Assembly: GCA_004321905.1 (NCBI GenBank)
Contig: SCQF01000023.1
Span: 62,001-126,000, forward strand
Reading direction: 5' to 3'
DNA length: 64,000 bases
From: Verrucomicrobiota bacterium
Lineage (GTDB): Bacteria > Verrucomicrobiota > Kiritimatiellia > CAIQIC01
Under the pieces are notes generated by a model, which had not been told where the DNA came from, ran no database searches, and saw nothing but the letters and a program-made list of their open reading frames with translations. Both the position numbers and the translations under genes were made by a program. Position 1 is the stretch's first letter; every line of letters starts with the position of its first letter. Positions 1 through 64,000 of this stretch are shown piece after piece.

Positions 1-74
1 ACCGAGATCATGTAGCAAACCGCCGCCATGGTGGCCGGTTTGCTGTGCCCAAGCTGGATCAGACTATGCGCAAC

Positions 75-2132
75 ATGAAATACTGTGTGGTTGTGGGGTT
101 GCTGGGTTGCTGGATGACCATGCCCGCCGCATGGGCGCAGCGGCCTTACATTGGATTTGCTTATCCTGCCGGTGGCCAACAAGGCACAACGTTCCACGTC
201 AAGCTGGGTGGCCAAACATTGGACGGTGTGGACGAGGTGTTGATCTCTGGCGCGGGCGTGAAAGCCAGGGTGGTTGAATATTTCCGGCCGCTGAATCCGC
301 AGGAGATGCAACTACTGGGCGAACAACTCCGGGAACTGAAACACGACGACAAGCAGGCGCCGGATATGATGGCGCCGCTGATGAACACCATGATGATGGA
401 CTCGGCGGCGGTGACCAAGTCGCCGACAAACAGCGCGAGCACATCCACGCAAAAACTCATCGCCAAAATTGAAAAACGCATGGCCGAATACGTCCAGCGG
501 CCCGCGAGTGCGGCGATTGCGGCCATTGCCATCGTCGAGGTCACCATTGCCCCCGATGCTCCGCCCGGTGAGCGCGAACTACGGCTGGCGACACCACGAG
601 GTATTTCCAATCCCATGGTTTTCCATGTTGGCCAGCTGCCTGAGGTTTCGCGGAAACCGATGCTTACCAGTCAATTTCAGGTGCTGGGGAAGGAGGAATT
701 GGCGCTACGTAGGCGCCCCACAACCGAGGTTGAAGACCATATCACCGTGCCCTGCACCGTGAATGGCCAGGTCGCCTCTGGTGAAATCAATCGTTATCGC
801 TTTGCGGCGCATCAAGGTCAGCGATTGGTCATTTCTACACAGGCGCGACAACTGATCCCGTATATTGCCGATGCCGTTCCCGGTTGGTTTCAACCCGTAC
901 TGGTGCTCTATGACGCCAACAGAAAGGAATTGGCCTACGACGACGACTTTCGCTTCAAGCCCGATCCGGTGATTTGGTATGAGATTCCCAAGGATGGCGA
1001 CTATGTGTTTGCCATCTACGACAGCATCTATCGTGGACGCGAAGACTTCGTCTACCGCATCACGATCGGCGAGTTGCCGTTTGTGACAAGCATCTTTCCG
1101 CTCGGCGGTCGCACGGGCGTCCCGGCTTCCATCAAAATGAAAGGGTGGAATCTGACCGGGGCTGAGTTGCAACCGCCTCCGACCAACACGTCGCCGGGAA
1201 TTTGTTGCGTCACAGCCCACCGTGGCACCTTCGTTTCCAACCGCGTGCCCTTCATGTTCGATACATTGCCGGAATGTTTCGATCAGGAAACCAACGACAC
1301 ACCCGCGCGCGCGCAGAAAGTGAAGTTGCCGATCATCATCAACGGACGCATTGATCGTCCGGATGATCGGGATGTGTTCCAATTCGAAGGCAAGGCTGGC
1401 GATCATGTCGTCGCGGAGGTTTATGCGCGCCGGCTCGATTCCCCGCTGGATTCCGTGCTCAAGCTGACCGATGCGACCGGAAAGATTTTGGCCTTGAACG
1501 ACGACTGCGAAGACCTCGGGTCCGGCGTGAACACACACCACGCGGATTCGTATCTGACCGCCAAGCTGCCGGCAGACGGGACCTACTTTATTCATCTCGG
1601 TGACACGGATCGCAAGGGCGGCGAAGAATATGCCTACCGCCTGCGTATCAGCGCACCACGCCCCGACTTTATACTGCGAGCCGTGCCATCCAGCATCAAC
1701 ATCCCCAGCCGCAGCATCATCACCAATGAAAACACCAAGCTCATCAAGACGAATGCTCCAAGCTATACCTCTCACGCGATCCATGTCATCCGCAAAGATG
1801 GGTTTACCGGCCCGATCAAACTCGGCCTCAAAAATCCACCACCGGGTTTCTCGGCACAATCCATAACCCTGACCGGTACGCAAGCGATGACACGGCTCAC
1901 CATTAAATGCAACCTGGTGGCGACGCACGACGATTTCACGTTGACCATCGAAGGTCGTGCGTTGATTGATGGCAAGGAAGTGGCTCACGACGCAGTGCCG
2001 GCCGAGGATCGGATGCAGGCCTTTCTCTGGCGGCACCTCGTACCTGCGCAGGAGTTCAAGGCGCTCGTCTTCGACCCGGCCACCGCACCGGAGACCAAGC
2101 GTTACCGCAAAGGTAAATTTGCCAAACCATGA
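75..2132 (+). CDS. Secreted protein with two PPC-type domains
   Basis: A 685-residue exported protein of unknown function. I start it at the ATG at 75 because a typical signal peptide follows at once (a Lys, a hydrophobic stretch, then AAWAQ). The frame is open further upstream, with a GTG at 45 and an ATG at 66. Two regions of about 100 residues, near residues 225-330 and 420-525, have the look of bacterial pre-peptidase C-terminal (PPC) beta-sandwich domains: RYRFAAHQGQRLVIS and DVFQFEGKAGDHVVAEV, each ending in a D-G-x-Y/T strand. Such proteins are common among secreted proteins of Planctomycetes and Verrucomicrobia. A signal peptide gene follows 10 bp downstream, suggesting an operon. No catalytic motif is visible. 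Confidence 0.8.
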   Translation: MKYCVVVGLLGCWMTMPAAWAQRPYIGFAYPAGGQQGTTFHVKLGGQTLDGVDEVLISGAGVKARVVEYFRPLNPQEMQLLGEQLRELKHDDKQAPDMMAPLMNTMMMDSAAVTKSPTNSASTSTQKLIAKIEKRMAEYVQRPASAAIAAIAIVEVTIAPDAPPGERELRLATPRGISNPMVFHVGQLPEVSRKPMLTSQFQVLGKEELALRRRPTTEVEDHITVPCTVNGQVASGEINRYRFAAHQGQRLVISTQARQLIPYIADAVPGWFQPVLVLYDANRKELAYDDDFRFKPDPVIWYEIPKDGDYVFAIYDSIYRGREDFVYRITIGELPFVTSIFPLGGRTGVPASIKMKGWNLTGAELQPPPTNTSPGICCVTAHRGTFVSNRVPFMFDTLPECFDQETNDTPARAQKVKLPIIINGRIDRPDDRDVFQFEGKAGDHVVAEVYARRLDSPLDSVLKLTDATGKILALNDDCEDLGSGVNTHHADSYLTAKLPADGTYFIHLGDTDRKGGEEYAYRLRISAPRPDFILRAVPSSINIPSRSIITNENTKLIKTNAPSYTSHAIHVIRKDGFTGPIKLGLKNPPPGFSAQSITLTGTQAMTRLTIKCNLVATHDDFTLTIEGRALIDGKEVAHDAVPAEDRMQAFLWRHLVPAQEFKALVFDPATAPETKRYRKGKFAKP

Positions 2133-2142
2133 AGGACGGCTC

Positions 2143-3075
2143 ATGAAATGCGACCATCGCCCTATCGCTTTAACTCCGATCATGCTCGGATTGATCCTCG
2201 CCTGGCTCACGAACTTTCGCGTGTTTGCTGCCGAACCGCCCGCAGGGTTGGTATTGTATTACAGCTTCGATCAAGCCGGCATCAACGGCAAGGTCGCCGA
2301 TAAAAGCAGCCTCCATAACGACGGGCGTGCCACCGGGGCCAAATGGATTGCTGCCGGCAAACAGGGTGGCGCAATGGAATTTGCAGCCACCAACGATTGC
2401 ATCATCGTCACCAACCATGGCTCCTTGAATCCAAAGCAGCTAACGCTGGCGGTATGGTTCAAGACGGCCAAAGCCGATCCGGTCACGCGACGAATCATTG
2501 ATAAGCGTGCCGTTCGCGGTTACGCCCTGAGCATCGCCGGCGAAACCAAGCGTGCGAAGGCGTGTGGCCGCCTTGCCTTTACCATCAACGGTCGCTATGT
2601 CTGCCTTAGCGACAACATTCTCACCGATGGCACCTGGCACCAGGGCACGGCAGTTTTCGATGGCAAGGAACTGAGCCTTTACGTGGACGGTACGCTCCAA
2701 AAAGCGAGCATACCCTGTCCGGAAGAAATGGCCGCCAATCTCGATGATCTGACAATCGGCGTGAACGGGAGTAATCCTGAGGTACCAGAGCAGCCTCACT
2801 CCTTCGATGGTGTCCTTGATGAAATTATGATTTTCAACCGCGCGCTCGCCCCGGACGAAGTCAAAGGTCTCGTTAGCGCGGTGGACCCCTCACTCGGAAA
2901 GCCCAAGTTCACCAAGCAGCAGGTGGCCGGTCGTCTCCGCGAACTCAAACTGCTCTACGAAGAAGGTCTGCTCACCGAAAAATTCTATACCAAGAAAGTT
3001 GCAGAATGCGAAGCCACGGTGGAAGCCTATCAGGCCACTGCGACTACTAATAGTCCGGCCAAACCGGCCCCATAA
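2143..3075 (+). CDS. Secreted LamG/concanavalin-like protein with SHOCT-like tail
   Basis: A 310-residue exported protein, probably carbohydrate or surface binding. The ATG at 2143 follows an AAGGAC ribosome site 10 bp after the previous stop, and the signal peptide ends near RVFAAE. Residues about 33-240 form a LamG/laminin-G-like jelly roll, with YYSFDQAGINGKVADKSS at the start and FDGVLDEIMIFNRALAPDEV at the end, both typical of LamG_3 domains. Near residues 260-290 lies a short helix pair (GRLRELKLLYEEGLLTEKFY) resembling the SHOCT oligomerisation motif. It is probably cotranscribed with the PPC protein before it. The ligand is unknown. Confidence 0.8.
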   Translation: MKCDHRPIALTPIMLGLILAWLTNFRVFAAEPPAGLVLYYSFDQAGINGKVADKSSLHNDGRATGAKWIAAGKQGGAMEFAATNDCIIVTNHGSLNPKQLTLAVWFKTAKADPVTRRIIDKRAVRGYALSIAGETKRAKACGRLAFTINGRYVCLSDNILTDGTWHQGTAVFDGKELSLYVDGTLQKASIPCPEEMAANLDDLTIGVNGSNPEVPEQPHSFDGVLDEIMIFNRALAPDEVKGLVSAVDPSLGKPKFTKQQVAGRLRELKLLYEEGLLTEKFYTKKVAECEATVEAYQATATTNSPAKPAP

Positions 3076-3155
3076 GCCCGTCACAACTCCGGGCCTATCG
3101 CCGCATGGTATGGATTGACCAAAGCCTCTTCCCTTAGAGCGTTTCTGGTAATCAT

Positions 3156-3275
3156 GTAGCGCAGCTGCTGCGAACCAAACGTGATGTTGGCCACGCGCCA
3201 CGTAGAAGCGACCTCCGGTCGCTTCTCCTGATGCGGACGGAGTCCGCATCTACGCCGGAGCCTCCGCCGGCCACA
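3156..3275. repeat. REP-like hairpin cluster (GTAG-headed doublet)
   Basis: Several hairpins lie in tandem. An element at 3202-3253 is bounded by GTAG and CTAC and contains two stems: GAAGCGACC/GGTCGCTTC and GATGCGGAC/GTCCGCATC. A third stem, CCGGAG-CCTCCGCCGG, follows. Upstream at 3156-3172 is GTAGCGCAG-CTG-CTGCG. The GTAG head plus hairpin design is that of REP sequences mobilised by RAYT transposases. Confidence 0.7.
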
Positions 3276-3302
3276 TCATTTATGGAAATGCTCTAATGTA
3301 TC

Positions 3303-3320
3303 TTTTCCAAGGTTTGAAAA
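3303..3320. repeat. Degenerate TTTCCAA-N3-TTGGAAA palindrome (single)
   Basis: TTTTCCAAGGTTTGAAAA, one arm imperfect. It is a single diverged member of the family described at 6744. No partner is visible 32 bp to either side. Confidence 0.5.
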
Positions 3321-3351
3321 AAGCGATTGCTCGAAATCGTGAGTCTCGTTT

Positions 3352-3473
3352 TCAATACATTTCGTCGTGCGAGCCTACGTCGAACAGAATAATTCTTGGG
3401 CTGTGAGACACAGAATCAGCACGATGTGATCGGCATAGGTCAAGCTCACCGCCTGTTTCCCTGAGTGTTTGCC
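3352..3473 (-). pseudogene. Fragment of a RelE/YafQ-like toxin (C-terminal remnant)
   Basis: On the minus strand this frame ends RIILFDVGSHDEMY then TGA. The G-S/T-H-D-E-x-Y ending is typical of small RelE-superfamily mRNA-interferase toxins. Only about 40 codons can be read. There is no start codon or upstream toxin body in this frame, and neighbouring frames give other pieces, so the gene is decayed. It lies directly downstream of the antitoxin remnant, the usual antitoxin-toxin order. The family call rests on a short tail only. Confidence 0.4.
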
Positions 3474-3680
3474 CCCTTCTGTAGTTCCGCCATCAAGTTC
3501 GCCCCGTGCCCTTGCGGACGCGTCCAGCCTTTAGGTCGGCTTCGGAAGCAGCCCGCCGGGCCTCGGCGAGGTCGCTCATCAGCAACTCAAAGTCCGCCTC
3601 GCGCATGACCACATAGCGGGCGATTGTTTTTGACGATCCGCACCAGCCCGTGGTCGAGCAAGGCATTGCTGCTCTACGCG
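3446..3680 (-). pseudogene. Frameshifted Phd/YefM-type antitoxin remnant
   Basis: Three minus-strand frames join into one antitoxin-like sequence: LLDHGLVRIVKNNRP, then YVVMREADFELLMSDLAEAR..SEADLKAGRVRKGT, then ANLMAELQKGANTQGNRR and a stop at 3446-3448. The first shift lies near 3616, where a few bases seem lost at the expected Pro-Ala-Tyr junction. The second lies near 3507. VMREADFE and SEADLKAGRVRKGT are hallmarks of Phd/YefM-like antitoxins. No N-terminal DNA-binding part or start codon is left. With the toxin fragment it forms a dead toxin-antitoxin locus beside tRNA-Ser. Confidence 0.6.
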
Positions 3681-3748
3681 TCGCGAGGAAGACTTGACGC
3701 CACAGGCGCGCAGGGTTATGTAGCGGGCGCGGCATCGCTTCCTCAAGC

Positions 3749-3838
3749 GGAGAGGTGGCAGAGTGGTTTATTGCACCGGTCTTGAAAACCGGAGCGCCCT
3801 TACGGGCGCCGTGGGTTCGAATCCCTCCCTCTCCGCCA
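3749..3838 (+). tRNA. tRNA-Ser (anticodon TGA)
   Basis: The acceptor GGAGAGG (3749-3755) pairs with CCTCTCC (3828-3834), followed by discriminator G and an encoded CCA (3836-3838). The anticodon loop is CTTGAAA between CCGGT and ACCGG, giving anticodon TGA, which reads UCA. A long GC-rich variable arm (GCGCCC..GGGCGC) and the GGTTCGAATCC T-arm fit a class II serine tRNA. Confidence 0.97.
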
Positions 3839-3891
3839 TTCCGGTTTCTTGCTACCCGCCCCACCCCACATGGAACCGGCGCTTAAAAACG

Positions 3892-4025
3892 ATGCTAGCC
3901 TAGTATTCTTAGTTAAATTTTACTTATTTTAAATAAAATCATTAAACTTTGATAATAATATAAAATTTATATTGCTATTAAAAATTAAATCGCTAATCTT
4001 GACAGATCTTTCGCCGATTATTATA
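3892..4025. other. AT-rich stretch downstream of tRNA-Ser
   Basis: About 130 bp composed almost wholly of A and T in an otherwise GC-rich window. It lies between the 3' end of tRNA-Ser and ilvB and merges into the ilvB promoter. No gene is visible. It may act as an UP element or be a foreign scar beside the tRNA. Confidence 0.6.
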
Positions 4026-4027
4026 TA
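3999..4027 (+). promoter_or_regulatory. Sigma-70-type promoter for ilvBH
   Basis: TTGACA at 3999-4004, a 17-bp spacer, then TATATA at 4022-4027. The -35 box is consensus and the spacing is optimal. Predicted start is near 4034, giving a leader of about 37 nt before the ilvB ATG. No leader peptide or attenuator is visible. Confidence 0.7.
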
Positions 4028-4070
4028 TGAAAGACTAGAATCGTAGCGCGATGACGCAAAGGTGAATAAA

Positions 4071-5813
4071 ATGACAAAGAGCAAGCTGGATGGCGCGCAG
4101 GCCCTGATTAAGGGGCTGGAAAAACAAGGTGTGGAATACATCTTTGGGATTCCGGGCGGAGCGACAATACCGATGTTCGACGCGCTGGTCACCACGGGGA
4201 CGAAAATCAAGTTGATCCTCACCCGACATGAACAGGCGGCGACGCATATGGCCGATGGCTATGCGCGCGCGACGGGACGGCCGGCGGTCGTGCTGGTCAC
4301 CAGCGGGCCGGGTGCGACCAATACGGTCACCGGTATCATGACGGCACACATGGACTCGGTGCCGATGCTGATCATCTCGGGGCAAGCCGTGGCGTGGATG
4401 CTGGGCAAGGACGCCTTTCAAGAGGCGGACATCTACGGCATGACCATGCCCATCGTCAAACACAGCTATCTTGTTTATGACGCTAACGATATTCCGCGCG
4501 TGGTGCGTGAGGCGTTTCATATCGCCACCACGGGACGGCCGGGTCCCGTGCTCATTGATGTGCCCAAGAATGTCAGCTCCGGCGCCTTTACGGGCAACTT
4601 AGAAGCCGACATGGATTTGCCGGGTTATCGCCCGGAACTGCTGCCGCCCGATCCGAAAATCATTCAGGCCATCGCCGATGCGCTGAAGCGTGCCCGGCGA
4701 CCGATCATGCTGGTCGGGCACGGCGTGATCATTGCCGATGCCTGCGGCGCGGTGAAGGCGCTGGCGGAAAAGCTGAACATCCCGGTCACCAACACGTTGC
4801 TGGGCAAGGGCGGGTTCCCGGAAACACATCCGCTGGCGCTCGGTATGCTGGGTATGCACGGCACGGCCTATGCCAACAAGGCGATGGTCGAAGCCGACTT
4901 GATCCTGAATATCGGCTCGCGGTTCGATGACCGCATCATCGGCATTGCCGCGCAATTCGGCCGTAACGCGGTCAAAATCCATGTGGATATTGATCCGTCC
5001 GAAATCGGCAAGATGATCAAACCGGATATTTATTGTTTGTGTGACGCACGATTGGCCGCCGAGCAAATCCTCAAAACGGTGGAACGGGGCGAGACGTCCG
5101 ATTGGATCAAGCGGATCAACAGTTATAAAAAGGAATTCCCGCTGCACTATCGCCGCACCGGTGGCTTGAAGATGCAGCACATCATCGAGGAATTGCATAC
5201 CATGACCGGCGGCAAGGCCGTAGTGGCCACCGACGTCGGCCAACATCAGATGTGGACGGCGCAATTCTGGAAAGTGGACCAACGTAACAACTGGCTGAGC
5301 TCCGGGGGCGCGGGCACGATGGGTTATGGCCTGCCGGCGGCTATCGGCGCGCAGTTCGGACGGCCCAAGGACTTGGTCATCTCCTTCTCCGGCGACGGCG
5401 GCTTCCAAATGACGATGTCCGATCTGGCGACGGCCTGCAACCACCGGCTGCCGATCAAGGCGTTCGTCCTCAACAACAGCTATCTGGGCATGGTGCGCCA
5501 GTGGCAGGAACTCTTCTACGACGACCGTAAGAGCGGCGTTGATCTGGAAGGCAATCCGGATTTTGCTAAGGTTGCTGAAGCCTACGGCGCGCTGGGCCTA
5601 CGGATCAAACGCGCCGCGGATGTCCGCAAAGTACTGACCCGCGCGCTGGAATATAACGACGGTCCGTGTGTCATTGATGTGCACGTCCATAAGGAGCAAA
5701 ACGTGTTTCCAATGGTGCCGGCGGGTAAGGCGCTGGAAGATATGATCATCGAGCCGCGTCGTCGCCGTGGACGTCCGCCCACAGCGGCCAAAACCAAGCG
5801 CGCGACCAAGTGA
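4071..5813 (+). CDS. ilvB: Acetolactate synthase, large (catalytic) subunit
   Basis: Catalyses the ThDP-dependent condensation of two pyruvates, or pyruvate and 2-oxobutyrate, the first common step of valine, leucine and isoleucine synthesis. The ATG at 4071 is preferred because AAAGGTG lies 7 nt upstream; a GTG at 4062 is also in frame. The protein has 580 residues. The catalytic Glu lies in RHEQAATHMADGYAR (E54). The ThDP/Mg motif GDGGFQMTMSDLATA..VLNNSYLGMVRQWQ is complete. Unusually, the C-terminus ends in a basic tail (RRRRGRPPTAAKTKRATK) with an AT-hook-like RGRP core. The regulatory subunit follows 24 bp downstream. Confidence 0.97.
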   Translation: MTKSKLDGAQALIKGLEKQGVEYIFGIPGGATIPMFDALVTTGTKIKLILTRHEQAATHMADGYARATGRPAVVLVTSGPGATNTVTGIMTAHMDSVPMLIISGQAVAWMLGKDAFQEADIYGMTMPIVKHSYLVYDANDIPRVVREAFHIATTGRPGPVLIDVPKNVSSGAFTGNLEADMDLPGYRPELLPPDPKIIQAIADALKRARRPIMLVGHGVIIADACGAVKALAEKLNIPVTNTLLGKGGFPETHPLALGMLGMHGTAYANKAMVEADLILNIGSRFDDRIIGIAAQFGRNAVKIHVDIDPSEIGKMIKPDIYCLCDARLAAEQILKTVERGETSDWIKRINSYKKEFPLHYRRTGGLKMQHIIEELHTMTGGKAVVATDVGQHQMWTAQFWKVDQRNNWLSSGGAGTMGYGLPAAIGAQFGRPKDLVISFSGDGGFQMTMSDLATACNHRLPIKAFVLNNSYLGMVRQWQELFYDDRKSGVDLEGNPDFAKVAEAYGALGLRIKRAADVRKVLTRALEYNDGPCVIDVHVHKEQNVFPMVPAGKALEDMIIEPRRRRGRPPTAAKTKRATK

Positions 5814-5837
5814 GCCGGATGAGAAAGGGTCTTTGAA

Positions 5838-6341
5838 ATGAATACCAACCATATTGCCGCCCATACGTTGAGCATCGTCGTGGCCAACAAACCCGGCGTC
5901 CTCGCACGTATTGCCCATGTCTTTGCGCGCCGCGGGTTCAACATAGATTCGCTCGTCGTCTCCGCCTCGATGGAAGGCGCGGTCTCCCGTATGACCCTGA
6001 CCGTCCGTGGCGATCTGGCCAACCTGCAGCAAATCATTGAGCAGGTCAAAAAGCTTGTGGACGTGATCCACTGCACCGACCATACCGGCGAAGACGTGGT
6101 CATCAAGGAAATGGCGCTGGTCAAAGTACAGGCCGGGCCGGAAGCGCGCGGCGAGGTCTTGCAAATTGCCGATCACTTCGGCGCGGAGAGCGTGGACCTG
6201 ACCGAGACCTCTCTCATCGTGATGGCCACCGGCGATAGCGACAAACTCGAAGCCATGCTCGGCCTACTGAAGAAATTCAAAATCGTCGAACTCTGCCGTA
6301 CCGGCAAAGTCGTCATGGCCCGTGGCGAAAAACCGACGTGA
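5838..6341 (+). CDS. ilvH: Acetolactate synthase, small (regulatory) subunit
   Basis: A 167-residue partner of IlvB that stimulates it and confers feedback inhibition by valine. The N-terminal ACT domain is clear: LSIVVANKPGVLARIAHVFA followed by RRGFNIDSLVVS. The C-terminal half (VVIKEMALVKVQ onward) matches the usual ALS_ss_C domain. A GAAAGGG ribosome site precedes the ATG. It is in the same operon as ilvB. Length is normal for the family. Confidence 0.96.
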   Translation: MNTNHIAAHTLSIVVANKPGVLARIAHVFARRGFNIDSLVVSASMEGAVSRMTLTVRGDLANLQQIIEQVKKLVDVIHCTDHTGEDVVIKEMALVKVQAGPEARGEVLQIADHFGAESVDLTETSLIVMATGDSDKLEAMLGLLKKFKIVELCRTGKVVMARGEKPT

Positions 6342-6438
6342 GCGGCGTCACCAATCTGGGTAGGACGAACCCTCCGGGTGAGCCGTTCCATCGTCGGCTC
6401 GGCCAGCGGCCGCGCCCCACCTAAAAACCTGTCGGCCT

Positions 6439-6774
6439 ATGTCCATCTCGCAAGCCACCTGCCAACAATGCGGCGCCGCCTGCTGCCGCTGGTCCGGCCA
6501 TGTGCTGCTAACGGACACCGATATCAGCGCGTTGGCGCACCACTTGGGCCTGACGGAAGACGAATTCATCCAGCGCCATACCAAGTTGGCCACCAACCGC
6601 GCCCAGCTCAGTCTACAGGAACAAGCCGACGGCGCGTGCTGCTTCCTCGACCCTGACCATACCTGCCGCGTTTATGCGGCACGTCCGCAACAATGCCGCG
6701 ACTTCCCGCGCGGCTGGCGCGTCGCCGGCTGCCCGGCGACCGATTTCCAAGCCTTGGAAAAATCACACGCCTGA
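6439..6774 (+). CDS. YkgJ-family Cys-cluster protein
   Basis: A 111-residue protein with the Cys pattern of the YkgJ family (putative Zn/Fe-chelating domain): TCQQCGAACC near the N-terminus and CCFLDPDHTCRVYAARPQQCRDFP later. Its exact function is unknown. The last residues (DFQALEKSHA) are encoded by a copy of the TTTCCAA-N3-TTGGAAA palindrome at 6744-6760, so the C-terminus appears to end inside the repeat. It starts 97 bp after ilvH. The stretch between, 6342-6438, has GTAG-headed hairpin-like sequence and no gene. The ribosome site is weak. Confidence 0.8.
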   Translation: MSISQATCQQCGAACCRWSGHVLLTDTDISALAHHLGLTEDEFIQRHTKLATNRAQLSLQEQADGACCFLDPDHTCRVYAARPQQCRDFPRGWRVAGCPATDFQALEKSHA

Positions 6775-6792
6775 ATTTCCAAGGCTTGGAAA
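6744..6792. repeat. Palindrome pair, family TTTCCAA-N3-TTGGAAA (32-bp phase)
   Basis: TTTCCAAGCCTTGGAAA at 6744-6760 and TTTCCAAGGCTTGGAAA at 6776-6792, start to start exactly 32 bp. The first copy lies in the ykgJ-like reading frame. The second directly abuts the -35 box of the thi promoter. Confidence 0.95.
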
Positions 6793-6821
6793 TTGACGCG
6801 GCGGGAGTTCGAGCTTATGTT
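6793..6821 (+). promoter_or_regulatory. Candidate promoter of thiSGH
   Basis: TTGACG at 6793-6798, a 17-bp spacer and TATGTT at 6816-6821. The predicted start near 6828 is just before the riboswitch. The -35 box begins at the base after a 17-bp palindrome. Confidence 0.55.
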
Positions 6822-6827
6822 AGCGCC

Positions 6828-6910
6828 GCGACCGGGGTGTCCCGATGCGGCATCGGGACTGAGATCATACCCGTTGAACCTGATCCGGATCATGCCGGCG
6901 AAGGGAGACG
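6828..6910 (+). promoter_or_regulatory. TPP riboswitch (THI element) of thiSGH
   Basis: Contains the conserved parts of the thiamin pyrophosphate aptamer: ACCGGGGTG, then CTGAGATCATACCC (from 6859), then GAACCTGATCCGGATCATG and CGAAGGGA. A variable hairpin (GTCCCGATG..CATCGGGAC) forms the P3-side stem. An intrinsic terminator follows 12 nt later, pointing to transcriptional control: TPP binding favours termination before thiS. Confidence 0.95.
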
Positions 6911-6921
6911 AAAATGAGTCA

Positions 6922-6948
6922 AGCCCCGCTGGAAAGCGGGGCTTTTTT
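6922..6948 (+). terminator. Intrinsic terminator of the TPP riboswitch
   Basis: AGCCCCGCT, loop GGAA, AGCGGGGCT, then a run of T to 6947. It sits between the aptamer and thiS and is the likely expression platform. Confidence 0.9.
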
Positions 6949-6961
6949 GTTGGAGAAAATT

Positions 6962-7162
6962 ATGCAACTGCAAGTGAATGGCGAGCCGATGGAGCGGCCC
7001 GACGGCGAGACACTTGCCGCGCTACTTGCTGCACTCGGCGCCGAAAAGGGCCGCGTGGCCACGATGGTCAACGACGATGTCGTCCCTGCCGCCGCGCGCG
7101 CGACACACCGCCTCGCCGCTGGTGACCGCATCGAAATTCTTACCTTTGCAGGAGGCGGCTGA
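6962..7162 (+). CDS. thiS: Sulfur carrier protein ThiS
   Basis: A 66-residue ubiquitin-like carrier that delivers sulfur, as a C-terminal thiocarboxylate, for the thiazole half of thiamin. It begins MQLQVNGEP and ends TFAGGG with the required Gly-Gly terminus. The ATG at 6962 has GGAG 7 nt upstream. An in-frame ATG at 6914 lies before the terminator and is unlikely to be used. The stop overlaps the thiG start (TGATG). No thiF adenylyltransferase is present in this window. Confidence 0.95.
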
Positions 7163-7947
7163 TGAGTGCTGATTTACTCCAACTTGGCGACCGCACGTTT
7201 ACCTCGCGGCTACTGCTCGGCACCGGGAAATTTTCCGACGCCGCGACTATGTTACGAGCCGTCGAAGCTTCCGGGGCACAGATCGTCACCGTGGCGTTGC
7301 GCCGCTTCAATCGCGAACGACCATCGGACGATCTCTTTGGCCCGTTGAGTCAAATGAAAGGCATCACGTTGATGCCGAACACCTCTGGCGCACGCGATGC
7401 CGCCGAGGCGATTCGCGCCGCGCAAATCGCCCGAGAAATTAGCGGTAGTCCTTTTATCAAGGTGGAAATTCATCCGAACCCACAGCATCTGTTGCCCGAC
7501 CCCATCGAAACGCTCGAAGCCGCCAAGGTACTCGCCGCCGAAGGTTTTTTCGTCATGCCCTATATGCCCGCCGATCCCGTGCTGGCCAAGCGCCTCGAAG
7601 ACGTCGGCTGCGCTTCGGTGATGCCGCTCGGCGCGCCGATTGGCAGCGGCCAAGGTTTGGGCACCTCGGAGATGCTGCGCATCATCATCGAAAACAGTCG
7701 TGTCCCCGTGATTGTGGATGCCGGACTGCGGTCACCGTCCGAGGCCGCCGCCGCGTTGGAGCTGGGTTGTGCTGCTGTATTGATCAATAGCGCCGTGGCC
7801 GCCGCGGAAAAACCCGCCGACATGGCCGCCGCGTTCGCGCAGGCGGTGCAAGCCGGACGCGCCGCTTATCGCGCGGGCCTGATGCCACGCCGTGCCGCCG
7901 CCAACGCCACAAGTCCGTTGACGAGTTTCCTGAAACCAGAAACGTGA
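7162..7947 (+). CDS. thiG: Thiazole synthase ThiG
   Basis: A 261-residue TIM-barrel enzyme that forms the thiamin thiazole from 1-deoxyxylulose 5-phosphate, ThiS thiocarboxylate and dehydroglycine. Visible motifs are [11 protein letters not shown] at the N-terminus, the Schiff-base lysine in SPFIKVEI (K100), and [12 protein letters not shown] plus [14 protein letters not shown] for phosphate binding. Translation is coupled to thiS by a 1-nt overlap and to thiH by a 4-nt overlap. Confidence 0.96.
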
Positions 7948-9065
7948 AAAGTGAAGATCATATAGAATCGCCAATGTGGCTGGATGTTGCACCGCTACTG
8001 GAATTGACGCAGAAGGCGACAGAGGCAGATGTCGAGCTGGCGCTCGCGTCGCGACACATTGGCGATCGCGAGTTTGCCACGTTGCTCGCGCCCACCGCCG
8101 CACCGTTCTTGGAACGGATGGCCCACGCCGCGCAGGCGCTGACGCGCCGCCACTTTGGCCGCACCATCACGCTCTACGCCCCACTCTATCTTTCCAGCTA
8201 CTGCTCCAGCGGTTGCACCTATTGCGGCTTCGCCTCCGACCGCAAGCATCCGCGCCACAAGCTTGGCTTTGACGAATTGGAGGCTGAACTCGGTGCGCTC
8301 AACCGTATGGGCATCGAAGAAGTTTTACTGCTGACCGGCGAGCGTACGCCCGTAGCGGATTTTGATTACATTTTGGAATGCGTCCGCCGTGCCGCCAAGC
8401 ATTTCGCGATGGTCACCATCGAGACTTTTCCGATGACCACCGAGGAATATCGCGCGCTAGTCGCTGCCGGCTGCACGGGCGTGACGCTTTATCAGGAAAC
8501 CTATGACACGGCCGTCTATGCCGGCGTGCACCGCTGGGGCCAGAAACGTAATTTCCTGAATCGGCTGGAGGGGCCGGCGCGCGCGCTCGAAGCCGGTATC
8601 CGCCAAGTGGGCTGTGGCGTGTTGTTGGGACTGGCCGATCCGATCACGGACGTGTTGTGCGTGTACCGTCATGTGGCCGAATTGCAAAAGTGCTACTGGC
8701 GCTCCGGCTTCTCCGTTTCCTTCCCACGTCTGCGCCCGGAAGCCGGCGGATTTCAGCCGATGCGTGCGGTCAGCGACGCACTGCTCGCCCAACTGATTTT
8801 TGCCTTCCGCCTCGCGTTGCCGGAAAATCATCTCGTGCTCTCGACACGCGAACCGGCCAAATTGCGCGATGGCTTTGCCGGTCTCGGCATTTCAAAAATG
8901 AGCGTCGCCAGCCGTACGACCGTCGGCGGCTATGACCACACACCCGCCGACAAGATTGGCCAATTCGAGATCAACGACGCGCGCGGTGTGGATGAATTCT
9001 GCGCGGCGCTACGCACCGTCGGCCTGGAACCGGTGTTCAAAAACTGGGATGCCGCCTACCGCTGA
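7944..9065 (+). CDS. thiH: 2-Iminoacetate synthase ThiH (radical SAM)
   Basis: A 373-residue radical SAM enzyme that cleaves tyrosine to p-cresol and dehydroglycine, the glycine-imine donor for ThiG. The 4Fe-4S motif CSSGCTYC lies at about residue 88 in [15 protein letters not shown]. The C-terminal region [15 protein letters not shown] is typical. The GTG at 7944 overlaps the thiG stop; ATG at 7974 is an alternative. Use of ThiH rather than the oxygen-dependent ThiO suits an anaerobic or facultative life. Confidence 0.95.
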
Positions 9066-9070
9066 CACCC

Positions 9071-9119
9071 ATTCCAAAGCTTGGAAAAATGATCGTCGTC
9101 ATTTTCCAAGCCTTGGAAA
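9071..9119. repeat. Palindrome pair, 32-bp phase, between convergent thiH and metA
   Basis: ATTCCAAAGCTTGGAAA at 9071-9087 and TTTCCAAGCCTTGGAAA at 9103-9119. The spacer (AATGATCGTCGTCAT) is itself partly self-complementary, so the whole unit can fold as one long hairpin. It ends 4 bp from the metA stop codon. Confidence 0.92.
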
Positions 9120-9123
9120 ACGT

Positions 9124-10038
9124 TCAACCGTGCTTGACCGACATATCGTATTTCGTGGTGAGATAGACGTAGCGAATCCACGCGCTGAAAAATTCGTTAC
9201 GGTTCGCCCGCCAGTGATTCACCGGATTTTGCAGATCAAAATTCACCGGCTCGCCGACATCCGGCCGTTTGGCTTTCCGGTCGCGTTCAGCCTCGAACAC
9301 GATGCGCTGCGAATTATATTCCTGATGACCGAGGTGCATGATGAAGCGATGGTCGGGCGTCTCGAAAATCGTATAACCGGCGTCCTCGGCATAGGCCAGC
9401 AAGTTGATCCGACCGGCCTTCTGTTCTTGTTCCAGCACCTTATCAGCGATGCCGGCGTGCCGGCTTTGCGGGCACGCAAACACGTCATCAAGACCACCAG
9501 TGATCGGGTGATTGCGTTGCAAGTTTTTCGTCGGGAACACACCAAAAACTTTTTTAGGTAAAGCGATTTTTTCGATGCCGACGAATTTGGCCAGCGCGAG
9601 GCCGCCCCAGCAAATGCCGAGCGTGGACGGTATTTTTTTCTGCGCTTCACCGAGAATGCCGGTGAGCTCGTCCCAATAATGAACTTCCTCGTAGGGCATC
9701 TCTTCGACCGGGGCACCGGTGACGATGAGACCGTCGAGAATGCTGTCGCGCATCGCCTCTGCGAACGTCACGTAGTAGCGCGCGAGGTGATGTGGATCGG
9801 CCGTTTTATAAACGTGTGACTCCAGCCGAATCCAGACGGGGACGATCTGCAGGATCGAGAGGCCCAGCGGCAACAACAGATTGAATTCGTACTCCTCCGC
9901 CTTGGGCATGATGTTGAGAATGCCGATCCGTAACGGACGAATATCCTGGTGCCGCGCGGCGGTTTCCGCGATGCACTGCACGCCATTTTTCTCCAGCACC
10001 GACTGGATGTGATAGGCCTTTGGTAATACGACGGTCAT
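9124..10038 (-). CDS. metA: Homoserine O-acyltransferase MetA
   Basis: A 304-residue class I glutamine-amidotransferase-like enzyme that activates homoserine with acetyl- or succinyl-CoA for methionine synthesis. The catalytic Cys is in LGICWGG and the His in HLGHQEYNSQ. TGAPVEEMPYEEVHYWDEL and PQSRHAGI are family signatures. The start at 10038 is chosen because GGGAG lies 6 nt upstream and the protein begins MTVVLPKAYHIQ; an upstream in-frame ATG at 10074 lacks such a site. The acyl donor cannot be told from the sequence by eye. Confidence 0.93.
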   Translation of the reverse strand: MTVVLPKAYHIQSVLEKNGVQCIAETAARHQDIRPLRIGILNIMPKAEEYEFNLLLPLGLSILQIVPVWIRLESHVYKTADPHHLARYYVTFAEAMRDSILDGLIVTGAPVEEMPYEEVHYWDELTGILGEAQKKIPSTLGICWGGLALAKFVGIEKIALPKKVFGVFPTKNLQRNHPITGGLDDVFACPQSRHAGIADKVLEQEQKAGRINLLAYAEDAGYTIFETPDHRFIMHLGHQEYNSQRIVFEAERDRKAKRPDVGEPVNFDLQNPVNHWRANRNEFFSAWIRYVYLTTKYDMSVKHG

Positions 10039-10103
10039 GTTGCTCCCCGCAAAAGTTGGCGCAATATACGCCAAACCGTTCGGAAATAAAACTGGGATGT
10101 TTT

Positions 10104-10952
10104 TCAGCGCTGGTAGGTCGCCGGATCAACAAACGGCAGGTCAACCTGCGGTTTGAATTTTTCGCACTGGCTGTAGAACGCGAGCGGATTATCGAACAAC
10201 AGTTTCTGCACCTGCTGTTCCGTGAAACCCTGCTGCTTCATGAAGCGTGCAACCTTCGGCAAGCTGCACGGATCGCTCACGCCCCAGTCGGCAGAGCTGT
10301 TCACCAACACCTGTTCCAAACCCCACTTCTTGAGGATATCCACCACGCGCTCCGGATTGAGTTTGGAATAGGGATAGACCGTCAGCCCACACCATACCGG
10401 ACGCTTGCGGCTGATATCCATCGTCTGCTCGGTGTTGTGGTCGAGAATGATGCGGTGGTCCTCGTAATCCAGTTCGCGCAGAATATCCAAGGTGCGCTCA
10501 ACACCCTTGCGCTTGCTGACCTCCGGCGTGTCGTGCGGCGAATGGATGATGACGAGCATCCGCCGCGCCTTGGCCATTTCGAGTTGACGCTGGAAGATTT
10601 CTTCCTCGGCGGACGTGATCTTGTTGAACCCGATCTCGCCGATGGCAACGCAGCGCGGATGATCGAGATAGGGTTGCATCCCGTTGAGCACCTCATTGGC
10701 GAGCCCGGTATCCTCGGCCTCCTTCGGATTGACCGCGACGGCGGCGTAGTGGTCAAGGCCATAGCGCTTCGCGCGCCCGGTCTCGAAATCAAGGATGAGC
10801 TGGAAATAGTCCCAAAACGTCCCGGCATAACGTCGCGATGCGCCCAGCCAAAACGACGGTTCCACCGTCACGCGGATGCCCTCGCGATACATGGCGGTGT
10901 AGTCATCCGTCGTCCGCGAATACATGTGAATATGTGGTTCGATAATGGTCAT
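10104..10952 (-). CDS. TatD-like metal-dependent hydrolase
   Basis: A 282-residue amidohydrolase-fold protein. Metal ligands are visible: EPHIHMYSR (HxH) at the N-terminus, GEIGFNK for the bridging acid, VIIHSPHD and ILDHNTEQT for the later His residues. It resembles the TatD relatives found as EboB-type proteins more than the DNase TatD itself, but no other ebo genes are nearby. Substrate unknown. It ends 65 bp from metA and may share its transcript. Confidence 0.8.
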   Translation of the reverse strand: MTIIEPHIHMYSRTTDDYTAMYREGIRVTVEPSFWLGASRRYAGTFWDYFQLILDFETGRAKRYGLDHYAAVAVNPKEAEDTGLANEVLNGMQPYLDHPRCVAIGEIGFNKITSAEEEIFQRQLEMAKARRMLVIIHSPHDTPEVSKRKGVERTLDILRELDYEDHRIILDHNTEQTMDISRKRPVWCGLTVYPYSKLNPERVVDILKKWGLEQVLVNSSADWGVSDPCSLPKVARFMKQQGFTEQQVQKLLFDNPLAFYSQCEKFKPQVDLPFVDPATYQR

Positions 10953-10960
10953 ATTTTTCC

Positions 10961-11888
10961 GCCGCCCTTTCGGGGCTTGTTCTTCCTTTGATTCAACCTA
11001 GGGCTGCGCCCTAGGCTTCGTTCCCTCGCCCCTTCGGGGCGGCTCTACGTTTGTCTTCAATTTTCCCTGCAATCCAGCAAGGAGTTTTTATTTTTCACTG
11101 TCTTTGTTGGGCCAATTCTTTTCTATCACTTACGCCTTGGGCTTTGTTCATTCGCCCCTTCGAGGCTATCCACTCCAATTAATTCCATATTTTGGAATAC
11201 CTGCAAGCATCAGGGCTTGCGGGCGACACCGCGCTGTTTCATATCCGCAGCCCCAACGGGGGCAGCTGGGACCAAGCCTAGGGCACAGCCCTAGGCTTGG
11301 ATGATCCCCGCTCGCAAAGCCCTGAAAGGGCGGCGGGAGCTTAGTCCCATACATAGCGTTCATCAAACTCCAAACCTGTCTTCTTGAAAAACCGTCGCAG
11401 TTCGTCCTGAAAAGGTTCAACGCGATGGTGCTCTTCCTGTTGCCGCACATATTCCAAAATCGCAGGCAGACGCGAGGCAGAAACCGAGAAAGCTCCATAG
11501 CCTGCTTGCCAATGAAAACTCCGATAACCGATGCCTTGAGTCTTGAGCCACTTAGACGAAGACGTTTTCACATCTTCCACAACATGGGCCAAAGCAAGAT
11601 TCTTCGACAGACGAAAGACCAGATGAACATGGTCACAAACCGAGCCGACGCCAAGCATAGGGCACTCTACCTGTCGTAAGATTCCTCCCAGATAGCTATG
11701 CAGGTGCTCACGATCTTCGCTTCGGAGAACAGGCTCACGATTTTTTGCCGAGAAAATCAGGTGGACATAAAGCTGGGCCAAGGATTGTGGCATTTGAATT
11801 TCTACCGCCCTTTCAGGGCTTATCCTTCATTCTTCCTATTCAGCCTAGGGCTGCGCCCTAGGCTTTGCTCCTTAGCCCTTTTGGGGCC
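10961..11888. mobile_element. RAYT transposase unit with flanking palindrome clusters
   Basis: Three palindrome clusters surround the transposase gene. Cluster 1 (10961-11043) has CCGCCCTTTCGGGGC, CCTAGGGCTGCGCCCTAGG and CGCCCCTTCGGGGCG. Cluster 3 (11804-11888) has the same order and orientation. Cluster 2 (11274-11331) is inverted, with AAGCCTAGGGCACAGCCC then GCCCTGAAAGGGC. A solitary CGCCCCTTCGAGGC lies at 11153. This is the BIME-like setting expected of REP-associated transposases. Outside the clusters, 11044-11340 holds nothing recognisable. Confidence 0.75.
11341..11793 (-). CDS. REP-associated tyrosine transposase (IS200-like Y1 family)
   Basis: A 150-residue single-strand DNA transposase of the IS200/TnpA-REP type. 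The HUH metal site is DHVHLVF, and the likely catalytic Tyr is in WQAGYGAFSVS. The start MPQSLAQLYVHLIFSAKNR is characteristic. RAYTs are usually single-copy domesticated enzymes linked to the REP palindromes around them, as seen here. There are no terminal inverted repeats or accessory TnpB. Confidence 0.88.
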   Translation of the reverse strand: MPQSLAQLYVHLIFSAKNREPVLRSEDREHLHSYLGGILRQVECPMLGVGSVCDHVHLVFRLSKNLALAHVVEDVKTSSSKWLKTQGIGYRSFHWQAGYGAFSVSASRLPAILEYVRQQEEHHRVEPFQDELRRFFKKTGLEFDERYVWD

Positions 11889-11912
11889 AATCATCATGCA
11901 CCGCCACAAAGC

Positions 11913-12929
11913 TTACAGCAGCGACGACTGTTTGCCACCCGGCTTCAGACCAAACTTAGCGTAAGCGCGGTCGGTGGCGACGCGGCCCTGCGGTGTACGG
12001 TGGAGATAACCTTCCATGATGAGGTACGGCTCGTAAACTTCCTCCAAGGTGTCGGCTTCCTCGCCCACCGAAACCGCGAGCGAGCTGACACCCACCGGCC
12101 CGCCGCCGAACTTCTGGATGATCGTCTCCAAAATGCGCTTATCCATTTCGTCGAGACCATGCTCATCAATATCAAGCATCGCGAGCGCTTTGTCGGCCAC
12201 GTCCTTGGTAATCTTGTTGCCGGCCTTGACCTGCGCGTAGTCGCGCACCCAGCGCAATAGACTATTGGCAATACGTGGTGTACCCCGCGCGCGCCCGGCA
12301 ATCTCCCGCGCACCGGCCTCGTCCACATCCACATTCAAAATCCGCGCCGAGCGCGTGATGATGGACTGCAAATCTTTGGCGCTGTAGTAGTCCAGTCGCG
12401 CGTTCAATCCAAAACGCGAGCGCAGTGGCGCGGTCAGCAACCCGCTACGCGTCGTCGCGCCGATCAGTGTGAAGCGCGGCAAATTCAGCCGGACGCTACG
12501 CGCATGCGGGCCTTGGTCAATCATGATATCAATGACGAAGTCCTCCATCGCCGAGTAGAGATATTCTTCCACCGCCTTCTGCATCCGGTGGATTTCGTCA
12601 ATGAAGAGCACGTCGCCACGCTCCATGCTGGTCAGCAACCCCGCGAGGTCGCCGGGCTTATCAATCACCGGCCCGCTGGTCGCCTTGAGGTTGGCACCCA
12701 TCGCCTCGGCGAGGATGTTCGCCAGCGTCGTCTTACCCAGCCCCGGCGGACCGGAAAGCAAAACGTGGTCAAGCACATCGCCGCGACCCTTCGCCGCCTC
12801 AACGAAAAGCTCCAATCGCTCACGCACCTTATGCTGACCCACAAAGTCGGTGAACCGCGCCGGGCGCAGAGTGATATCGAACTCCACGTCCTTCTTGTTC
12901 AACGTCTCGCTGACGAAATGTTCGCTCAT
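11913..12929 (-). CDS. ruvB: Holliday junction branch migration helicase RuvB
   Basis: A 338-residue AAA+ motor that works with RuvA and RuvC in recombinational repair. Walker [10 protein letters not shown], Walker [10 protein letters not shown], sensor [11 protein letters not shown] and the arginine-finger region GATTRSG are present, with a winged-helix C-terminal domain ([17 protein letters not shown]). I use the ATG at 12929; a TTG at 12938 would lie inside a palindrome. Normally ruvA lies just upstream, but here it is 6.6 kb away. Confidence 0.97.
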
Positions 12930-12931
12930 GT

Positions 12932-13012
12932 TTTCCAATCCTTGGAAACCCCGACAGTTATTTTCTCCAAGGCTTGGAAAAAATCAGCCCGCGTGTTTCC
13001 AAAGTTCGGAAA
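12932..13012. repeat. Three palindromes in 32-bp register upstream of ruvB
   Basis: TTTCCAATCCTTGGAAA at 12932, TCTCCAAGGCTTGGAAA at 12964 and TTTCCAAAGTTCGGAAA at 12996, each exactly 32 bp after the last. This is the only three-copy array in the window. It begins 3 bp from the ruvB start codon. Confidence 0.93.
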
Positions 13013-13021
13013 GTGTAACCG

Positions 13022-13045
13022 CCCGCGCGGAATTTGCCAGCCGGA
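13022..13045 (+). repeat. 24-bp direct repeat, left copy
   Basis: Identical to 13946-13969; it starts CCCGCGCGGAATTTGCC and ends AGCCGGA. The two copies bracket the methyltransferase gene, 924 bp apart. Confidence 0.85.
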
Positions 13046-13066
13046 GTTTTACATCCGCCGCGCGCG

Positions 13067-13894
13067 CTAGGCGCCGGACCCGCCCGCGACGCGCGCGGTA
13101 ATCGGCGGTGACGTGTTGGGCGGCCAGAGAATCCCATGCGCCTCATCGGGTTCGTCATGAAACTGAATATCCATAAACCCAGCCTGCTCCAAGTTACGGA
13201 CAATGCCGGCGCGTGAAAAAAGACGCATCTCCAAAGTCGCGCCCGCGCCGCCATGAAAGACCAGATTGTGGAATTCCTGTTGCCGCCCATCGGCGGTACG
13301 GTTGTGTAGCACGGCGTTGGGGTGGCCGGAATGCAGCACTTCAAAATCATACAGATCAGGGAAATGCTCCCGCGTCTCGCCTTCCATCACCCAGGGAACG
13401 GTGAGCAGAAAGAGCCCTCCCGGCTTGAGCAACCGCCGCGCATTGATAAAGGCAAGCGCAACCGGCGGCGCAACGTGCTCTAACACATCTGATGAGATTA
13501 GGAAATCCAACGTATTGCACTGATCATCCGGTATATTGGTAATATCAAGCTGCGGTTCTTTATGATAAAAAGTATTGGTATAATTCAAGCAACGCGTCAA
13601 GGGACGAGCGTAGCCACCCCAGTCGCTCATCCCCGCTCCACGCAATGTTTTGCGTAGTGGAAAATCAGGCAGGGCTATGTTGTCGCCGAAGCAGTGCAGT
13701 GCCAAGAGGCGGATGACGGCGCGGAAACGAACCGTCGAGCCACAACGCGGACACGATGGTAATTCCCGCCCAATTGCCGCCAGCGCCCGCACACAATATC
13801 GCCCGCAAATGTTACACTGGAAGGCAAGTTGCCCATCGCACACCTCCCCAGCCTCTCGCCGTCGTCGCAGCCACCATTTCATTATACTGTGCAT
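13067..13894 (-). CDS. Class I SAM-dependent methyltransferase with Cys-pair zinc finger
   Basis: A 275-residue protein. Residues about 26-52 carry CNICGRY..CPRCGS, a likely zinc ribbon. The methyltransferase part shows LDFLISSDVLEHVAPP (the acidic loop/DxLEH motif of Methyltransf_11-like folds) and LLKPGGLFLLTVPW. The start at 13894 has an unusually strong repeated GGAGGA just upstream. Such enzymes often modify sugars or surface polymers, but the substrate here is unknown. It is flanked by a perfect 24-bp direct repeat. Confidence 0.78.
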   Translation of the reverse strand: MHSIMKWWLRRRREAGEVCDGQLAFQCNICGRYCVRALAAIGRELPSCPRCGSTVRFRAVIRLLALHCFGDNIALPDFPLRKTLRGAGMSDWGGYARPLTRCLNYTNTFYHKEPQLDITNIPDDQCNTLDFLISSDVLEHVAPPVALAFINARRLLKPGGLFLLTVPWVMEGETREHFPDLYDFEVLHSGHPNAVLHNRTADGRQQEFHNLVFHGGAGATLEMRLFSRAGIVRNLEQAGFMDIQFHDEPDEAHGILWPPNTSPPITARVAGGSGA

Positions 13895-13945
13895 TTCCTC
13901 CTCCTCCTCCTCTCTGTCTAGTTCGACATTTCAAAAGCCCAACCA

Positions 13946-13969
13946 CCCGCGCGGAATTTGCCAGCCGGA
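13946..13969 (+). repeat. 24-bp direct repeat, right copy
   Basis: Exact copy of 13022-13045, upstream of the methyltransferase gene and beside the end of the polysaccharide-enzyme operon. Confidence 0.85.
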
Positions 13970-13998
13970 ATTTCAGCCGGTCACAATATGAACAAACA

Positions 13999-16389
13999 TT
14001 ACGGGGCCGCAAGTTTTGTGCCTGTGATCCTGAAAAGTACGGGACGTTCATCCGGTCCGGAGTCGATCAGGCGTCCATCCGGAAGCTCCGCCCGGATGAG
14101 AGGATAGCGCCGGGCTGGAGGCGGCAGTTTGCGCGTATAATCGAACCGGAAGTCGTTGATGAGATCGGCCAGCGTCACATCGCTTGAGTTCCGGATGATG
14201 AACTTTCCGGTCTTCGTGAAAAATCCCGGCCCGCCGTAGCCGGCAACCAGAATATTCGATGAATCCGAAACGCGGAGGATCGTCGAGTATCCTTCGTTCT
14301 TAATGCCGTAGATGGCAATGTTGTGCGCATTTTTCATTTCCACCTCGGCCAGGCCGCAACAGTATTGGAGGTGTGCGTGATAGATGGAAAACGGGCCGCC
14401 GGTGTTTTCAATCAGAATACGGCGGCTGTTCGGGCCGTGCAGCCGTCCGTCGAGGGCATAGAACGGATACCAGCCGCCCGCGCCGTGACCGTGCACGCGG
14501 TAGAGCGGCCAGTCCGGCGTGCCGCCGGTGTCGTTTTTCGTGTAGAAATCGTCATGGGGTTTCTGCGCCCCGGGGACATTGTGCCTGACCCCGTTCATGT
14601 ATTCGCTCAAGGGGTTGACCTGTTCCCAGGTCCAGTTGAGCCAGGGTCGAAGCCCGGCGGCGAGCGGCACCAGTTCGTTTTCGGTGTAACCCGTAATCGA
14701 GTTCACACTGCGGAGCAGAGATCTGCCGCCGCACATCCAGTCCAGCACGGAAGCGGCCTTCACATCCTCGCGCGGCATAAAGACGCTGAAGAAGGCAAGC
14801 TGTGTCGCCGCATCTGCCGTATCGGCGGTGCGGAGCGCCGGCTGCGGCTTCGCGGGATCGTTGAAATCGCCGCCCTCGACCAGAACGGGGCAGATCATCG
14901 AATACGACGGACTGATGCCGATGAGCTGTGTGCGGGGCTTTAACTGCAACGTTTTGGAAATACGGTAAGCGCCTTTCGGCAGAAACAGCGCCTGATTTTC
15001 GTCAATCGCACGCTGCAGGGCGGCAGTATCGTCGGCCTTGCCGTCACCCTTGGCGCAATATGGAGCGTCCTTGACATTAATGACGCCCGGCTGGTTCCAC
15101 GCCGGAAACGCGGTATCGTCCCACAAGATGTGTCGCGTGCGAAGATCGGCGGGCGGCGCGGCCTCGGCCACCACCTGGCTGACGATGCCGTTGGTTTTGA
15201 CGCCGTCGCTAAAGATCGAGGCCGGACCCTTGTCGTAATCAAACGATGCGGCCAGTTCGACGACATGATTCCATCCGCCGGAAGCAGCCGGTGTCACCCC
15301 GCCATGCTGACTTGAAACCAAAATCGGCCCGGCGCTGCGAACCCATGTGTTGCGCAAGTAGGCGGCGCTTTTTGCATTGATCGCCGGGACCGGATCCTTG
15401 CCGGAAGCGCAATCAATCCGGCAATCCACCAGCGAAATACTGCCATCGTTGGCCCCCGTGGAGCGCACGGCGGCCGCATGATCAGGCAGTTCGAACTCGC
15501 AACCGACCAGCGTCAGAGAACCCCGCTGCTGGTAGTGGATCGCGACCTCACGCTGGCCGCTGAAGCGGCAGCCGACCAGCGTGGAACTCGGCTCGACCGA
15601 GTTCAGCATGGCACCGATCTGTCCGCCCCGAACCGTCAGGTTGAAAACCGCGCCGCCGCTTCCCGGAGCGCCCAGCAGACCGGTGTAACCGTCGCCCGCT
15701 TCCAGCGTGCAGTCCTGAATCGTGGAGCCTTCGGCGGCTCCGAAAGACACCGCCGCCGCGCCGGGATTGCCGGAACCGATGCGGACATCAATCCCGTAAA
15801 GCGTCTGATGGTATCCCGTCTGCGGAACATCGCGCCGCAGCGGGGCTTCCGGTTTTTCGCGGCTCCACGCTCTGGAATAAAAATCGAGAACACGCTTGGG
15901 TCTGGCCGGGTTATCAAAGCCCGGTGAGTTTGGCGCCAGCACGATGCACGGGCGCCGGCTTCCCTGGCGCTCGCCGATCAGCACGCACGGCCACGTTTCG
16001 GTGAACGGCAGGTACTTGTTGTTCGGAGTGCGCTCGTCCGACCACCCGCCCGGACAGGGGATCGTATCGCTGACGGTGTAGGCGCCGAGCGGAAACCAGA
16101 CCGCGAGTTTATGATGCCGGACGAAGAACACCGCATCGGCAATCGCTTTGGTGGAATCCTTGACTCCGGATGGATCGGCGCTGAACGGAGGTTTGGTGAC
16201 GTCGATGAATCCCGTGCGCAGCAGCGTCTGCTCCGGCAGCGCGTTCAGGGCCGCCACATCATCAACATTGATGCCCAGCGGGTCGTCCGTCCGGAACAGC
16301 GCGGAAGCCGCTGCGCCGGCGGCCGGCATTGCGCCCGGCGAAGCCAGCAACAGAGCGGCGAACAAAGACAGCCGGATTTGTGTTTTCAT
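13999..16389 (-). CDS. Secreted right-handed beta-helix protein (pectate-lyase-like, two repeats)
   Basis: A 796-residue exported protein, probably a polysaccharide lyase or hydrolase. A signal peptide (LFAALLLASPGAMPAAGA) is followed by two copies of the pectate-lyase-superfamily entry motif: DVTKPPFSADPSGVKDSTKA near residue 65 and GVINVKDAPYCAKGDGKADD near residue 430, each with a following LPKGAY/FPLGAY strand. This tandem arrangement resembles GH55-type double beta-helices. The start overlaps the GH78 stop by ATGA, so the two are coupled. Substrate and catalytic residues cannot be fixed by eye. Confidence 0.8.
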   Translation of the reverse strand: MKTQIRLSLFAALLLASPGAMPAAGAAASALFRTDDPLGINVDDVAALNALPEQTLLRTGFIDVTKPPFSADPSGVKDSTKAIADAVFFVRHHKLAVWFPLGAYTVSDTIPCPGGWSDERTPNNKYLPFTETWPCVLIGERQGSRRPCIVLAPNSPGFDNPARPKRVLDFYSRAWSREKPEAPLRRDVPQTGYHQTLYGIDVRIGSGNPGAAAVSFGAAEGSTIQDCTLEAGDGYTGLLGAPGSGGAVFNLTVRGGQIGAMLNSVEPSSTLVGCRFSGQREVAIHYQQRGSLTLVGCEFELPDHAAAVRSTGANDGSISLVDCRIDCASGKDPVPAINAKSAAYLRNTWVRSAGPILVSSQHGGVTPAASGGWNHVVELAASFDYDKGPASIFSDGVKTNGIVSQVVAEAAPPADLRTRHILWDDTAFPAWNQPGVINVKDAPYCAKGDGKADDTAALQRAIDENQALFLPKGAYRISKTLQLKPRTQLIGISPSYSMICPVLVEGGDFNDPAKPQPALRTADTADAATQLAFFSVFMPREDVKAASVLDWMCGGRSLLRSVNSITGYTENELVPLAAGLRPWLNWTWEQVNPLSEYMNGVRHNVPGAQKPHDDFYTKNDTGGTPDWPLYRVHGHGAGGWYPFYALDGRLHGPNSRRILIENTGGPFSIYHAHLQYCCGLAEVEMKNAHNIAIYGIKNEGYSTILRVSDSSNILVAGYGGPGFFTKTGKFIIRNSSDVTLADLINDFRFDYTRKLPPPARRYPLIRAELPDGRLIDSGPDERPVLFRITGTKLAAP

Positions 16390-19001
16390 CTTTTTTCGTC
16401 CTGATTTTTGATGTCTATGCTTTCACAGCGGTGTTTGCCGGCGCCGAGCGTGACGACATAACGTCCGCCGGTCTGGACGGCTTCTTTCGATTCTTTGCCG
16501 TCCACCAGACAGGATTTGCCCAGAGGAAGCTCAATACGCGCCTGCGTCCCCTGCGGCACGGTGACGGAAATTTCAAAGCGGTTTTTCTGCCGCTCCCAGC
16601 GCACCGGGATGTCGCCCGCCGGGCTCGGCACCACGCCTTCGGCCCATTCAAGCCCGCCGCACTTCGGCGCAACCTGAAATTCGGCGAAGCCGGGCTTGAG
16701 CGGTTTCACGCCCAATACTTCGGTGGACAGCAGAAAGGCCGGCACAGCGGAGGCGCTCTGGGCGACACTGCGATAGCGCGGAAGCCATGCCCATGTGCCG
16801 GAACGTAATGAAGTCATATAGGAGCGCTCCTCCCATAAAGTCGGGTTGGATTGAAGCAGAAGCATCCGTCTGAACCGTTCGCGCAGATATCCCGCAGCCA
16901 GATCATCACGCCCTGCATCGAAACAGGCCTGTGCCAGAAAATGGGTGAACGGCGCATCGCACTGCACCAGATCCGGAGCTGTCGCCGCCAGATTTTTCAG
17001 GATGATTTCGCTCCGTCCGTCTTTTCCCAGTCCGGCCAGCAGGGCCAGCGCATTGGCGTGTTCGGAGAACTGCTTCGTAACCGGCCTGCCGTTCACAAGC
17101 GCGTCGGCGTATAACCCGCGTCCAGGCACCCAGAAGAGTTCGTAAACCTTCGCCGCAATTCCGTCTGCCATCCGGCGGCAGTCTGCCTCGGCCTGACTGT
17201 TTCCGGCGGCGGATTCGGCATCGGCCAGGCCGCGCAACAGCAGGACAAAAAACAGGTTTTGCGGCGCGCCGGTGCCCCTGTTCCACAGACCCGGTGCCCA
17301 ATCGAGCCAGGAGACGCCGGGATATTTCTCAATCAGACCCCGGTCATTCAGCAGGCCACGAAGATAGCTCATATAGGCGCGGTAGGCCGGTAAAACCATG
17401 TCTTCGTCGTATTCCGCCGGCGTCGCGAACAGGCGGTATTTATCCAGCGCATACCACGTTTGCAGCGGATGAAAAAATGCGTGCTGCTCCTTGCACTCTC
17501 CCGGACCGAGCACATGCAGCAAAAACCGTTTTTTATCCGGATCGCGGGTTATCTGACGGCAGTAATACCGGGCCAGCGGCAGGTTGCCGCCGGTAATCCA
17601 GCAGGTCATCAGCGACCGATTGCCGCACTCGCCGGTCCAGGGGCCTTTTTCCCTGATCGCATTGTCCATGAACAGATCCTGCGTGGTTACGCGCACGGTG
17701 CGCTCGCTGGCAGCCCACAGTTCCGTCAGCACCGGATCCGAACAGGCAAACCGGCCGCGCAGCGGCAGCGGCGGATCGCGTTCGATCAGCCCGAACCGGT
17801 GGACTTTCAGCGGCCGGCTGAGGTTACGGAATGTCAATTGGACGTAGCGCACCTGCTCCCAGTGAAAGCTTTCCCAGGTCTGCCGCCCCTGCCGGAGCAT
17901 CACCCGGTCGGCTTTGTTCCCCGCTTTGGTTTCCCATGCCTTGTCACCACCGTAAAGCACAGTCGGAACCCTTCCGCCGATCAGTACCTGCGAGTAGCCG
18001 ATGTCCACCTGCGCACCGTCGTCGCCTTCCACATCCAGATAAAAATTGCCGTTGATCAGCCGCCCGAAGTCGAGCACCACTGTCGCGCAGCGTACCGACG
18101 GCGTCTGATCGTGCTCGCGGATAAATTGGTAGAATCCGGGCACTGTCGGCTGACATCCGCTGTCCACCACCGCCGGTCCGCGGGCCGGATCAAGGAAGCC
18201 TTCAGGCGCCGTGATCCTGGCCGTGCTTAACTCTTCCCACGGCTCGTAGGCCAGCCGGAGCGCCAAGTTGCCGTACGGATCTGACGGGCTCAACTCAACC
18301 GCTTCCGCAAGCCTGACGATTTTCTCCGGGGCGACAAAAGACCGTTTTACGGGCGGCACCGGATCGGATTCCAGTTCGTTCGCGTCCGGCTTCTTCCCCT
18401 TCATCACCGCCTTCCAGCCTTCGGCTTTGAATCCCGGCAGCCGCCAGCCGGACGGTTCTTCCCGCTGGTCGTATATTTCTACAGGGGAATGAGCCGTGGA
18501 ACGGAGATTGGTTTCCGCCCAAGCTTTGCCCGGGGCATTGAGCCACGTCTCATCCGAAACGACACCGGTTCCGCCGCCTTCCAGCCGGCACAGCAGACGG
18601 CTTTTCCCTTTTGAATCAAAAGTCTCGATGGTAAGCACGTTCGGACCGGGCTTAAGCCATTCTCCGACCTGATAGGTCCGATAAACCGGCGGGGCGCCCC
18701 GCCGCGAACCGTCGCCCGCAAACCGCCCGTTCAGATACACCCGGTAAAATTCTTCTCCGTAAATATGCAGCCGCGCAGCGGCGGAAACACTCTCCAGCGT
18801 AAACTCGCGCCGGAACAGCTGGTAAGGATTTTTATCGTTTCCGCTCACCCATTGCGCGCCGCCCCAGTCGCACGCAGCATTTTCCACCGTAGGCGCACCG
18901 GCGACGGCGGCAGTCAGCCCTGAATCGCCGGTTTGCGCAATGGACTGCAAACCGCCCGCGGCAAAAACAAACAGTAGAACCGGCAGAAACTTTGTCTTCA
19001 T
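16386..19001 (-). CDS. GH78-like alpha-L-rhamnosidase, secreted
   Basis: An 871-residue exported glycosidase-like protein. After the signal peptide come a jelly-roll domain (FRREFTLESVSAAARLHIYG..YLNGRFAG), then a Bac_rhamnosid (alpha/alpha)6 barrel with QDLFMDNAIREKGPWTGECG as the acidic active-site stretch, and a C-terminal beta domain. GH78 enzymes remove terminal L-rhamnose from pectic and other plant polymers. The adjacent beta-helix enzyme suggests joint attack on a pectin-like substrate, which is an inference from context. Confidence 0.82.
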   Translation of the reverse strand: MKTKFLPVLLFVFAAGGLQSIAQTGDSGLTAAVAGAPTVENAACDWGGAQWVSGNDKNPYQLFRREFTLESVSAAARLHIYGEEFYRVYLNGRFAGDGSRRGAPPVYRTYQVGEWLKPGPNVLTIETFDSKGKSRLLCRLEGGGTGVVSDETWLNAPGKAWAETNLRSTAHSPVEIYDQREEPSGWRLPGFKAEGWKAVMKGKKPDANELESDPVPPVKRSFVAPEKIVRLAEAVELSPSDPYGNLALRLAYEPWEELSTARITAPEGFLDPARGPAVVDSGCQPTVPGFYQFIREHDQTPSVRCATVVLDFGRLINGNFYLDVEGDDGAQVDIGYSQVLIGGRVPTVLYGGDKAWETKAGNKADRVMLRQGRQTWESFHWEQVRYVQLTFRNLSRPLKVHRFGLIERDPPLPLRGRFACSDPVLTELWAASERTVRVTTQDLFMDNAIREKGPWTGECGNRSLMTCWITGGNLPLARYYCRQITRDPDKKRFLLHVLGPGECKEQHAFFHPLQTWYALDKYRLFATPAEYDEDMVLPAYRAYMSYLRGLLNDRGLIEKYPGVSWLDWAPGLWNRGTGAPQNLFFVLLLRGLADAESAAGNSQAEADCRRMADGIAAKVYELFWVPGRGLYADALVNGRPVTKQFSEHANALALLAGLGKDGRSEIILKNLAATAPDLVQCDAPFTHFLAQACFDAGRDDLAAGYLRERFRRMLLLQSNPTLWEERSYMTSLRSGTWAWLPRYRSVAQSASAVPAFLLSTEVLGVKPLKPGFAEFQVAPKCGGLEWAEGVVPSPAGDIPVRWERQKNRFEISVTVPQGTQARIELPLGKSCLVDGKESKEAVQTGGRYVVTLGAGKHRCESIDIKNQDEKR

Positions 19002-19033
19002 TTTGACCTTTCTTTTTTCTGATGACTGCGTCT

Positions 19034-19216
19034 CTATGTGCGCAGCAGCGCCTGCTCCGGCAGCGTGTTCAGGGCCGCCACATCATCAACATTGATACCC
19101 AGCGGGTCGTCCGTCCGGAACGGCGCGGAAGCCGCTGTGCCGGCGGCCGGTATGGTACTCGCCAGAACAAGCAGCCAAGCAGGAAGAAATATAATAGAGT
19201 GGAAATTCATTTTCAT
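19034..19216 (-). pseudogene. Truncated duplicate of the beta-helix enzyme's 5' end
   Basis: Sixty codons (MKMNFHS.. to ALLRT, then TAG) that match the signal peptide and first domain start of the 13999-16389 protein, including FRTDDPLGINVDDVAALN. Over 113 bp (19038-19150 against 16214-16326) the DNA differs at only five positions, all transitions. The frame stops exactly where the full gene continues with GFIDVTK. It has a ribosome site (AGGAAC) and could be translated, but it is the stump of a second copy. Confidence 0.85.
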
Positions 19217-19500
19217 GCGTGTTTGTTCCTTCACTAAATTAAGAAAGTGTTTGGGCGCGGCCATCGCTGACGCACTGTTTTCCGTCCGCTTTATACCCCA
19301 AAAAAACATGGCTGCATTTTCATCTGGCGCGGCAGCAAGTCAAGCGTGGAGCTTGCGTAGCTTCAGGAGCGGGAGCAAGCGTCCGGCGTTGGCTAAACAC
19401 GGGATGGCAAGATACCTGGCAAATCAATCGCAAACGGGTTCAGGATCAGGCTGGTCGTAGTCCGGGAAAACCTGCTCTCATCTGCGGGGGGAGTTTTGCA

Positions 19501-20097
19501 TCAGCCCGCCAGTGCGGCACGAACCACGTCTTCGACGGTGGCGCTCGGTTTCAGTCCGGGCAAGACTTCACGGACGCGTTTCTGGGCGTCAGCTTGTTTA
19601 TAGCCGAGCGAAATCAGCGCGAGAATGGCATCGCGGGTGCGCAGGTCGGTGGGGCCTGTTTCCGGCGCGCCAGCCACAGCTTCGAGCGCATCGCCTTCGC
19701 TCAATTTATGGCGCAGCTCAACAACGATCCGATCGGCGGTTTTCTTACCGATACCGGAAATTGAACTCAAACGCTTCACGTCGCCTTCAACCACGGCCAG
19801 CTTGAGGTCACGCACGCTCAAGCCGCTCAGCGCACTGAGCGCGGTTTTTGGACCAATACCACTGATACCACGCAGCATTTCGAACAGACTCCGCTCGGCT
19901 TCGGTGATGAAGCCGTAGAGGTGATGCGCGTCTTCGCGCAGGTGGTCATGAATCAAAACACGACACGGCGCGTTTTCGTCGGGCAAGCGGTCGAAGCTGC
20001 TCAACGGAATAAAGACCTCGTAACCGACGCCATGGACATCGAGCACGATGCGCGTCGGCGCTTTCTCCACCAAAGTGCCTTCGAGAAAAGTAATCAT
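19501..20097 (-). CDS. ruvA: Holliday junction DNA-binding protein RuvA
   Basis: A 198-residue subunit that binds four-way junctions and loads RuvB. The N-terminal OB fold begins MITFLEGTLVEKAPTRIVLD. The helix-hairpin-helix motifs LRGISGIGPKTALSALSGLS and LSSISGIGKKTADRIVVEL are clear, and the C-terminal domain III (DAILALISLGYKQADAQK) contacts RuvB. The start at 20097 lies 3 bp from a seven-unit heptamer repeat. The frame stays open through that repeat, so an upstream start cannot be excluded. Confidence 0.96.
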   Translation of the reverse strand: MITFLEGTLVEKAPTRIVLDVHGVGYEVFIPLSSFDRLPDENAPCRVLIHDHLREDAHHLYGFITEAERSLFEMLRGISGIGPKTALSALSGLSVRDLKLAVVEGDVKRLSSISGIGKKTADRIVVELRHKLSEGDALEAVAGAPETGPTDLRTRDAILALISLGYKQADAQKRVREVLPGLKPSATVEDVVRAALAG

Positions 20098-20100
20098 AGG

Positions 20101-20149
20101 TGAAACCTGAAATTTGAAACCTGAACCCTGAAACCTGAAACTTGAAAGC
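20101..20149. repeat. Seven tandem 7-bp repeats (TGAAACC) before ruvA
   Basis: Seven consecutive heptamers: TGAAACC, TGAAATT, TGAAACC, TGAACCC, TGAAACC, TGAAACT, TGAAAGC. They fill the space between ruvA and the lipoprotein gene, where the ruvA ribosome site should be. Confidence 0.9.
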
Positions 20150-20155
20150 GGAAGC

Positions 20156-20551
20156 TCATTTTGCGATTGGCTCCAGAAGATGACCACGAGCGGCGACACC
20201 TTGCACGATTTTAACATGGGCGGATTGCGGCAAGATTTCGGTCAGACAGGTGCGCCCCACCATGACGCCGGGCTGCTGCTCGATCGCATTGCCGGTGACA
20301 GGATCGGTTACGACGTGTGGCGCATCGCGCGCGAGGAATTCGTCGCCGATTTTCAGGCCGACGTTTTCGCCGCCGTTGATCACCCAACTCGCATGCTTTT
20401 CAAAATCCACGACGGCAACAACGGGCGGAATTTCCCGGTCGAGGCGATAAGGATAAAGCAGCGTGCCGTTGGCGGCGTGCCGGGGCGTCTGGCAGCCCGC
20501 CAGCATAGCCACCGCCAAGGTCATCAATAACCACCGCCCAAAATGCGTCAT
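20156..20551 (-). CDS. Small lipoprotein of unknown function
   Basis: A 131-residue protein starting [21 protein letters not shown], with a clear lipobox (LAGC), so it is membrane anchored after lipidation. The mature part has [29 protein letters not shown], a beta-rich region reminiscent of FlgT-like or FecR-type small domains, but I do not recognise it firmly. It lies 58 bp upstream of ruvA in the same direction and may be cotranscribed. Confidence 0.7.
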
Positions 20552-20737
20552 GGGCGGATGGTAAAGCGCCCCGGCGCGCGGGTCAATCGCGCAGCGAGCC
20601 GGCGAATTACACCGACTACAATTCTGAAAAATATTTTTCAATATCACACAATTTCGTCATAATTTTTTACCAGATCACTGACGCCGTAACAGTTCAGTCT
20701 GTTGTAAAACAAGTAGTTACGCCTAAAGGCTTGTCTG

Positions 20738-20753
20738 TGGCACGATTGCTGCT
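20738..20753 (+). promoter_or_regulatory. Sigma-54 (RpoN)-type promoter of glnN
   Basis: TGGCACG-ATTG-CTGCT fits the consensus TGGCACG-N4-TTGCW with one mismatch and the required GG-to-GC spacing. The predicted start is near 20764, leaving about 105 nt of leader. An inverted repeat AACAG-TTCAGT-CTGTT at 20688-20703 could be an activator site. Nitrogen control of glutamine synthetase by NtrC-like activators is well established in other bacteria. Confidence 0.7.
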
Positions 20754-20868
20754 AAGTTTCAGCCTCGTTGCCCCGGAAGTGGGGGCATGTTTTATCGCCG
20801 ACGTGATCTTGCGACGGCGAGGCAAAGTAAAAAACAAACGGTTGGTTAACGAAAAAGGAGCGAGACCC

Positions 20869-22992
20869 ATGAGCTGCTGCTGCGAATCAGAAAATCAGAA
20901 ATCTCTGCCCGAATTATTCGGATCGGATGTGTTCAACGATGCCGTACAACGTGCGCGGCTGCCGAAGAACATCTATAAGAAATTGCGCGCGACGATTGAT
21001 GATGGCAAGGAACTTGATCCCGCCATTGCCGACGTGGTCGCCAATGCAATGAAGGACTGGGCGCTGGAGAAAGGCGCCACGCACTACTGTCACTGGTTCC
21101 AGCCGATGACCGGGATCACGGCCGAGAAGCATGACTCGTTCATCTCCCCGACCGGCGACGGCCAAGTCATGCTGGAGTTTAGCGGCAAAGACCTGACGCA
21201 GGGCGAACCGGACGCATCGAGTTTCCCCTCGGGCGGCATCCGCGCGACGTTTGAAGCCCGCGGCTATACGATCTGGGATTGCACCTCGCCGGTCTTCATC
21301 AAGACCGACGGCACCAACACCACCCTCTTCATCCCCACCTCCTTCGCCTCCTATACCGGCGAAGCGCTTGACAAGAAGACCCCGCTGTTACGCTCAATGC
21401 AGGCGCTGAACAAGCAGGCCGTCCGCGTGCTGCGTGCCTTGGGCAACACCACCAGCAAACGCGTCACCGCCACACTCGGCGGCGAACAGGAATACTTCTT
21501 GGTGGAACGGGAACTCGCCGAAAAACGTTCCGACCTCGTTTATACCGGACGCACGCTGTTCGGCGCACCGCCGCCCAAGGGCCAGGAACTGGAAGACCAG
21601 TATTTTGGCGCCATTCATGAACGCGTCGCCTCGTTCATGGCCGACCTCAACGAAGCGCTGTGGAAACTCGGCGTCAACGCCAAGACCCAGCACAACGAAG
21701 TTGCGCCGGCCCAGCACGAAATCGCCCCGGTCTATGCCACGGTCAATATCGGCGTGGATCACAACCAGCTCACGATGGAACTGATGCAGCGCATCGCGCG
21801 CAAGCACGACTTCGCCTGCCTGCTGCACGAAAAACCCTTCGCGGGCGTCAATGGTTCCGGCAAACACAACAATTGGGCGATCGGCACCGATGACGGCGTC
21901 AACCTGCTCAACCCGGGCAATAACCCGCACGACAACATGCAGTTCCTGGTCTTCCTGTTCGCGGTCATCCGGGCCGTGCACAAATATTCCAGCCTGTTGC
22001 GCGCGACCGTCGCAACGCCGGGCAACGACCACCGCCTCGGCGCCAACGAAGCGCCGCCGGCAATTGTCTCGATCTTCCTTGGCGATCAGCTGACGGACAT
22101 CTATCAGCAGATCAAGAAAGGCGGCGCGAGCAGTTCCAAGCAGGGCGGCCACTTGCAATTGGGCGTCACCACGCTACCGGCGATTCCGAAGGACACCACT
22201 GACCGCAACCGGACCTCGCCGTTCGCCTTCACGGGTAACAAGTTCGAGTTCCGCATGGCCGGTTCCTCGCAATCGCTCTCGGGCCCGAATTTCGTGCTCA
22301 ACACGATCGTCGCCGAAACGCTGGCAGAAATCGCCGACAAGCTCGAAGGGGCCAAGAACCTCAACGAGGCCGTACAGAATCTGCTCCAGAAGTACGCCAA
22401 GGAGCATGAGGCGATCATTTATAACGGCGACAACTATACCGAGGAATGGGTCAAGGAAGCCGCCAAGCGCGGATTGCCGAATATCCGCAACTGCGTGGAC
22501 GGCATCCACGCCATGGTCGCGGCGGAGAACGCCAAAGTGCTGATCAAACACGGCGTACTCCCGGAGAAGGAAGTCCACGCCCGGCACGAAATCCTGCTGG
22601 AGAACTACGTCAAGGTCATCAACATCGAGGCCAAGACCGCCTTGCAGATGGCCCGCCGCCAGATTTTCCCGCATGTGATCAAGTTCGCCGGCGATATCGC
22701 TTCCAGCATCAACGCCGTCAAGGCCGCTGGTGTCACGCCGACCGCGCAGAGCAAGTTGCTCAAGCAGGTCAACACGGGCATCGCCGAGATGAGCGACGCG
22801 ATCGACAAGCTCGCCGCCGCGACCGACAAGGCCGCTGACGCCGGTCACGCCGATAAGAAGGCCGCGGCCTACCGCGATCTCGTCGTTCCGGCAATGGCCG
22901 AGCTACGCAAGATCGTGGACGGCCTCGAAGTGATCGTGGGTGCCTGCCACTGGCCGCTCCCGACCTACGCGGATATGCTGTTCAGCCGCTAA
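20869..22992 (+). CDS. glnN: Glutamine synthetase type III
   Basis: A 707-residue enzyme making glutamine from glutamate and ammonia with ATP. Type III enzymes are about 700 residues and lack the adenylylation loop of type I. Signatures include [54 protein letters not shown] and [15 protein letters not shown]. The ATG at 20869 follows AAAAAGGAG; the frame runs open to 20731 but without a ribosome site. It stands alone between a sigma-54-like promoter and a strong terminator, so it is probably nitrogen regulated. Confidence 0.97.
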
Positions 22993-23015
22993 GCGCCCGG
23001 TTCAATCCAAACGGC

Positions 23016-23054
23016 AAGAACCCCGACCTTTTTACTGGTCGGGGTTCTTTTTTT
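23016..23054 (+). terminator. Intrinsic terminator after glnN
   Basis: AAGAACCCCGACC, an 8-nt loop, GGTCGGGGTTCTT and a T run. Its T tract runs straight into a 17-bp palindrome (23052-23068). Confidence 0.93.
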
Positions 23055-23068
23055 CCAAAACTTGGAAG
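23052..23068. repeat. Single palindrome TTTCCAAAACTTGGAAG
   Basis: Family member joined to the glnN terminator. No partner lies 32 bp away. A much degenerated copy may lie at 23348-23363. Confidence 0.8.
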
Positions 23069-23160
23069 GTAGCCGCGCCACCGGGGTGTGTTGGAGTACT
23101 GGAAATGATGGAGTATGGAGTGCCAGGTCCGTGACCTCGTCACCAGCAAAAGCTCAGCCC

Positions 23161-23244
23161 CTTCTTGTGGGCGGGAGCTCCAGCTCCCGCGCAACACAAC
23201 ATAGGGCGATCAACGCGGGAGCTGGAGCTCCCGCCCACAAGAAG
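23161..23244. repeat. REP-like perfect inverted repeat, 31-bp arms
   Basis: Arms 23161-23191 and 23214-23244 are perfect complements, each holding CTTGTGGGCGGGAGCTCCAG and then CTCCCGCG. Each arm is itself near-palindromic, and the head is GTGG. A close relative is inside thiDE (54883-54962). The gene-free interval 23069-23373 otherwise shows no coding signal. Confidence 0.93.
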
Positions 23245-23373
23245 CCACAAACGGGAGCGTTCGTAGTGTCCATCAATACGTTCTCCGGCGCAGCACTCCA
23301 AAACCCCGTATTGCTACGCTGTCCGAGTCCCTAGTCTTGGCGCATTACCCAGACTTTGGAAAATCGAAGATTT

Positions 23374-24843
23374 TTAGTCGTGCGGCTTGTCATTGAGTTG
23401 TTGCGCCGCGCCTTTGGCGGTACGAAAAAGCAGCGTGCCTAGCACAAACAGCATTAGCGCGATGGCCGCGCCGAATACCCACGGACTATTCAGCCAGCCC
23501 AACGGCCCGCCCGCCGGTCGGAACGTTTTGTTCTCCACCGGCGTGCCGAGTTTCCATTCGACGGGTTTCAGTTCGCGTCGCGCCAGCGCTAAGACGCTCG
23601 TCACGTCATAGTTCGGCGCGGTGAGTTGCTCATTGCCACACAGGAGGCGATAGCTTCGCCCCGGCTCGGCAAGCCACAGCGCCCGATAGATCGGGCCGGA
23701 GCCGGTGATAGCACGAATGGTGAGCGGCGGATTATCGCCATCGTGCAGCACCAGCCGAATGCGTTCGGCGCGCCGCTCACCGAAATTGATTTCGAGTTCG
23801 CGCTTGGCAAAACCGGGCAGCTCGATCCGGAGAAACCGTCCGGAAGCAAAAGCGCTCCACGCCTCAACGCCATGACGAATGGTCGGTACTTGCAGCGTAA
23901 CCGGGCGATTGAAATTGTTTTCGGTCATCTCCAAGGTCAGTCGGTTCAACGGCAGGCGACCCGTCTGGATGGTGACGAGCGTCGCGCGTCCCTTGTCATC
24001 GCGCTCCACCTTGAAATCCGTCAGCGGCCATGCGCGGCGCGCTTCCTCCGCGACGCCATCCACGATTTGGTTGCGCCAAAAGTTGACGCGATCCACGCGG
24101 AAAGTTTGGCGGCGCACGTCCTGCGTCCGCTGCTCCAGATTGCCCCCACCCCCGCCGGTCTGCTTCATCAATCGCGCCCACGGTTGCGCCTGCTCCTCGG
24201 TGACGTTGCTGATGGTCAGGCGGAAGCGGCGCAAGGTGTTGGCGGGCAACTTGACTGCGAGCTGCCGCAAATCCATGTAGCGGGTGTAGTCGAACAGTGG
24301 CGCCGCCGCGACGAGCGTGGTCCAAACGCCAGCTTCGTTGCAGCCTTCGACTTTGACGTTGTGCTGAAAGTCCTTGAGTGGCGTGGCCAGCGTGAAGCCA
24401 TCGGCGACCGCGTTGGTGGCCGTCAGTTCAAATTCGGCTTCGATACAGTTATCCGGCAATTCCCGAAGCGCGATAAGCTTCGAAGCCACCGTGCATTGAT
24501 TGGTGTGTTGACGCACCGCAGCCATTTTTTCCACCGCACGCGGGATTTCGGTGCTGGCATCGCTCAGCAGCCGCACGTCGCGGAAGTCGTCCGCCGCAGC
24601 CGTGAAAACATCGGCGTCGAACGGCACGGCGACCACGGTGGTCTGTGCCACCGGCGCGCCTTCGACCGGGCGCGACCAATGGAAGTTGTCTGGCGTCAGG
24701 GTGGCGAACGCGACTGTCGGTGCCAGCAACGTCAACAATAGTCCGCCATGTAGGGGCGCAGACTTGCTGCGTCCGCTTTGTATTACCGGCACACACCTCG
24801 GGCGCAACAAGTCCGCGCCCCTACGGAAAAGATTTCTCTTCAT
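23374..24843 (-). CDS. DUF3999 family membrane-anchored protein
   Basis: A 489-residue protein matching the DUF3999 pattern: a large periplasmic beta-rich domain (YTRYMDLRQLAVKLPANTLRRF, WRNQIVDG) and one C-terminal transmembrane helix (WVFGAAIALMLFVLGTLLF). It overlaps the stop of the DUF2339 gene by ATGA, a pairing common for these two families; the function of the pair is not known. The start at 24843 has GGGAGAC upstream. Residues about 7-34 are encoded by an inserted REP-like element that pushes the hydrophobic signal (LLLTLLAPTVAFA) far from the N-terminus. Confidence 0.82.
   Translation of the reverse strand: MKRNLFRRGADLLRPRCVPVIQSGRSKSAPLHGGLLLTLLAPTVAFATLTPDNFHWSRPVEGAPVAQTTVVAVPFDADVFTAAADDFRDVRLLSDASTEIPRAVEKMAAVRQHTNQCTVASKLIALRELPDNCIEAEFELTATNAVADGFTLATPLKDFQHNVKVEGCNEAGVWTTLVAAAPLFDYTRYMDLRQLAVKLPANTLRRFRLTISNVTEEQAQPWARLMKQTGGGGGNLEQRTQDVRRQTFRVDRVNFWRNQIVDGVAEEARRAWPLTDFKVERDDKGRATLVTIQTGRLPLNRLTLEMTENNFNRPVTLQVPTIRHGVEAWSAFASGRFLRIELPGFAKRELEINFGERRAERIRLVLHDGDNPPLTIRAITGSGPIYRALWLAEPGRSYRLLCGNEQLTAPNYDVTSVLALARRELKPVEWKLGTPVENKTFRPAGGPLGWLNSPWVFGAAIALMLFVLGTLLFRTAKGAAQQLNDKPHD
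24750..24824. repeat. GTAG-headed REP doublet inside the DUF3999 signal sequence
   Basis: GTAGGGGCGCAGACTTGCTG at the left and CAACAAGTCCGCGCCCCTAC at the right, a 75-bp inverted doublet bounded by GTAG and CTAC. It is read in frame as RRGADLLRPRC..SGRSKSAPLHG in the DUF3999 protein. Confidence 0.88.
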
Positions 24844-27257
24844 GGTTTGTCTCCCTTCGGCGTGGTTTGGAAAGGCTGCCGGAATTTGAGGTAGATGAAC
24901 GACGCGCCCAGCAAAATCACGCCGAGCACGATAAAGGCGATGATGCGATAGAAAGCGTCGAGATGCGCGAGGTCGGAAAAGAAAACCTTGAGCACGACCA
25001 CGGCGAAAATCGCCAGGCCGGCGTAGCGCAAGCCGCGGACGGCACGCCGCAGGCCGAAAATTAACAGCGTGAACGCATAGATCGCCCAGAGCAACGTGAT
25101 GCCGCCGGCACGCGAGCCGGGCAGAAAATGCGCCAGCACGGTGTTGAGTTCGAGCGTCAGGTAGATGAACAACAACGCCAGCGCGGCGTTGCCCGCTGTC
25201 AGCCCCAATGGTCGCGCGACTTCGTGACCGCGCAACTGGCTGAACACCATGTACAGCAGACCGAGGCAGAACGCGAAATCCAGCAAACGGATCAGCACCG
25301 GGCCTGCAACATAAGCAGGGCCATAAACCCATGTATTCTGATTCAATCCCCAGCCGAGCATGTCCACGGTGAGCAACTTGACGACGATGCCCACGCCCAC
25401 CAGCGTGAGCAAGATCACCGCCCAGAACACGTTGCTGCGCCGGACAAACACAAGCAGGAACAGGCCGAGCGCGAACCACGCCACCGTCATCGCCGGCACG
25501 GCGAGCGCGGGGTAGAAAAAGCCGCACGTGTGATGCAGTTCAAATTGCGCATAGACGAAGAGCAGTCCGATGGCGGCGGTGGCGATGAGTCCGGTCAAGG
25601 ACGGCTGCCACGCCTCGGAAGCGAGATCGTTCGTGCGCTCCACGGCCAGACCGCCCTTCGGCGGCGGCTGTCGTAGCAGCTTCCACGCGCCACCCAGCGC
25701 GGCAATCGGCACGCCCAGCTCCAGCAGCCGCGTGCCAAGGATTTGCAAATAGTCGAGCCACGTCGTGTCTGCCGCCAGCGCCACACTGAATTGCCGGTTG
25801 AGATCGTGAAGCGCCAACCGCCCGGCGGCGAGCAGGTAGGCGGCACAGGCGAGCAGCCGCAAAAAGCGGCTATCCAGTTTGCCGGCGAGCCAGAGCATGA
25901 TCAGCCCCTGCAACGCCCAACTCGCGGTGATCCACTGTTGCGAGATCGCCAACGGTGGCGTCAGCGCAAGGAACATCGCCGCCAACGCCAAGAACATGCA
26001 GAGCAGACCGCGATCCTGCTGGCGACGCACGAGCAGCCACCACGCCAGCACGATATAGAGCGCGGCCAACGCCAAGGTCAGCAACGCGGAAAATTTTTCC
26101 GGGTAGGCCGTGGTGATGACGTGATAGCCGAGCCCGAAAAACACCATCGTGTTGGCCAAGCTGCCGAGCAATTCCAGCAGTGTGATTTTCTCCCGTGCGA
26201 CGAGGTTGCGCAGAATCAGGACCACCGCATAGAGCAGGAAAAAAGCGACCAGAAAAGCCAGCACCACACCGCAATCGGCGACCACATAGTCGCGCTCGAT
26301 GGCGGCAAAGGCCAAGCCATAGGTTAGCACCATACCCAGATAATTCAGCAGCGGCCACTGGCGCTGCCGAGCGATGCCGAGGATGCCCAAGCCGAGCAGC
26401 AGCATATAGCCGAACAGTCCCGGAAAATTCTTCACGCCGGTACTCAACATGATCGGCGTACCGTAACCACCGAGGATGCCGAGGACCGCGACCAGTAACG
26501 AATTAAAACTAACGGCCAGCACACCGGCGGTCAGCGTGACCAAGGCCATCAAGCCAAAGGCCGGCAGCACACCGATCAAGTGGTAGAAATTGCAGGCCGC
26601 ATACATGCTGAAATAGAGCGTGGCCAGTCCGCCGCCCAGCAGCCCCTGCCCCAGCAAATGATAGGGCCGGCCCAACAAACGCACGCCGCCGACCAACATC
26701 ACCAAACCCGTGACCACGCTCAACGTCACACGCGCCATCGGACCCAGCCAGCCATGCTCAATGGAATACTTCAGGAAAAAGCCGATGCCGATGACGGCGA
26801 TGACGATGCCCAGCCGCAGCAGCCAGTTCGTAGCGACGGCGAATTCCCACGAGGTGCCCGGCGTCTGATATTCCTCGCCGATAATGATCCAATTCCAAAT
26901 GCGCCGCAAAATTTGCAGCGCCTTGGTTTGAAACGCGCTGGGTTCTGGCTCCGGCGGTGGTGGCGGAGTCGGTGCAACGCGTACCGGCATTGGCGGCGGC
27001 GCGGCGGGTGTCGGACGCTCGAACTTCGGTTCCGGCGGAGGTACCGCCGCAGGTTTGGGCACGACCACCACCGGCGGCGTGATGATAGGTTGCGGTTCTG
27101 GTTCCACCCGCACACTACGAGCAAAAAGATTTTCCAGCAATTCGCGTTGCTCGCGCTGCTCACCACGCAGTTTCATCACGAAGATGAACGTCAGAATGGG
27201 CAGCACGACCACCGTGCCGATCGCCAAAAGCCCGAAGAGAACCGCTAACCCTTCCAT
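24840..27257 (-). CDS. DUF2339 polytopic membrane protein
   Basis: An 805-residue membrane protein with about two dozen predicted transmembrane segments. It opens with one helix (MEGLAVLFGLLAIGTVVVLP), a short coiled segment, and a long Pro-rich cytoplasmic or periplasmic linker (residues about 55-110). WNWIIIGEEYQTPGTSWEFA and FLKYSIEHGWLGP mark DUF2339. Function unknown. It is translationally coupled to DUF3999. Confidence 0.88.
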   Translation of the reverse strand: MEGLAVLFGLLAIGTVVVLPILTFIFVMKLRGEQREQRELLENLFARSVRVEPEPQPIITPPVVVVPKPAAVPPPEPKFERPTPAAPPPMPVRVAPTPPPPPEPEPSAFQTKALQILRRIWNWIIIGEEYQTPGTSWEFAVATNWLLRLGIVIAVIGIGFFLKYSIEHGWLGPMARVTLSVVTGLVMLVGGVRLLGRPYHLLGQGLLGGGLATLYFSMYAACNFYHLIGVLPAFGLMALVTLTAGVLAVSFNSLLVAVLGILGGYGTPIMLSTGVKNFPGLFGYMLLLGLGILGIARQRQWPLLNYLGMVLTYGLAFAAIERDYVVADCGVVLAFLVAFFLLYAVVLILRNLVAREKITLLELLGSLANTMVFFGLGYHVITTAYPEKFSALLTLALAALYIVLAWWLLVRRQQDRGLLCMFLALAAMFLALTPPLAISQQWITASWALQGLIMLWLAGKLDSRFLRLLACAAYLLAAGRLALHDLNRQFSVALAADTTWLDYLQILGTRLLELGVPIAALGGAWKLLRQPPPKGGLAVERTNDLASEAWQPSLTGLIATAAIGLLFVYAQFELHHTCGFFYPALAVPAMTVAWFALGLFLLVFVRRSNVFWAVILLTLVGVGIVVKLLTVDMLGWGLNQNTWVYGPAYVAGPVLIRLLDFAFCLGLLYMVFSQLRGHEVARPLGLTAGNAALALLFIYLTLELNTVLAHFLPGSRAGGITLLWAIYAFTLLIFGLRRAVRGLRYAGLAIFAVVVLKVFFSDLAHLDAFYRIIAFIVLGVILLGASFIYLKFRQPFQTTPKGDKP

Positions 27258-27341
27258 AATGCCCTCGCTTGTTGAGAAACCTACCTTGCGAGGTATTCAT
27301 ACCCGCTTTGCCGCAGGCGACACAAGCCCGGAAGCGGCCGC

Positions 27342-27390
27342 TTTCCAAGGGTTGGAAAACTTGCCTGTTTGATTTTCCAAACCTTGGAAA
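27342..27390. repeat. Palindrome pair, 32-bp phase
   Basis: TTTCCAAGGGTTGGAAA at 27342 and TTTCCAAACCTTGGAAA at 27374, between dmeF and the DUF2339 gene. The central triplets differ while the 7-bp arms are intact. Confidence 0.94.
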
Positions 27391-27397
27391 GAATGCG

Positions 27398-28321
27398 TCA
27401 GGACGTACAGCGTTCGATCTCGATGGTGAGATGGGCCAGTTCGTGCACTGACCGCAATCGCTCTTTATACTCATGCAACGGGAGCGGTTCTTTGGCCATC
27501 AAGGCGATGATGCACGCGAATTTATCCTGGCCCACCGGCCAGACGTGCAAGTCGCTGATGCGTATATCGTGACCGGTTTCAAGGGCGGCCTTGATCTCGT
27601 CTTTCAACGAAGCGTCGGTTTCGCAATCTAACAAGATGGCACCCGTCTCCAGCAGCAACGCTTTGGTCCAGCGGGCAATCATCACAGCCCCCACGATGCC
27701 GATAAGAGGATCGAGCCAATTCCAGTGCATATATTTTCCGCCAAGCAGGGCGACGATTGCCAGCACAGAGGTCAGCGCATCGGCGACAACGTGCAAATAG
27801 GCTGCCCGCAGGTTGAGGTTTTTGTGCGTCTCATCGGCAGGCATATGTGCGTGTCTATGTTCACCGCCGTGAGCACCCAACAACAAGATGCTCAGCACAT
27901 TCACGCCGAGGCCCGCAACCGCCACAAAGATGGCCTGATTGAACTGAATGGCGACAGGATGCCAGAGACGTTCGACAGAAATCCAGAGCATGGCAACAGC
28001 CACCAACCCCAGCAAAATGGCGCTGACGAAACCGCCCAGAATTTCGATTTTCCACGTGCCGAAGGCAAACCGGGTGTCGCCCGCCAGCCGGCGGGACAGA
28101 AAAAAGGCAAACCACGAGAGCCCCAGAGCGGCAGCGTGTGTGCTCATGTGCCAGCCATCGGCCAACAGGGCCATCGAGTGAAAGCGCCACCCGGCGATGA
28201 TCTCGATGAACATCATGGTCACGGTGAGCAAAACTACGCGCATCGTGTTGCGCTCCGCCCGATCACCGGTGTAATGGAAAATATGTGAGTGTTGGAATCG
28301 CGACAGGTCGTGTTGATGCAT
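27398..28321 (-). CDS. dmeF: CDF cation efflux protein, DmeF-like (Co/Ni)
   Basis: A 307-residue cation diffusion facilitator exporting divalent metal in exchange for protons. The start MHQHDLSRFQHSHIF is the His-rich N-terminus typical of DmeF. Metal-binding helix residues are visible in ALLADGWHMSTH and in LHVVADALTSVLAI (HxxxD). A His-rich loop (GAHGGEHRHAHMP) lies between TM4 and TM5, and the C-terminal cytoplasmic domain ends with HELAHLTIEIE. It is downstream of czcCBA in the same direction, so it is probably part of a metal-resistance block. Co/Ni specificity is by family resemblance. Confidence 0.88.
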   Translation of the reverse strand: MHQHDLSRFQHSHIFHYTGDRAERNTMRVVLLTVTMMFIEIIAGWRFHSMALLADGWHMSTHAAALGLSWFAFFLSRRLAGDTRFAFGTWKIEILGGFVSAILLGLVAVAMLWISVERLWHPVAIQFNQAIFVAVAGLGVNVLSILLLGAHGGEHRHAHMPADETHKNLNLRAAYLHVVADALTSVLAIVALLGGKYMHWNWLDPLIGIVGAVMIARWTKALLLETGAILLDCETDASLKDEIKAALETGHDIRISDLHVWPVGQDKFACIIALMAKEPLPLHEYKERLRSVHELAHLTIEIERCTS

Positions 28322-28411
28322 AAAGGCCCTCTCACTAAAGAATCAAGCCGATGACAACATATCTTCTGATCCAGAAAAAGCCAAGCAACCTGCAATTTTT
28401 TCGGCCGTTGG

Positions 28412-31400
28412 TTACTCCTCATCCAGTTTCCGTTTGGCCGTCGAATACCCGATCGGTATTTTCCGCCCCAGCAACGAGTAAAGCGCCGGCAACACCAGCA
28501 GGGTGAGCAACATATTCGAAAAAATCCCGCCGATCACAACCGTCGCCAGCGGGCGCTGCACTTCGCCACCGACGCCAACGTTGACGGCCATCGGGATGAA
28601 GCCGACGGCGGCGACGAGCGCGGTCATGAGGACGGGGCGAAGGCGCACGAGGCAGCCTTCGCGGATGGCGAGTTCGAGTGCGGTGCCATCGGCGAACTTT
28701 TGCTTGATGAAGGTCACCAACACCAGTCCGTTGAGGATGGCCACACCGCTCAAGGCGATGAAGCCGACCGCCGAACTCACGGTGAAGGGCAGGCCGCGCA
28801 GCCAAAGGGCAAGGACGCCGCCCACCAAGCCGAGCGGGATACCGGAGGCGACGATGAACACCTCGCGCAGGGTCTTGAGGCTGAAGTAGAGCAGTACGAA
28901 GATGAGCGCCAGCGCCATTGGGACCACGAACATCAGGCGCTGATTGGCGCGCTCCATATTCTCGAACTGGCCGCCCCATTCAACGGTGTAGCCTTCGGGC
29001 AATTTCACCTGCGCGGCGATTTTCGCCTTACCCTCGGCCACGAAGCTTTTGACGTCGCGCCCGCGTACATTGCATTGCACGGTGATACGACGCTGGCCCC
29101 ACTCGCGGTTGATGGTGGAGGGGCCTTCGAGTTCGGTGATCTTGGCCACTTGGTTTAGGGGCAACACGGGGCCGGAGGCGGTGGGGATGAGCGTGGCGGC
29201 GAGCGCATCGGGATCGGTACGCTGCCGGTCCGGCAGGCGCACGACCAGCGGGAAACGACGCTGGCCTTCGCGCACATCGCCCACGTGTCGCGAGCCGACG
29301 GCCTCGACCACGTTCAGGACATTGCGTGTGGGAATGCCATAGCGGGCGATGGCCTGCGGATCCACGCGCACCTGCAGGAACGTCTGGCCGGTCAACTGTT
29401 CGACGGCGGCTTCGCTCGCACCAGAAATCCCGGCCAGTACGGCTTGCACCTCGCCGCCCAACCGGCGGAGTTCCTCCAAGTCGTCGCCATAGACTTTGAT
29501 GGCAATGTCGCCCCGCACACCGGCAATCATCTCGTTCAGCCGCATTTCGATGGGCTGGCTGAAGGCAGGCTTGAGTCCGGGCACCTGGTTCAGGATGATG
29601 CCTATTTTTCTGGTCAACTCCGTTTGCGTGCGGGCCTTGGTCCACTGCGCACGAGGCTTGAGGGCGAGGAAGAAGTCCGCCAGTTCCACGCCCATCGGAT
29701 CGGTGGCGACCTCGGCGGTCCCGATCCGCGTCCAGATGTGTTCGATCTCGTCTGGAAATTCGAGAAGCAGGGCCTGCTCAATGCGGTCGTTTTGCGCAAC
29801 GGCTTCATCCACCGAGATGCCGGCGAGCCGGACGGTGGTGCCCACGATCGCGCCCTCGCCCAGCTTGGGCAGAAACTCCCCACCCATGCGCGCGGCCAGC
29901 CACGCGGTGCCGATGAACAAAGCCAGCGCACCGAGCAGCGTGAGCTTGCGAAACCGCAGGGCCAGCCTCAGCGCCGGCGCGTAGAGCCGGTGCGCCAACC
30001 GCACCAGCCATGGTTCTTTTTCCTGCACCTGCTTCGGCAGGAACAACGAGGCCAGTACCGGGGTCACCGTAAGCGCTAGGATGAGGGAACCCAGCAGCGC
30101 GAAGATCAGCGTCAGCGCCATCGGCTTGAACATTTTCCCTTCGATACCCTCCAGCGTGAGGATCGGCAGGAAGACCATCATGATGATACCCACACCAAAC
30201 GCGACGGGCCGCACCACTTCCAGCGGCGCGCTACGCAAGACCTCGTCGCGTTCCGTCGGTGTGAGGGTGCGCCCCAGTTCGTGCTGGCGCAACGCCAGCC
30301 GACGCATGGCATTTTCCATCATCACCACGGCGCCATCCACAATCAGGCCGAAGTCCACCGCGCCGAGGCTCAAGAGGCTCGCGGCAATCCCCGCCTGCAA
30401 CATGAAGTTGCCGGCGAAGAGCATCGCCAGCGGAATCGCCAACGCCACCATCAAGCCGGCGCGCAAGTTACCCAGGAACGCAAACAAGATGGCGATAACC
30501 AGCAAAGCGCCGGCCAGCAGGTTGTGTTCGACCGTGCGAATGACGTTGTCCACGAGTTCCGTCCGGTCATAGAGCACCTCCAGCTTCACGTCTGACGGCA
30601 GGAACCTTTGCACCTCGGCCAGCCTGGCTTTGAGTGCGTGCGTCACCACCGCACTGTTCTCGCCCATCAGCATGAAGCCCAAGCCCAAGACTGCCTCGCC
30701 ACGACCATCCGCTGTTACAGCGCCCCGGCGGATTTCGTGATCTTCCTTTACGGTGGCCACGTCGCGCACACGCACCGGCGTGCCGTCATGGCTGGTGATG
30801 ACGATGTTAGCAATCTCCTGGACGTTGGTGGTCAGGCCCACGCCATGCACCAGTAGCGCTTCGCCGCCGCGCACAATCTGGCCACCGCCGACATTCTGGT
30901 TGTTCGCCTGTAGGGCCTCGACCAGTTCCTCGAACGTCAGCCGATATTTGATGAGCCGATCGGTTTCCACGACCACGTGGTACTGCTTCTCGAACCCGCC
31001 CCACGTATTGACCTCGGCCACGCCGGGCACCTTACGCAGGTGCGGTTTCACCACCCAATCCTGCAGGATGCGCAGCTCTGTCGGCGCACGATTCGTGTCC
31101 GTGGAACGCACGACGTAGTGAAACACCTCGCCCAAACCGGTGGCGATCGGCCCGAGTTGCGGCCGCGCCAGGCCCTCCGGCAACTCCACCGACTGGAGCC
31201 GTTCCGAGATGAGCTGTCGTGCCGTGTAGACGCTGACGTGGTCGGTGAACGTGGCGACCACTTGCGACAACCCGAACTTGGAGATTGAGCGCACATTATG
31301 CAAACCCGGTAAACCGCTGATGGCCAGCTCCACCGGCAACGTGATCTGCGCCTCTGTTTCCTGCGGATTCAACGCCGCCGCAGTGGTGTTGATCTGCACC

Positions 31401-31537
31401 TGCACCGGCGTCGTATCCGGAAAGGCGTCAATCGGCAGGAGGCTCAGGCTCCGCCCGCCGATGATGACCAGCCCGAGGGTCAGCACACAAACCAGCAGGC
31501 GGTTGTTGAGCGAGAAGTTGATGATCCAGTTCAGCAT
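28412..31537 (-). CDS. czcA: Heavy-metal efflux RND transporter, CzcA type
   Basis: A 1041-residue inner-membrane proton antiporter, full length for the HME-RND family. The TM4 motif DFGLIVDGAVVMMENAMRR is the CzcA (Co/Zn/Cd) type rather than the CusA type (D-x-G-x-x-x-D-A). The N-terminal helix LNWIINFSLNNRLLV and the TM5-TM6 region ARMGGEFLPKLGEGAI are standard. It forms a tripartite pump with the CzcB and CzcC genes upstream. The gap to czcB is 27 bp. Confidence 0.95.
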   Translation of the reverse strand: MLNWIINFSLNNRLLVCVLTLGLVIIGGRSLSLLPIDAFPDTTPVQVQINTTAAALNPQETEAQITLPVELAISGLPGLHNVRSISKFGLSQVVATFTDHVSVYTARQLISERLQSVELPEGLARPQLGPIATGLGEVFHYVVRSTDTNRAPTELRILQDWVVKPHLRKVPGVAEVNTWGGFEKQYHVVVETDRLIKYRLTFEELVEALQANNQNVGGGQIVRGGEALLVHGVGLTTNVQEIANIVITSHDGTPVRVRDVATVKEDHEIRRGAVTADGRGEAVLGLGFMLMGENSAVVTHALKARLAEVQRFLPSDVKLEVLYDRTELVDNVIRTVEHNLLAGALLVIAILFAFLGNLRAGLMVALAIPLAMLFAGNFMLQAGIAASLLSLGAVDFGLIVDGAVVMMENAMRRLALRQHELGRTLTPTERDEVLRSAPLEVVRPVAFGVGIIMMVFLPILTLEGIEGKMFKPMALTLIFALLGSLILALTVTPVLASLFLPKQVQEKEPWLVRLAHRLYAPALRLALRFRKLTLLGALALFIGTAWLAARMGGEFLPKLGEGAIVGTTVRLAGISVDEAVAQNDRIEQALLLEFPDEIEHIWTRIGTAEVATDPMGVELADFFLALKPRAQWTKARTQTELTRKIGIILNQVPGLKPAFSQPIEMRLNEMIAGVRGDIAIKVYGDDLEELRRLGGEVQAVLAGISGASEAAVEQLTGQTFLQVRVDPQAIARYGIPTRNVLNVVEAVGSRHVGDVREGQRRFPLVVRLPDRQRTDPDALAATLIPTASGPVLPLNQVAKITELEGPSTINREWGQRRITVQCNVRGRDVKSFVAEGKAKIAAQVKLPEGYTVEWGGQFENMERANQRLMFVVPMALALIFVLLYFSLKTLREVFIVASGIPLGLVGGVLALWLRGLPFTVSSAVGFIALSGVAILNGLVLVTFIKQKFADGTALELAIREGCLVRLRPVLMTALVAAVGFIPMAVNVGVGGEVQRPLATVVIGGIFSNMLLTLLVLPALYSLLGRKIPIGYSTAKRKLDEE

Positions 31538-31564
31538 GGCAGTGTCTCCGTGAAGCGCGAGGGT

Positions 31565-32839
31565 CTAGTCATCCGCACAGCCCGCGCCGAGGCGGGACAT
31601 CAGCATCGCCGACTTGATGGCGAATGCGTGGCTAATGACGACCGGTTCCTGTGGCTTCAGGCCCGCCAGAACCTCCAGCCGCCTGTTATGCTTCGCGCCC
31701 AGTTGCACCGCCCGCGCATCAAACAAGTTCGCGCCCTGCTGCACAAACACGAACGGCTTGCCTGCCATGTATTGAATGGCCGAGAGCGGCACCAGGAGCG
31801 CATTCCCCGTCTGGCGCGTCAGAATCCGCGCCGTGGCAAACATCTTATCCTTGAGCAGTCGCTCCGGATTGGCGAACTCCGCACGGGCACGCGCCATCCG
31901 CGTGCGCTCATCCAGCGCCGGGCTGATCCACGTGAGTTGGCCGGTGAACAGCTTGCCCGGCAGCGAATCCACGCGCAGTTCCACGCCCTGCCCGACCTGC
32001 ACCCGCGCCAATACCGCTTCCGGCACTTGCAGCATCGTCCACACCGTCGCATGATCCACCAGCGTAAAGAGTGGCTTGCCCACCGCCACCAACGAGCCGC
32101 GGACGGCCATCCGCTCCACGATCTCGCCGGCGAACGGCGCGCGCACCTCCATCAACACCTGCTCCTGCGGCTTCGTCCCCATCACGTCTATCTGCTCCTC
32201 GGTGAAACCCAAGGTACGGAGTTGTTGGCACGCCGCCCGGTGCGTGGCTTCGGCTTCCTGCAACGAGGCCTCCGACGTCACGCGGTCGGCGCGCAATTTC
32301 CGTTCCCGTTCCAGCGTCTGATGGGCCAGCACCGCCTTGGCGACTGCTTCCGCAATCGAGGCGGACCAAATCTTCGCGACCGTTTGTTTCTCTTCAACTT
32401 TCGCACCCAAGTCCACATCCACCGTTTGGATGATGCCGCTCACGGGTGCCGCGATCTGGGCCAACTTGTTTTGGTTGAAGCTCACTTCCGCTACGCACTC
32501 GAGGCCGGCGGCTATCGCGCCGGTTTCCGGCAGCGCCGTCTGGACGCCCACGATGGAGCTCGAGTTGGTCGAAGGCAGCCGTATCGGCAGACCTTCGCCC
32601 GGCTTGAGCATGGCGGCGAGGTCAGGCTTGCACACCGCGCACGCTGCTTCGGGCACGCCGTGTTCGGCGCACATCTCGACGCCACCCTTGGCCTCGGTGT
32701 GGGCTTTGTGCTCGCCATGCCCGTGGCCGTCATCTGCGCCGTGCCCGGCAGGTTCGCTCTGCTTGGAACAGGCGGTCAGCAGCGTCACGACGGCAAGGGC
32801 TGTCGCGGTAACGAACTTAAACGTGTTTTTATTTTTCAT
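31565..32839 (-). CDS. czcB: RND periplasmic adaptor, CzcB type, with metal-binding N-terminus
   Basis: A 424-residue membrane-fusion lipoprotein (lipobox VTLLTAC). Before the adaptor core comes a His-rich stretch (GHGADDGHGHGEHKAH) and then a Cys/His motif, MCAEHGVPEAACAVCKPDLA, as in heavy-metal-binding adaptor domains that hand metal to the pump. The adaptor proper has barrel-sandwich and coiled-coil parts (VSGIIQTVDVDLGAKVEEKQ, APFAGEIVERMAVRGSLVA). It links CzcA to the outer-membrane channel. Confidence 0.92.
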   Translation of the reverse strand: MKNKNTFKFVTATALAVVTLLTACSKQSEPAGHGADDGHGHGEHKAHTEAKGGVEMCAEHGVPEAACAVCKPDLAAMLKPGEGLPIRLPSTNSSSIVGVQTALPETGAIAAGLECVAEVSFNQNKLAQIAAPVSGIIQTVDVDLGAKVEEKQTVAKIWSASIAEAVAKAVLAHQTLERERKLRADRVTSEASLQEAEATHRAACQQLRTLGFTEEQIDVMGTKPQEQVLMEVRAPFAGEIVERMAVRGSLVAVGKPLFTLVDHATVWTMLQVPEAVLARVQVGQGVELRVDSLPGKLFTGQLTWISPALDERTRMARARAEFANPERLLKDKMFATARILTRQTGNALLVPLSAIQYMAGKPFVFVQQGANLFDARAVQLGAKHNRRLEVLAGLKPQEPVVISHAFAIKSAMLMSRLGAGCADD

Positions 32840-32876
32840 GGTCGGTTTCTTATTTGATGTTCGCTGGTTGAATGGT

Positions 32877-34100
32877 TTACGGTTGGAGCAGCGCTTCCAA
32901 TTGCACTTGGGTAATATTTAATTCGAGCAACTTTTGTTGGTAAGCCCGTCGCGCTTCCGCCGTGGTACGTTGGGTGTCCACCAGATCAATGAAGTTGAAC
33001 TTGCCTTGTTCAAACCCGGTCTGCACCAGTCGCAACGCCGCGTTCGCCTTCGGCAGAATCCGCTCGCGATAGCTGGCCACCTGTTCGGCGGCGGTGCGGT
33101 AGCGCTTCAGTGCGTTCGCCCATTCGCGCTGCAACTGTTGCTGTACCGCCTGTAGTTCCGCTTCCGCCACGTTCACGTTCGCCCGCGCCGCTTGCTGCCG
33201 CCCCTGCCCGCGGTCAAGGATGGGCAAGGGCAACGCGAAGCCAAGTTGGATGATGGACTGGTCGCGCTCTCCCATCCGCCCGCCCGACACGCCCGCCTTC
33301 ACATCAGGGTACGGCTCCAACCGCGCGCGGCGACTCTCCAGTTGCGCGCGCTCCAGATTCGCCTGTGCAACGCTCAAGCTCGGATGCGTGGCCAGTTGCG
33401 CGCCGGCGGTACCTTCCAGTAACTCCGCCTGCGCCGTTTCGACCAATACACCGGCCAGTTTCACGGCGCCCGGCTTGGGTTGGCCGAGCAGGGCGGCAAA
33501 GCTTTGCTGCACGGTGACCAATTCACGTTGAAAATCCGCCAAGTCCGTTCGCACCTGCTCCAACTGGACTTCCGCCCGCAATTGCTCGTGGTAAGCCGTC
33601 GCCCCGGCATCCACCCGCTTCCGTGCCACAGCGGCGAAGGATTCCGCCACCGCCACCAGTTCCGCGGAAACCTCGACCAGCCGTTCCGCGGCCAGCACCC
33701 GGGCGAAACCGGCCTTCACGTCCCGGACGATCTCCGTCCGGCGCAGGGCAAGCTCCGCTTCCGAGAGCTTCACGCCCGCACCACCAATCTGTCCATCCAG
33801 CAACTTCTTCCCTGGATACGGCAAGGTCTGCACGACACCGATGGTCTGCTTGGCATCCGAGAATCCGCGCCCGTTGCTCACCGGCCAGTCCTCGGCGCTC
33901 AACTCCAGTTCGGGATTCGACCACTGCTTCGCTTGGTAAGCCCGTCCGACAGCGGCATCCACACGGGCACCAGACGCGCGTAACTCTGGATTGTTGGCCA
34001 AGGCGAGCTGCACAGCTTCGTCCCGTGTGAGGGTTGGCTGACCGCTGCTCATGCTACAGCAAAAAATACCCAGAAAAACCGCCCATACAAAATGTTTCAT
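32877..34100 (-). CDS. czcC: TolC-like outer-membrane efflux protein, CzcC type
   Basis: A 407-residue outer-membrane channel of the tripartite efflux system. After a signal peptide (MKHFVWAVFLGIFCC) come two repeated OEP domains: LTRDEAVQLALANNPELRAS and THPSLSVAQANLERAQ mark their starts. FNFIDLVDTQRTTAEARRAYQ is typical of the C-terminal helices. The start at 34100 matches the signal peptide; a GTG/ATG at 34127 is less likely. First of the three czc genes in transcription order. Confidence 0.92.
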   Translation of the reverse strand: MKHFVWAVFLGIFCCSMSSGQPTLTRDEAVQLALANNPELRASGARVDAAVGRAYQAKQWSNPELELSAEDWPVSNGRGFSDAKQTIGVVQTLPYPGKKLLDGQIGGAGVKLSEAELALRRTEIVRDVKAGFARVLAAERLVEVSAELVAVAESFAAVARKRVDAGATAYHEQLRAEVQLEQVRTDLADFQRELVTVQQSFAALLGQPKPGAVKLAGVLVETAQAELLEGTAGAQLATHPSLSVAQANLERAQLESRRARLEPYPDVKAGVSGGRMGERDQSIIQLGFALPLPILDRGQGRQQAARANVNVAEAELQAVQQQLQREWANALKRYRTAAEQVASYRERILPKANAALRLVQTGFEQGKFNFIDLVDTQRTTAEARRAYQQKLLELNITQVQLEALLQP

Positions 34101-34185
34101 GGAGAACCCCCAGTGACTGACCAGCATCCTCGCGAGACTCCGCCGAACACGGCACGTCGGGCGGCGCGAGGATTTTACGAGCAGG

Positions 34186-34476
34186 TCAAACGATGGGCGG
34201 ACGGAAGATGGCGGAAATCAAAAGTAACGCGCGCTCCGGCGACGCAGGCGGTACAGCACGGTCGAACCAACCGGAAGGCGCGAGGTTGAGCGCATCGGAC
34301 GTCACCGCGATAAAGCCATGGTTGATGCAAGCACAGTCGGAAGCAGCACACGGCGCAGCCGCACAGTCATCGTGGGCGCACAAACAGACGAGGAGCGGCA
34401 GCAGCAGACACAGCACCAGCAGTGCCCCGCACCATCGCCACAGCGAAGGTTGTGCAAATCGTTTCACGGTGTGCAT
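34186..34476 (-). CDS. Small Cys-rich exported protein upstream of czcCBA
   Basis: A 96-residue protein with one hydrophobic segment (CGALLVLCLLLPLLVCLCA) followed by a Cys cluster (DDCAAAPCAASDCACINHGF). It lies 85 bp upstream of czcC on the same strand, as the first gene of the metal block. I do not recognise the family. The Cys pattern suggests metal binding outside the membrane, by context only. Confidence 0.55.
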   Translation of the reverse strand: MHTVKRFAQPSLWRWCGALLVLCLLLPLLVCLCAHDDCAAAPCAASDCACINHGFIAVTSDALNLAPSGWFDRAVPPASPERALLLISAIFRPPIV

Positions 34477-34518
34477 AAGAAAGCACCAGAGCGGACTTGT
34501 CAAGCCAAGGCCAAAAGC

Positions 34519-34535
34519 TTTCCAGCCCTTGGAAA
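34519..34535. repeat. Single palindrome TTTCCAGCCCTTGGAAA
   Basis: Single family member directly after the dedA stop codon (34537). No partner is visible at 32 bp. Confidence 0.8.
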
Positions 34536-34536
34536 A

Positions 34537-35166
34537 TTATTCCGCCGGCGTTGCTGCAGCCGCTTTACGGCGGCGATGGACGATGACATAGACCGTCACA
34601 ATAACAACGCACGTTACAAAAGCGATAGCGCCGGCCTGATGAGCGTATTTTTTGATCAATTCCGGTTTATCGCCCACGACATAACCGATGGCCTCCAACA
34701 CCGCCGCCCAGAGACCAGCGCCGAAGGCGGTATAGAAGCAGAATTTCCAGAGGTGCATCCGGGCAAGACCCGCCGGGAAGCTGATGAAATGACGGACGCC
34801 CAAAATCAGACGACCGGTAAAGGTGCTGATTTCGCCGTGGCTGACGAAAAACTTCTCCATCTTCTCGAACTTGTGCGGCGGGCAAAGAAAGTACTTTCCA
34901 TATTTGAGCATCAGCGGGCGGCCCATTTTGACGGCGATGCCGTAGTTGATCAGCGCGCCGAGAACGCTGCCCAGCGTGGCCATTAGCAGTGCAATCCAGA
35001 AATTCATGTGGCCTTGCGCCACAAGGTAACCGGCTTGCGGCATCACTAATTCGCTGGGAATCGGCACAAAGGTGCTTTCCAAGGTCATGAGCGCAAACAC
35101 GCCGGGATAGCCCAGCTTATGAATAACTTCCACCGTCCATTGAAAGAGTTGTACCAATTGTTCCAT
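34537..35166 (-). CDS. DedA family membrane protein
   Basis: A 209-residue polytopic membrane protein of the DedA/VTT family, implicated in lipid-carrier flipping and envelope homeostasis. The motif FxPxPSE appears as ESTFVPIPSELVMPQAG, and the downstream motif as STFTGRLILGVRHFISFPAGLARM. The C-terminus is basic. Last gene of a tight minus-strand series lipA, acyltransferase, GT2, dedA, with a 2-bp gap to GT2. Confidence 0.9.
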   Translation of the reverse strand: MEQLVQLFQWTVEVIHKLGYPGVFALMTLESTFVPIPSELVMPQAGYLVAQGHMNFWIALLMATLGSVLGALINYGIAVKMGRPLMLKYGKYFLCPPHKFEKMEKFFVSHGEISTFTGRLILGVRHFISFPAGLARMHLWKFCFYTAFGAGLWAAVLEAIGYVVGDKPELIKKYAHQAGAIAFVTCVVIVTVYVIVHRRRKAAAATPAE

Positions 35167-35168
35167 GT

Positions 35169-35855
35169 TTAGCCTCGTTTACACCGTACGGCGTGGCGCA
35201 GCATCATGCCGAAGAATCGGAGGGTGTCAACCACGGGATTGATTTTACTTTGCTCATCGCGATAGATCGTACGGACCGGCACGGAGGCGATATGCACGCC
35301 ACGCGCGGCAAGATCGAGCAGAATTTCCGACTCAGCGGCATAGCGCGTGGAACTGAGCGGTTGCCGTGGCAGCACGTCCACGCGATAGAGGCGAAAACCG
35401 CATTGTGTGTCTGGAATGCGTTGGCCTATGGAGCGGCTCAACAGCCAGCTCATAACTTGATTGGTCCAGCGGCGGATGCGCGGCATCTTGGCGTTGGTCG
35501 TCATGCGATTACCGACCACCACCGCCGCGCCCGTCTGCTGATAGGCGGTCAGCAACGCGGGCACATCCGCCGGATCGTGTTGACCGTCACCATCCATCGT
35601 GACAACCGCCGTGTAACCACACTCGCGAACAAACTGGAAAGCGGTTTCCAACGCCGCGCCTTTGCCGCGATTGATCGGGTGCCGCAAGACATGCGCACCG
35701 GCAGCCTCGGCCTCCGCGGCGGTGGCGTCCGGCGAGCCATCGTCCACCACAACCACGTCCAGCGCCTGTACGCGGACAGCGCACACGACCGCGCCAATAT
35801 GAGCGGCTTCCTTGAAGGCAGGAATAATTATGCAGATTTTTTCAGCCATGGTCAT
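35169..35855 (-). CDS. Family 2 glycosyltransferase (polyprenyl-phosphate sugar synthase-like)
   Basis: A 228-residue GT-A enzyme. IIIPAFKEAAHIG, VVVDDGSPDATAAEAEAAGA and VVTMDGDGQHDP (the metal-binding DxD region) are clear, and CGFRLYRVDVL with AAESEILLDLAARG matches dolichol-/undecaprenyl-phosphate mannosyl- or glucosyltransferase-like proteins. There is no C-terminal membrane domain. The start at 35855 overlaps the acyltransferase stop (ATGA). It probably supplies sugars for envelope glycans. Confidence 0.88.
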   Translation of the reverse strand: MTMAEKICIIIPAFKEAAHIGAVVCAVRVQALDVVVVDDGSPDATAAEAEAAGAHVLRHPINRGKGAALETAFQFVRECGYTAVVTMDGDGQHDPADVPALLTAYQQTGAAVVVGNRMTTNAKMPRIRRWTNQVMSWLLSRSIGQRIPDTQCGFRLYRVDVLPRQPLSSTRYAAESEILLDLAARGVHIASVPVRTIYRDEQSKINPVVDTLRFFGMMLRHAVRCKRG

Positions 35856-36727
35856 TTCCAAAAGTCTTCAAAAATGAACCATTGGCCAGGCGCGGAAGCA
35901 ATCTCTTTTTCGAGCGCGGCGAGCCAGTGGGCGCGAATCGCGTCTTCCGATCCCGCGGTGTCGGGATAAATGGGCGGATGGCACCGCAGTAGAAACGTGT
36001 CGTCCTCCTGCCGCAGTAAAAACACAGGGACCAGCGGCGCGCCAGTATGCGCCGCCAGCCACGCCGGACCGCGTGGTAGCGGCGCGGGCGCGCCGAAGAA
36101 ATCGTAGCGCTCCGTTTGGTGCGTAAAATTACGATCACCGAGCAACGCGACCATTTCGCCACGCTGGAGACAGCGCACAATGGAATAGACGGCATGGCCC
36201 AAGGGCAACACATGAACGCCACGGCTCTCGCGCTGGCGATTGAACAGCCGGTTGAGCTGTTCAATGCGTTGCGGCAAGGCGACCGCGTTGAGTCGGTAGC
36301 CGAGCGCAGTAACCACCGCCCCACCCAACTCCCAGTTGCCCAAATGCGCCGTGACCAACAGCACGCCCTTGCCGCGGGCCGCGGCTTCCTGCAAAAACTC
36401 CATATGTTCAAGACTGACGAAGCGTTGCAACTGTGCATCCGTGAGGCGGGCGAAACGAAAAAAATCCACCAGGTATTTCCCAAAATTTTGAAAGGTCTTG
36501 CGCGCTAAACCGGGCAAGGCCGTCGCGGCGAGAGTAATACCACGTGCGGAAAGAATGCGGGCCAGATTGTTCATCACCGCGCACCGGTCGCCGGTCCGCC
36601 GCCAGTAATAAAGGTCGGCTACGCGCAAGCCCAGCCAATAGACAAGCCTGCGCGGCAGGTTACGACTAAGCACAGCCGCCAGGTAATAAAGCCAGTAGCG
36701 TGTCGAACTGGAACGATCTTCCGTCAT
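35852..36727 (-). CDS. LpxL/HtrB-type lysophospholipid acyltransferase
   Basis: A 291-residue membrane-associated acyltransferase of the late lipid A acylation family. The catalytic H-x4-E motif is in VLLVTAHLGNWELGGAVV, and the second block appears as ALLGDRNF. A hydrophobic N-terminus (YWLYYLAAVLSRNLPRRLVYW) anchors it. Its presence implies lipid A and an outer membrane. It lies 11 bp after lipA. Confidence 0.9.
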   Translation of the reverse strand: MTEDRSSSTRYWLYYLAAVLSRNLPRRLVYWLGLRVADLYYWRRTGDRCAVMNNLARILSARGITLAATALPGLARKTFQNFGKYLVDFFRFARLTDAQLQRFVSLEHMEFLQEAAARGKGVLLVTAHLGNWELGGAVVTALGYRLNAVALPQRIEQLNRLFNRQRESRGVHVLPLGHAVYSIVRCLQRGEMVALLGDRNFTHQTERYDFFGAPAPLPRGPAWLAAHTGAPLVPVFLLRQEDDTFLLRCHPPIYPDTAGSEDAIRAHWLAALEKEIASAPGQWFIFEDFWK

Positions 36728-36738
36728 CGTGTCCAGTT

Positions 36739-37599
36739 TTAGACTGGCAATGGTGTTTGCGTCAACTCTTCTGCGCGATAGGACGAGCGCACCAACGGCC
36801 CCGCCGCCACATTGCGAAACCCCATCGCCCGCGCTGCCGCCGCCAGTTGCGCGAACGCCGCCGGCGTCACAAAGCGCGCCACGTCATGTTTACCGTTGCG
36901 CGGACGGAGATACTGCCCGACCGTCAACAACTCGCAACCTGCCGCGCGCAAATCACGGAAAGCTTCCAGCAGTTCGTCATCGGTCTCGCCCAAGCCGACC
37001 ATCACGCCCGACTTCACCGTGGCCTTGGCGGAAGAAGACGCCGCATGGCGCAACACGCTCAACGACTGTTCATAGCCGGCGTGCGGACGAATCTCGCCCT
37101 GCAAGCGCCGCACGGTTTCGAGGTTGTGATTGAAAACGTCCGGCTGGGCTTCCAGCACGACATTGATCGCAACGGTGTCGCCGTTAAAATCCGGAGTCAA
37201 GACTTCAATCGTGGCCGCCGGTAACGCGGCACGTACCGCCGCAATCGTGGCGGCGAAGTGCGCCGAACCACCATCCGGCAAATCGTCACGGGTGACGCTG
37301 GTGATAACCACATGGCGCAGATTCATTTTCTGCGCGGCCTCAGCCACATGCCGCGGCTCCTCCGCATCCAACAAATCGGGCCGCCCTGTACTGATGTTGC
37401 AGAACTTACAGGCACGCGTGCAGGTGTTGCCTAAAATCATGAATGTCGCCGTCCCGCGATTCCAACATTCCTGCTGGTTCGGGCAATGCGCGCTATGGCA
37501 CACCGTATGTAGCGCATTCTTCGTAATCAGCCGCTGAACCGCACCATAGTGCAGATCGGTTCGCAGCGGCTGACGAATCCATGTTGGTAAGCGTTGCAC
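36739..37599 (-). CDS. lipA: Lipoyl synthase
   Basis: A 286-residue radical SAM enzyme that inserts two sulfurs into protein-bound octanoyl groups. It has both iron-sulfur motifs: CHSAHCPNQQEC (C-x4-C-x5-C, auxiliary cluster) and CTRACKFC (radical SAM). The C-terminal RSSYRAEE supplies the conserved Ser ligand. No lipB is nearby. It is divergent from pyrK, with an inverted repeat in the shared upstream region. Confidence 0.97.
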   Translation of the reverse strand: MQRLPTWIRQPLRTDLHYGAVQRLITKNALHTVCHSAHCPNQQECWNRGTATFMILGNTCTRACKFCNISTGRPDLLDAEEPRHVAEAAQKMNLRHVVITSVTRDDLPDGGSAHFAATIAAVRAALPAATIEVLTPDFNGDTVAINVVLEAQPDVFNHNLETVRRLQGEIRPHAGYEQSLSVLRHAASSSAKATVKSGVMVGLGETDDELLEAFRDLRAAGCELLTVGQYLRPRNGKHDVARFVTPAAFAQLAAAARAMGFRNVAAGPLVRSSYRAEELTQTPLPV

Positions 37600-37617
37600 G
37601 GACGAATCTTCGCCCGC

Positions 37618-37668
37618 CTTTGGCCTTACGTCAAATCAGATTCTTTCGGTTGACGTGCGCGGCCAAAG
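37618..37668. promoter_or_regulatory. Interrupted inverted repeat in the lipA-pyrK divergent region
   Basis: CTTTGGCC (37618) and ACGTCAA (37628) pair with TTGACGT (37650) and GGCCAAAG (37661), with a 15-bp loop. It fills most of the 87-bp gap. It may be an operator or a leader hairpin for pyrK. Confidence 0.5.
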
Positions 37669-37686
37669 CAAGCAGACTCCTCTGCC

Positions 37687-38490
37687 GTGCAACTCGAAAC
37701 CGTCAGCATCATCGAACACCGCGACTATGGCGCGGGTTATCGTCTATTGCGCCTCGCCGCGCCACAGATCGCGCCACAGGTGCGTCCCGGCCAATTCGTC
37801 CATGTCCGCATTCCGCGCCTTGAAGCCAGCGTCTTGCGCCGTCCGTTTAGCGTCTTCAAAGCAGAAAACGGCGAACTGACGCTGCTCTATAAATCCGTCG
37901 GTCACGGCACCAGCGTACTCGCGGTCGCCGCGCCCGGCGAAATCGTCAGTCTGATCGGCCCGCTCGGCAACGGCTTTCCGCTCGACCTGCCCGCCGACCG
38001 CACGCCGGTGCTGGTCGCCGGCGGCTACGGCATGGCGGCGCTCTACCTCCTCGCCCGCCGCCTGCCCCAAAAAGGCGTCGTCTTTGCCGGTGGACGCAGC
38101 ACGCAAGATGTGCTGTGCGTTGAAGATTTTGAGGCGCTCGGCTGGAAAGTTCACATCGCCACGCAGGATGGCTCACGCGGTGTACGCGGCCTCGTCACCG
38201 GCCCGTTCGATGCGTGGCTCGCCGAACATCGCACCAATCTCGCGCCGGAATTTTTCGCCTGTGGCCCGAACGCGATGCTGCAAGAAATCGGCGCCCGCGC
38301 CATCGCCGGCGGCTGGCGCGCGTGGTTGAGCGTGGATCGTCACATGGGCTGCGGCGTCGGCGCGTGCCTGACGTGCGTCGTCAAATTACAAGATACCGAC
38401 GGCACGTGGTTCTGGGCCCGCTCCTGCAAGGAAGGTCCGGTTTTTGAAGCGCGCCAAATCCGGTGGAACGGCGAGGACGACGAAGCATGA
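37687..38490 (+). CDS. pyrK: Dihydroorotate dehydrogenase electron-transfer subunit
   Basis: A 267-residue FAD and 2Fe-2S protein that passes electrons from PyrD (class IB) to NAD. FAD binding is seen in LRRPFSVFKAENG and the NAD domain in LVAGGYGMAALYLLAR. The 2Fe-2S ligands are in GCGVGACLTCVVK with the fourth Cys in ARSCKEGPVF. The start is GTG at 37687. pyrD follows after a 160-bp repeat-filled gap. Confidence 0.95.
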   Translation: MQLETVSIIEHRDYGAGYRLLRLAAPQIAPQVRPGQFVHVRIPRLEASVLRRPFSVFKAENGELTLLYKSVGHGTSVLAVAAPGEIVSLIGPLGNGFPLDLPADRTPVLVAGGYGMAALYLLARRLPQKGVVFAGGRSTQDVLCVEDFEALGWKVHIATQDGSRGVRGLVTGPFDAWLAEHRTNLAPEFFACGPNAMLQEIGARAIAGGWRAWLSVDRHMGCGVGACLTCVVKLQDTDGTWFWARSCKEGPVFEARQIRWNGEDDEA

Positions 38491-38507
38491 GCACGTGTAC
38501 AAACTTC

Positions 38508-38582
38508 GGCCCGACGGGGCGGGCCTCCTACACCAACACTGCGAACCCGCTTTTTGTAGGAGCGCTGCCCCGTCAGCGCGAC
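38508..38582. repeat. GTAG-headed REP-like doublet between pyrK and pyrD
   Basis: Left part GGCCCGACGGGGCGGGCC ending in CTAC (38528-38531); right part GTAGGAGCGCTGCCCCGTCA from 38556. Head GTAG followed by a hairpin resembles REP elements of other bacteria. Confidence 0.75.
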
Positions 38583-38596
38583 GAAAACGGCGCTAG

Positions 38597-38645
38597 TTTC
38601 CAAGGCTTGGAAAACCGGAACATCACCTTTTCCAAAGGTTGGAAA
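38597..38645. repeat. Palindrome pair, 32-bp phase, at the pyrD start
   Basis: TTTCCAAGGCTTGGAAA at 38597 and TTTCCAAAGGTTGGAAA at 38629. The second ends 5 bp before the pyrD ATG and places the only Shine-Dalgarno-like AAAGG in its loop. Confidence 0.94.
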
Positions 38646-38650
38646 ACCCT

Positions 38651-39568
38651 ATGACGACGCCCGACATCAGCATCAAGCTCGCCGGTATCCCGATGAAAAA
38701 CCCGGTGATGGTCGCCTCCGGCACGTTCGGCTACGGCCCGGAATACGCCCCACTTGTTGATCTCGCGAAGCTCGGCGCGCTGGTCGTCAAAGGCATCTCG
38801 CCGGAGCCGTGGCGCGGCAATCCGACGCCGCGAACGGTCGAGGTTGCCAGCGGACTCATCAACGCCATCGGGCTGCAGAATCCCGGCGCAGAAGGATTTT
38901 TGCGCGATTACCTGCCGTTCCTGCGGAAATTCGATGTGCCGGTGATCGTCAACATCTGGGGTCGCACGATCGAGGGATATGCCGCGGTCGCCGCGCGCTT
39001 GAGCCAAGCCGAAGGCATTGCGGCGCTGGAACTGAACGTCTCGTGCCCAAACATCAAGGAAGGCAGCAAATCGTTCGGCTCGAACGCGGACATGTTCAAG
39101 CGCGTCGTCGCCGCCACGCGCGCGGTGACGAAGTTACCGTTGATCCCCAAGCTCGCGCCAGACGTGTTCCGCATCGGCGAGTTTGCGCGCATCGCCGAAG
39201 CTGAAGGCGCTGATGCGCTCGCAATCACGAACTCCGTACCGGCGATGGCGATTGATATCGAAACCCGGCGGCCCAAGCTGGCGAACGTCACCGGCGGACT
39301 TTCCGGCCCGGCGATCCGACCGATTGCCGTGCGGCTGGTCTGGGAAGCGGCCAAGGCGGTCAAGATTCCGATCATCGGCATAGGCGGAATTTATTCAGCG
39401 GCGGACGCGCTAGAATTTTTCATCGCCGGCGCAAGCGCGGTCGCGGTCGGCACGGCGAATTTCCTCGAACCGACCACGGCACTGACGGTGGCCGATGGAC
39501 TCCGCGATTATCTGGCACGCCACAAGCTTGGCTCAATCCACGAACTGGTGGGGACGCTCGCATGCTGA
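38651..39568 (+). CDS. pyrD: Dihydroorotate dehydrogenase class IB, catalytic subunit
   Basis: A 305-residue FMN enzyme converting dihydroorotate to orotate in pyrimidine synthesis, paired with PyrK. The catalytic Cys is in ELNVSCPNIKEG. FMN binding is seen in MVASGTFGYGPEY, KLAPDVFRIGEFA, and IIGIGGIYSAADALEFFIAGASAVAVGTA. The ATG at 38651 is preferred over a TTG at 38639 that lies inside the palindrome. Its ribosome site would lie in the palindrome loop. Confidence 0.96.
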   Translation: MTTPDISIKLAGIPMKNPVMVASGTFGYGPEYAPLVDLAKLGALVVKGISPEPWRGNPTPRTVEVASGLINAIGLQNPGAEGFLRDYLPFLRKFDVPVIVNIWGRTIEGYAAVAARLSQAEGIAALELNVSCPNIKEGSKSFGSNADMFKRVVAATRAVTKLPLIPKLAPDVFRIGEFARIAEAEGADALAITNSVPAMAIDIETRRPKLANVTGGLSGPAIRPIAVRLVWEAAKAVKIPIIGIGGIYSAADALEFFIAGASAVAVGTANFLEPTTALTVADGLRDYLARHKLGSIHELVGTLAC

Positions 39569-41169
39569 AATTCCGCCGGAAAACGCTGCTGCTTGTCGCG
39601 GCAGCCACGATCATGTTTATGGTTTGGCTGCTTTATGTGCCCTACCGCCCGGAACGCTTGTTGCGCGTAATTCCGGCCAACGCGCAGCTGCTCACTATCC
39701 ACCAAAATCTCGCGACGCGCTGGCCGGCCATGCTGCAAAATCCGGTACTGCAAAGTCTCGCCATGTCGGTCGGCGTAGACGCGTTTGCGCTCCGCACACT
39801 GGCCACGGATGCCGAGACGCTGCGTTGGGTTCAACGCCTGGCGGCGCACGATACCGCCCTCGCCTACATTCCGCATATTGGCGCGAGCGGTCGCCCGGCG
39901 TGGGTGCTCGCTTCGTGGCTGGGCGGCGACAGCCAGAAACTACGCCTGCAACTACTCTGGTTCCCGCCGCCGGGTTTCACACGCCACGCACCGCACAACG
40001 GCGTGCCGTATTGGACTGTAAACGTGCCCGGCCTGAAGCCCGGCGTACAACTGGCGCTGGCGTTTGTCGAAGGCATGGTGATCGCCACGTTGGGCGATGA
40101 CTCCTCCGCAATATTGGAATTGCTCGACAGCAGCGATGGCATCCTGCCCTCGCTGGCCAGTGCGCGCGGCGCGAAATTCAGCGACTACCAATGCCTCGCG
40201 CCGAGCGCACCCGATCACGGCTGGGTGGACACCGGCGCACTGGTGCAGCGTAAGCCCAACACACCGGTGCCGCCGCCGTTGACGATGTCACTCACCGCCG
40301 TCGAACCACATTATGCTGAAGGCAATCTCTGCGGTCCGCTACCACTGCCGGCGGCCAAGACCAGCGCCAAGCCTATGGAAGCCGGCGATCTGGTCAAGCT
40401 TACGGGCAATCTGCCGATGGTCGCCGCACTCATCCGCACCGAAACCGCCCTGCCTTCGCTGGAGACGATCCTCGGCCCGGCCTGGAAAGATGAATTGAAC
40501 GCAGCACTGCAACTGCAACATGCTGATCGCATCGCGCTGTTTTTGATGGGTGGCGACTACGGCGGACGTCTCTACGGCTTCCGTATCCCCGCGCTCATCG
40601 CCGGATTCCCCGTGCGCGCCGGCGAGGCCATGCCGGGCCTGTTGCACGGCGTGCTCGACCGCCTGAACACACAACGCGGCTGGGGTTTGATTCCGCGCGA
40701 AATCAAGATCGGCAACCACACGCTCTACGCCGTCGAGGGTACCCGACAAAATGCCTTCAGCCTGCTGCCGCCGGAAGAGCTGCCCGCCTACACCGTCTGC
40801 GACAACTGGTTCCTCGTCGCCTCCAGTCTGCGCGCGCTCACCGCCTTGGTTGCGCGCTACGACCGGCCCGAAGCCGCCGAGCAAGCGGGCACGGCGCGAT
40901 GGACCGACGGCCTCGACATCGCCCGCGGCGGCGCCTATGGCTGGGTGGACTTCGCCCGCGCGCGCGATGAACTACGCCTGATTATCGCCGGCTATTCGCT
41001 CAAGCTGATGCTCGACGACCCGCGCAAGGCCGCCGGGCAGCGCCAGCAACTCAACACCTACAAAGCATGGCTCGACGCACTCGCGCCGCTCGGCCAGGCC
41101 AAACTTTGGTTGACCTCTGACGGCCAACTTTCCGCGTTACGTTTTGAAATCGGTAAATCGTCAAAATGA
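39562..41169 (+). CDS. Hypothetical membrane-anchored protein
   Basis: A 535-residue protein of unknown function overlapping the pyrD stop by 7 bp. It has one N-terminal transmembrane helix (RKTLLLVAAATIMFMVWLLYV) and a large extracytoplasmic part without recognised motifs. The general layout (RVIPANAQLLTIHQNLATRWP near the N-terminus, several LxxLxxDxxxILPS repeats, late NWFLVASSLRALTALV) recalls DUF3352-type periplasmic proteins, but I am not certain. Cotranscription with pyrD is likely. Confidence 0.65.
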   Translation: MLKFRRKTLLLVAAATIMFMVWLLYVPYRPERLLRVIPANAQLLTIHQNLATRWPAMLQNPVLQSLAMSVGVDAFALRTLATDAETLRWVQRLAAHDTALAYIPHIGASGRPAWVLASWLGGDSQKLRLQLLWFPPPGFTRHAPHNGVPYWTVNVPGLKPGVQLALAFVEGMVIATLGDDSSAILELLDSSDGILPSLASARGAKFSDYQCLAPSAPDHGWVDTGALVQRKPNTPVPPPLTMSLTAVEPHYAEGNLCGPLPLPAAKTSAKPMEAGDLVKLTGNLPMVAALIRTETALPSLETILGPAWKDELNAALQLQHADRIALFLMGGDYGGRLYGFRIPALIAGFPVRAGEAMPGLLHGVLDRLNTQRGWGLIPREIKIGNHTLYAVEGTRQNAFSLLPPEELPAYTVCDNWFLVASSLRALTALVARYDRPEAAEQAGTARWTDGLDIARGGAYGWVDFARARDELRLIIAGYSLKLMLDDPRKAAGQRQQLNTYKAWLDALAPLGQAKLWLTSDGQLSALRFEIGKSSK

Positions 41170-41183
41170 GTTTCATCACACAG

Positions 41184-41235
41184 GTAGGGACGGCTCGCCG
41201 AACCGTCCGCGGCGCTCGCGGCGCGAGCGCCCTAC
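41184..41235. repeat. GTAG..CTAC REP-like doublet
   Basis: Bounded by GTAGGG and CCCTAC, with two inner stems (GACGG..CCGTC and GCGCTCGCGGCGCGAGCGC). Same architecture as the elements at 3202 and 24750. The rest of 41170-41334 is without a gene. Confidence 0.8.
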
Positions 41236-41334
41236 CCCAGAACCTGACAAATAGAGCGCTTTCTCCGAAAGCGCCGAGTTTTCGTGTTTCATCCGCTTGT
41301 CCCGACGAAGCCGGATGTAAATCTGTGGCTAAAA

Positions 41335-41799
41335 ATGAATAAACTTCTGAATTTCTTCGCCACCGGTTTCGGTTTGGGCCGCAGTCCGTTCGCGCCGGGC
41401 ACCGTCGGCACGCTACCGGGCATTCCACTCGCGTGGGCCATGAGCTTTCTTGCGTGGCCGTGGCAAGCCGCTGCATGCGTTCTGCTGGCGCTGCTGGCGA
41501 TTCCGATTTGCAGCGCGGGTGAAAAAGCCGCTGGCGCCAAAGATCCGCACTGCGTCGTCGCCGATGAATATCTGACCTTCCCCATCACGCTGATCGGTCT
41601 GCCGTTCGCCTGGCCCATCGTGGTGTTCGCGTTTCTCACGCACCGCGCGCTCGACATTCTGAAACCGTTTCCCGCGCGCCAACTCCAAAAACTGCCCGGC
41701 GGACTCGGCATCACGATTGACGACGTCTTTTCTTCGGTCTACGCCCTCGCGTGCAATCATCTCGCCTATCAAATCGCCTTGCACTTCGGTTGGTTGTGA
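41335..41799 (+). CDS. pgpA: Phosphatidylglycerophosphatase A
   Basis: A 154-residue integral membrane phosphatase that makes phosphatidylglycerol from its phosphate. GFGLGRSPFAPGTVGTLPGIP and the acidic ends VVADEYLTFP and GITIDDVFSSVYA are the family's conserved blocks. I start at the ATG at 41335 (MNKLLNFFATG), which aligns with the family; the frame is open to 41284. Confidence 0.93.
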   Translation: MNKLLNFFATGFGLGRSPFAPGTVGTLPGIPLAWAMSFLAWPWQAAACVLLALLAIPICSAGEKAAGAKDPHCVVADEYLTFPITLIGLPFAWPIVVFAFLTHRALDILKPFPARQLQKLPGGLGITIDDVFSSVYALACNHLAYQIALHFGWL

Positions 41800-41803
41800 C
41801 GGT

Positions 41804-41820
41804 TTTCCAAGGCTTGGAAA
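41804..41820. repeat. Single palindrome between convergent pgpA and malQ
   Basis: A perfect TTTCCAAGGCTTGGAAA that occupies nearly the whole 22-bp space between two convergent stop codons. Confidence 0.93.
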
Positions 41821-41821
41821 A

Positions 41822-43354
41822 TCAGCGTGCGCGACCGGTGGCCGTGGTGAGTTTGGCGAGGCGCTGGCGAAGTGCGGACGTGAGTGCGCCAGTGCGAACG
41901 CGCCACTGCCAGTTGCCCGCGGGCTGACCCGGTGTATTCATACGCGCTTCCGAACCGAGACCGAGCACATCTTGCAACGGTACGATGGCGATACGCGCCT
42001 GATTGTGAAACGCCAGCTCGATCAAATCCCAATGAATTTCACAATCGTCGGATTTTTTGAGGTAGTCGAGAACGTAATGCCGCTCGGCGCAGACAGCCTC
42101 TGCTGAACGCGTGCCGTCGCGCTCAGGGTCGGAGCAGAACCAGCCGCGCAGCGTGTCGTTGTCGTGCGTGCCGGTATAGACCACGGTGTTTTCAGGATAG
42201 GCGGTGGGCAGTAGTTGCGCCTCGCGACCCAAGTGGCCAAAGCTGAATTGCAAGACGCGCATCCCCGGCAACGCGAATTGGTCGCGGAGCGCGTGGACTT
42301 CGTCGGTGATCAATCCGAGGTCTTCGGCGATCAACGGCAGGCCGCCGAGTGCGTCGCGAATGGCCGCGAAAAACTGCGCGCCGGGACCTTTGACCCAATG
42401 ACCATTGACCGCGGTCGGCTCGTCCGCCGGAATTTCCCAGTAAGCTTCGAAGCCACGAAAGTGATCGAGGCGCACGAGATCAACCAATTCCAGCGTCCGC
42501 CGCAGACGCGCGAGCCACCATGCATAGCCGGTCTGCGCATGCACATCCCAGCGATACAGCGGATTGCCCCAGAGTTGGCCGGTGGCGCTGAAATAATCCG
42601 GCGGCACGCCCGCGACAACCGTGGGCCGTCCGCTGGCATCAAGCGCGAACAATTCAGGATGTGCCCAGACATCGGCGCTATCCTGCGCGACGAAAATCGG
42701 AACGTCGCCGATAATGCGGATGCCATGCCGCTGGGCGTATTGATGCAACGCCTGCCATTGGCGCTCGAAAAGGAACTGTTGGATTTTGATTTCACGAATG
42801 GTCGCGCGGCATTTTTGCTGGGCCAGCTGCAACGCCTTGGCTTCGCGTTGCGCGAATTTCGGCGCCCATTCCGTCCACGGCTTGCCATCATGCAATTCCT
42901 TGAGGGCCATGAACAGCGCGTAGTCGTCCAACCAGTCCGCGTGGTGAGTGCAGAACTTCTCGAAAGCCTGTTTCATCTGCGCCGGCGCGCGGCGGGCAAA
43001 GGCGCGACAGACGGCGCGCAACACCGCCAAACGTGCTGGAATCACCGCGCCGAAATCCACATGCTCATCCGAAAGACGCGGAAACTTTTTCAGTGCAGTT
43101 TTCGACAGTAAGCCTTCGGCCGCGAGCCGGTCAAAGCTGATCAGCAGCGGGTTGCCGGCGAAGCTGGAGAACGATTGATAAGGCGAGTCGCCGTAGCCGG
43201 TGGGGCCGAGGGGCAGAACTTGCCAGAACTGCTGGCGCATCGCGGCGAGGTCGCGGATGAAGGTCTCGGCCTGCGGGCCGATTTCACCGATGCCCCACGG
43301 CCCCGGCAACGAGGTCGGATGGAGCAGGATTCCGCTGACGCGCGGCAGGGTCAT
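41822..43354 (-). CDS. malQ: 4-alpha-glucanotransferase (amylomaltase)
   Basis: A 510-residue GH77 enzyme that transfers alpha-1,4-glucan chains. The start RVSGILLHPTSLPGPWGIGEIG is typical. The nucleophile Asp is in LVRLDHFRGFEAYWEIP, the acid/base Glu in LIAEDLGLIT, and the third acid in YTGTHDNDTLRGWF. It follows gtrA by 3 bp. It probably acts in glycogen or maltodextrin metabolism. Confidence 0.96.
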   Translation of the reverse strand: MTLPRVSGILLHPTSLPGPWGIGEIGPQAETFIRDLAAMRQQFWQVLPLGPTGYGDSPYQSFSSFAGNPLLISFDRLAAEGLLSKTALKKFPRLSDEHVDFGAVIPARLAVLRAVCRAFARRAPAQMKQAFEKFCTHHADWLDDYALFMALKELHDGKPWTEWAPKFAQREAKALQLAQQKCRATIREIKIQQFLFERQWQALHQYAQRHGIRIIGDVPIFVAQDSADVWAHPELFALDASGRPTVVAGVPPDYFSATGQLWGNPLYRWDVHAQTGYAWWLARLRRTLELVDLVRLDHFRGFEAYWEIPADEPTAVNGHWVKGPGAQFFAAIRDALGGLPLIAEDLGLITDEVHALRDQFALPGMRVLQFSFGHLGREAQLLPTAYPENTVVYTGTHDNDTLRGWFCSDPERDGTRSAEAVCAERHYVLDYLKKSDDCEIHWDLIELAFHNQARIAIVPLQDVLGLGSEARMNTPGQPAGNWQWRVRTGALTSALRQRLAKLTTATGRAR

Positions 43355-43357
43355 GGG

Positions 43358-43852
43358 TCACCGCTGGAAAACGAAAAATTTACGACCGGCGTAGTTGATC
43401 GCGAGCGAGGAAAGCGCCTTGGCGATGTAGGCCGCGGCCGCACCCATGCCGAACCAGCGGATTAGCGCCCAGCCAAGGCCGGTACCGATCGCCGACGAGG
43501 TGAGCGAGACCAGAAAGAACAGCGTGAATTCCTTCAGGCGCGAATGGCGACCGGGATGGAACACCCACGCCACATCAATCAGATAGGCCGTGGTGTTCGA
43601 AAAAAGAAAGGCGATCGCCATATCGCCGGCAAAATGCCATGAACGCATCTGATCGGTGAGTTGTGGCACCGCGATGTGAAACAATTTCACGATCAACTCA
43701 TTTTGCGAGAGCGCCGGCAGCACCAACCAAGCACACAGCGAAAACGTCACCACATCAACCACCGTGGCGATGGCGCCGGCAATCGCATATTTGATGAACT
43801 GAATATGAACGCTCGCCTCGCGCTGCGTGAACTGCTTCAAAATATGCTTCAT
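43358..43852 (-). CDS. GtrA family membrane protein
   Basis: A 164-residue protein with four transmembrane helices. IQFIKYAIAGAIATVVDVVTFSLCAWLV is split over TM1, and NTTAYLIDVAWVFHPGRHSR and AINYAGRKFFVF match GtrA. These proteins move lipid-linked sugars or partner with glycosyltransferases. Its ATG overlaps the greA-domain stop (ATGA), and malQ follows. Confidence 0.88.
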   Translation of the reverse strand: MKHILKQFTQREASVHIQFIKYAIAGAIATVVDVVTFSLCAWLVLPALSQNELIVKLFHIAVPQLTDQMRSWHFAGDMAIAFLFSNTTAYLIDVAWVFHPGRHSRLKEFTLFFLVSLTSSAIGTGLGWALIRWFGMGAAAAYIAKALSSLAINYAGRKFFVFQR

Positions 43853-46056
43853 GTGGCTGGCTTCTCCAGGATGTCGGCGGGCGGCGGCGGATCAGCGTTG
43901 ATCCAAGTTTGTACGGGAACGGGCAAGGCGCCGACCTCGGCCAACAGGCACTCGCTCTCGCCCTGCTGTGCGGGGATGCGCACCGTTTCACCGGCGCGCC
44001 GGCCTTCCAAAGCGCGCGCCAGTTGCGAATTACAGGAAATAATCCCCAGCGCTTCATCGCGATCCCACTCACCGAGAATGTTGAACGTTTCGCGGTGACC
44101 ATCAGGATATTGGAGGGTAATGCACGTGCCCAAACCGGCGCTGTCCGCCGGCAAATCACGGAATTCGCTCGGCTGCACTTTGCCCAGCATCTCTTCCAGT
44201 TCGGCCTGACGGCGCAACAACACCGTCTGCATTTCCTTGGCCGCTTTATATTCAAAATTCTCGCGCAAATCGCCATAGCTACGCGCGACGCCGATTTCGC
44301 GGGCGATTTTCGGAATCTCAACGTTGGTGATTTTTTCCAGTTGCAACTGGCGTTCGCGGAAACTGCGCCGCGAGGTGACGCTCGGTCGCGCCAACGCGAC
44401 AACGCCTTCGGCTTTGGCCGTGAGCACCGCTTCCAATTCGGGATACAATTTGACAATACAACCCATCGCGGAACGGCGATCCAGTTCCGGCCAATTCGGG
44501 GCCATTTTGACGCCTTCGAGAAACTCCCGGCGTTGAACCGCGCTCAACGGACCGAGCGCAATACGCACCCACGCTTCTTCCTCGATCAATTCGCGCAACT
44601 GATTTTGCGCGCGGAGCCGTTCGCCGTTATACGTCTTCTCCAGTTCCGTCAGCGTCAACTTGATCAAAATCGGCCAAGTGTCCGGCGCCCACGTATTGAG
44701 TTGTTCGGGATGCCGGAACAACCAGAGCAAAAATTCGACTTCCGCCGTCTGTTGCGCCACGGCACCACGGAAACAGGCCGCCGCCGTCACTGCACGTTCA
44801 CCCTTGAGCAGCAATTCCATCGCCTCGTTCAACGCCGAAAGTTCCAATCGCGGCAACACCTCCAACAACAAATCGGACGCGCGCGTCGCATCCTTGGTGG
44901 CCAGCCAGTCGAGGAACGGCGCCGCCAACCGCACCGGCAGATCGTGCAACGTGGTGATGAGCAACTTCGCGTGCAGGAAAACATCGGGTGTCGGTACATG
45001 CGCCGCCACGGGCAGCGTCAGGCCAAGCGCATCCGCATTGATCAGCGCACGCGCCAATTGCGCGGTATGCCGCGTGCCCGCGCCCTTGGCCGCAAACGCG
45101 AGCCGCTCGGCGGCGATGGCGCGCGTACGATCATTCCACGTCACCGCTTTACCTGCCGCGATCAATTCATCGCTGTGATCCAGAATGGGCTGCACGTGCC
45201 GCTCGGCGGCGAAAGCGGTGAACCACTCGTCGTCGTAGGCGTGCGCCTTTTCCAACAATTGGATCGGCTCCGTGCGCTTGCCGGGCAGCCGCACCAGCGG
45301 ATCTTGCTTGAGTTCTTTGCGCGCGGCATCCCAGAACCGCTTCCAGTCGGCCTCGGCGACGCTATCGGGCACCAGCCGCTTTTGCAACGCGTCAGCGGGC
45401 AGCGCGCCAAAACTACGCAACGCCAACCGCACCACTTCCGCGGGATCGTCTTGCACCAACGCGCGAAATTCCTCGGGCTGTTTGTGCTTCCGTACGAGCA
45501 GATGCCCTTCGTCCGGTAATTGCAGCACCTCGGCGGCATAGGCCAGCGACAACTCGTGGCCGCGCTTCTTCGCAAAATCAATCGTCACGCGTCCATAAAA
45601 CGTATCGGCACGCTGCACGACGCCAAAGCCCCACGTCTTGTCGAGGCACAACACGCCCTGTTTGAGCGTCAACAACAAATTCAACCGGCGAAAACATTCT
45701 GCGACCGGCACCGGCGCATCGAAGCCGGCGTGCGTCGTCAACATCTGCTGCTCGCGCGAGGTCGCCAGCGCCCGTTGCGCCAAGCGCAGCCAGAGTGCGC
45801 GTTTTTCCGGCGCGCCGGGATACCACGCGGCACGGCGACGTACGCTTTCCAGCGCCAGCGCCGTGGCATTCCGTTCCACCAGCGCGTCCAGCAATAATTC
45901 CGACCACGTGTCGGCTTGCTCCAAGCGGCCTTGCGCCGCCTGCGCGTCAAGGAAATCCAGCAGCGCCGGCGCGAGCGCCGGCAATTTTTCCAGTTGCGCC
46001 AAAAACCATTCTTCGTGTTGTGTCGGATCGGTCGGGATCGAGATATTTTCAGCCAT
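43849..46056 (-). CDS. greA: Large GreA-domain transcript cleavage factor
   Basis: A 735-residue protein. Only the last 160 or so residues are a GreA/GreB domain: the coiled coil carries ARSYGDLRENFEYKAAKEMQ, keeping the acidic tip Asp and Glu needed for cleavage of backtracked RNA, and the globular part ends FNILGEWDRDEALGIISCNS. The N-terminal 570 residues are helical-repeat-like, without known enzymatic motifs. E. coli GreA is 158 residues; the long form is known from Chlamydiae and relatives. The function of the extension is unknown. Confidence 0.88.
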   Translation of the reverse strand: MAENISIPTDPTQHEEWFLAQLEKLPALAPALLDFLDAQAAQGRLEQADTWSELLLDALVERNATALALESVRRRAAWYPGAPEKRALWLRLAQRALATSREQQMLTTHAGFDAPVPVAECFRRLNLLLTLKQGVLCLDKTWGFGVVQRADTFYGRVTIDFAKKRGHELSLAYAAEVLQLPDEGHLLVRKHKQPEEFRALVQDDPAEVVRLALRSFGALPADALQKRLVPDSVAEADWKRFWDAARKELKQDPLVRLPGKRTEPIQLLEKAHAYDDEWFTAFAAERHVQPILDHSDELIAAGKAVTWNDRTRAIAAERLAFAAKGAGTRHTAQLARALINADALGLTLPVAAHVPTPDVFLHAKLLITTLHDLPVRLAAPFLDWLATKDATRASDLLLEVLPRLELSALNEAMELLLKGERAVTAAACFRGAVAQQTAEVEFLLWLFRHPEQLNTWAPDTWPILIKLTLTELEKTYNGERLRAQNQLRELIEEEAWVRIALGPLSAVQRREFLEGVKMAPNWPELDRRSAMGCIVKLYPELEAVLTAKAEGVVALARPSVTSRRSFRERQLQLEKITNVEIPKIAREIGVARSYGDLRENFEYKAAKEMQTVLLRRQAELEEMLGKVQPSEFRDLPADSAGLGTCITLQYPDGHRETFNILGEWDRDEALGIISCNSQLARALEGRRAGETVRIPAQQGESECLLAEVGALPVPVQTWINADPPPPADILEKPAT

Positions 46057-46141
46057 TTTTTTAATCCAAGTCAGGTAAACGGGGGACTAGATAGCCGTGC
46101 CTACCGCTGCAAAGCAAGGTTTTCTTTGTTAAAAATACCGA

Positions 46142-46190
46142 TTTCCAAGGTTTGGAAAAACAACTCCTTCCGTTTTCCAAGGCTTGGAAA
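46142..46190. repeat. Palindrome pair, 32-bp phase, between divergent greA and GH5
   Basis: TTTCCAAGGTTTGGAAA at 46142 and TTTCCAAGGCTTGGAAA at 46174, in the divergent promoter region 46057-46217. Confidence 0.95.
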
Positions 46191-46217
46191 CCAGACCGGC
46201 GTAGTTTAGAAAGCGGC

Positions 46218-47705
46218 ATGAACCGACGCAAATTTCTACACTCCACCACGCTCGCTGGCGCGGCGCTGGCCACCGGCCAAGTCCATGCCGCCCCAAAATT
46301 CGCTGATGCCTCGTGGCAAAGCCTGCCCCGCTGGCGCGGCTTCAATTTGCTCGAAAAATTTATTCGTGGTGTGCACGACGCGCCCTTTGAGGAATCCGAT
46401 TTCGATATCATCGCCGAGTGGGGCTTCAACTTTGTCCGGCTGCCGTGCGATTACCGCATTTGGACCGAGGCGCCCGGCCACTACCGCGAAGCACCGCTCA
46501 AGGAAATTGATCGTGCGATCCGCTTGGGCCGCGAACGTGGTATCCACGTGCTGCTGAATTTGCACCGCGCGCCGGGATACACGGTCGCCAAGCCGCAACC
46601 GGAAAAACTCGACCTCTGGGCCGACGACACCGGCGGCGAGGAGGCACGCCGCCAGTTCGCCGCGCAGTGGCAGATGTTCGCCGAACGCTATCGCGGAATT
46701 CCGTCGCGCGAGCTGTCATTCAATCTCGTCAATGAACCGCCACGTATTCCGGCAGAAAAATATATCCGCGCGTGCGCGGCGGCGGTCGAAGCGATTCACC
46801 GCGCCGACCCCGACCGGTTGGTACTGGCCGATGGTTTGGAGTATGGACATATTCCCGTGCCTGAATTGAAGGCCCTGCGGATTGGTCAATGCACGCGCGG
46901 TTATGACCCGATCCAACTCTCGCACTACCGTGCGGACTGGATCAAAGGCAGCAAAAATTATCCGCTTCCAACGTGGCCGATGTTGACCCATCCGACGGCT
47001 TTTCTCTGCGGTAACCTCAAGAAAGACTTGCAGTCGCCGCTGATCTTACAGGGCAATTTCCCGGCAGGCACAAAACTCGCCTTGCATTTGACGAGGCTTA
47101 GCGCTTCGCCGCACCTCGTCATCAAGGCTGATGGCCAGACTTTACTACAGCGAAGTTTTGCAACCACCCCCGAAAATCACCAACCGGAAGTCACGGATGT
47201 GCTGGAAACCGAGTTATCCGCTACGGCGCAAGAAATTTCTATCGCCGTGGAAAAAGGCGACTGGTTGAAGTGGCAGGAACTCCACATCGCACCTCCGGCA
47301 CAACCCGTAACACGACTGCGCTCCCTTGATAAATGGGGTGGAAAACCGGGCACTTGGGTGATCGGCCCGGATGGCGTCGCGCAATGTGCGAGCGGCAACA
47401 AGATCGAATGCGATCGCGATGTGCTCTGGAACAGAAGCGTCGAACCGTGGATCAAGCTACGCGATAGCGGCGTCGGCGTGATGGTCGGCGAATGGGGTTG
47501 CCATAACCGGACGCCGCACCCGGTCGCGCTCGCATGGATGCGCGACTGTCTGGCGAACTGGCAGCGCGCAAACTTCGGCTGGGCGCTCTGGAATTTGCGC
47601 GGTAGCTTCGGCGTACTCGATAGCGAACGCAAGGACGTCGCCTACGAAAACTTCCGTGGTCACAAACTCGACCGCCAGATGCTGGAATTGCTTCGCGCGG
47701 GATGA
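46218..47705 (+). CDS. GH5-family glycoside hydrolase with Tat-like signal
   Basis: A 495-residue exported glycosidase. MNRRKFLHSTTLAGAALATG looks like a twin-arginine signal. The TIM barrel shows FNFVRLPCDYRIW, the acid/base Glu in SFNLVNEPPRI and the nucleophile Glu in GVMVGEWGCHN. About 130 residues (near 255-385) interrupt the barrel and look like a beta-sandwich. The substrate could be cellulose or another beta-glucan. The start at 46218 avoids an upstream extension read from the palindrome. Confidence 0.88.
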   Translation: MNRRKFLHSTTLAGAALATGQVHAAPKFADASWQSLPRWRGFNLLEKFIRGVHDAPFEESDFDIIAEWGFNFVRLPCDYRIWTEAPGHYREAPLKEIDRAIRLGRERGIHVLLNLHRAPGYTVAKPQPEKLDLWADDTGGEEARRQFAAQWQMFAERYRGIPSRELSFNLVNEPPRIPAEKYIRACAAAVEAIHRADPDRLVLADGLEYGHIPVPELKALRIGQCTRGYDPIQLSHYRADWIKGSKNYPLPTWPMLTHPTAFLCGNLKKDLQSPLILQGNFPAGTKLALHLTRLSASPHLVIKADGQTLLQRSFATTPENHQPEVTDVLETELSATAQEISIAVEKGDWLKWQELHIAPPAQPVTRLRSLDKWGGKPGTWVIGPDGVAQCASGNKIECDRDVLWNRSVEPWIKLRDSGVGVMVGEWGCHNRTPHPVALAWMRDCLANWQRANFGWALWNLRGSFGVLDSERKDVAYENFRGHKLDRQMLELLRAG

Positions 47706-47710
47706 TGGAA

Positions 47711-48085
47711 ATGAAAACGGCAAAACATATTCTGATGGCAACGCTGGGCTTATCATTAGTATTTAGCTCGTCATGCGCGTTATGGGAGACGTCCTCAACG
47801 CACGGCATGTGGGAGGCAACCAATCCACACGTGAGGGTATGGGTGTCGGCCACAGAAGTCACAGAACAACAATTAATCGCCAAGAAAATACCTTATTACA
47901 AATCGACGGGCGTGCTGGGCACTGGTTACCTGATTCCGAAAAGCACCGCAAGACAACTGGGTGACTACACGATAAGGATTCTGGCCACTCCAGTCTTGGT
48001 CACAGTTGATGCTGCAACTATCGTTACGGTAATAGGTGTAGTTGCTCTTGCAGAGGCCGGCTACTCAGGAACTTTTCACAGATGA
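47711..48085 (+). CDS. Small putative lipoprotein
   Basis: A 124-residue protein of unknown function. MKTAKHILMATLGLSLVFSS is followed by SC, a possible lipobox. A C-terminal hydrophobic stretch (TPVLVTVDAATIVTVIGVV) may be a membrane helix. The frame opens at 47702, overlapping the GH5 stop. Base composition is lower in GC than its neighbours, hinting at a different origin. Confidence 0.6.
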   Translation: MKTAKHILMATLGLSLVFSSSCALWETSSTHGMWEATNPHVRVWVSATEVTEQQLIAKKIPYYKSTGVLGTGYLIPKSTARQLGDYTIRILATPVLVTVDAATIVTVIGVVALAEAGYSGTFHR

Positions 48086-48153
48086 ACTGCCGAACCAAAC
48101 GCTTGTGCTACAACTTTCTCACTGTGGTGGTAAAGTTTGCTTAAAATCCATGG

Positions 48154-48181
48154 TTGACACCCGGCGGCGGATGGGCATAAT
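48154..48181 (+). promoter_or_regulatory. Sigma-70-type promoter of rpoZ-smpB
   Basis: TTGACA at 48154-48159, a 16-bp spacer and CATAAT at 48176-48181. Predicted start is near 48188, leaving 30 nt to the rpoZ ATG. Confidence 0.7.
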
Positions 48182-48217
48182 GCGCCCCTCTTTTTTGGAA
48201 CGGGAGACGTGGTAACT

Positions 48218-48460
48218 ATGATGACCCTTATGGATCGAGCGCAGGAGCGGATGCCGAATTTGCCGCTATTGGTGAACGTGGTCGCACGCCGTGTACGCCA
48301 GTTGAACGGCGGGCAACGTCCGATGGTCAAGCCGGAGAACCAGTTTACGTCCAATTTTGAATTGGCTTTGCGTGAAGTGGCCGAAGGCAAACTCGCCGCC
48401 GAAACCGCCGTCACGGCCGCGCAGCAGCCTTCCGCCGCGGAAAGCCTGCTCTCGCTCTAA
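48218..48460 (+). CDS. rpoZ: RNA polymerase omega subunit
   Basis: An 80-residue protein that helps assemble RNA polymerase. The order is that of omega: short N-terminus, VVARRVRQLNGGQRPMV (A-x-RARQL-like), then ELALREVAEGKL. I start at the first ATG (48218), 11 nt after GGGAG; a GTG at 48209 lies too close. smpB follows. Confidence 0.82.
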   Translation: MMTLMDRAQERMPNLPLLVNVVARRVRQLNGGQRPMVKPENQFTSNFELALREVAEGKLAAETAVTAAQQPSAAESLLSL

Positions 48461-48493
48461 GTGCCGTCCGTCAGCCCCGGCAAGCGCGCGGCC

Positions 48494-48970
48494 ATGAGCA
48501 CCCTGCCTCCAGCGTCGCCGTCCGGCTTCAAGGTCGTGGCCCAGAATCGCAAGGCGCACCACGACTATCACATTCTCGAAAAGATCGAGGCCGGTCTGGC
48601 GTTACGCGGGCCGGAGGTCAAGAGCATCCGCATCGGCGAGGTCAGCCTCGGCGAAAGCTACGCGCAGGTGACCAACGGCCAGATCGTGTTGCTGAATCTG
48701 CACGTCAACCCCTACCCTTGCGCGCGTCTCGAAGTCTGCGACCCCATCCGGCCCAAGGCCGTTCTGCTGCATCGCAACGAAATCCGGCGCATCAGCGCCC
48801 AGATCGCGCAGCAAGGCCACACACTCATCCCGCTTCGGCTCTACCTCAAGCACGGCCTCGTCAAAGTGGAACTGGCGCTCTGCACCGGAAAACAGGCTGC
48901 GGACAAACGCGAGACGCTCCGCCGCAAGACTGACGAACGCGAAGCCGCCCGCGCGATGCGCGGAAGATAG
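48494..48970 (+). CDS. smpB: SsrA (tmRNA)-binding protein
   Basis: A 158-residue protein that delivers tmRNA to stalled ribosomes. KVVAQNRKAHHDYHILEKIEAGLALRG is split by the family's start; GPEVKSIRIGEVSLGESYAQV, LHVNPYP and the basic tail (KRETLRRKTDEREAARAMRGR region) are standard. The ATG at 48494 is chosen by alignment with the family; the frame opens at 48461. The tmRNA gene is not in this window. Confidence 0.95.
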   Translation: MSTLPPASPSGFKVVAQNRKAHHDYHILEKIEAGLALRGPEVKSIRIGEVSLGESYAQVTNGQIVLLNLHVNPYPCARLEVCDPIRPKAVLLHRNEIRRISAQIAQQGHTLIPLRLYLKHGLVKVELALCTGKQAADKRETLRRKTDEREAARAMRGR

Positions 48971-49025
48971 CCACCAAGAAGCATAAAATTCACAAATTTT
49001 TGCGTTTCTTGTGCCTCTTGGTGGC
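48970..49025. repeat. Long interrupted inverted repeat after smpB
   Basis: GCCACCAAGA at 48970-48979 pairs with TCTTGGTGGC at 49016-49025, with a partly complementary AT-rich middle. It could act as a weak terminator or be a dispersed repeat. Confidence 0.7.
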
Positions 49026-49036
49026 GAAAAATTCTA

Positions 49037-49085
49037 CTCCCAAGGTTTAGAAAAGCTGTCCTGTTCCTTTTCCAAGCCTTGGAAA
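49037..49085. repeat. Palindrome pair, 32-bp phase (first copy worn)
   Basis: CTCCCAAGGTTTAGAAA at 49037 (three mismatches) and TTTCCAAGCCTTGGAAA at 49069. The register is kept although the first copy has decayed. Confidence 0.85.
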
Positions 49086-49113
49086 ACCGCCCACCACGGG
49101 TTAGGCTGACCGC

Positions 49114-50052
49114 ATGGACTGGAAGCATTTCTTCGATCGCCTCGGCCTCAACGGCGTGGCGTGGCAGTGGCGAATCATCCGCTGGCAAAACGCGTGGGAA
49201 AATCGCAAGGCGCAATGGCGCGATGGTCGCCGGCATGTGGTCTACCGCCACAAAGTGTGTGAACGGTGTGGCGCGCTGGTGGACCGCGGCGACTCAACCT
49301 GTATGCGCTGCGGCGCGGCCGTCGGCTCGTGGCGTGGACAGGCGCTGATGCGCGCGGTGGGCTTGGTGCTACCCGCGTGGTGTCCGGTCACGGCGTTGCT
49401 CTTGGCGGCGAATATCGCGTGGTTCGCTTTGACGGTGCTGCTGTTCGGGTTGAAAGGAGTGATTCAACCCTCAAACGAAGCGCTGTGGAAAATGGGCGCA
49501 CTCGTGCCGTGGCTGTTCTGGCACGGCGATTTCTGGCGCTTGATCACCTATGGCTATCAGCACGCCGGTATCGTCCATATCCTGTTCAACATGCTGACGC
49601 TGTCGCAGATCGGCCCGTTTCTGGAGCGGCAGTTGGGCGGGCGGCGGTTCTTCGCGGTCTATACGCTGGCGCTGATCGGCGGCGGCGTGGCCGATGTGCT
49701 CGTGCGCGGTGCGTCCGGCGCGACCATCGTCGGCGCGTCCGGCGCGCTCTTCGGCTTGATCGGTCTGGGCATGAGCTACGCGCATTTCTATGGCGGGCCG
49801 GCGGGACACGCGCAGCGCAACTTCTTCCTGAAGTGGGCGCTCTACGGCTTTTTGTTCGGCTATTACCTGCACGCCGACAATATCGCACACGCCGGTGGCT
49901 TCATCGTCGGCGCACTGCTCGGCTGGTTGTTGGAGCGCGAGCAACGTGGACGCCAAGCCCCTTTTGAACGCAGTTGGAATATCACCGCCTATATTCTGGC
50001 CGTGCTGACGTTGGCCGCCTTTGTCTGGATGGCCTTGGATCGGCTGGGATAG
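49114..50052 (+). CDS. Rhomboid-family intramembrane protease with zinc ribbon
   Basis: A 312-residue membrane protein. An N-terminal CERCGALVDRGDSTCMRCGA zinc ribbon precedes a six-helix rhomboid core. Catalytic Ser is in TIVGASGALFGLIGL and His in ADNIAHAGGFIVGALLG; the family's HxxxN appears as HILFNML. It is probably active. Target proteins are unknown. Zinc-ribbon rhomboids are known in several bacterial phyla. Confidence 0.88.
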   Translation: MDWKHFFDRLGLNGVAWQWRIIRWQNAWENRKAQWRDGRRHVVYRHKVCERCGALVDRGDSTCMRCGAAVGSWRGQALMRAVGLVLPAWCPVTALLLAANIAWFALTVLLFGLKGVIQPSNEALWKMGALVPWLFWHGDFWRLITYGYQHAGIVHILFNMLTLSQIGPFLERQLGGRRFFAVYTLALIGGGVADVLVRGASGATIVGASGALFGLIGLGMSYAHFYGGPAGHAQRNFFLKWALYGFLFGYYLHADNIAHAGGFIVGALLGWLLEREQRGRQAPFERSWNITAYILAVLTLAAFVWMALDRLG

Positions 50053-50111
50053 AAACCACGCCGTCCGTTTGACAGCATGAAAAACGCGTGCTACTTTCTG
50101 CGGGAATTTTT

Positions 50112-50504
50112 ATGAATGCGAAACGCACAGCCTCCCCTGCCAAAAAACGCCGCCCGCGCCAAAAAACGCGCAAGCCCGATATTCGGGTTCAACTGGATCG
50201 CCACCCCACGGTGCTACAGCCCAACGAAACGTTCCGGGTGTGCCCGCTGGGTTTGCAGTTTTATTCGCCCAAAAAAGTCGCTGACTTTCAAGTGATGGAC
50301 TTCCGTATGCAGATGGCGCAAGGCAACGGTACGCAAGAAGAAGTTGCGTGCTCCGGCGTGGTCGTGCACTGCCAAAAAGAAAAACCAACGGGGCTCTATC
50401 GCGTTTGGGTCAAGTTCCTCGATCTCGCCCAGGACAACGGTGCGCGGCTGGAATGCGCCGCCAAACATGCGGATGCCATATGTCCTCATTGCGAGAACTA
50501 CTAA
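50112..50504 (+). CDS. PilZ-like small protein
   Basis: A 130-residue protein with a basic N-terminus (KRTASPAKKRRPRQKTRK) and a beta-rich C-terminal half, VACSGVVVHCQKEKPTGLY then RVWVKFLDL, that resembles PilZ-type barrels. The R-x3-R c-di-GMP motif is not evident. It overlaps pilT by 25 bp, supporting a role near type IV pili, by context. Confidence 0.55.
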   Translation: MNAKRTASPAKKRRPRQKTRKPDIRVQLDRHPTVLQPNETFRVCPLGLQFYSPKKVADFQVMDFRMQMAQGNGTQEEVACSGVVVHCQKEKPTGLYRVWVKFLDLAQDNGARLECAAKHADAICPHCENY

Positions 50505-51571
50505 GCGCCGCGATTGCGCAAAACGCTTCGGATATCCACCTCAAGCTTGGCCGACCGCCTTTTTTCCGCGTACACGGCAAATTGACGCCGCAAGGCGAAC
50601 GGCCCTTGACGTCGGACGAGCTCTTGCGCGTCGGGACAGAAATCATCCCTGCCCATGCGCGCCGTTCCTATGAGGCCAATCATGAGGCCGATTTCTCGTT
50701 GACCGAGGAAGGCGTCGGCCGTTTTCGCTGCACGGTTTTCAACACCCAGATGACGCCATCCTTCGCCTTGCGTCACGTCAAAACGAAGGTACCGACCTTC
50801 GACGAACTCGGCCTGCCCCCGATCTTGAAAGGGATTGCGCTCGCGCCCCGTGGCATCGTGCTGGCCGCCGGCACCACCGGCTGCGGCAAATCCACTACGC
50901 TGGCGGCCTTGTTGCAGCGCATCAATCAGAACCTCAATCGGCGCATCATCACCATTGAGGATCCGATCGAATATGTCTTCACCGACGAACAATCGGTCAT
51001 CTCCCAGCGGGAAGTGGGCTTGGACACCCATTCCTTCAACAGCGGCTTGCGCCACGTGCTGCGGCAGGACCCGGACATCATCATGATCGGCGAAATGCGC
51101 GACGCCGAAAGTTTCATCGCCGCCCTGCAGGCCGCGGAAACCGGTCACTTGATTTTCAGCACGCTGCATACCGACACCGCGGGGCAGACGCTTCCACGCA
51201 TTCTCAATTTTTTCCCGCCCAACATGCGCGATCAGATACGCATGAGCTTGGCGATTAATTTACAGGCCGTCATCTGTCAACGCCTCGTCCCTGCCGTCAG
51301 TGGACGCGTCGTCCCCGCCGTGGAAATCATGCTCAACACGCCGACCGTGCAAAAACTGATCGAGAAAAACCTCCTCGAAAAATTGCCGGCCGCCATCGAG
51401 ACCGGCGCCGAGGATGGCATGTTGAGCTTCAACCAGTCGCTCTATCAATTCATCAAGAATGGCACCGTTTCTGAAGAAGCGGGCCTGCAATTTGCGACCA
51501 ACGCCGAGGCGCTCAAAATGAACCTCAAGGGTATTTTCCTCGACGAAGCCCGCCGCATCCTGAGCAACTGA
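50480..51571 (+). CDS. pilT: Type IV pilus twitching ATPase, PilT family
   Basis: A 363-residue hexameric retraction ATPase. N-terminal PAS-like domain starts RELLSAAIAQNASDIHLK. Walker A AAGTTGCGKSTTLAALL, Asp box TIEDPIEYVF, Walker B IIMIGEMRDAES and His box GHLIFSTLHTDTA are all present, and the C-terminal part NTPTVQKLIEKN follows. It could be PilT or PilU. The start at 50480 lies inside the previous gene. Confidence 0.94.
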   Translation: MSSLRELLSAAIAQNASDIHLKLGRPPFFRVHGKLTPQGERPLTSDELLRVGTEIIPAHARRSYEANHEADFSLTEEGVGRFRCTVFNTQMTPSFALRHVKTKVPTFDELGLPPILKGIALAPRGIVLAAGTTGCGKSTTLAALLQRINQNLNRRIITIEDPIEYVFTDEQSVISQREVGLDTHSFNSGLRHVLRQDPDIIMIGEMRDAESFIAALQAAETGHLIFSTLHTDTAGQTLPRILNFFPPNMRDQIRMSLAINLQAVICQRLVPAVSGRVVPAVEIMLNTPTVQKLIEKNLLEKLPAAIETGAEDGMLSFNQSLYQFIKNGTVSEEAGLQFATNAEALKMNLKGIFLDEARRILSN

Positions 51572-51588
51572 GCTACGCGTGGAATGCT

Positions 51589-51637
51589 TTTCCGAGGGTC
51601 GGAAAAATCACCATTCCACTTTTCCACGCCTTGGAAA
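51589..51637. repeat. Palindrome pair, 32-bp phase, with compensatory change
   Basis: TTTCCGAGGGTCGGAAA at 51589 and TTTCCACGCCTTGGAAA at 51621. In the first, A-T at arm position 6 is replaced by a G-C pair on both sides, so the symmetry is kept. The second directly abuts the znuB stop. Confidence 0.94.
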
Positions 51638-52468
51638 TCAGCGTCGCCGCCACGGCAACGTGAGCACAAACAGCAGCAGCGCGACGAGCACGATGGTCGC
51701 GCCGGTCGCGGTGGCCGCATAATAAGAAATAATCAGCCCGGCGATGCCCGCGACAACGCTGAACAGCAAAGCAAGGCCAAGGTAGGCCGCCGCACTGCGC
51801 GCGAGGTTGCGCGCCGCCGCCGCCGGTAAAATCAGCAGTGAATTAATCACCAGCAGGCCGATCCAGGCGATGCTCATGGCCACGACCAGCGCAATGACAA
51901 CCGCAAACAGCGCCTCAATGAACCAGACATTTACGCCGCGGCTGCGCGCCAACACCGGATGCAGTGTGGCCAGAAAAAGCCGGTTGAACAACGCGGCCCA
52001 GATCAGCAACGTCATCACCGCCAGTGTGGCGAGTTGCGCGAGTTCGGTGGGCGTGATCGTCAGGATGTCGCCGATCAAAAAGCGTGTATAGCGATTGAAG
52101 CCGCCACCGCGCGAGAGCAAAACGACGCCGAGCGCCACCGCGCCGGCCATGACGAGGCCGATGATCGTGTCGCTGGAGACGGCGCTGGATTTGCGCAGCC
52201 ATGCGATCAGCAAGGCGAGCAGCGCCGCGAAAAGCAGTACGGCGGGCGTCGGATCGGTCAAGCCGGCGAGCGTACCGAGCGCGACACCGGTCAGCGCGGC
52301 GTGGCCGATGGCTTCGGAGAAAAACGCCATGCGGCTGTTGACCACGAGACAGCCGAGTACGGCGTAGAGTGGCGACGCCAACAACACCGCCAGCAGGGCC
52401 ATCTGCATGAACTCCAGTTGCGCCCAGTCGAAGGGCAGCGCGCCGATCAGGGTAGGCCAGAGATTCAT
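51638..52468 (-). CDS. znuB: Zn/Mn ABC transporter permease
   Basis: A 276-residue ABC-3 family inner-membrane permease. AFFSEAIGHAALTGVALG and GLLVINSLLILPAAAARNLA are the conserved blocks. The ATG at 52468 overlaps the ATPase stop (ATGA). Last gene of the znuA-znuC-znuB operon. The metal (zinc or manganese) is not settled. Confidence 0.92.
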   Translation of the reverse strand: MNLWPTLIGALPFDWAQLEFMQMALLAVLLASPLYAVLGCLVVNSRMAFFSEAIGHAALTGVALGTLAGLTDPTPAVLLFAALLALLIAWLRKSSAVSSDTIIGLVMAGAVALGVVLLSRGGGFNRYTRFLIGDILTITPTELAQLATLAVMTLLIWAALFNRLFLATLHPVLARSRGVNVWFIEALFAVVIALVVAMSIAWIGLLVINSLLILPAAAARNLARSAAAYLGLALLFSVVAGIAGLIISYYAATATGATIVLVALLLFVLTLPWRRR

Positions 52469-53295
52469 GTCCGGCCCCCCGGCGCGGGCCACGGACAGGC
52501 GATGTGGTCGGGTAGGCGATGGACAAAGCCCGGCTCCATTCCGCTGAATTCCATACCAAAAACTTGTTTGACCAACGGCCCGGCAAGCACTTCGGCGGGT
52601 GTGCCATCGGCCAACACACGATGATTCAAAAAAATCATGCGGTCGGCTACACGCGCGACGGCGGCAAGGTCGTGCGAGACCAATAACACGGAAAGGTCCA
52701 GATTGAGCCGCAGCCGCGACACCATCCGGTAGAACAATTCCATGCCGGCCTGATCCACACCAGAGACCGGTTCATCCAACAACAGCAGGTCGGGCAGCGG
52801 ATGCAACGCCAGCGCCAGCAGCACGCGTTGTAGTTCGCCGCCAGAGAGCGCGCCGATAGTTTGATCCAACAGATGTTGCGCCTCCACCAAAGCGAGCGCG
52901 CGCAACGCCTTGTCGCGCCGCTGCGCACCAAGGCCCAGCCAGAGGGGACGCCGTTGACTGACGCTCGCAAAGAGGTCGCGAACAGTCGCTGGCGCGGAAC
53001 CGTCGAGATCCATTTTTTGCGGCACATAACCAATGCGCGGACGGCCGAACTGCTGCCCGCTGCCGGCGTGGACAAATTGGAGGTCGCCACCATGGGGCAA
53101 CTCGCCCAGCATCGCGCGGAATAACGTCGTCTTACCCGCGCCATTGGGGCCGATGATCGCCGTCAATTCACCGCAATGCACATGCAGGTTGATGTCTTCC
53201 AATACGGTCGCCCCACCCAACCGCACACCGAAGTGCGCCAGCCGGGTGCAGCAACCACCGCACGAAGCCGGATGATGTTGGGCCGGTTGCTTCAT
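52465..53295 (-). CDS. znuC: Zn/Mn ABC transporter ATPase
   Basis: A 276-residue ATPase of the metal importer. Walker A IIGPNGAGKTTLFRAML, signature LSGGELQRVLLALAL, Walker B LLLLDEPVSGVD and switch His VSHDL are present. An unusual Cys/His N-terminus (HHPASCGGCCTRL) precedes the core and might bind metal. It is coupled to znuA and znuB by ATGA overlaps. Confidence 0.93.
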   Translation of the reverse strand: MKQPAQHHPASCGGCCTRLAHFGVRLGGATVLEDINLHVHCGELTAIIGPNGAGKTTLFRAMLGELPHGGDLQFVHAGSGQQFGRPRIGYVPQKMDLDGSAPATVRDLFASVSQRRPLWLGLGAQRRDKALRALALVEAQHLLDQTIGALSGGELQRVLLALALHPLPDLLLLDEPVSGVDQAGMELFYRMVSRLRLNLDLSVLLVSHDLAAVARVADRMIFLNHRVLADGTPAEVLAGPLVKQVFGMEFSGMEPGFVHRLPDHIACPWPAPGGRT

Positions 53296-54131
53296 TTCAG
53301 CACCCGCTGCAATTCCGCCGCATTCTTCTCCATGATACACAGATAGGCGTCCGGCGCAACCGGCCCCGACACTACAGGATCAAGGACGGCGATTTTTGCA
53401 CCGGTTGCCCGCGCGATCACCGCGGTGCTCCGCGCAGGATATTGCGGCTCGACAAACAGTGCCCGCACTTTTTTCTGTTTCACCAGCGTGATGGTGTCTG
53501 CCAATTCGCGCGCGCTTGGTTCCGCACCCGGTTCACGTTCCACCACGGCCACAACACGAAAACCAAACTCGCGCACAAAATACGGAAACGCTTCGTGAAA
53601 CGTAATGATGTCGTGTGCCGGCAAATCTTTCAGTCCAACCCGCATCTTTACCGCCAGCGCGCGCAATCGTGCGGCGTAAGCCTTGGCATTGCGGCGATAA
53701 AGCTCCGCCCGATCAGGATCGAGCCGCGCCAAGGCTGCGCCGATGTTCTCCACCTGCCGTGCGGCGAGCAGCGGGCTGACCCAGACATGCGGATTGCCAT
53801 TGAGCAACTCGATACCGGTACTGGCCTCGACAATCTTCGCCTGCGCCACCACGCCGCGCGCCTTGTCCAAAAACGACTCCAACCCGGCCCCATTGACGAT
53901 CAGTACATCGGCGCGCGCCAACCGCGCCAGATCGGCGGGCGTCAGTTGATAGTCGTGCAGACAACCGGCGACCGGCGGCGTTAAATTTTCCACCGTCACT
54001 TCCGGGGCATGGTCCACCACATTCAACGCCGCAATTTGCAACGGATAGAAGGTCGTGACGATCCGCAACGGCGCGGCTGTTGCCACACCAGCGGCAAAAT
54101 AAGCAAATAGGATAAAGCAGAGAAACTTCAT
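53292..54131 (-). CDS. znuA: Zn/Mn ABC transporter substrate-binding protein
   Basis: A 279-residue periplasmic solute-binding protein. A signal peptide (MKFLCFILFAYFAAGVATA) is followed by APLRIVTTFYPLQIAALNV. Metal-ligand candidates are CLHDYQLTPAD, NPHVWVSPLLA and ITFHEAFPYF. The long His-rich loop of classic ZnuA is absent. First gene of the operon. Confidence 0.92.
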   Translation of the reverse strand: MKFLCFILFAYFAAGVATAAPLRIVTTFYPLQIAALNVVDHAPEVTVENLTPPVAGCLHDYQLTPADLARLARADVLIVNGAGLESFLDKARGVVAQAKIVEASTGIELLNGNPHVWVSPLLAARQVENIGAALARLDPDRAELYRRNAKAYAARLRALAVKMRVGLKDLPAHDIITFHEAFPYFVREFGFRVVAVVEREPGAEPSARELADTITLVKQKKVRALFVEPQYPARSTAVIARATGAKIAVLDPVVSGPVAPDAYLCIMEKNAAELQRVLK

Positions 54132-54177
54132 GGCTCTACACAACACCAAACCCATCACACTGGCAAGCGCGAATCCT

Positions 54178-54249
54178 GTAGGGGCGCAGTCTTGCTGCGC
54201 CTATGGTGTGTGGCACAAGAAGGTGGGCGCAGCAAGACTGCGCCCCTAC
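54178..54249. repeat. GTAG..CTAC REP doublet, near-perfect
   Basis: GTAGGGGCGCAGTCTTGCTG at the left and CAGCAAGACTGCGCCCCTAC at the right, 72 bp in all. It lies 2 bp past the thiDE stop and 47 bp from znuA. Same type as 24750-24824. Confidence 0.93.
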
Positions 54250-54251
54250 AA

Positions 54252-55802
54252 CTACAAACCTTGCTGCCACCGGCAAACTCGCGCAACGGGATCAGGCGCA
54301 TTCACGATATCGCCAATCACCGCAAAACCACGGGCACCCGCCACGCGCAAATCCGCGACATGTTCTGGAGTCAGTCCGCCGATGGCGACGACCGGTGCAG
54401 ACGCGAGTCTCGCCAATCGTCGAAAACCAGCCAATCCCAGCGGCATATGCGCGAGCGTCTTTGAAGCCGTTGCAAATACCGGTCCGATGGCGATGTAACT
54501 GGGCCGATATGCGGCGGCAACGGCCAGTTCAAAATAATTGTGCGTACTGATGCCGAGCCGCACACCGGCGCGCGCCAATGCCGGCAAATCTGCGCCGGCC
54601 AAATCATCCTGCCCCAGATGTACGCCATACGCACCATGCTTCAGCGCCAATTCCCAAGCGTCGTTGATGAACAGCCGCGCGTCGTAACGTCGCGCGATTT
54701 CAATTGCGGAACGAATTTCGTTTTCCAACACCGTCCCGGTCAAATTTTTAGCGCGGAGTTGAATGGTCGTGACGCCCAAAGGTAACAATTTTTCCAACCA
54801 CGCCGCGCGATCCACGATGGGATAAAAACCAACCGGTTGTGGGCCACAGTCTGGAAAACCCGCCGACGTAACGGCGGTGCGTCTTGTGGGCGGGAGTTCC
54901 AACTCCCGCGTCTGGTGTTGGATGGGTTGGGTTTCGCGGGAGCTGGAACTCCCGCCCACAAGAGCTTTGCTGCAGAAAACCATCGGCAAATCCGCCGGCG
55001 TCTCTGGCCAACCGCGATGCGCCAGCGGGCCATGTCCCTGCCCCACATCTTCGCCAAGCCGCAGCCCTTGATTGAGATAGGCCTTGCCGATCACGAGCGC
55101 GTCCGGCAAGGAATGGCCCAGCGCGCGCGCCGCGGCAATGGCCGAAGCCAACGTACAGCCCGTGCCGTGGGTGTGCCGGACATTCTGCCGCGGACTCGTC
55201 AGCCAGAACGACTGCCGACCATCGCTGAAATAATCTGCACTGAACTCGCCGGTACCGTGTCCGCCTTTGACCAGCACGGCGCGCGCGCCGTACCGCAATA
55301 ATTCCGCAGCAGCGGCGGGAATATTTTCCAAGGCTTGGAAATCCGGCCCCAACAGTTTTCCAAGCTCTGGAACATTGGGCGTGACGAGGTCGGCGCGCGG
55401 CAGAATCCGTTCACGCAGCAACCGCACGCCCTCTGCATCGAGCAGTGGCACACCGCCGGTGGAAGCGAGCACCGGATCACAAACGACAAATGCGTCGGTC
55501 GTGGCGAGAAAATCAGCGACGACGCGGACTTGCGCGGCGCTGCCCAACATGCCGAGCTTGATGGCAACGGGCGGCAGGTCGGCGGCCAAATGCGCCACTT
55601 GCTCACGCAATAGATCGGGCGCGACCGGCGCGACGCGAAAAACACCGGTGGTATTCTGCACGGTGAGCGCACTGATGATGGTGCAGCCATAGACTTCCAA
55701 GCCTTGGAAAGTCTTGAGATCGGCCTGTATCCCTGCCCCACTACCGGGATCGCTGCCGGCGATGCTCCAGACAAGCGGACGATGTCCGTGGTCATTTGTC
55801 AT
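54252..55802 (-). CDS. thiDE: ThiD-ThiE fusion: HMP-phosphate kinase / thiamin-phosphate synthase
   Basis: A 516-residue fusion. Residues about 1-265 are ThiD (WSIAGSDPGSGAGIQADLKT, LVKGGHGTGE, HTHGTGCTLASAI), which phosphorylates hydroxymethylpyrimidine. Residues about 325-516 are ThiE (GVTTIQLRAKN, YGVHLGQDDL, YIAIGPVFATASK), which joins pyrimidine and thiazole. The linker contains VGGSSSSRETQPIQ and onward, encoded by a REP-like inverted repeat (54883-54962) read in frame. Two 17-bp palindromes also overlap the ThiD part. It starts 3 bp after pabBC. Confidence 0.95.
   Translation of the reverse strand: MTNDHGHRPLVWSIAGSDPGSGAGIQADLKTFQGLEVYGCTIISALTVQNTTGVFRVAPVAPDLLREQVAHLAADLPPVAIKLGMLGSAAQVRVVADFLATTDAFVVCDPVLASTGGVPLLDAEGVRLLRERILPRADLVTPNVPELGKLLGPDFQALENIPAAAAELLRYGARAVLVKGGHGTGEFSADYFSDGRQSFWLTSPRQNVRHTHGTGCTLASAIAAARALGHSLPDALVIGKAYLNQGLRLGEDVGQGHGPLAHRGWPETPADLPMVFCSKALVGGSSSSRETQPIQHQTRELELPPTRRTAVTSAGFPDCGPQPVGFYPIVDRAAWLEKLLPLGVTTIQLRAKNLTGTVLENEIRSAIEIARRYDARLFINDAWELALKHGAYGVHLGQDDLAGADLPALARAGVRLGISTHNYFELAVAAAYRPSYIAIGPVFATASKTLAHMPLGLAGFRRLARLASAPVVAIGGLTPEHVADLRVAGARGFAVIGDIVNAPDPVARVCRWQQGL
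54883..54962. repeat. REP-like inverted repeat inserted in thiDE
   Basis: Arms 54883-54910 and 54935-54962 are complementary with one mismatch, and close to the element at 23161. It is an 80-bp unit read as part of the ThiD-ThiE linker. Confidence 0.92.
55325..55373. repeat. Palindrome pair, 32-bp phase, within the thiD coding region
   Basis: TTTCCAAGGCTTGGAAA at 55325 and TTTCCAAGCTCTGGAAC at 55357. They encode LGKLLGPDFQALEN in a place where ThiD normally has coding sequence of about the same length. Confidence 0.85.
55694..55710. repeat. Single palindrome-like site in thiD
   Basis: CTTCCAAGCCTTGGAAA, encoding KTFQGLEVYG of the conserved ThiD N-terminus. It may be a chance match or a site formed in place. 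Confidence 0.5.
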
Positions 55803-55805
55803 TGG

Positions 55806-59352
<3,547 letters not shown>

Positions 59353-59373
59353 AGCGACCATTTTTTCGGCTCC

Positions 59374-59402
59374 ACGTTACTCCTTTGCCGGAGGGAGTCA
59401 AG
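59374..59402 (-). promoter_or_regulatory. Candidate promoter of thiC operon
   Basis: Minus strand TTGACT (59402-59397), 17-bp spacer, TAACGT (59379-59374). The predicted start near 59367 precedes the riboswitch. The -10 box is weak. Confidence 0.45.
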
Positions 59403-59477
59403 CGCGTCGCCGGGTATATTTTTCGTTGGTAATTTGCACCGAAGTATTTTAGGTTGCGTCGAAAGTGAGTTGCACCT

Positions 59478-62402
59478 GTGTCCACGCCGCAAAAAAAAAT
59501 AACGTTGACCACGTGGATTTACCTGTTTTGTTTCATCACCATTGCGGCCCTGTTGGGGGCAGCCGGTCGCGCCTATGTGACACACGAAGAACGCATGGCG
59601 ATCGAGCAGGCTGGCCGCGAATTACAACGCATTGCTGAACTGAAAGCACAGGACTTGGCGCGTTGGCGCGAAATGCGACTGAACATGGCCGAAACCTTGG
59701 CCAGCAATCCGGTACTGCACCACTGGCTGGAAACCTTGTGTCGCGAGCCCAGCAATACCGTGGCCCAAGCGGAAGCACGCGTATGGATGGAGCAGTTGCG
59801 CGAACATTATGGTTTCCGCGACATCTTGCTGCTGGATGCCACCCAACAAACATGTGCGGCGCTCGCCGAAGGGGATGTGCACGTTGGCAGCAACGCCCGG
59901 GCACTTTTGGCCGAGGCCGACCGCAGCGGGCAGCCACAGTTATCGGATTTCCATACCAACGTTAATGTACCTGAACCGCACTTGGACTTGGCCATCCCCT
60001 TTCATATGCGAACAAGAGGGGCCAGTTCCCCGCCCACCACCTATGCCAGTTTGTTGATGCGGATTGACCCTGAACGGTATCTTTATCCGATGTTGCGGAG
60101 ATGGCCTGTGCCCTCCGCATCCGGCGAAGTCCTGCTGATACGGCGCGAGGGCGAAGCCCTCCTCTATTTAAATCGTCCACGTCTGCATCCCGTCGCACCG
60201 CTGACCATGCTTCCCACGCTCACGCAAACCAATTTACCCGAAGTCCAAGCCGCACTCGGCCAGCGGGGCGTGGTGGCCGGCACCGACTATCGCGGCCTGC
60301 CGGTGCTCGCCGTGCTACACGCCGTGCCGGAAACGCCCTGGCTGTTGATTGCCAAACGCGACTGCACAGAAGTTCTGCAAAACCTGGCCACCACGCGCAA
60401 AAGCTCCTTGCTCGCCACCACGAGCGCCATAGGCGCAGTGGGTTTATTGCTGGCGTTACTGGCGTTGCTCGGACGGCTCCACGTCCTCCGCAACAAACAG
60501 GAAATCGAACTGGAATTCCAGCAACTGTTCGACCGCGTAGGTGACGCCATTTTACTCTTTCAAAATGGCCGCTTCATCATGGCCAATGAAGCCGCAGGCA
60601 CTCAATATGGCTATACGCACGATGAACTCATGCGCCTCACCCCGCAGGATTTGGCGGCTACAGAGGCAGCACCTGATAAAAGTGATTGGAACCACATTCT
60701 GCGGCATCATGACCCTGCTATTTTTGAAACAGTGCACCGGCGCCGGGACAACAGCCGCCTGCCGGTGGAAATCGGCTTGCGCTCGACCACGTACCGCGGT
60801 CAACCGGCCATCATCAGCGACATCCGCGACATCACACGGCGCCGACAATTGGCCGAGCAATTACAGGTGGCCTACGAAAAAAGTGTCGGGCTGGAGGCCG
60901 CGATCAACCGCAGCCCGGTCGTCGTTGTCCTGCGTCGTGACGGCTTGGATTCACCGTTGGAGTATATTTCCGAAAATGTACGCCGGTGGGGCTATCGCGC
61001 GGAGGAATTGATCGGTCAGACCGCGCTCCCGTGGATTCATCCCGATGACCTGCCGGGCATCGCCAAAGAAACCCGGCAGTATATCGCTCGGCACCTGTAT
61101 GAATTCATGCTGAGCTATCGTCTGTTGACCCACGAGGGCGATGTGCGCTGGGTGGAAGACCATACCCGCCTGCTCTGCAATACGGCCGGGGTCATCAAGC
61201 AAGTCCAAAGTCTCTTGATTGACGTCACCGCACATCGCGAGCTGGCGCAGGAATTGCAACAGGTGCAAAAGATGGAGACGATTGGTCGCTTGGCCGGCGG
61301 CATCGCCCATGACTTCAACAACTTATTGCAGGTGATTCTCGGCTTTGCCGAACTACTCGCGGCCGATCTACCGGCAAATGATCTGCACCGCCGCGATGTC
61401 CGCGAAATCCAGACCGCCGCCCAACGCGCCAAGGATTTGACCAGCCGGCTGCTCGCGTTCAGTCGCAAACAGATGATCCAGCCCACCGTCACCGACCTCA
61501 ATGCGCTCATTACCGCAGAGCAGACCATGCTGGCGCGCGTGCTGGGTAAAACGATCAACCTGCATGCCGACTTGGCGGAGAACCTCTGGCTCACGAAAGT
61601 GGATCAGAACCAAATGCAACAGATCCTCCTCAACCTCACGGTCAATGCACGGGATGCCATGCGGGCGGGCGGGCGGTTTGTACTGGCCACCCAAAATGTC
61701 ACGTTCGAGGCCGATGATGTGGCACAACATGCCGAAACCCGCGCAGGCGACTTCGTCTGCCTCGCCATCTCGGACACCGGCACCGGCATGACGGCGGACA
61801 TCATTACGCATCTTTTCGAGCCGTTTTTCACCACCAAAGCGACGGGCCAAGGCACCGGGCTCGGTCTCGCCATGGCCTACGGCATCATGAAACAGCATGA
61901 CGGCTGGATTCATGTCTATAGCCAGTTGGGTCACGGCACGACCTTCAAACTATATCTGCCAGCCGTCACGGCGAAGAAGAAAGCGGCGGCGCCAGCCTCC
62001 GCGGCATCGCCCGCCCCGCCAACCAACCAGCGCCTTCTGTTGGTTGAGGATGAAGATAGCGTACGCAATCTTGCCAGCCGCATTCTGCGCGCGCGCGGCT
62101 ACCAGGTCACCGCCACCCGTAACCTGGCCGAAGCCAAAATCGCGTGGGAGAATGAAGCGGGACAATTCGACCTGATCTTCAGCGCTGTGGTGTTGCCGGA
62201 TGGTAACGGGCTGGAGCTTGTCGAAAACTTGCTGCAACGCCAGCCGACCCTCCGCATCATCATGGCCAGCGGCTATACCGACGAGCGTTCCCGCTGGTCA
62301 ACCATCCAAGCGCGCGGCTTCCGCTTTCTCCCCAAGCCCTACCCCGTAGCCACGCTATTGCGGACCATTCAGGAAATTTTCGCCGCACCGCCCCCCGCGT
62401 AG
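59478..62402 (+). CDS. Hybrid sensor histidine kinase with phosphoacceptor-less receiver
   Basis: A 974-residue membrane sensor. TM1 lies near residues 10-30 and TM2 near 315-335, framing an extracytoplasmic sensor domain. Two PAS domains follow (LFDRVGDAILLFQNGRFIMAN and one at about 475-595), then HisKA with H611 in GGIAHDFNNLL, an HATPase (NLTVNARDAM, DTGTGM, GTGLGLAM) and a receiver. The receiver keeps LLVEDED and the Lys in FLPKPY, but the expected Asp is Ala (A903, LIFSAVVLP). The start is a GTG. No partner regulator is adjacent. Confidence 0.92.
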   Translation: MSTPQKKITLTTWIYLFCFITIAALLGAAGRAYVTHEERMAIEQAGRELQRIAELKAQDLARWREMRLNMAETLASNPVLHHWLETLCREPSNTVAQAEARVWMEQLREHYGFRDILLLDATQQTCAALAEGDVHVGSNARALLAEADRSGQPQLSDFHTNVNVPEPHLDLAIPFHMRTRGASSPPTTYASLLMRIDPERYLYPMLRRWPVPSASGEVLLIRREGEALLYLNRPRLHPVAPLTMLPTLTQTNLPEVQAALGQRGVVAGTDYRGLPVLAVLHAVPETPWLLIAKRDCTEVLQNLATTRKSSLLATTSAIGAVGLLLALLALLGRLHVLRNKQEIELEFQQLFDRVGDAILLFQNGRFIMANEAAGTQYGYTHDELMRLTPQDLAATEAAPDKSDWNHILRHHDPAIFETVHRRRDNSRLPVEIGLRSTTYRGQPAIISDIRDITRRRQLAEQLQVAYEKSVGLEAAINRSPVVVVLRRDGLDSPLEYISENVRRWGYRAEELIGQTALPWIHPDDLPGIAKETRQYIARHLYEFMLSYRLLTHEGDVRWVEDHTRLLCNTAGVIKQVQSLLIDVTAHRELAQELQQVQKMETIGRLAGGIAHDFNNLLQVILGFAELLAADLPANDLHRRDVREIQTAAQRAKDLTSRLLAFSRKQMIQPTVTDLNALITAEQTMLARVLGKTINLHADLAENLWLTKVDQNQMQQILLNLTVNARDAMRAGGRFVLATQNVTFEADDVAQHAETRAGDFVCLAISDTGTGMTADIITHLFEPFFTTKATGQGTGLGLAMAYGIMKQHDGWIHVYSQLGHGTTFKLYLPAVTAKKKAAAPASAASPAPPTNQRLLLVEDEDSVRNLASRILRARGYQVTATRNLAEAKIAWENEAGQFDLIFSAVVLPDGNGLELVENLLQRQPTLRIIMASGYTDERSRWSTIQARGFRFLPKPYPVATLLRTIQEIFAAPPPA

Positions 62403-62429
62403 CCGGGACCGCTGATCCCGGCGCAACCA

Positions 62430-62477
62430 TTTCCAAGCCTTGGAAAATCGGCAAAAAACTCTTCCAACCCTTGGAAA
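62430..62477. repeat. Palindrome pair with 31-bp spacing
   Basis: TTTCCAAGCCTTGGAAA at 62430 and CTTCCAACCCTTGGAAA at 62461. This is the only pair not at 32 bp (31), between the kinase and panD. Confidence 0.9.
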
Positions 62478-62497
62478 AATCGTTCAGGATGCGCCCC

Positions 62498-62857
62498 ATG
62501 CAACACGTTATGCTTAAGTCGAAAATTCACCGGGCCACCCTCACCGGCGTCGAGCCGGACTATGAAGGCAGCATCACGCTCGACCGCGCGCTGATGGATC
62601 GCGCCGGTATTTTGCCCTTTGAGCAGGTCCACGTCCTCAACCTCAACAATGCCGCGCGGCTCGTCACCTACGCCATCGAAGCGCCCGCCGGCTCCGGCAC
62701 GGTGATGCTCAACGGCCCGGCCGCCCGCCTCGGTTTGAAGGGCGATATCGTAGTGATCTTGAGCTACGCCCTACTCTCCGATGCCGAAGTGGCCCGGCAC
62801 AAACCCACCGTGATTCTCGTGGACGCCCACAACAAACCGCGGGCGAAAAAAGGATGA
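62498..62857 (+). CDS. panD: Aspartate 1-decarboxylase (pyruvoyl enzyme)
   Basis: A 119-residue proenzyme that makes beta-alanine for pantothenate. Self-cleavage at Gly24-Ser25 (YEGSITLD) yields the pyruvoyl group; the start at 62498 puts this Ser at position 25 exactly as in E. coli. MLKSKIHRATLTG, Y..N and LNGPAARLGLKGD are conserved. It is separated from the kinase by the palindrome pair, and followed by an esterase at 8 bp. Confidence 0.95.
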   Translation: MQHVMLKSKIHRATLTGVEPDYEGSITLDRALMDRAGILPFEQVHVLNLNNAARLVTYAIEAPAGSGTVMLNGPAARLGLKGDIVVILSYALLSDAEVARHKPTVILVDAHNKPRAKKG

Positions 62858-62864
62858 AGTAGGA

Positions 62865-63656
62865 ATGCAGCAGGCAAAAAACAAAATTTGCCTGTATTTT
62901 CTTACGCTTATATTTTTCCTTTTGCCTGGTTTTGCTGCCGAATTAGAGCACCGTACGTGGACGATTGATGGTGTTGCACGCGAAGCGCTGATCTATGCCC
63001 CACCCCAAGCGCAATTGAGCGCGACGCCCGTTGTCTTCGCGCTTCATGGGCACGGCGGCGGCATGCGCCAAGCGGCAAACAGTTTCGGCTATCACAAGCA
63101 ATGGCCGGAAGCCATGGTCATCTATCCGCAAGGCCTCAAAACACCGGGCCGATTGACCGACCTCGAAGGCAAGAAAGCCGGCTGGCAACGCGAAGTCGGC
63201 GATCAAAATGATCGTGATTTGAAGTTTTTCGACGCGATGTTGGTAGGCTTGAAGAAGGATTATCGCGTGGACGAAAAGCGGATCTACGCCACCGGCCATT
63301 CCAACGGCGGGGCGTTCACCTACCTGCTTTGGGCCACGCGCGGTGACGTGTTTGCCGCCTTCGCTCCATCCGGCGCAGCTTCCACGCTGATCACAAAGTT
63401 CAAACCCAAGTCCGTTTTGCATGTCGCCGGCGAAAACGATCTGCTCGTCAAGTTCGCCTGGCAAAAGGCGACGATAGACGCGTTGCGGAGGCTCAACCAG
63501 TGCGACGAGGGCCAGGCGCAGGCGAAGTATTGCACACTTTATCCCTCCAAGATCGGCGCGCCCGTCGTGACCTATATCCACCCCGGTGGCCACCAATTCC
63601 CAAAGGAAGCCCCGGCCCTCATTGTGAAGTTCTTCAAGGAACACGCGCTGCCATAA
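62865..63656 (+). CDS. Secreted alpha/beta-hydrolase, LpqC/PHB-depolymerase-like esterase
   Basis: A 263-residue exported esterase. After a signal peptide (CLYFLTLIFFLLPGFAA) come VVFALHGHGGGM (oxyanion hole), the nucleophile Ser in YATGHSNGGAFTYLL, an Asp in HVAGENDLLVKFA and a His in IHPGGHQFP. This order fits the Esterase_PHB/LpqC family, which includes feruloyl and acetyl esterases. The substrate is unknown. Confidence 0.85.
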   Translation: MQQAKNKICLYFLTLIFFLLPGFAAELEHRTWTIDGVAREALIYAPPQAQLSATPVVFALHGHGGGMRQAANSFGYHKQWPEAMVIYPQGLKTPGRLTDLEGKKAGWQREVGDQNDRDLKFFDAMLVGLKKDYRVDEKRIYATGHSNGGAFTYLLWATRGDVFAAFAPSGAASTLITKFKPKSVLHVAGENDLLVKFAWQKATIDALRRLNQCDEGQAQAKYCTLYPSKIGAPVVTYIHPGGHQFPKEAPALIVKFFKEHALP

Positions 63657-63720
63657 AAGTAGCCATCCCGCGCTGTCGGGGGAGTTTTACCTGCCTCAAG
63701 CTTCCTGAAATCGCGTGATA

Positions 63721-64000
<280 letters not shown>

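Follow-up and report, generated by a model that had tools for sequence, protein, structure and literature searches.

A helically phased palindrome pair within thiD belongs to a chromosome-wide set of evenly spaced arrays in a Kiritimatiellia bacterium

HIP1 of cyanobacteria is a highly iterated palindrome that arises within genes by substitution, is mostly coding and is not known to form phased arrays. The sites of Noc, parS and matS are short dyads scattered over the chromosome, and the Noc site has a TTTCC...GGAAA look. Uptake sequences are reported to be significantly even in spacing and to concentrate in non-coding DNA and in coding regions that tolerate them (PMC1939737). REPs and the palindromic elements of Rickettsia are known within genes (PMC3733652), and Lrp-family regulators bind cooperatively to operator dyads that share a helix face, two or three turns apart (PMC2995911).

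Here we analysed a window of 64,000 nucleotides, the whole stretch of DNA under study, from a Kiritimatiellia genome of 2.53 Mb (G000), in which arrays of a short palindrome are found between genes and within thiD. Like the USS and DUS of Haemophilus and Neisseria, the arrays are chromosome-wide, even, enriched in non-coding DNA and set in tolerant coding positions by point change; however, USS/DUS are non-palindromic, do not form helix-phased arrays and occur about once per kb, and the arrays are not followed by ComEC across the class. The arrays share with REP/BIME and the Rickettsia elements a palindromic sequence, hundreds of copies, dimers, a location past stop codons and some copies in genes, but they show neither a GTAG/CGTC-type tag nor a conserved spacer and no link to RAYT counts, and their in-gene copies are largely due to substitution. 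Like Noc sites, parS and matS they are scattered short dyads, and the Noc site may look like their unit; however, they differ in sequence and symmetry, are far more numerous and form phased arrays. Unlike HIP1, they are mostly intergenic and phased. By analogy, the nearest mechanical model is provided by Lrp-like proteins, whose operators are dyads at two or three helical turns, comparable to the 22 and 31/32 bp of the arrays (period 10.4-10.7), although the arrays differ from them in their G/C-centred dyads, genome-wide evenness and lack of a phyletic link to Lrp counts. No papers on palindromes in this bacterial group were found in the open-access literature.

The unit is the dyad TTCCAAnSnTTGGAA (extended form TTTTCCAAnSnTTGGAAAA), present in arrays of two to seven. 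The window contains 28 sites at ≤3 mismatches, against 0 in ten shuffles, and the whole genome contains 435 exact 15-mers TTCCAAGSCTTGGAA, against 0 for the reversed pattern; therefore, the motif is not due to chance. In eleven clusters of the window the copies are spaced 31 or 32 bp. The features of the window are as follows, with no strand assigned unless given:

6744-6792: array of two, both copies perfect
9071-9119: array of two between convergent genes, 9 nt past a stop codon
12932-13012: array of three (spacings 32 and 32)
27342-27390: array of two, intergenic
38597-38645: array of two, intergenic
41804-41820: single perfect copy between convergent genes
46142-46190: array of two at a gene start, probably upstream of the true start
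49037-49085: array of two with a degenerate left copy
51589-51637: array of two between convergent genes, the closest intergenic array left of thiD
54252-55802, minus strand: ThiD-ThiE fusion (phosphomethylpyrimidine kinase and thiamine phosphate synthase), 516 aa, Pfam Phos_pyr_kin and TMP-TENI, which holds the palindrome pair
55325-55341: perfect 17-bp palindrome TTTCCAAGSCTTGGAAA / TTTCCAAGGCTTGGAAA in ThiD, 0 mismatches, minus-strand coding (D)FQALE
55357-55373: degenerate partner copy TTTCCAAGCTCTGGAAC in ThiD, 3 mismatches, coding VPELGK
55694-55710: single palindrome CTTCCAAGCCTTGGAAA in ThiD, only in the window's genome, coding TFQGLE, no indel
57206-57254: perfect pair (57206 and 57238) in a pabB-pabC fusion, still present in G001 and G002, decayed in G003
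62430-62477: array of two (31 bp) directly past a stop codon, the closest intergenic array right of thiD

Other repeats were observed in the window. Two 143-bp copies, 87% identical, lie in adjacent long ORFs (16214-16356 and 19038-19180), and a 14-bp unit, TGAAACCTGAAACT, forms a short tandem at 20101-20153. A second dispersed element, GCGGGAG...CTCCCGCCCACAAGA, is present at 23170-23242 and 54884-54963, where the latter copy is translated within the ThiD/ThiE linker. At 11437-11778 the minus strand encodes a REP-associated (Y1-type) transposase, which scores best among the Y1 matches of the genome and lies between CCTAGGGC palindromes at 10991-11887. A CRISPR-like array with the repeat GTTTCAATCCACGCGCCCACACGGGGCGCGACA occupies 63720-63950, and after it, on the same contig (C36, about 132.6-134.8 kb), a gene encoding a cas3-like helicase contains a palindrome pair.

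Residues 18-260 of the ThiD-ThiE fusion match positions 1-245 of the 246 of the Pfam profile, and the pair encodes the peptide VPELGK-LLGPD-FQALEN. The initial annotation had reported this pair and proposed that it arose by substitution in place, with an unchanged number of residues between TPN and KGGH, and that selection acts on the DNA within the gene. Both copies were found where it had placed them, with a start-to-start distance of 32 bp. The window's ThiD has 35 residues from TPN to KGGH, the same as order-level relatives and nearly all aligned ThiDs of other families of the order and class (one has 34), and it aligns residue for residue with motif-less orthologues, without gaps or insertion at the pair. 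The loop between TPN and KGGH is longer in the sister genus (G004 and G005), and the ThiD of the congener G003 has 15 additional residues directly downstream of the motif. The mismatches of the copy at 55357-55373 fall on the Val and Glu codons of TPNxPE, whose Glu is kept in 15 of 15 aligned ThiDs. At 55694, the window's genome shows FQGLE where its relatives show MHGLG, LHGLG or similar, also in a gap-free alignment. A mobile-unit insertion was considered as the origin of the thiD pair and is excluded by the alignment.

The codon bias towards the palindrome that the initial annotation had suggested looking for was analysed by synonymous resampling with the codon usage of the genome. Both copies together have 3 mismatches, against a mean of 11, and none of 200,000 draws was as low. 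The pair is kept in the congener G001 (2+2 mismatches, 0/50,000) and, in a weaker form, in the congener G002 (6+2 mismatches, P=0.008), while in G003 it has decayed and the peptide relic PELGKLLGPDFHGMDE remains, encoded by other codons. The codons at the thiD pair are much nearer the palindrome than synonymous choice allows. Neither an insertion nor identical codons in relatives without the palindrome elsewhere, which would have refuted the proposal, was found, and selection on DNA is supported, with the proviso that a drive by biased uptake would mimic it.

The thiD pair is a small part of a larger pattern, as most arrays of the window's genome are intergenic. Among the other in-gene copies, the pabB pair was not reached in 50,000 synonymous resamplings in G000, G001 and G002 alike. 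Orthologues of ligA and of a Gfo-type oxidoreductase align gap-free at the in-gene pair, and hemW and pabB have similar lengths to their sister-genus orthologues. The murC gene has two units in G000 and three in G001 and G002 (L088, L089, L081), with ten more residues; judging from these sequences, substitution in place does not hold for all genes, since murC gains residues. It is also an observation from murC that the number of units can change within a coding region. In the nearly array-free G004, the only exact close pair (L149, 1501-1547) is in a TrpF-like ORF, apparently as extra sequence. Proteins from 510 kb of G000 contain 24 FQxLE peptides, against 1.4 expected and none of the reversed peptide, and 20 of the 24 use the palindromic codons (chance 0.039 each).

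Array spacings correspond to whole helical turns (22, 31/32, 52/53, 63, 83, 94, 105 and 126 bp, mostly 31/32). In G000 and G001 they concentrate at 31/32 bp, and in G001 arrays 31 and 32 frequently alternate, giving 63, 94 and 126; G009 shows arrays of two to seven with spacings of 22, 30/31, 52/53, 83 and 105. The best period was 10.6 bp in G000, 10.45 in G001, 10.7 in G058, which belongs to another family, and 10.4 in G009, and the phasing in these four genomes reached a mean cosine of 0.85-0.96, against a maximum of 0.36 for random distances. The arms are almost invariant and the spacers are not conserved. The centre base of exact-arm sites is G or C in 170 of 175 sites of G000, 71 of 72 of G001 and 53 of 53 at other-family loci, in either orientation, which suggests a base pair on the dyad and not a loop base.

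Placement was analysed in draft MAGs, parts of six of which were read at length. Gene calls come from a simple, unverified codon model (510 kb of G000 and 257 kb of G001), on which the nulls for evenness depend, and G001 and G002 were compared by orthologue search, as the first stretches shared too little sequence for synteny. Although random positions in G000 are coding in 81% of cases, 84% of its multi-copy clusters are intergenic, and arrays are a median of 10-11 nt from the neighbouring stop codon. In this placement analysis, which covers G000 and G001, array density per kb between convergent genes is about twice that of tandem or divergent regions; arrays are also frequent in divergent intergenic regions, and in G000 and G001 gene ends are favoured over gene starts. 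Intergenic arrays account for 42 of 43 in 140 kb of G058, 8 of 10 in stretches of G062 and 13 of 14 in stretches of G009; for the remaining positive genomes only counts or one to few loci were available and placement is not established. Arrays occupy about 38-47% (depending on the call set) of the intergenic regions of ≥50 bp in G000 and 56% in G058.

In G000, G001 and G058 there is one array about every 3-5 kb, mostly between genes. Arrays are more even than randomly chosen intergenic regions: the coefficient of variation of array spacing, compared with a null stratified by intergenic type, was 0.75 against 0.86 in G000 (P=0.03), 0.56 against 0.84 in G001 (0/2000) and 0.50 against 0.79 in G058 (0/2000). 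The evenness of pairs was not significant in the first 510 kb of G000 alone (P=0.11) and became clear with more sequence, a better null and other genomes; the stretches of G062 and G009 held too few arrays for this analysis, which covers only the other three genomes.

Pairs within genes are distant from intergenic ones. Over the first 510 kb of G000, the 14 internal pairs in genes are 3.2 kb from the nearest intergenic pair, against 1.5 kb for random coding positions (P=3e-4). Fresh contigs of G000, with the test fixed beforehand, gave 3.5 against 1.2 kb (P=0.001), and all sequence read from G000 gave 3.4 against 1.4 kb to the nearest intergenic array (P=1e-6). The effect was weaker in all sequence read from G001 (rank test P=0.018; permuting the medians, P=0.105). 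In both genomes, every in-gene pair tested is more than 1.2 kb away from the closest intergenic pair; some of these pairs occupy one common gap and are not fully independent. Between 51.6 and 62.4 kb, over 10.8 kb, no intergenic array occurs, and the thiD and pabB pairs both lie in this interval.

The reading we favour, tentatively and with a little less than even confidence, is that the chromosome is organised by a dimeric DNA-binding protein, as yet unidentified, whose sites are the arrays. It is favoured by the helical phasing, the G/C dyad centre, the invariant arms, the evenness, the filling of gaps by in-gene pairs, and the orthologous pairs kept despite codon freedom. We infer that the dimer would bind neighbouring dyads cooperatively, so that each array lies on one helix face, and that the regular set of complexes may organise the chromosome, either by folding or as boundaries against transcription or supercoiling at gene ends. 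The selected quantity would be the spacing of arrays along the chromosome; where intergenic arrays are distant, pairs are written into coding sequence, mostly by substitution, in G000 and more weakly in G001, and the thiD pair would be one of the two in-gene arrays that bridge the 10.8-kb stretch. Phasing, symmetry, evenness and codon constraint are observations in the genomes named above; the protein and its architectural role are inferred. Several points weigh against this role: no binder was identified, arrays are missing from close relatives, gap filling is weaker in G001, evenness and gap filling are also expected from accumulation driven by uptake, and the location past stop codons with the enrichment between convergent genes could reflect a function at 3' ends instead.

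The main rival, which we consider unlikely, is a DNA-uptake signal, where a competence machinery prefers the arrays, and biased uptake with recombination (molecular drive) builds them up in non-coding and tolerant coding places. It explains the evenness, the gap filling and the changes in place comparably well: the evenness and region bias reported for uptake sequences (PMC1939737) match the arrays of G000, G001 and G058, and the filling of gaps and the substitutions in place within genes fit it. Furthermore, in the window's family, ComEC is present in the array-rich G000, G001 and G002 and was not found in G003, with few and decayed arrays, nor in G004 and G005. However, most genomes, array-bearing and array-free, have ComEC, and it is present with only 0-2 pairs in G108, G112, G116, G118, G059 and G063. 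Known uptake sequences are not palindromic, the arrays are less dense (one in roughly 3-5 kb, where USS occur about every 1 kb), and in Haemophilus a second site within 100 bp gives no detectable gain in uptake, which leaves phased arrays unexplained.

An architectural role or uptake fits better than REP/RAYT elements or RNA hairpins. That the pair acts as a 17-bp hairpin in mRNA, ending or stabilising transcripts, appears improbable. The mean fold energy of pairs is about -22 kcal/mol, and the location just 3' of genes and the two-fold density between convergent genes are compatible with such a hairpin, as is the excess of pairs in G000 whose two centre bases are complementary (75 of 104, against 58 expected). 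However, this complementarity is absent in G001, and about four fifths of the other-family pairs listed have centres in the same orientation (hand count). No compensatory change between arms was detected genome-wide, which, together with the centre-base orientation, argues for double-stranded DNA rather than an RNA hairpin as the recognised form. The flank tables show only T before and A after the palindrome, with no U-tract, and intrinsic-terminator-like hairpins are not depleted at array places. Arrays of three, five and seven, helical spacing, and arrays in divergent regions and within genes are also unexpected for an RNA element. The right copy of the G002 thiD, TTTCCAGGGCCTGGAAA, looks like a compensatory arm change, but such changes show no genome-wide excess.

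Likewise improbable is a REP/BIME-like mobile repeat, spread by a RAYT-type transposase and settling past stop codons, with in-gene copies as tolerated insertions. High copy number, dimers and location past stop codons in G000 (median 11 nt) agree with it, in-gene REPs and Rickettsia elements are precedented (PMC3733652), Y1 transposases exist in G000, and murC has two or three units depending on the species. However, in-gene pairs are largely not insertions, as in thiD, ligA, the Gfo-type oxidoreductase and hemW (murC being the exception), there is no conserved spacer and no GTAG or CGTC tetranucleotide as a conserved tag at the palindrome end, Y1 transposases are equally common in array-free genomes (14 matches in G008, 6 in G005), and neither strict helical phasing nor evenness would be expected. 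Operators of a single transcription factor in an ordinary regulon would have the dyad and the cooperative two- or three-turn spacing typical of Lrp-like regulators (PMC2995911), but are very improbable, as the arrays are too many and wrongly placed, given the occupied share of intergenic regions in G000 and G058, the gene-end preference in G000 and G001 and the in-gene copies, and Lrp presence does not follow them.

A candidate for the DNA-binding protein was sought by phyletic pattern, and none emerged. Counts of Lrp, ParB-type HTH, Y1 transposase and ComEC fail to distinguish array-bearing from array-free genomes: of the genomes searched for an Lrp-type domain, all 20 with arrays have one, as do 17 of the 20 without, and array genomes have no additional ParB/Noc-type protein, with mostly one ParB-type HTH in either case. 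As for autoregulation, the genes flanking the pairs of single-pair genomes have no obvious common feature.

Of the 346 genomes of the class, 70, belonging to about 15 families, match the pattern TTCCAAnnnTTGGAA-N15..18-TTCCAAnnnTTGGAA, up to 1231 times (control matches 0); outside the class, the phylum is almost free of it, with two matches in one of about 97 genomes. The distribution is patchy: 145-178 pairs in genus g6 of family f4, against none in g5, g7 and g10, and 0-84 within g50, where G109, G110 and G113 have arrays and G108, G116 and G118 only 0-2 pairs. Since arrays are missing from closely related genera and species, whatever role they play is not shared by all members even of one genus. 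G003, the largest of the congeners, has only 46 pairs, fewer than any other of them; its thiD pair is decayed and ComEC had no match, and the arrays may be declining there. Three contigs of a viral collection (IMG/VR, L180-L183), which may be phages of array-bearing hosts or host DNA, contain an exact close pair.

These results point towards chromosome-wide marking by a system not yet described. It is possible, although we give this less confidence than the architectural reading, that it is a lineage-restricted form of chromosome metering, in which phased dyad arrays read by a protein are selected every 3-5 kb, with codons rewritten in place where intergenic sites are distant, and the whole system is gained and lost between close relatives. 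Under an architectural or an uptake reading, many FQxLE, FPxLGK and SKxWK peptides of these proteomes would be by-products of DNA constraint and not of protein function. If the arrays are an uptake signal, it would be palindromic and phased, in a lineage for which we know of none. If their role is architectural, part of a bacterial class would have evenly set chromosome-organising sites, bent codons included, that can be read from sequence, which would allow a direct test of what sets the scale of bacterial chromosome units.
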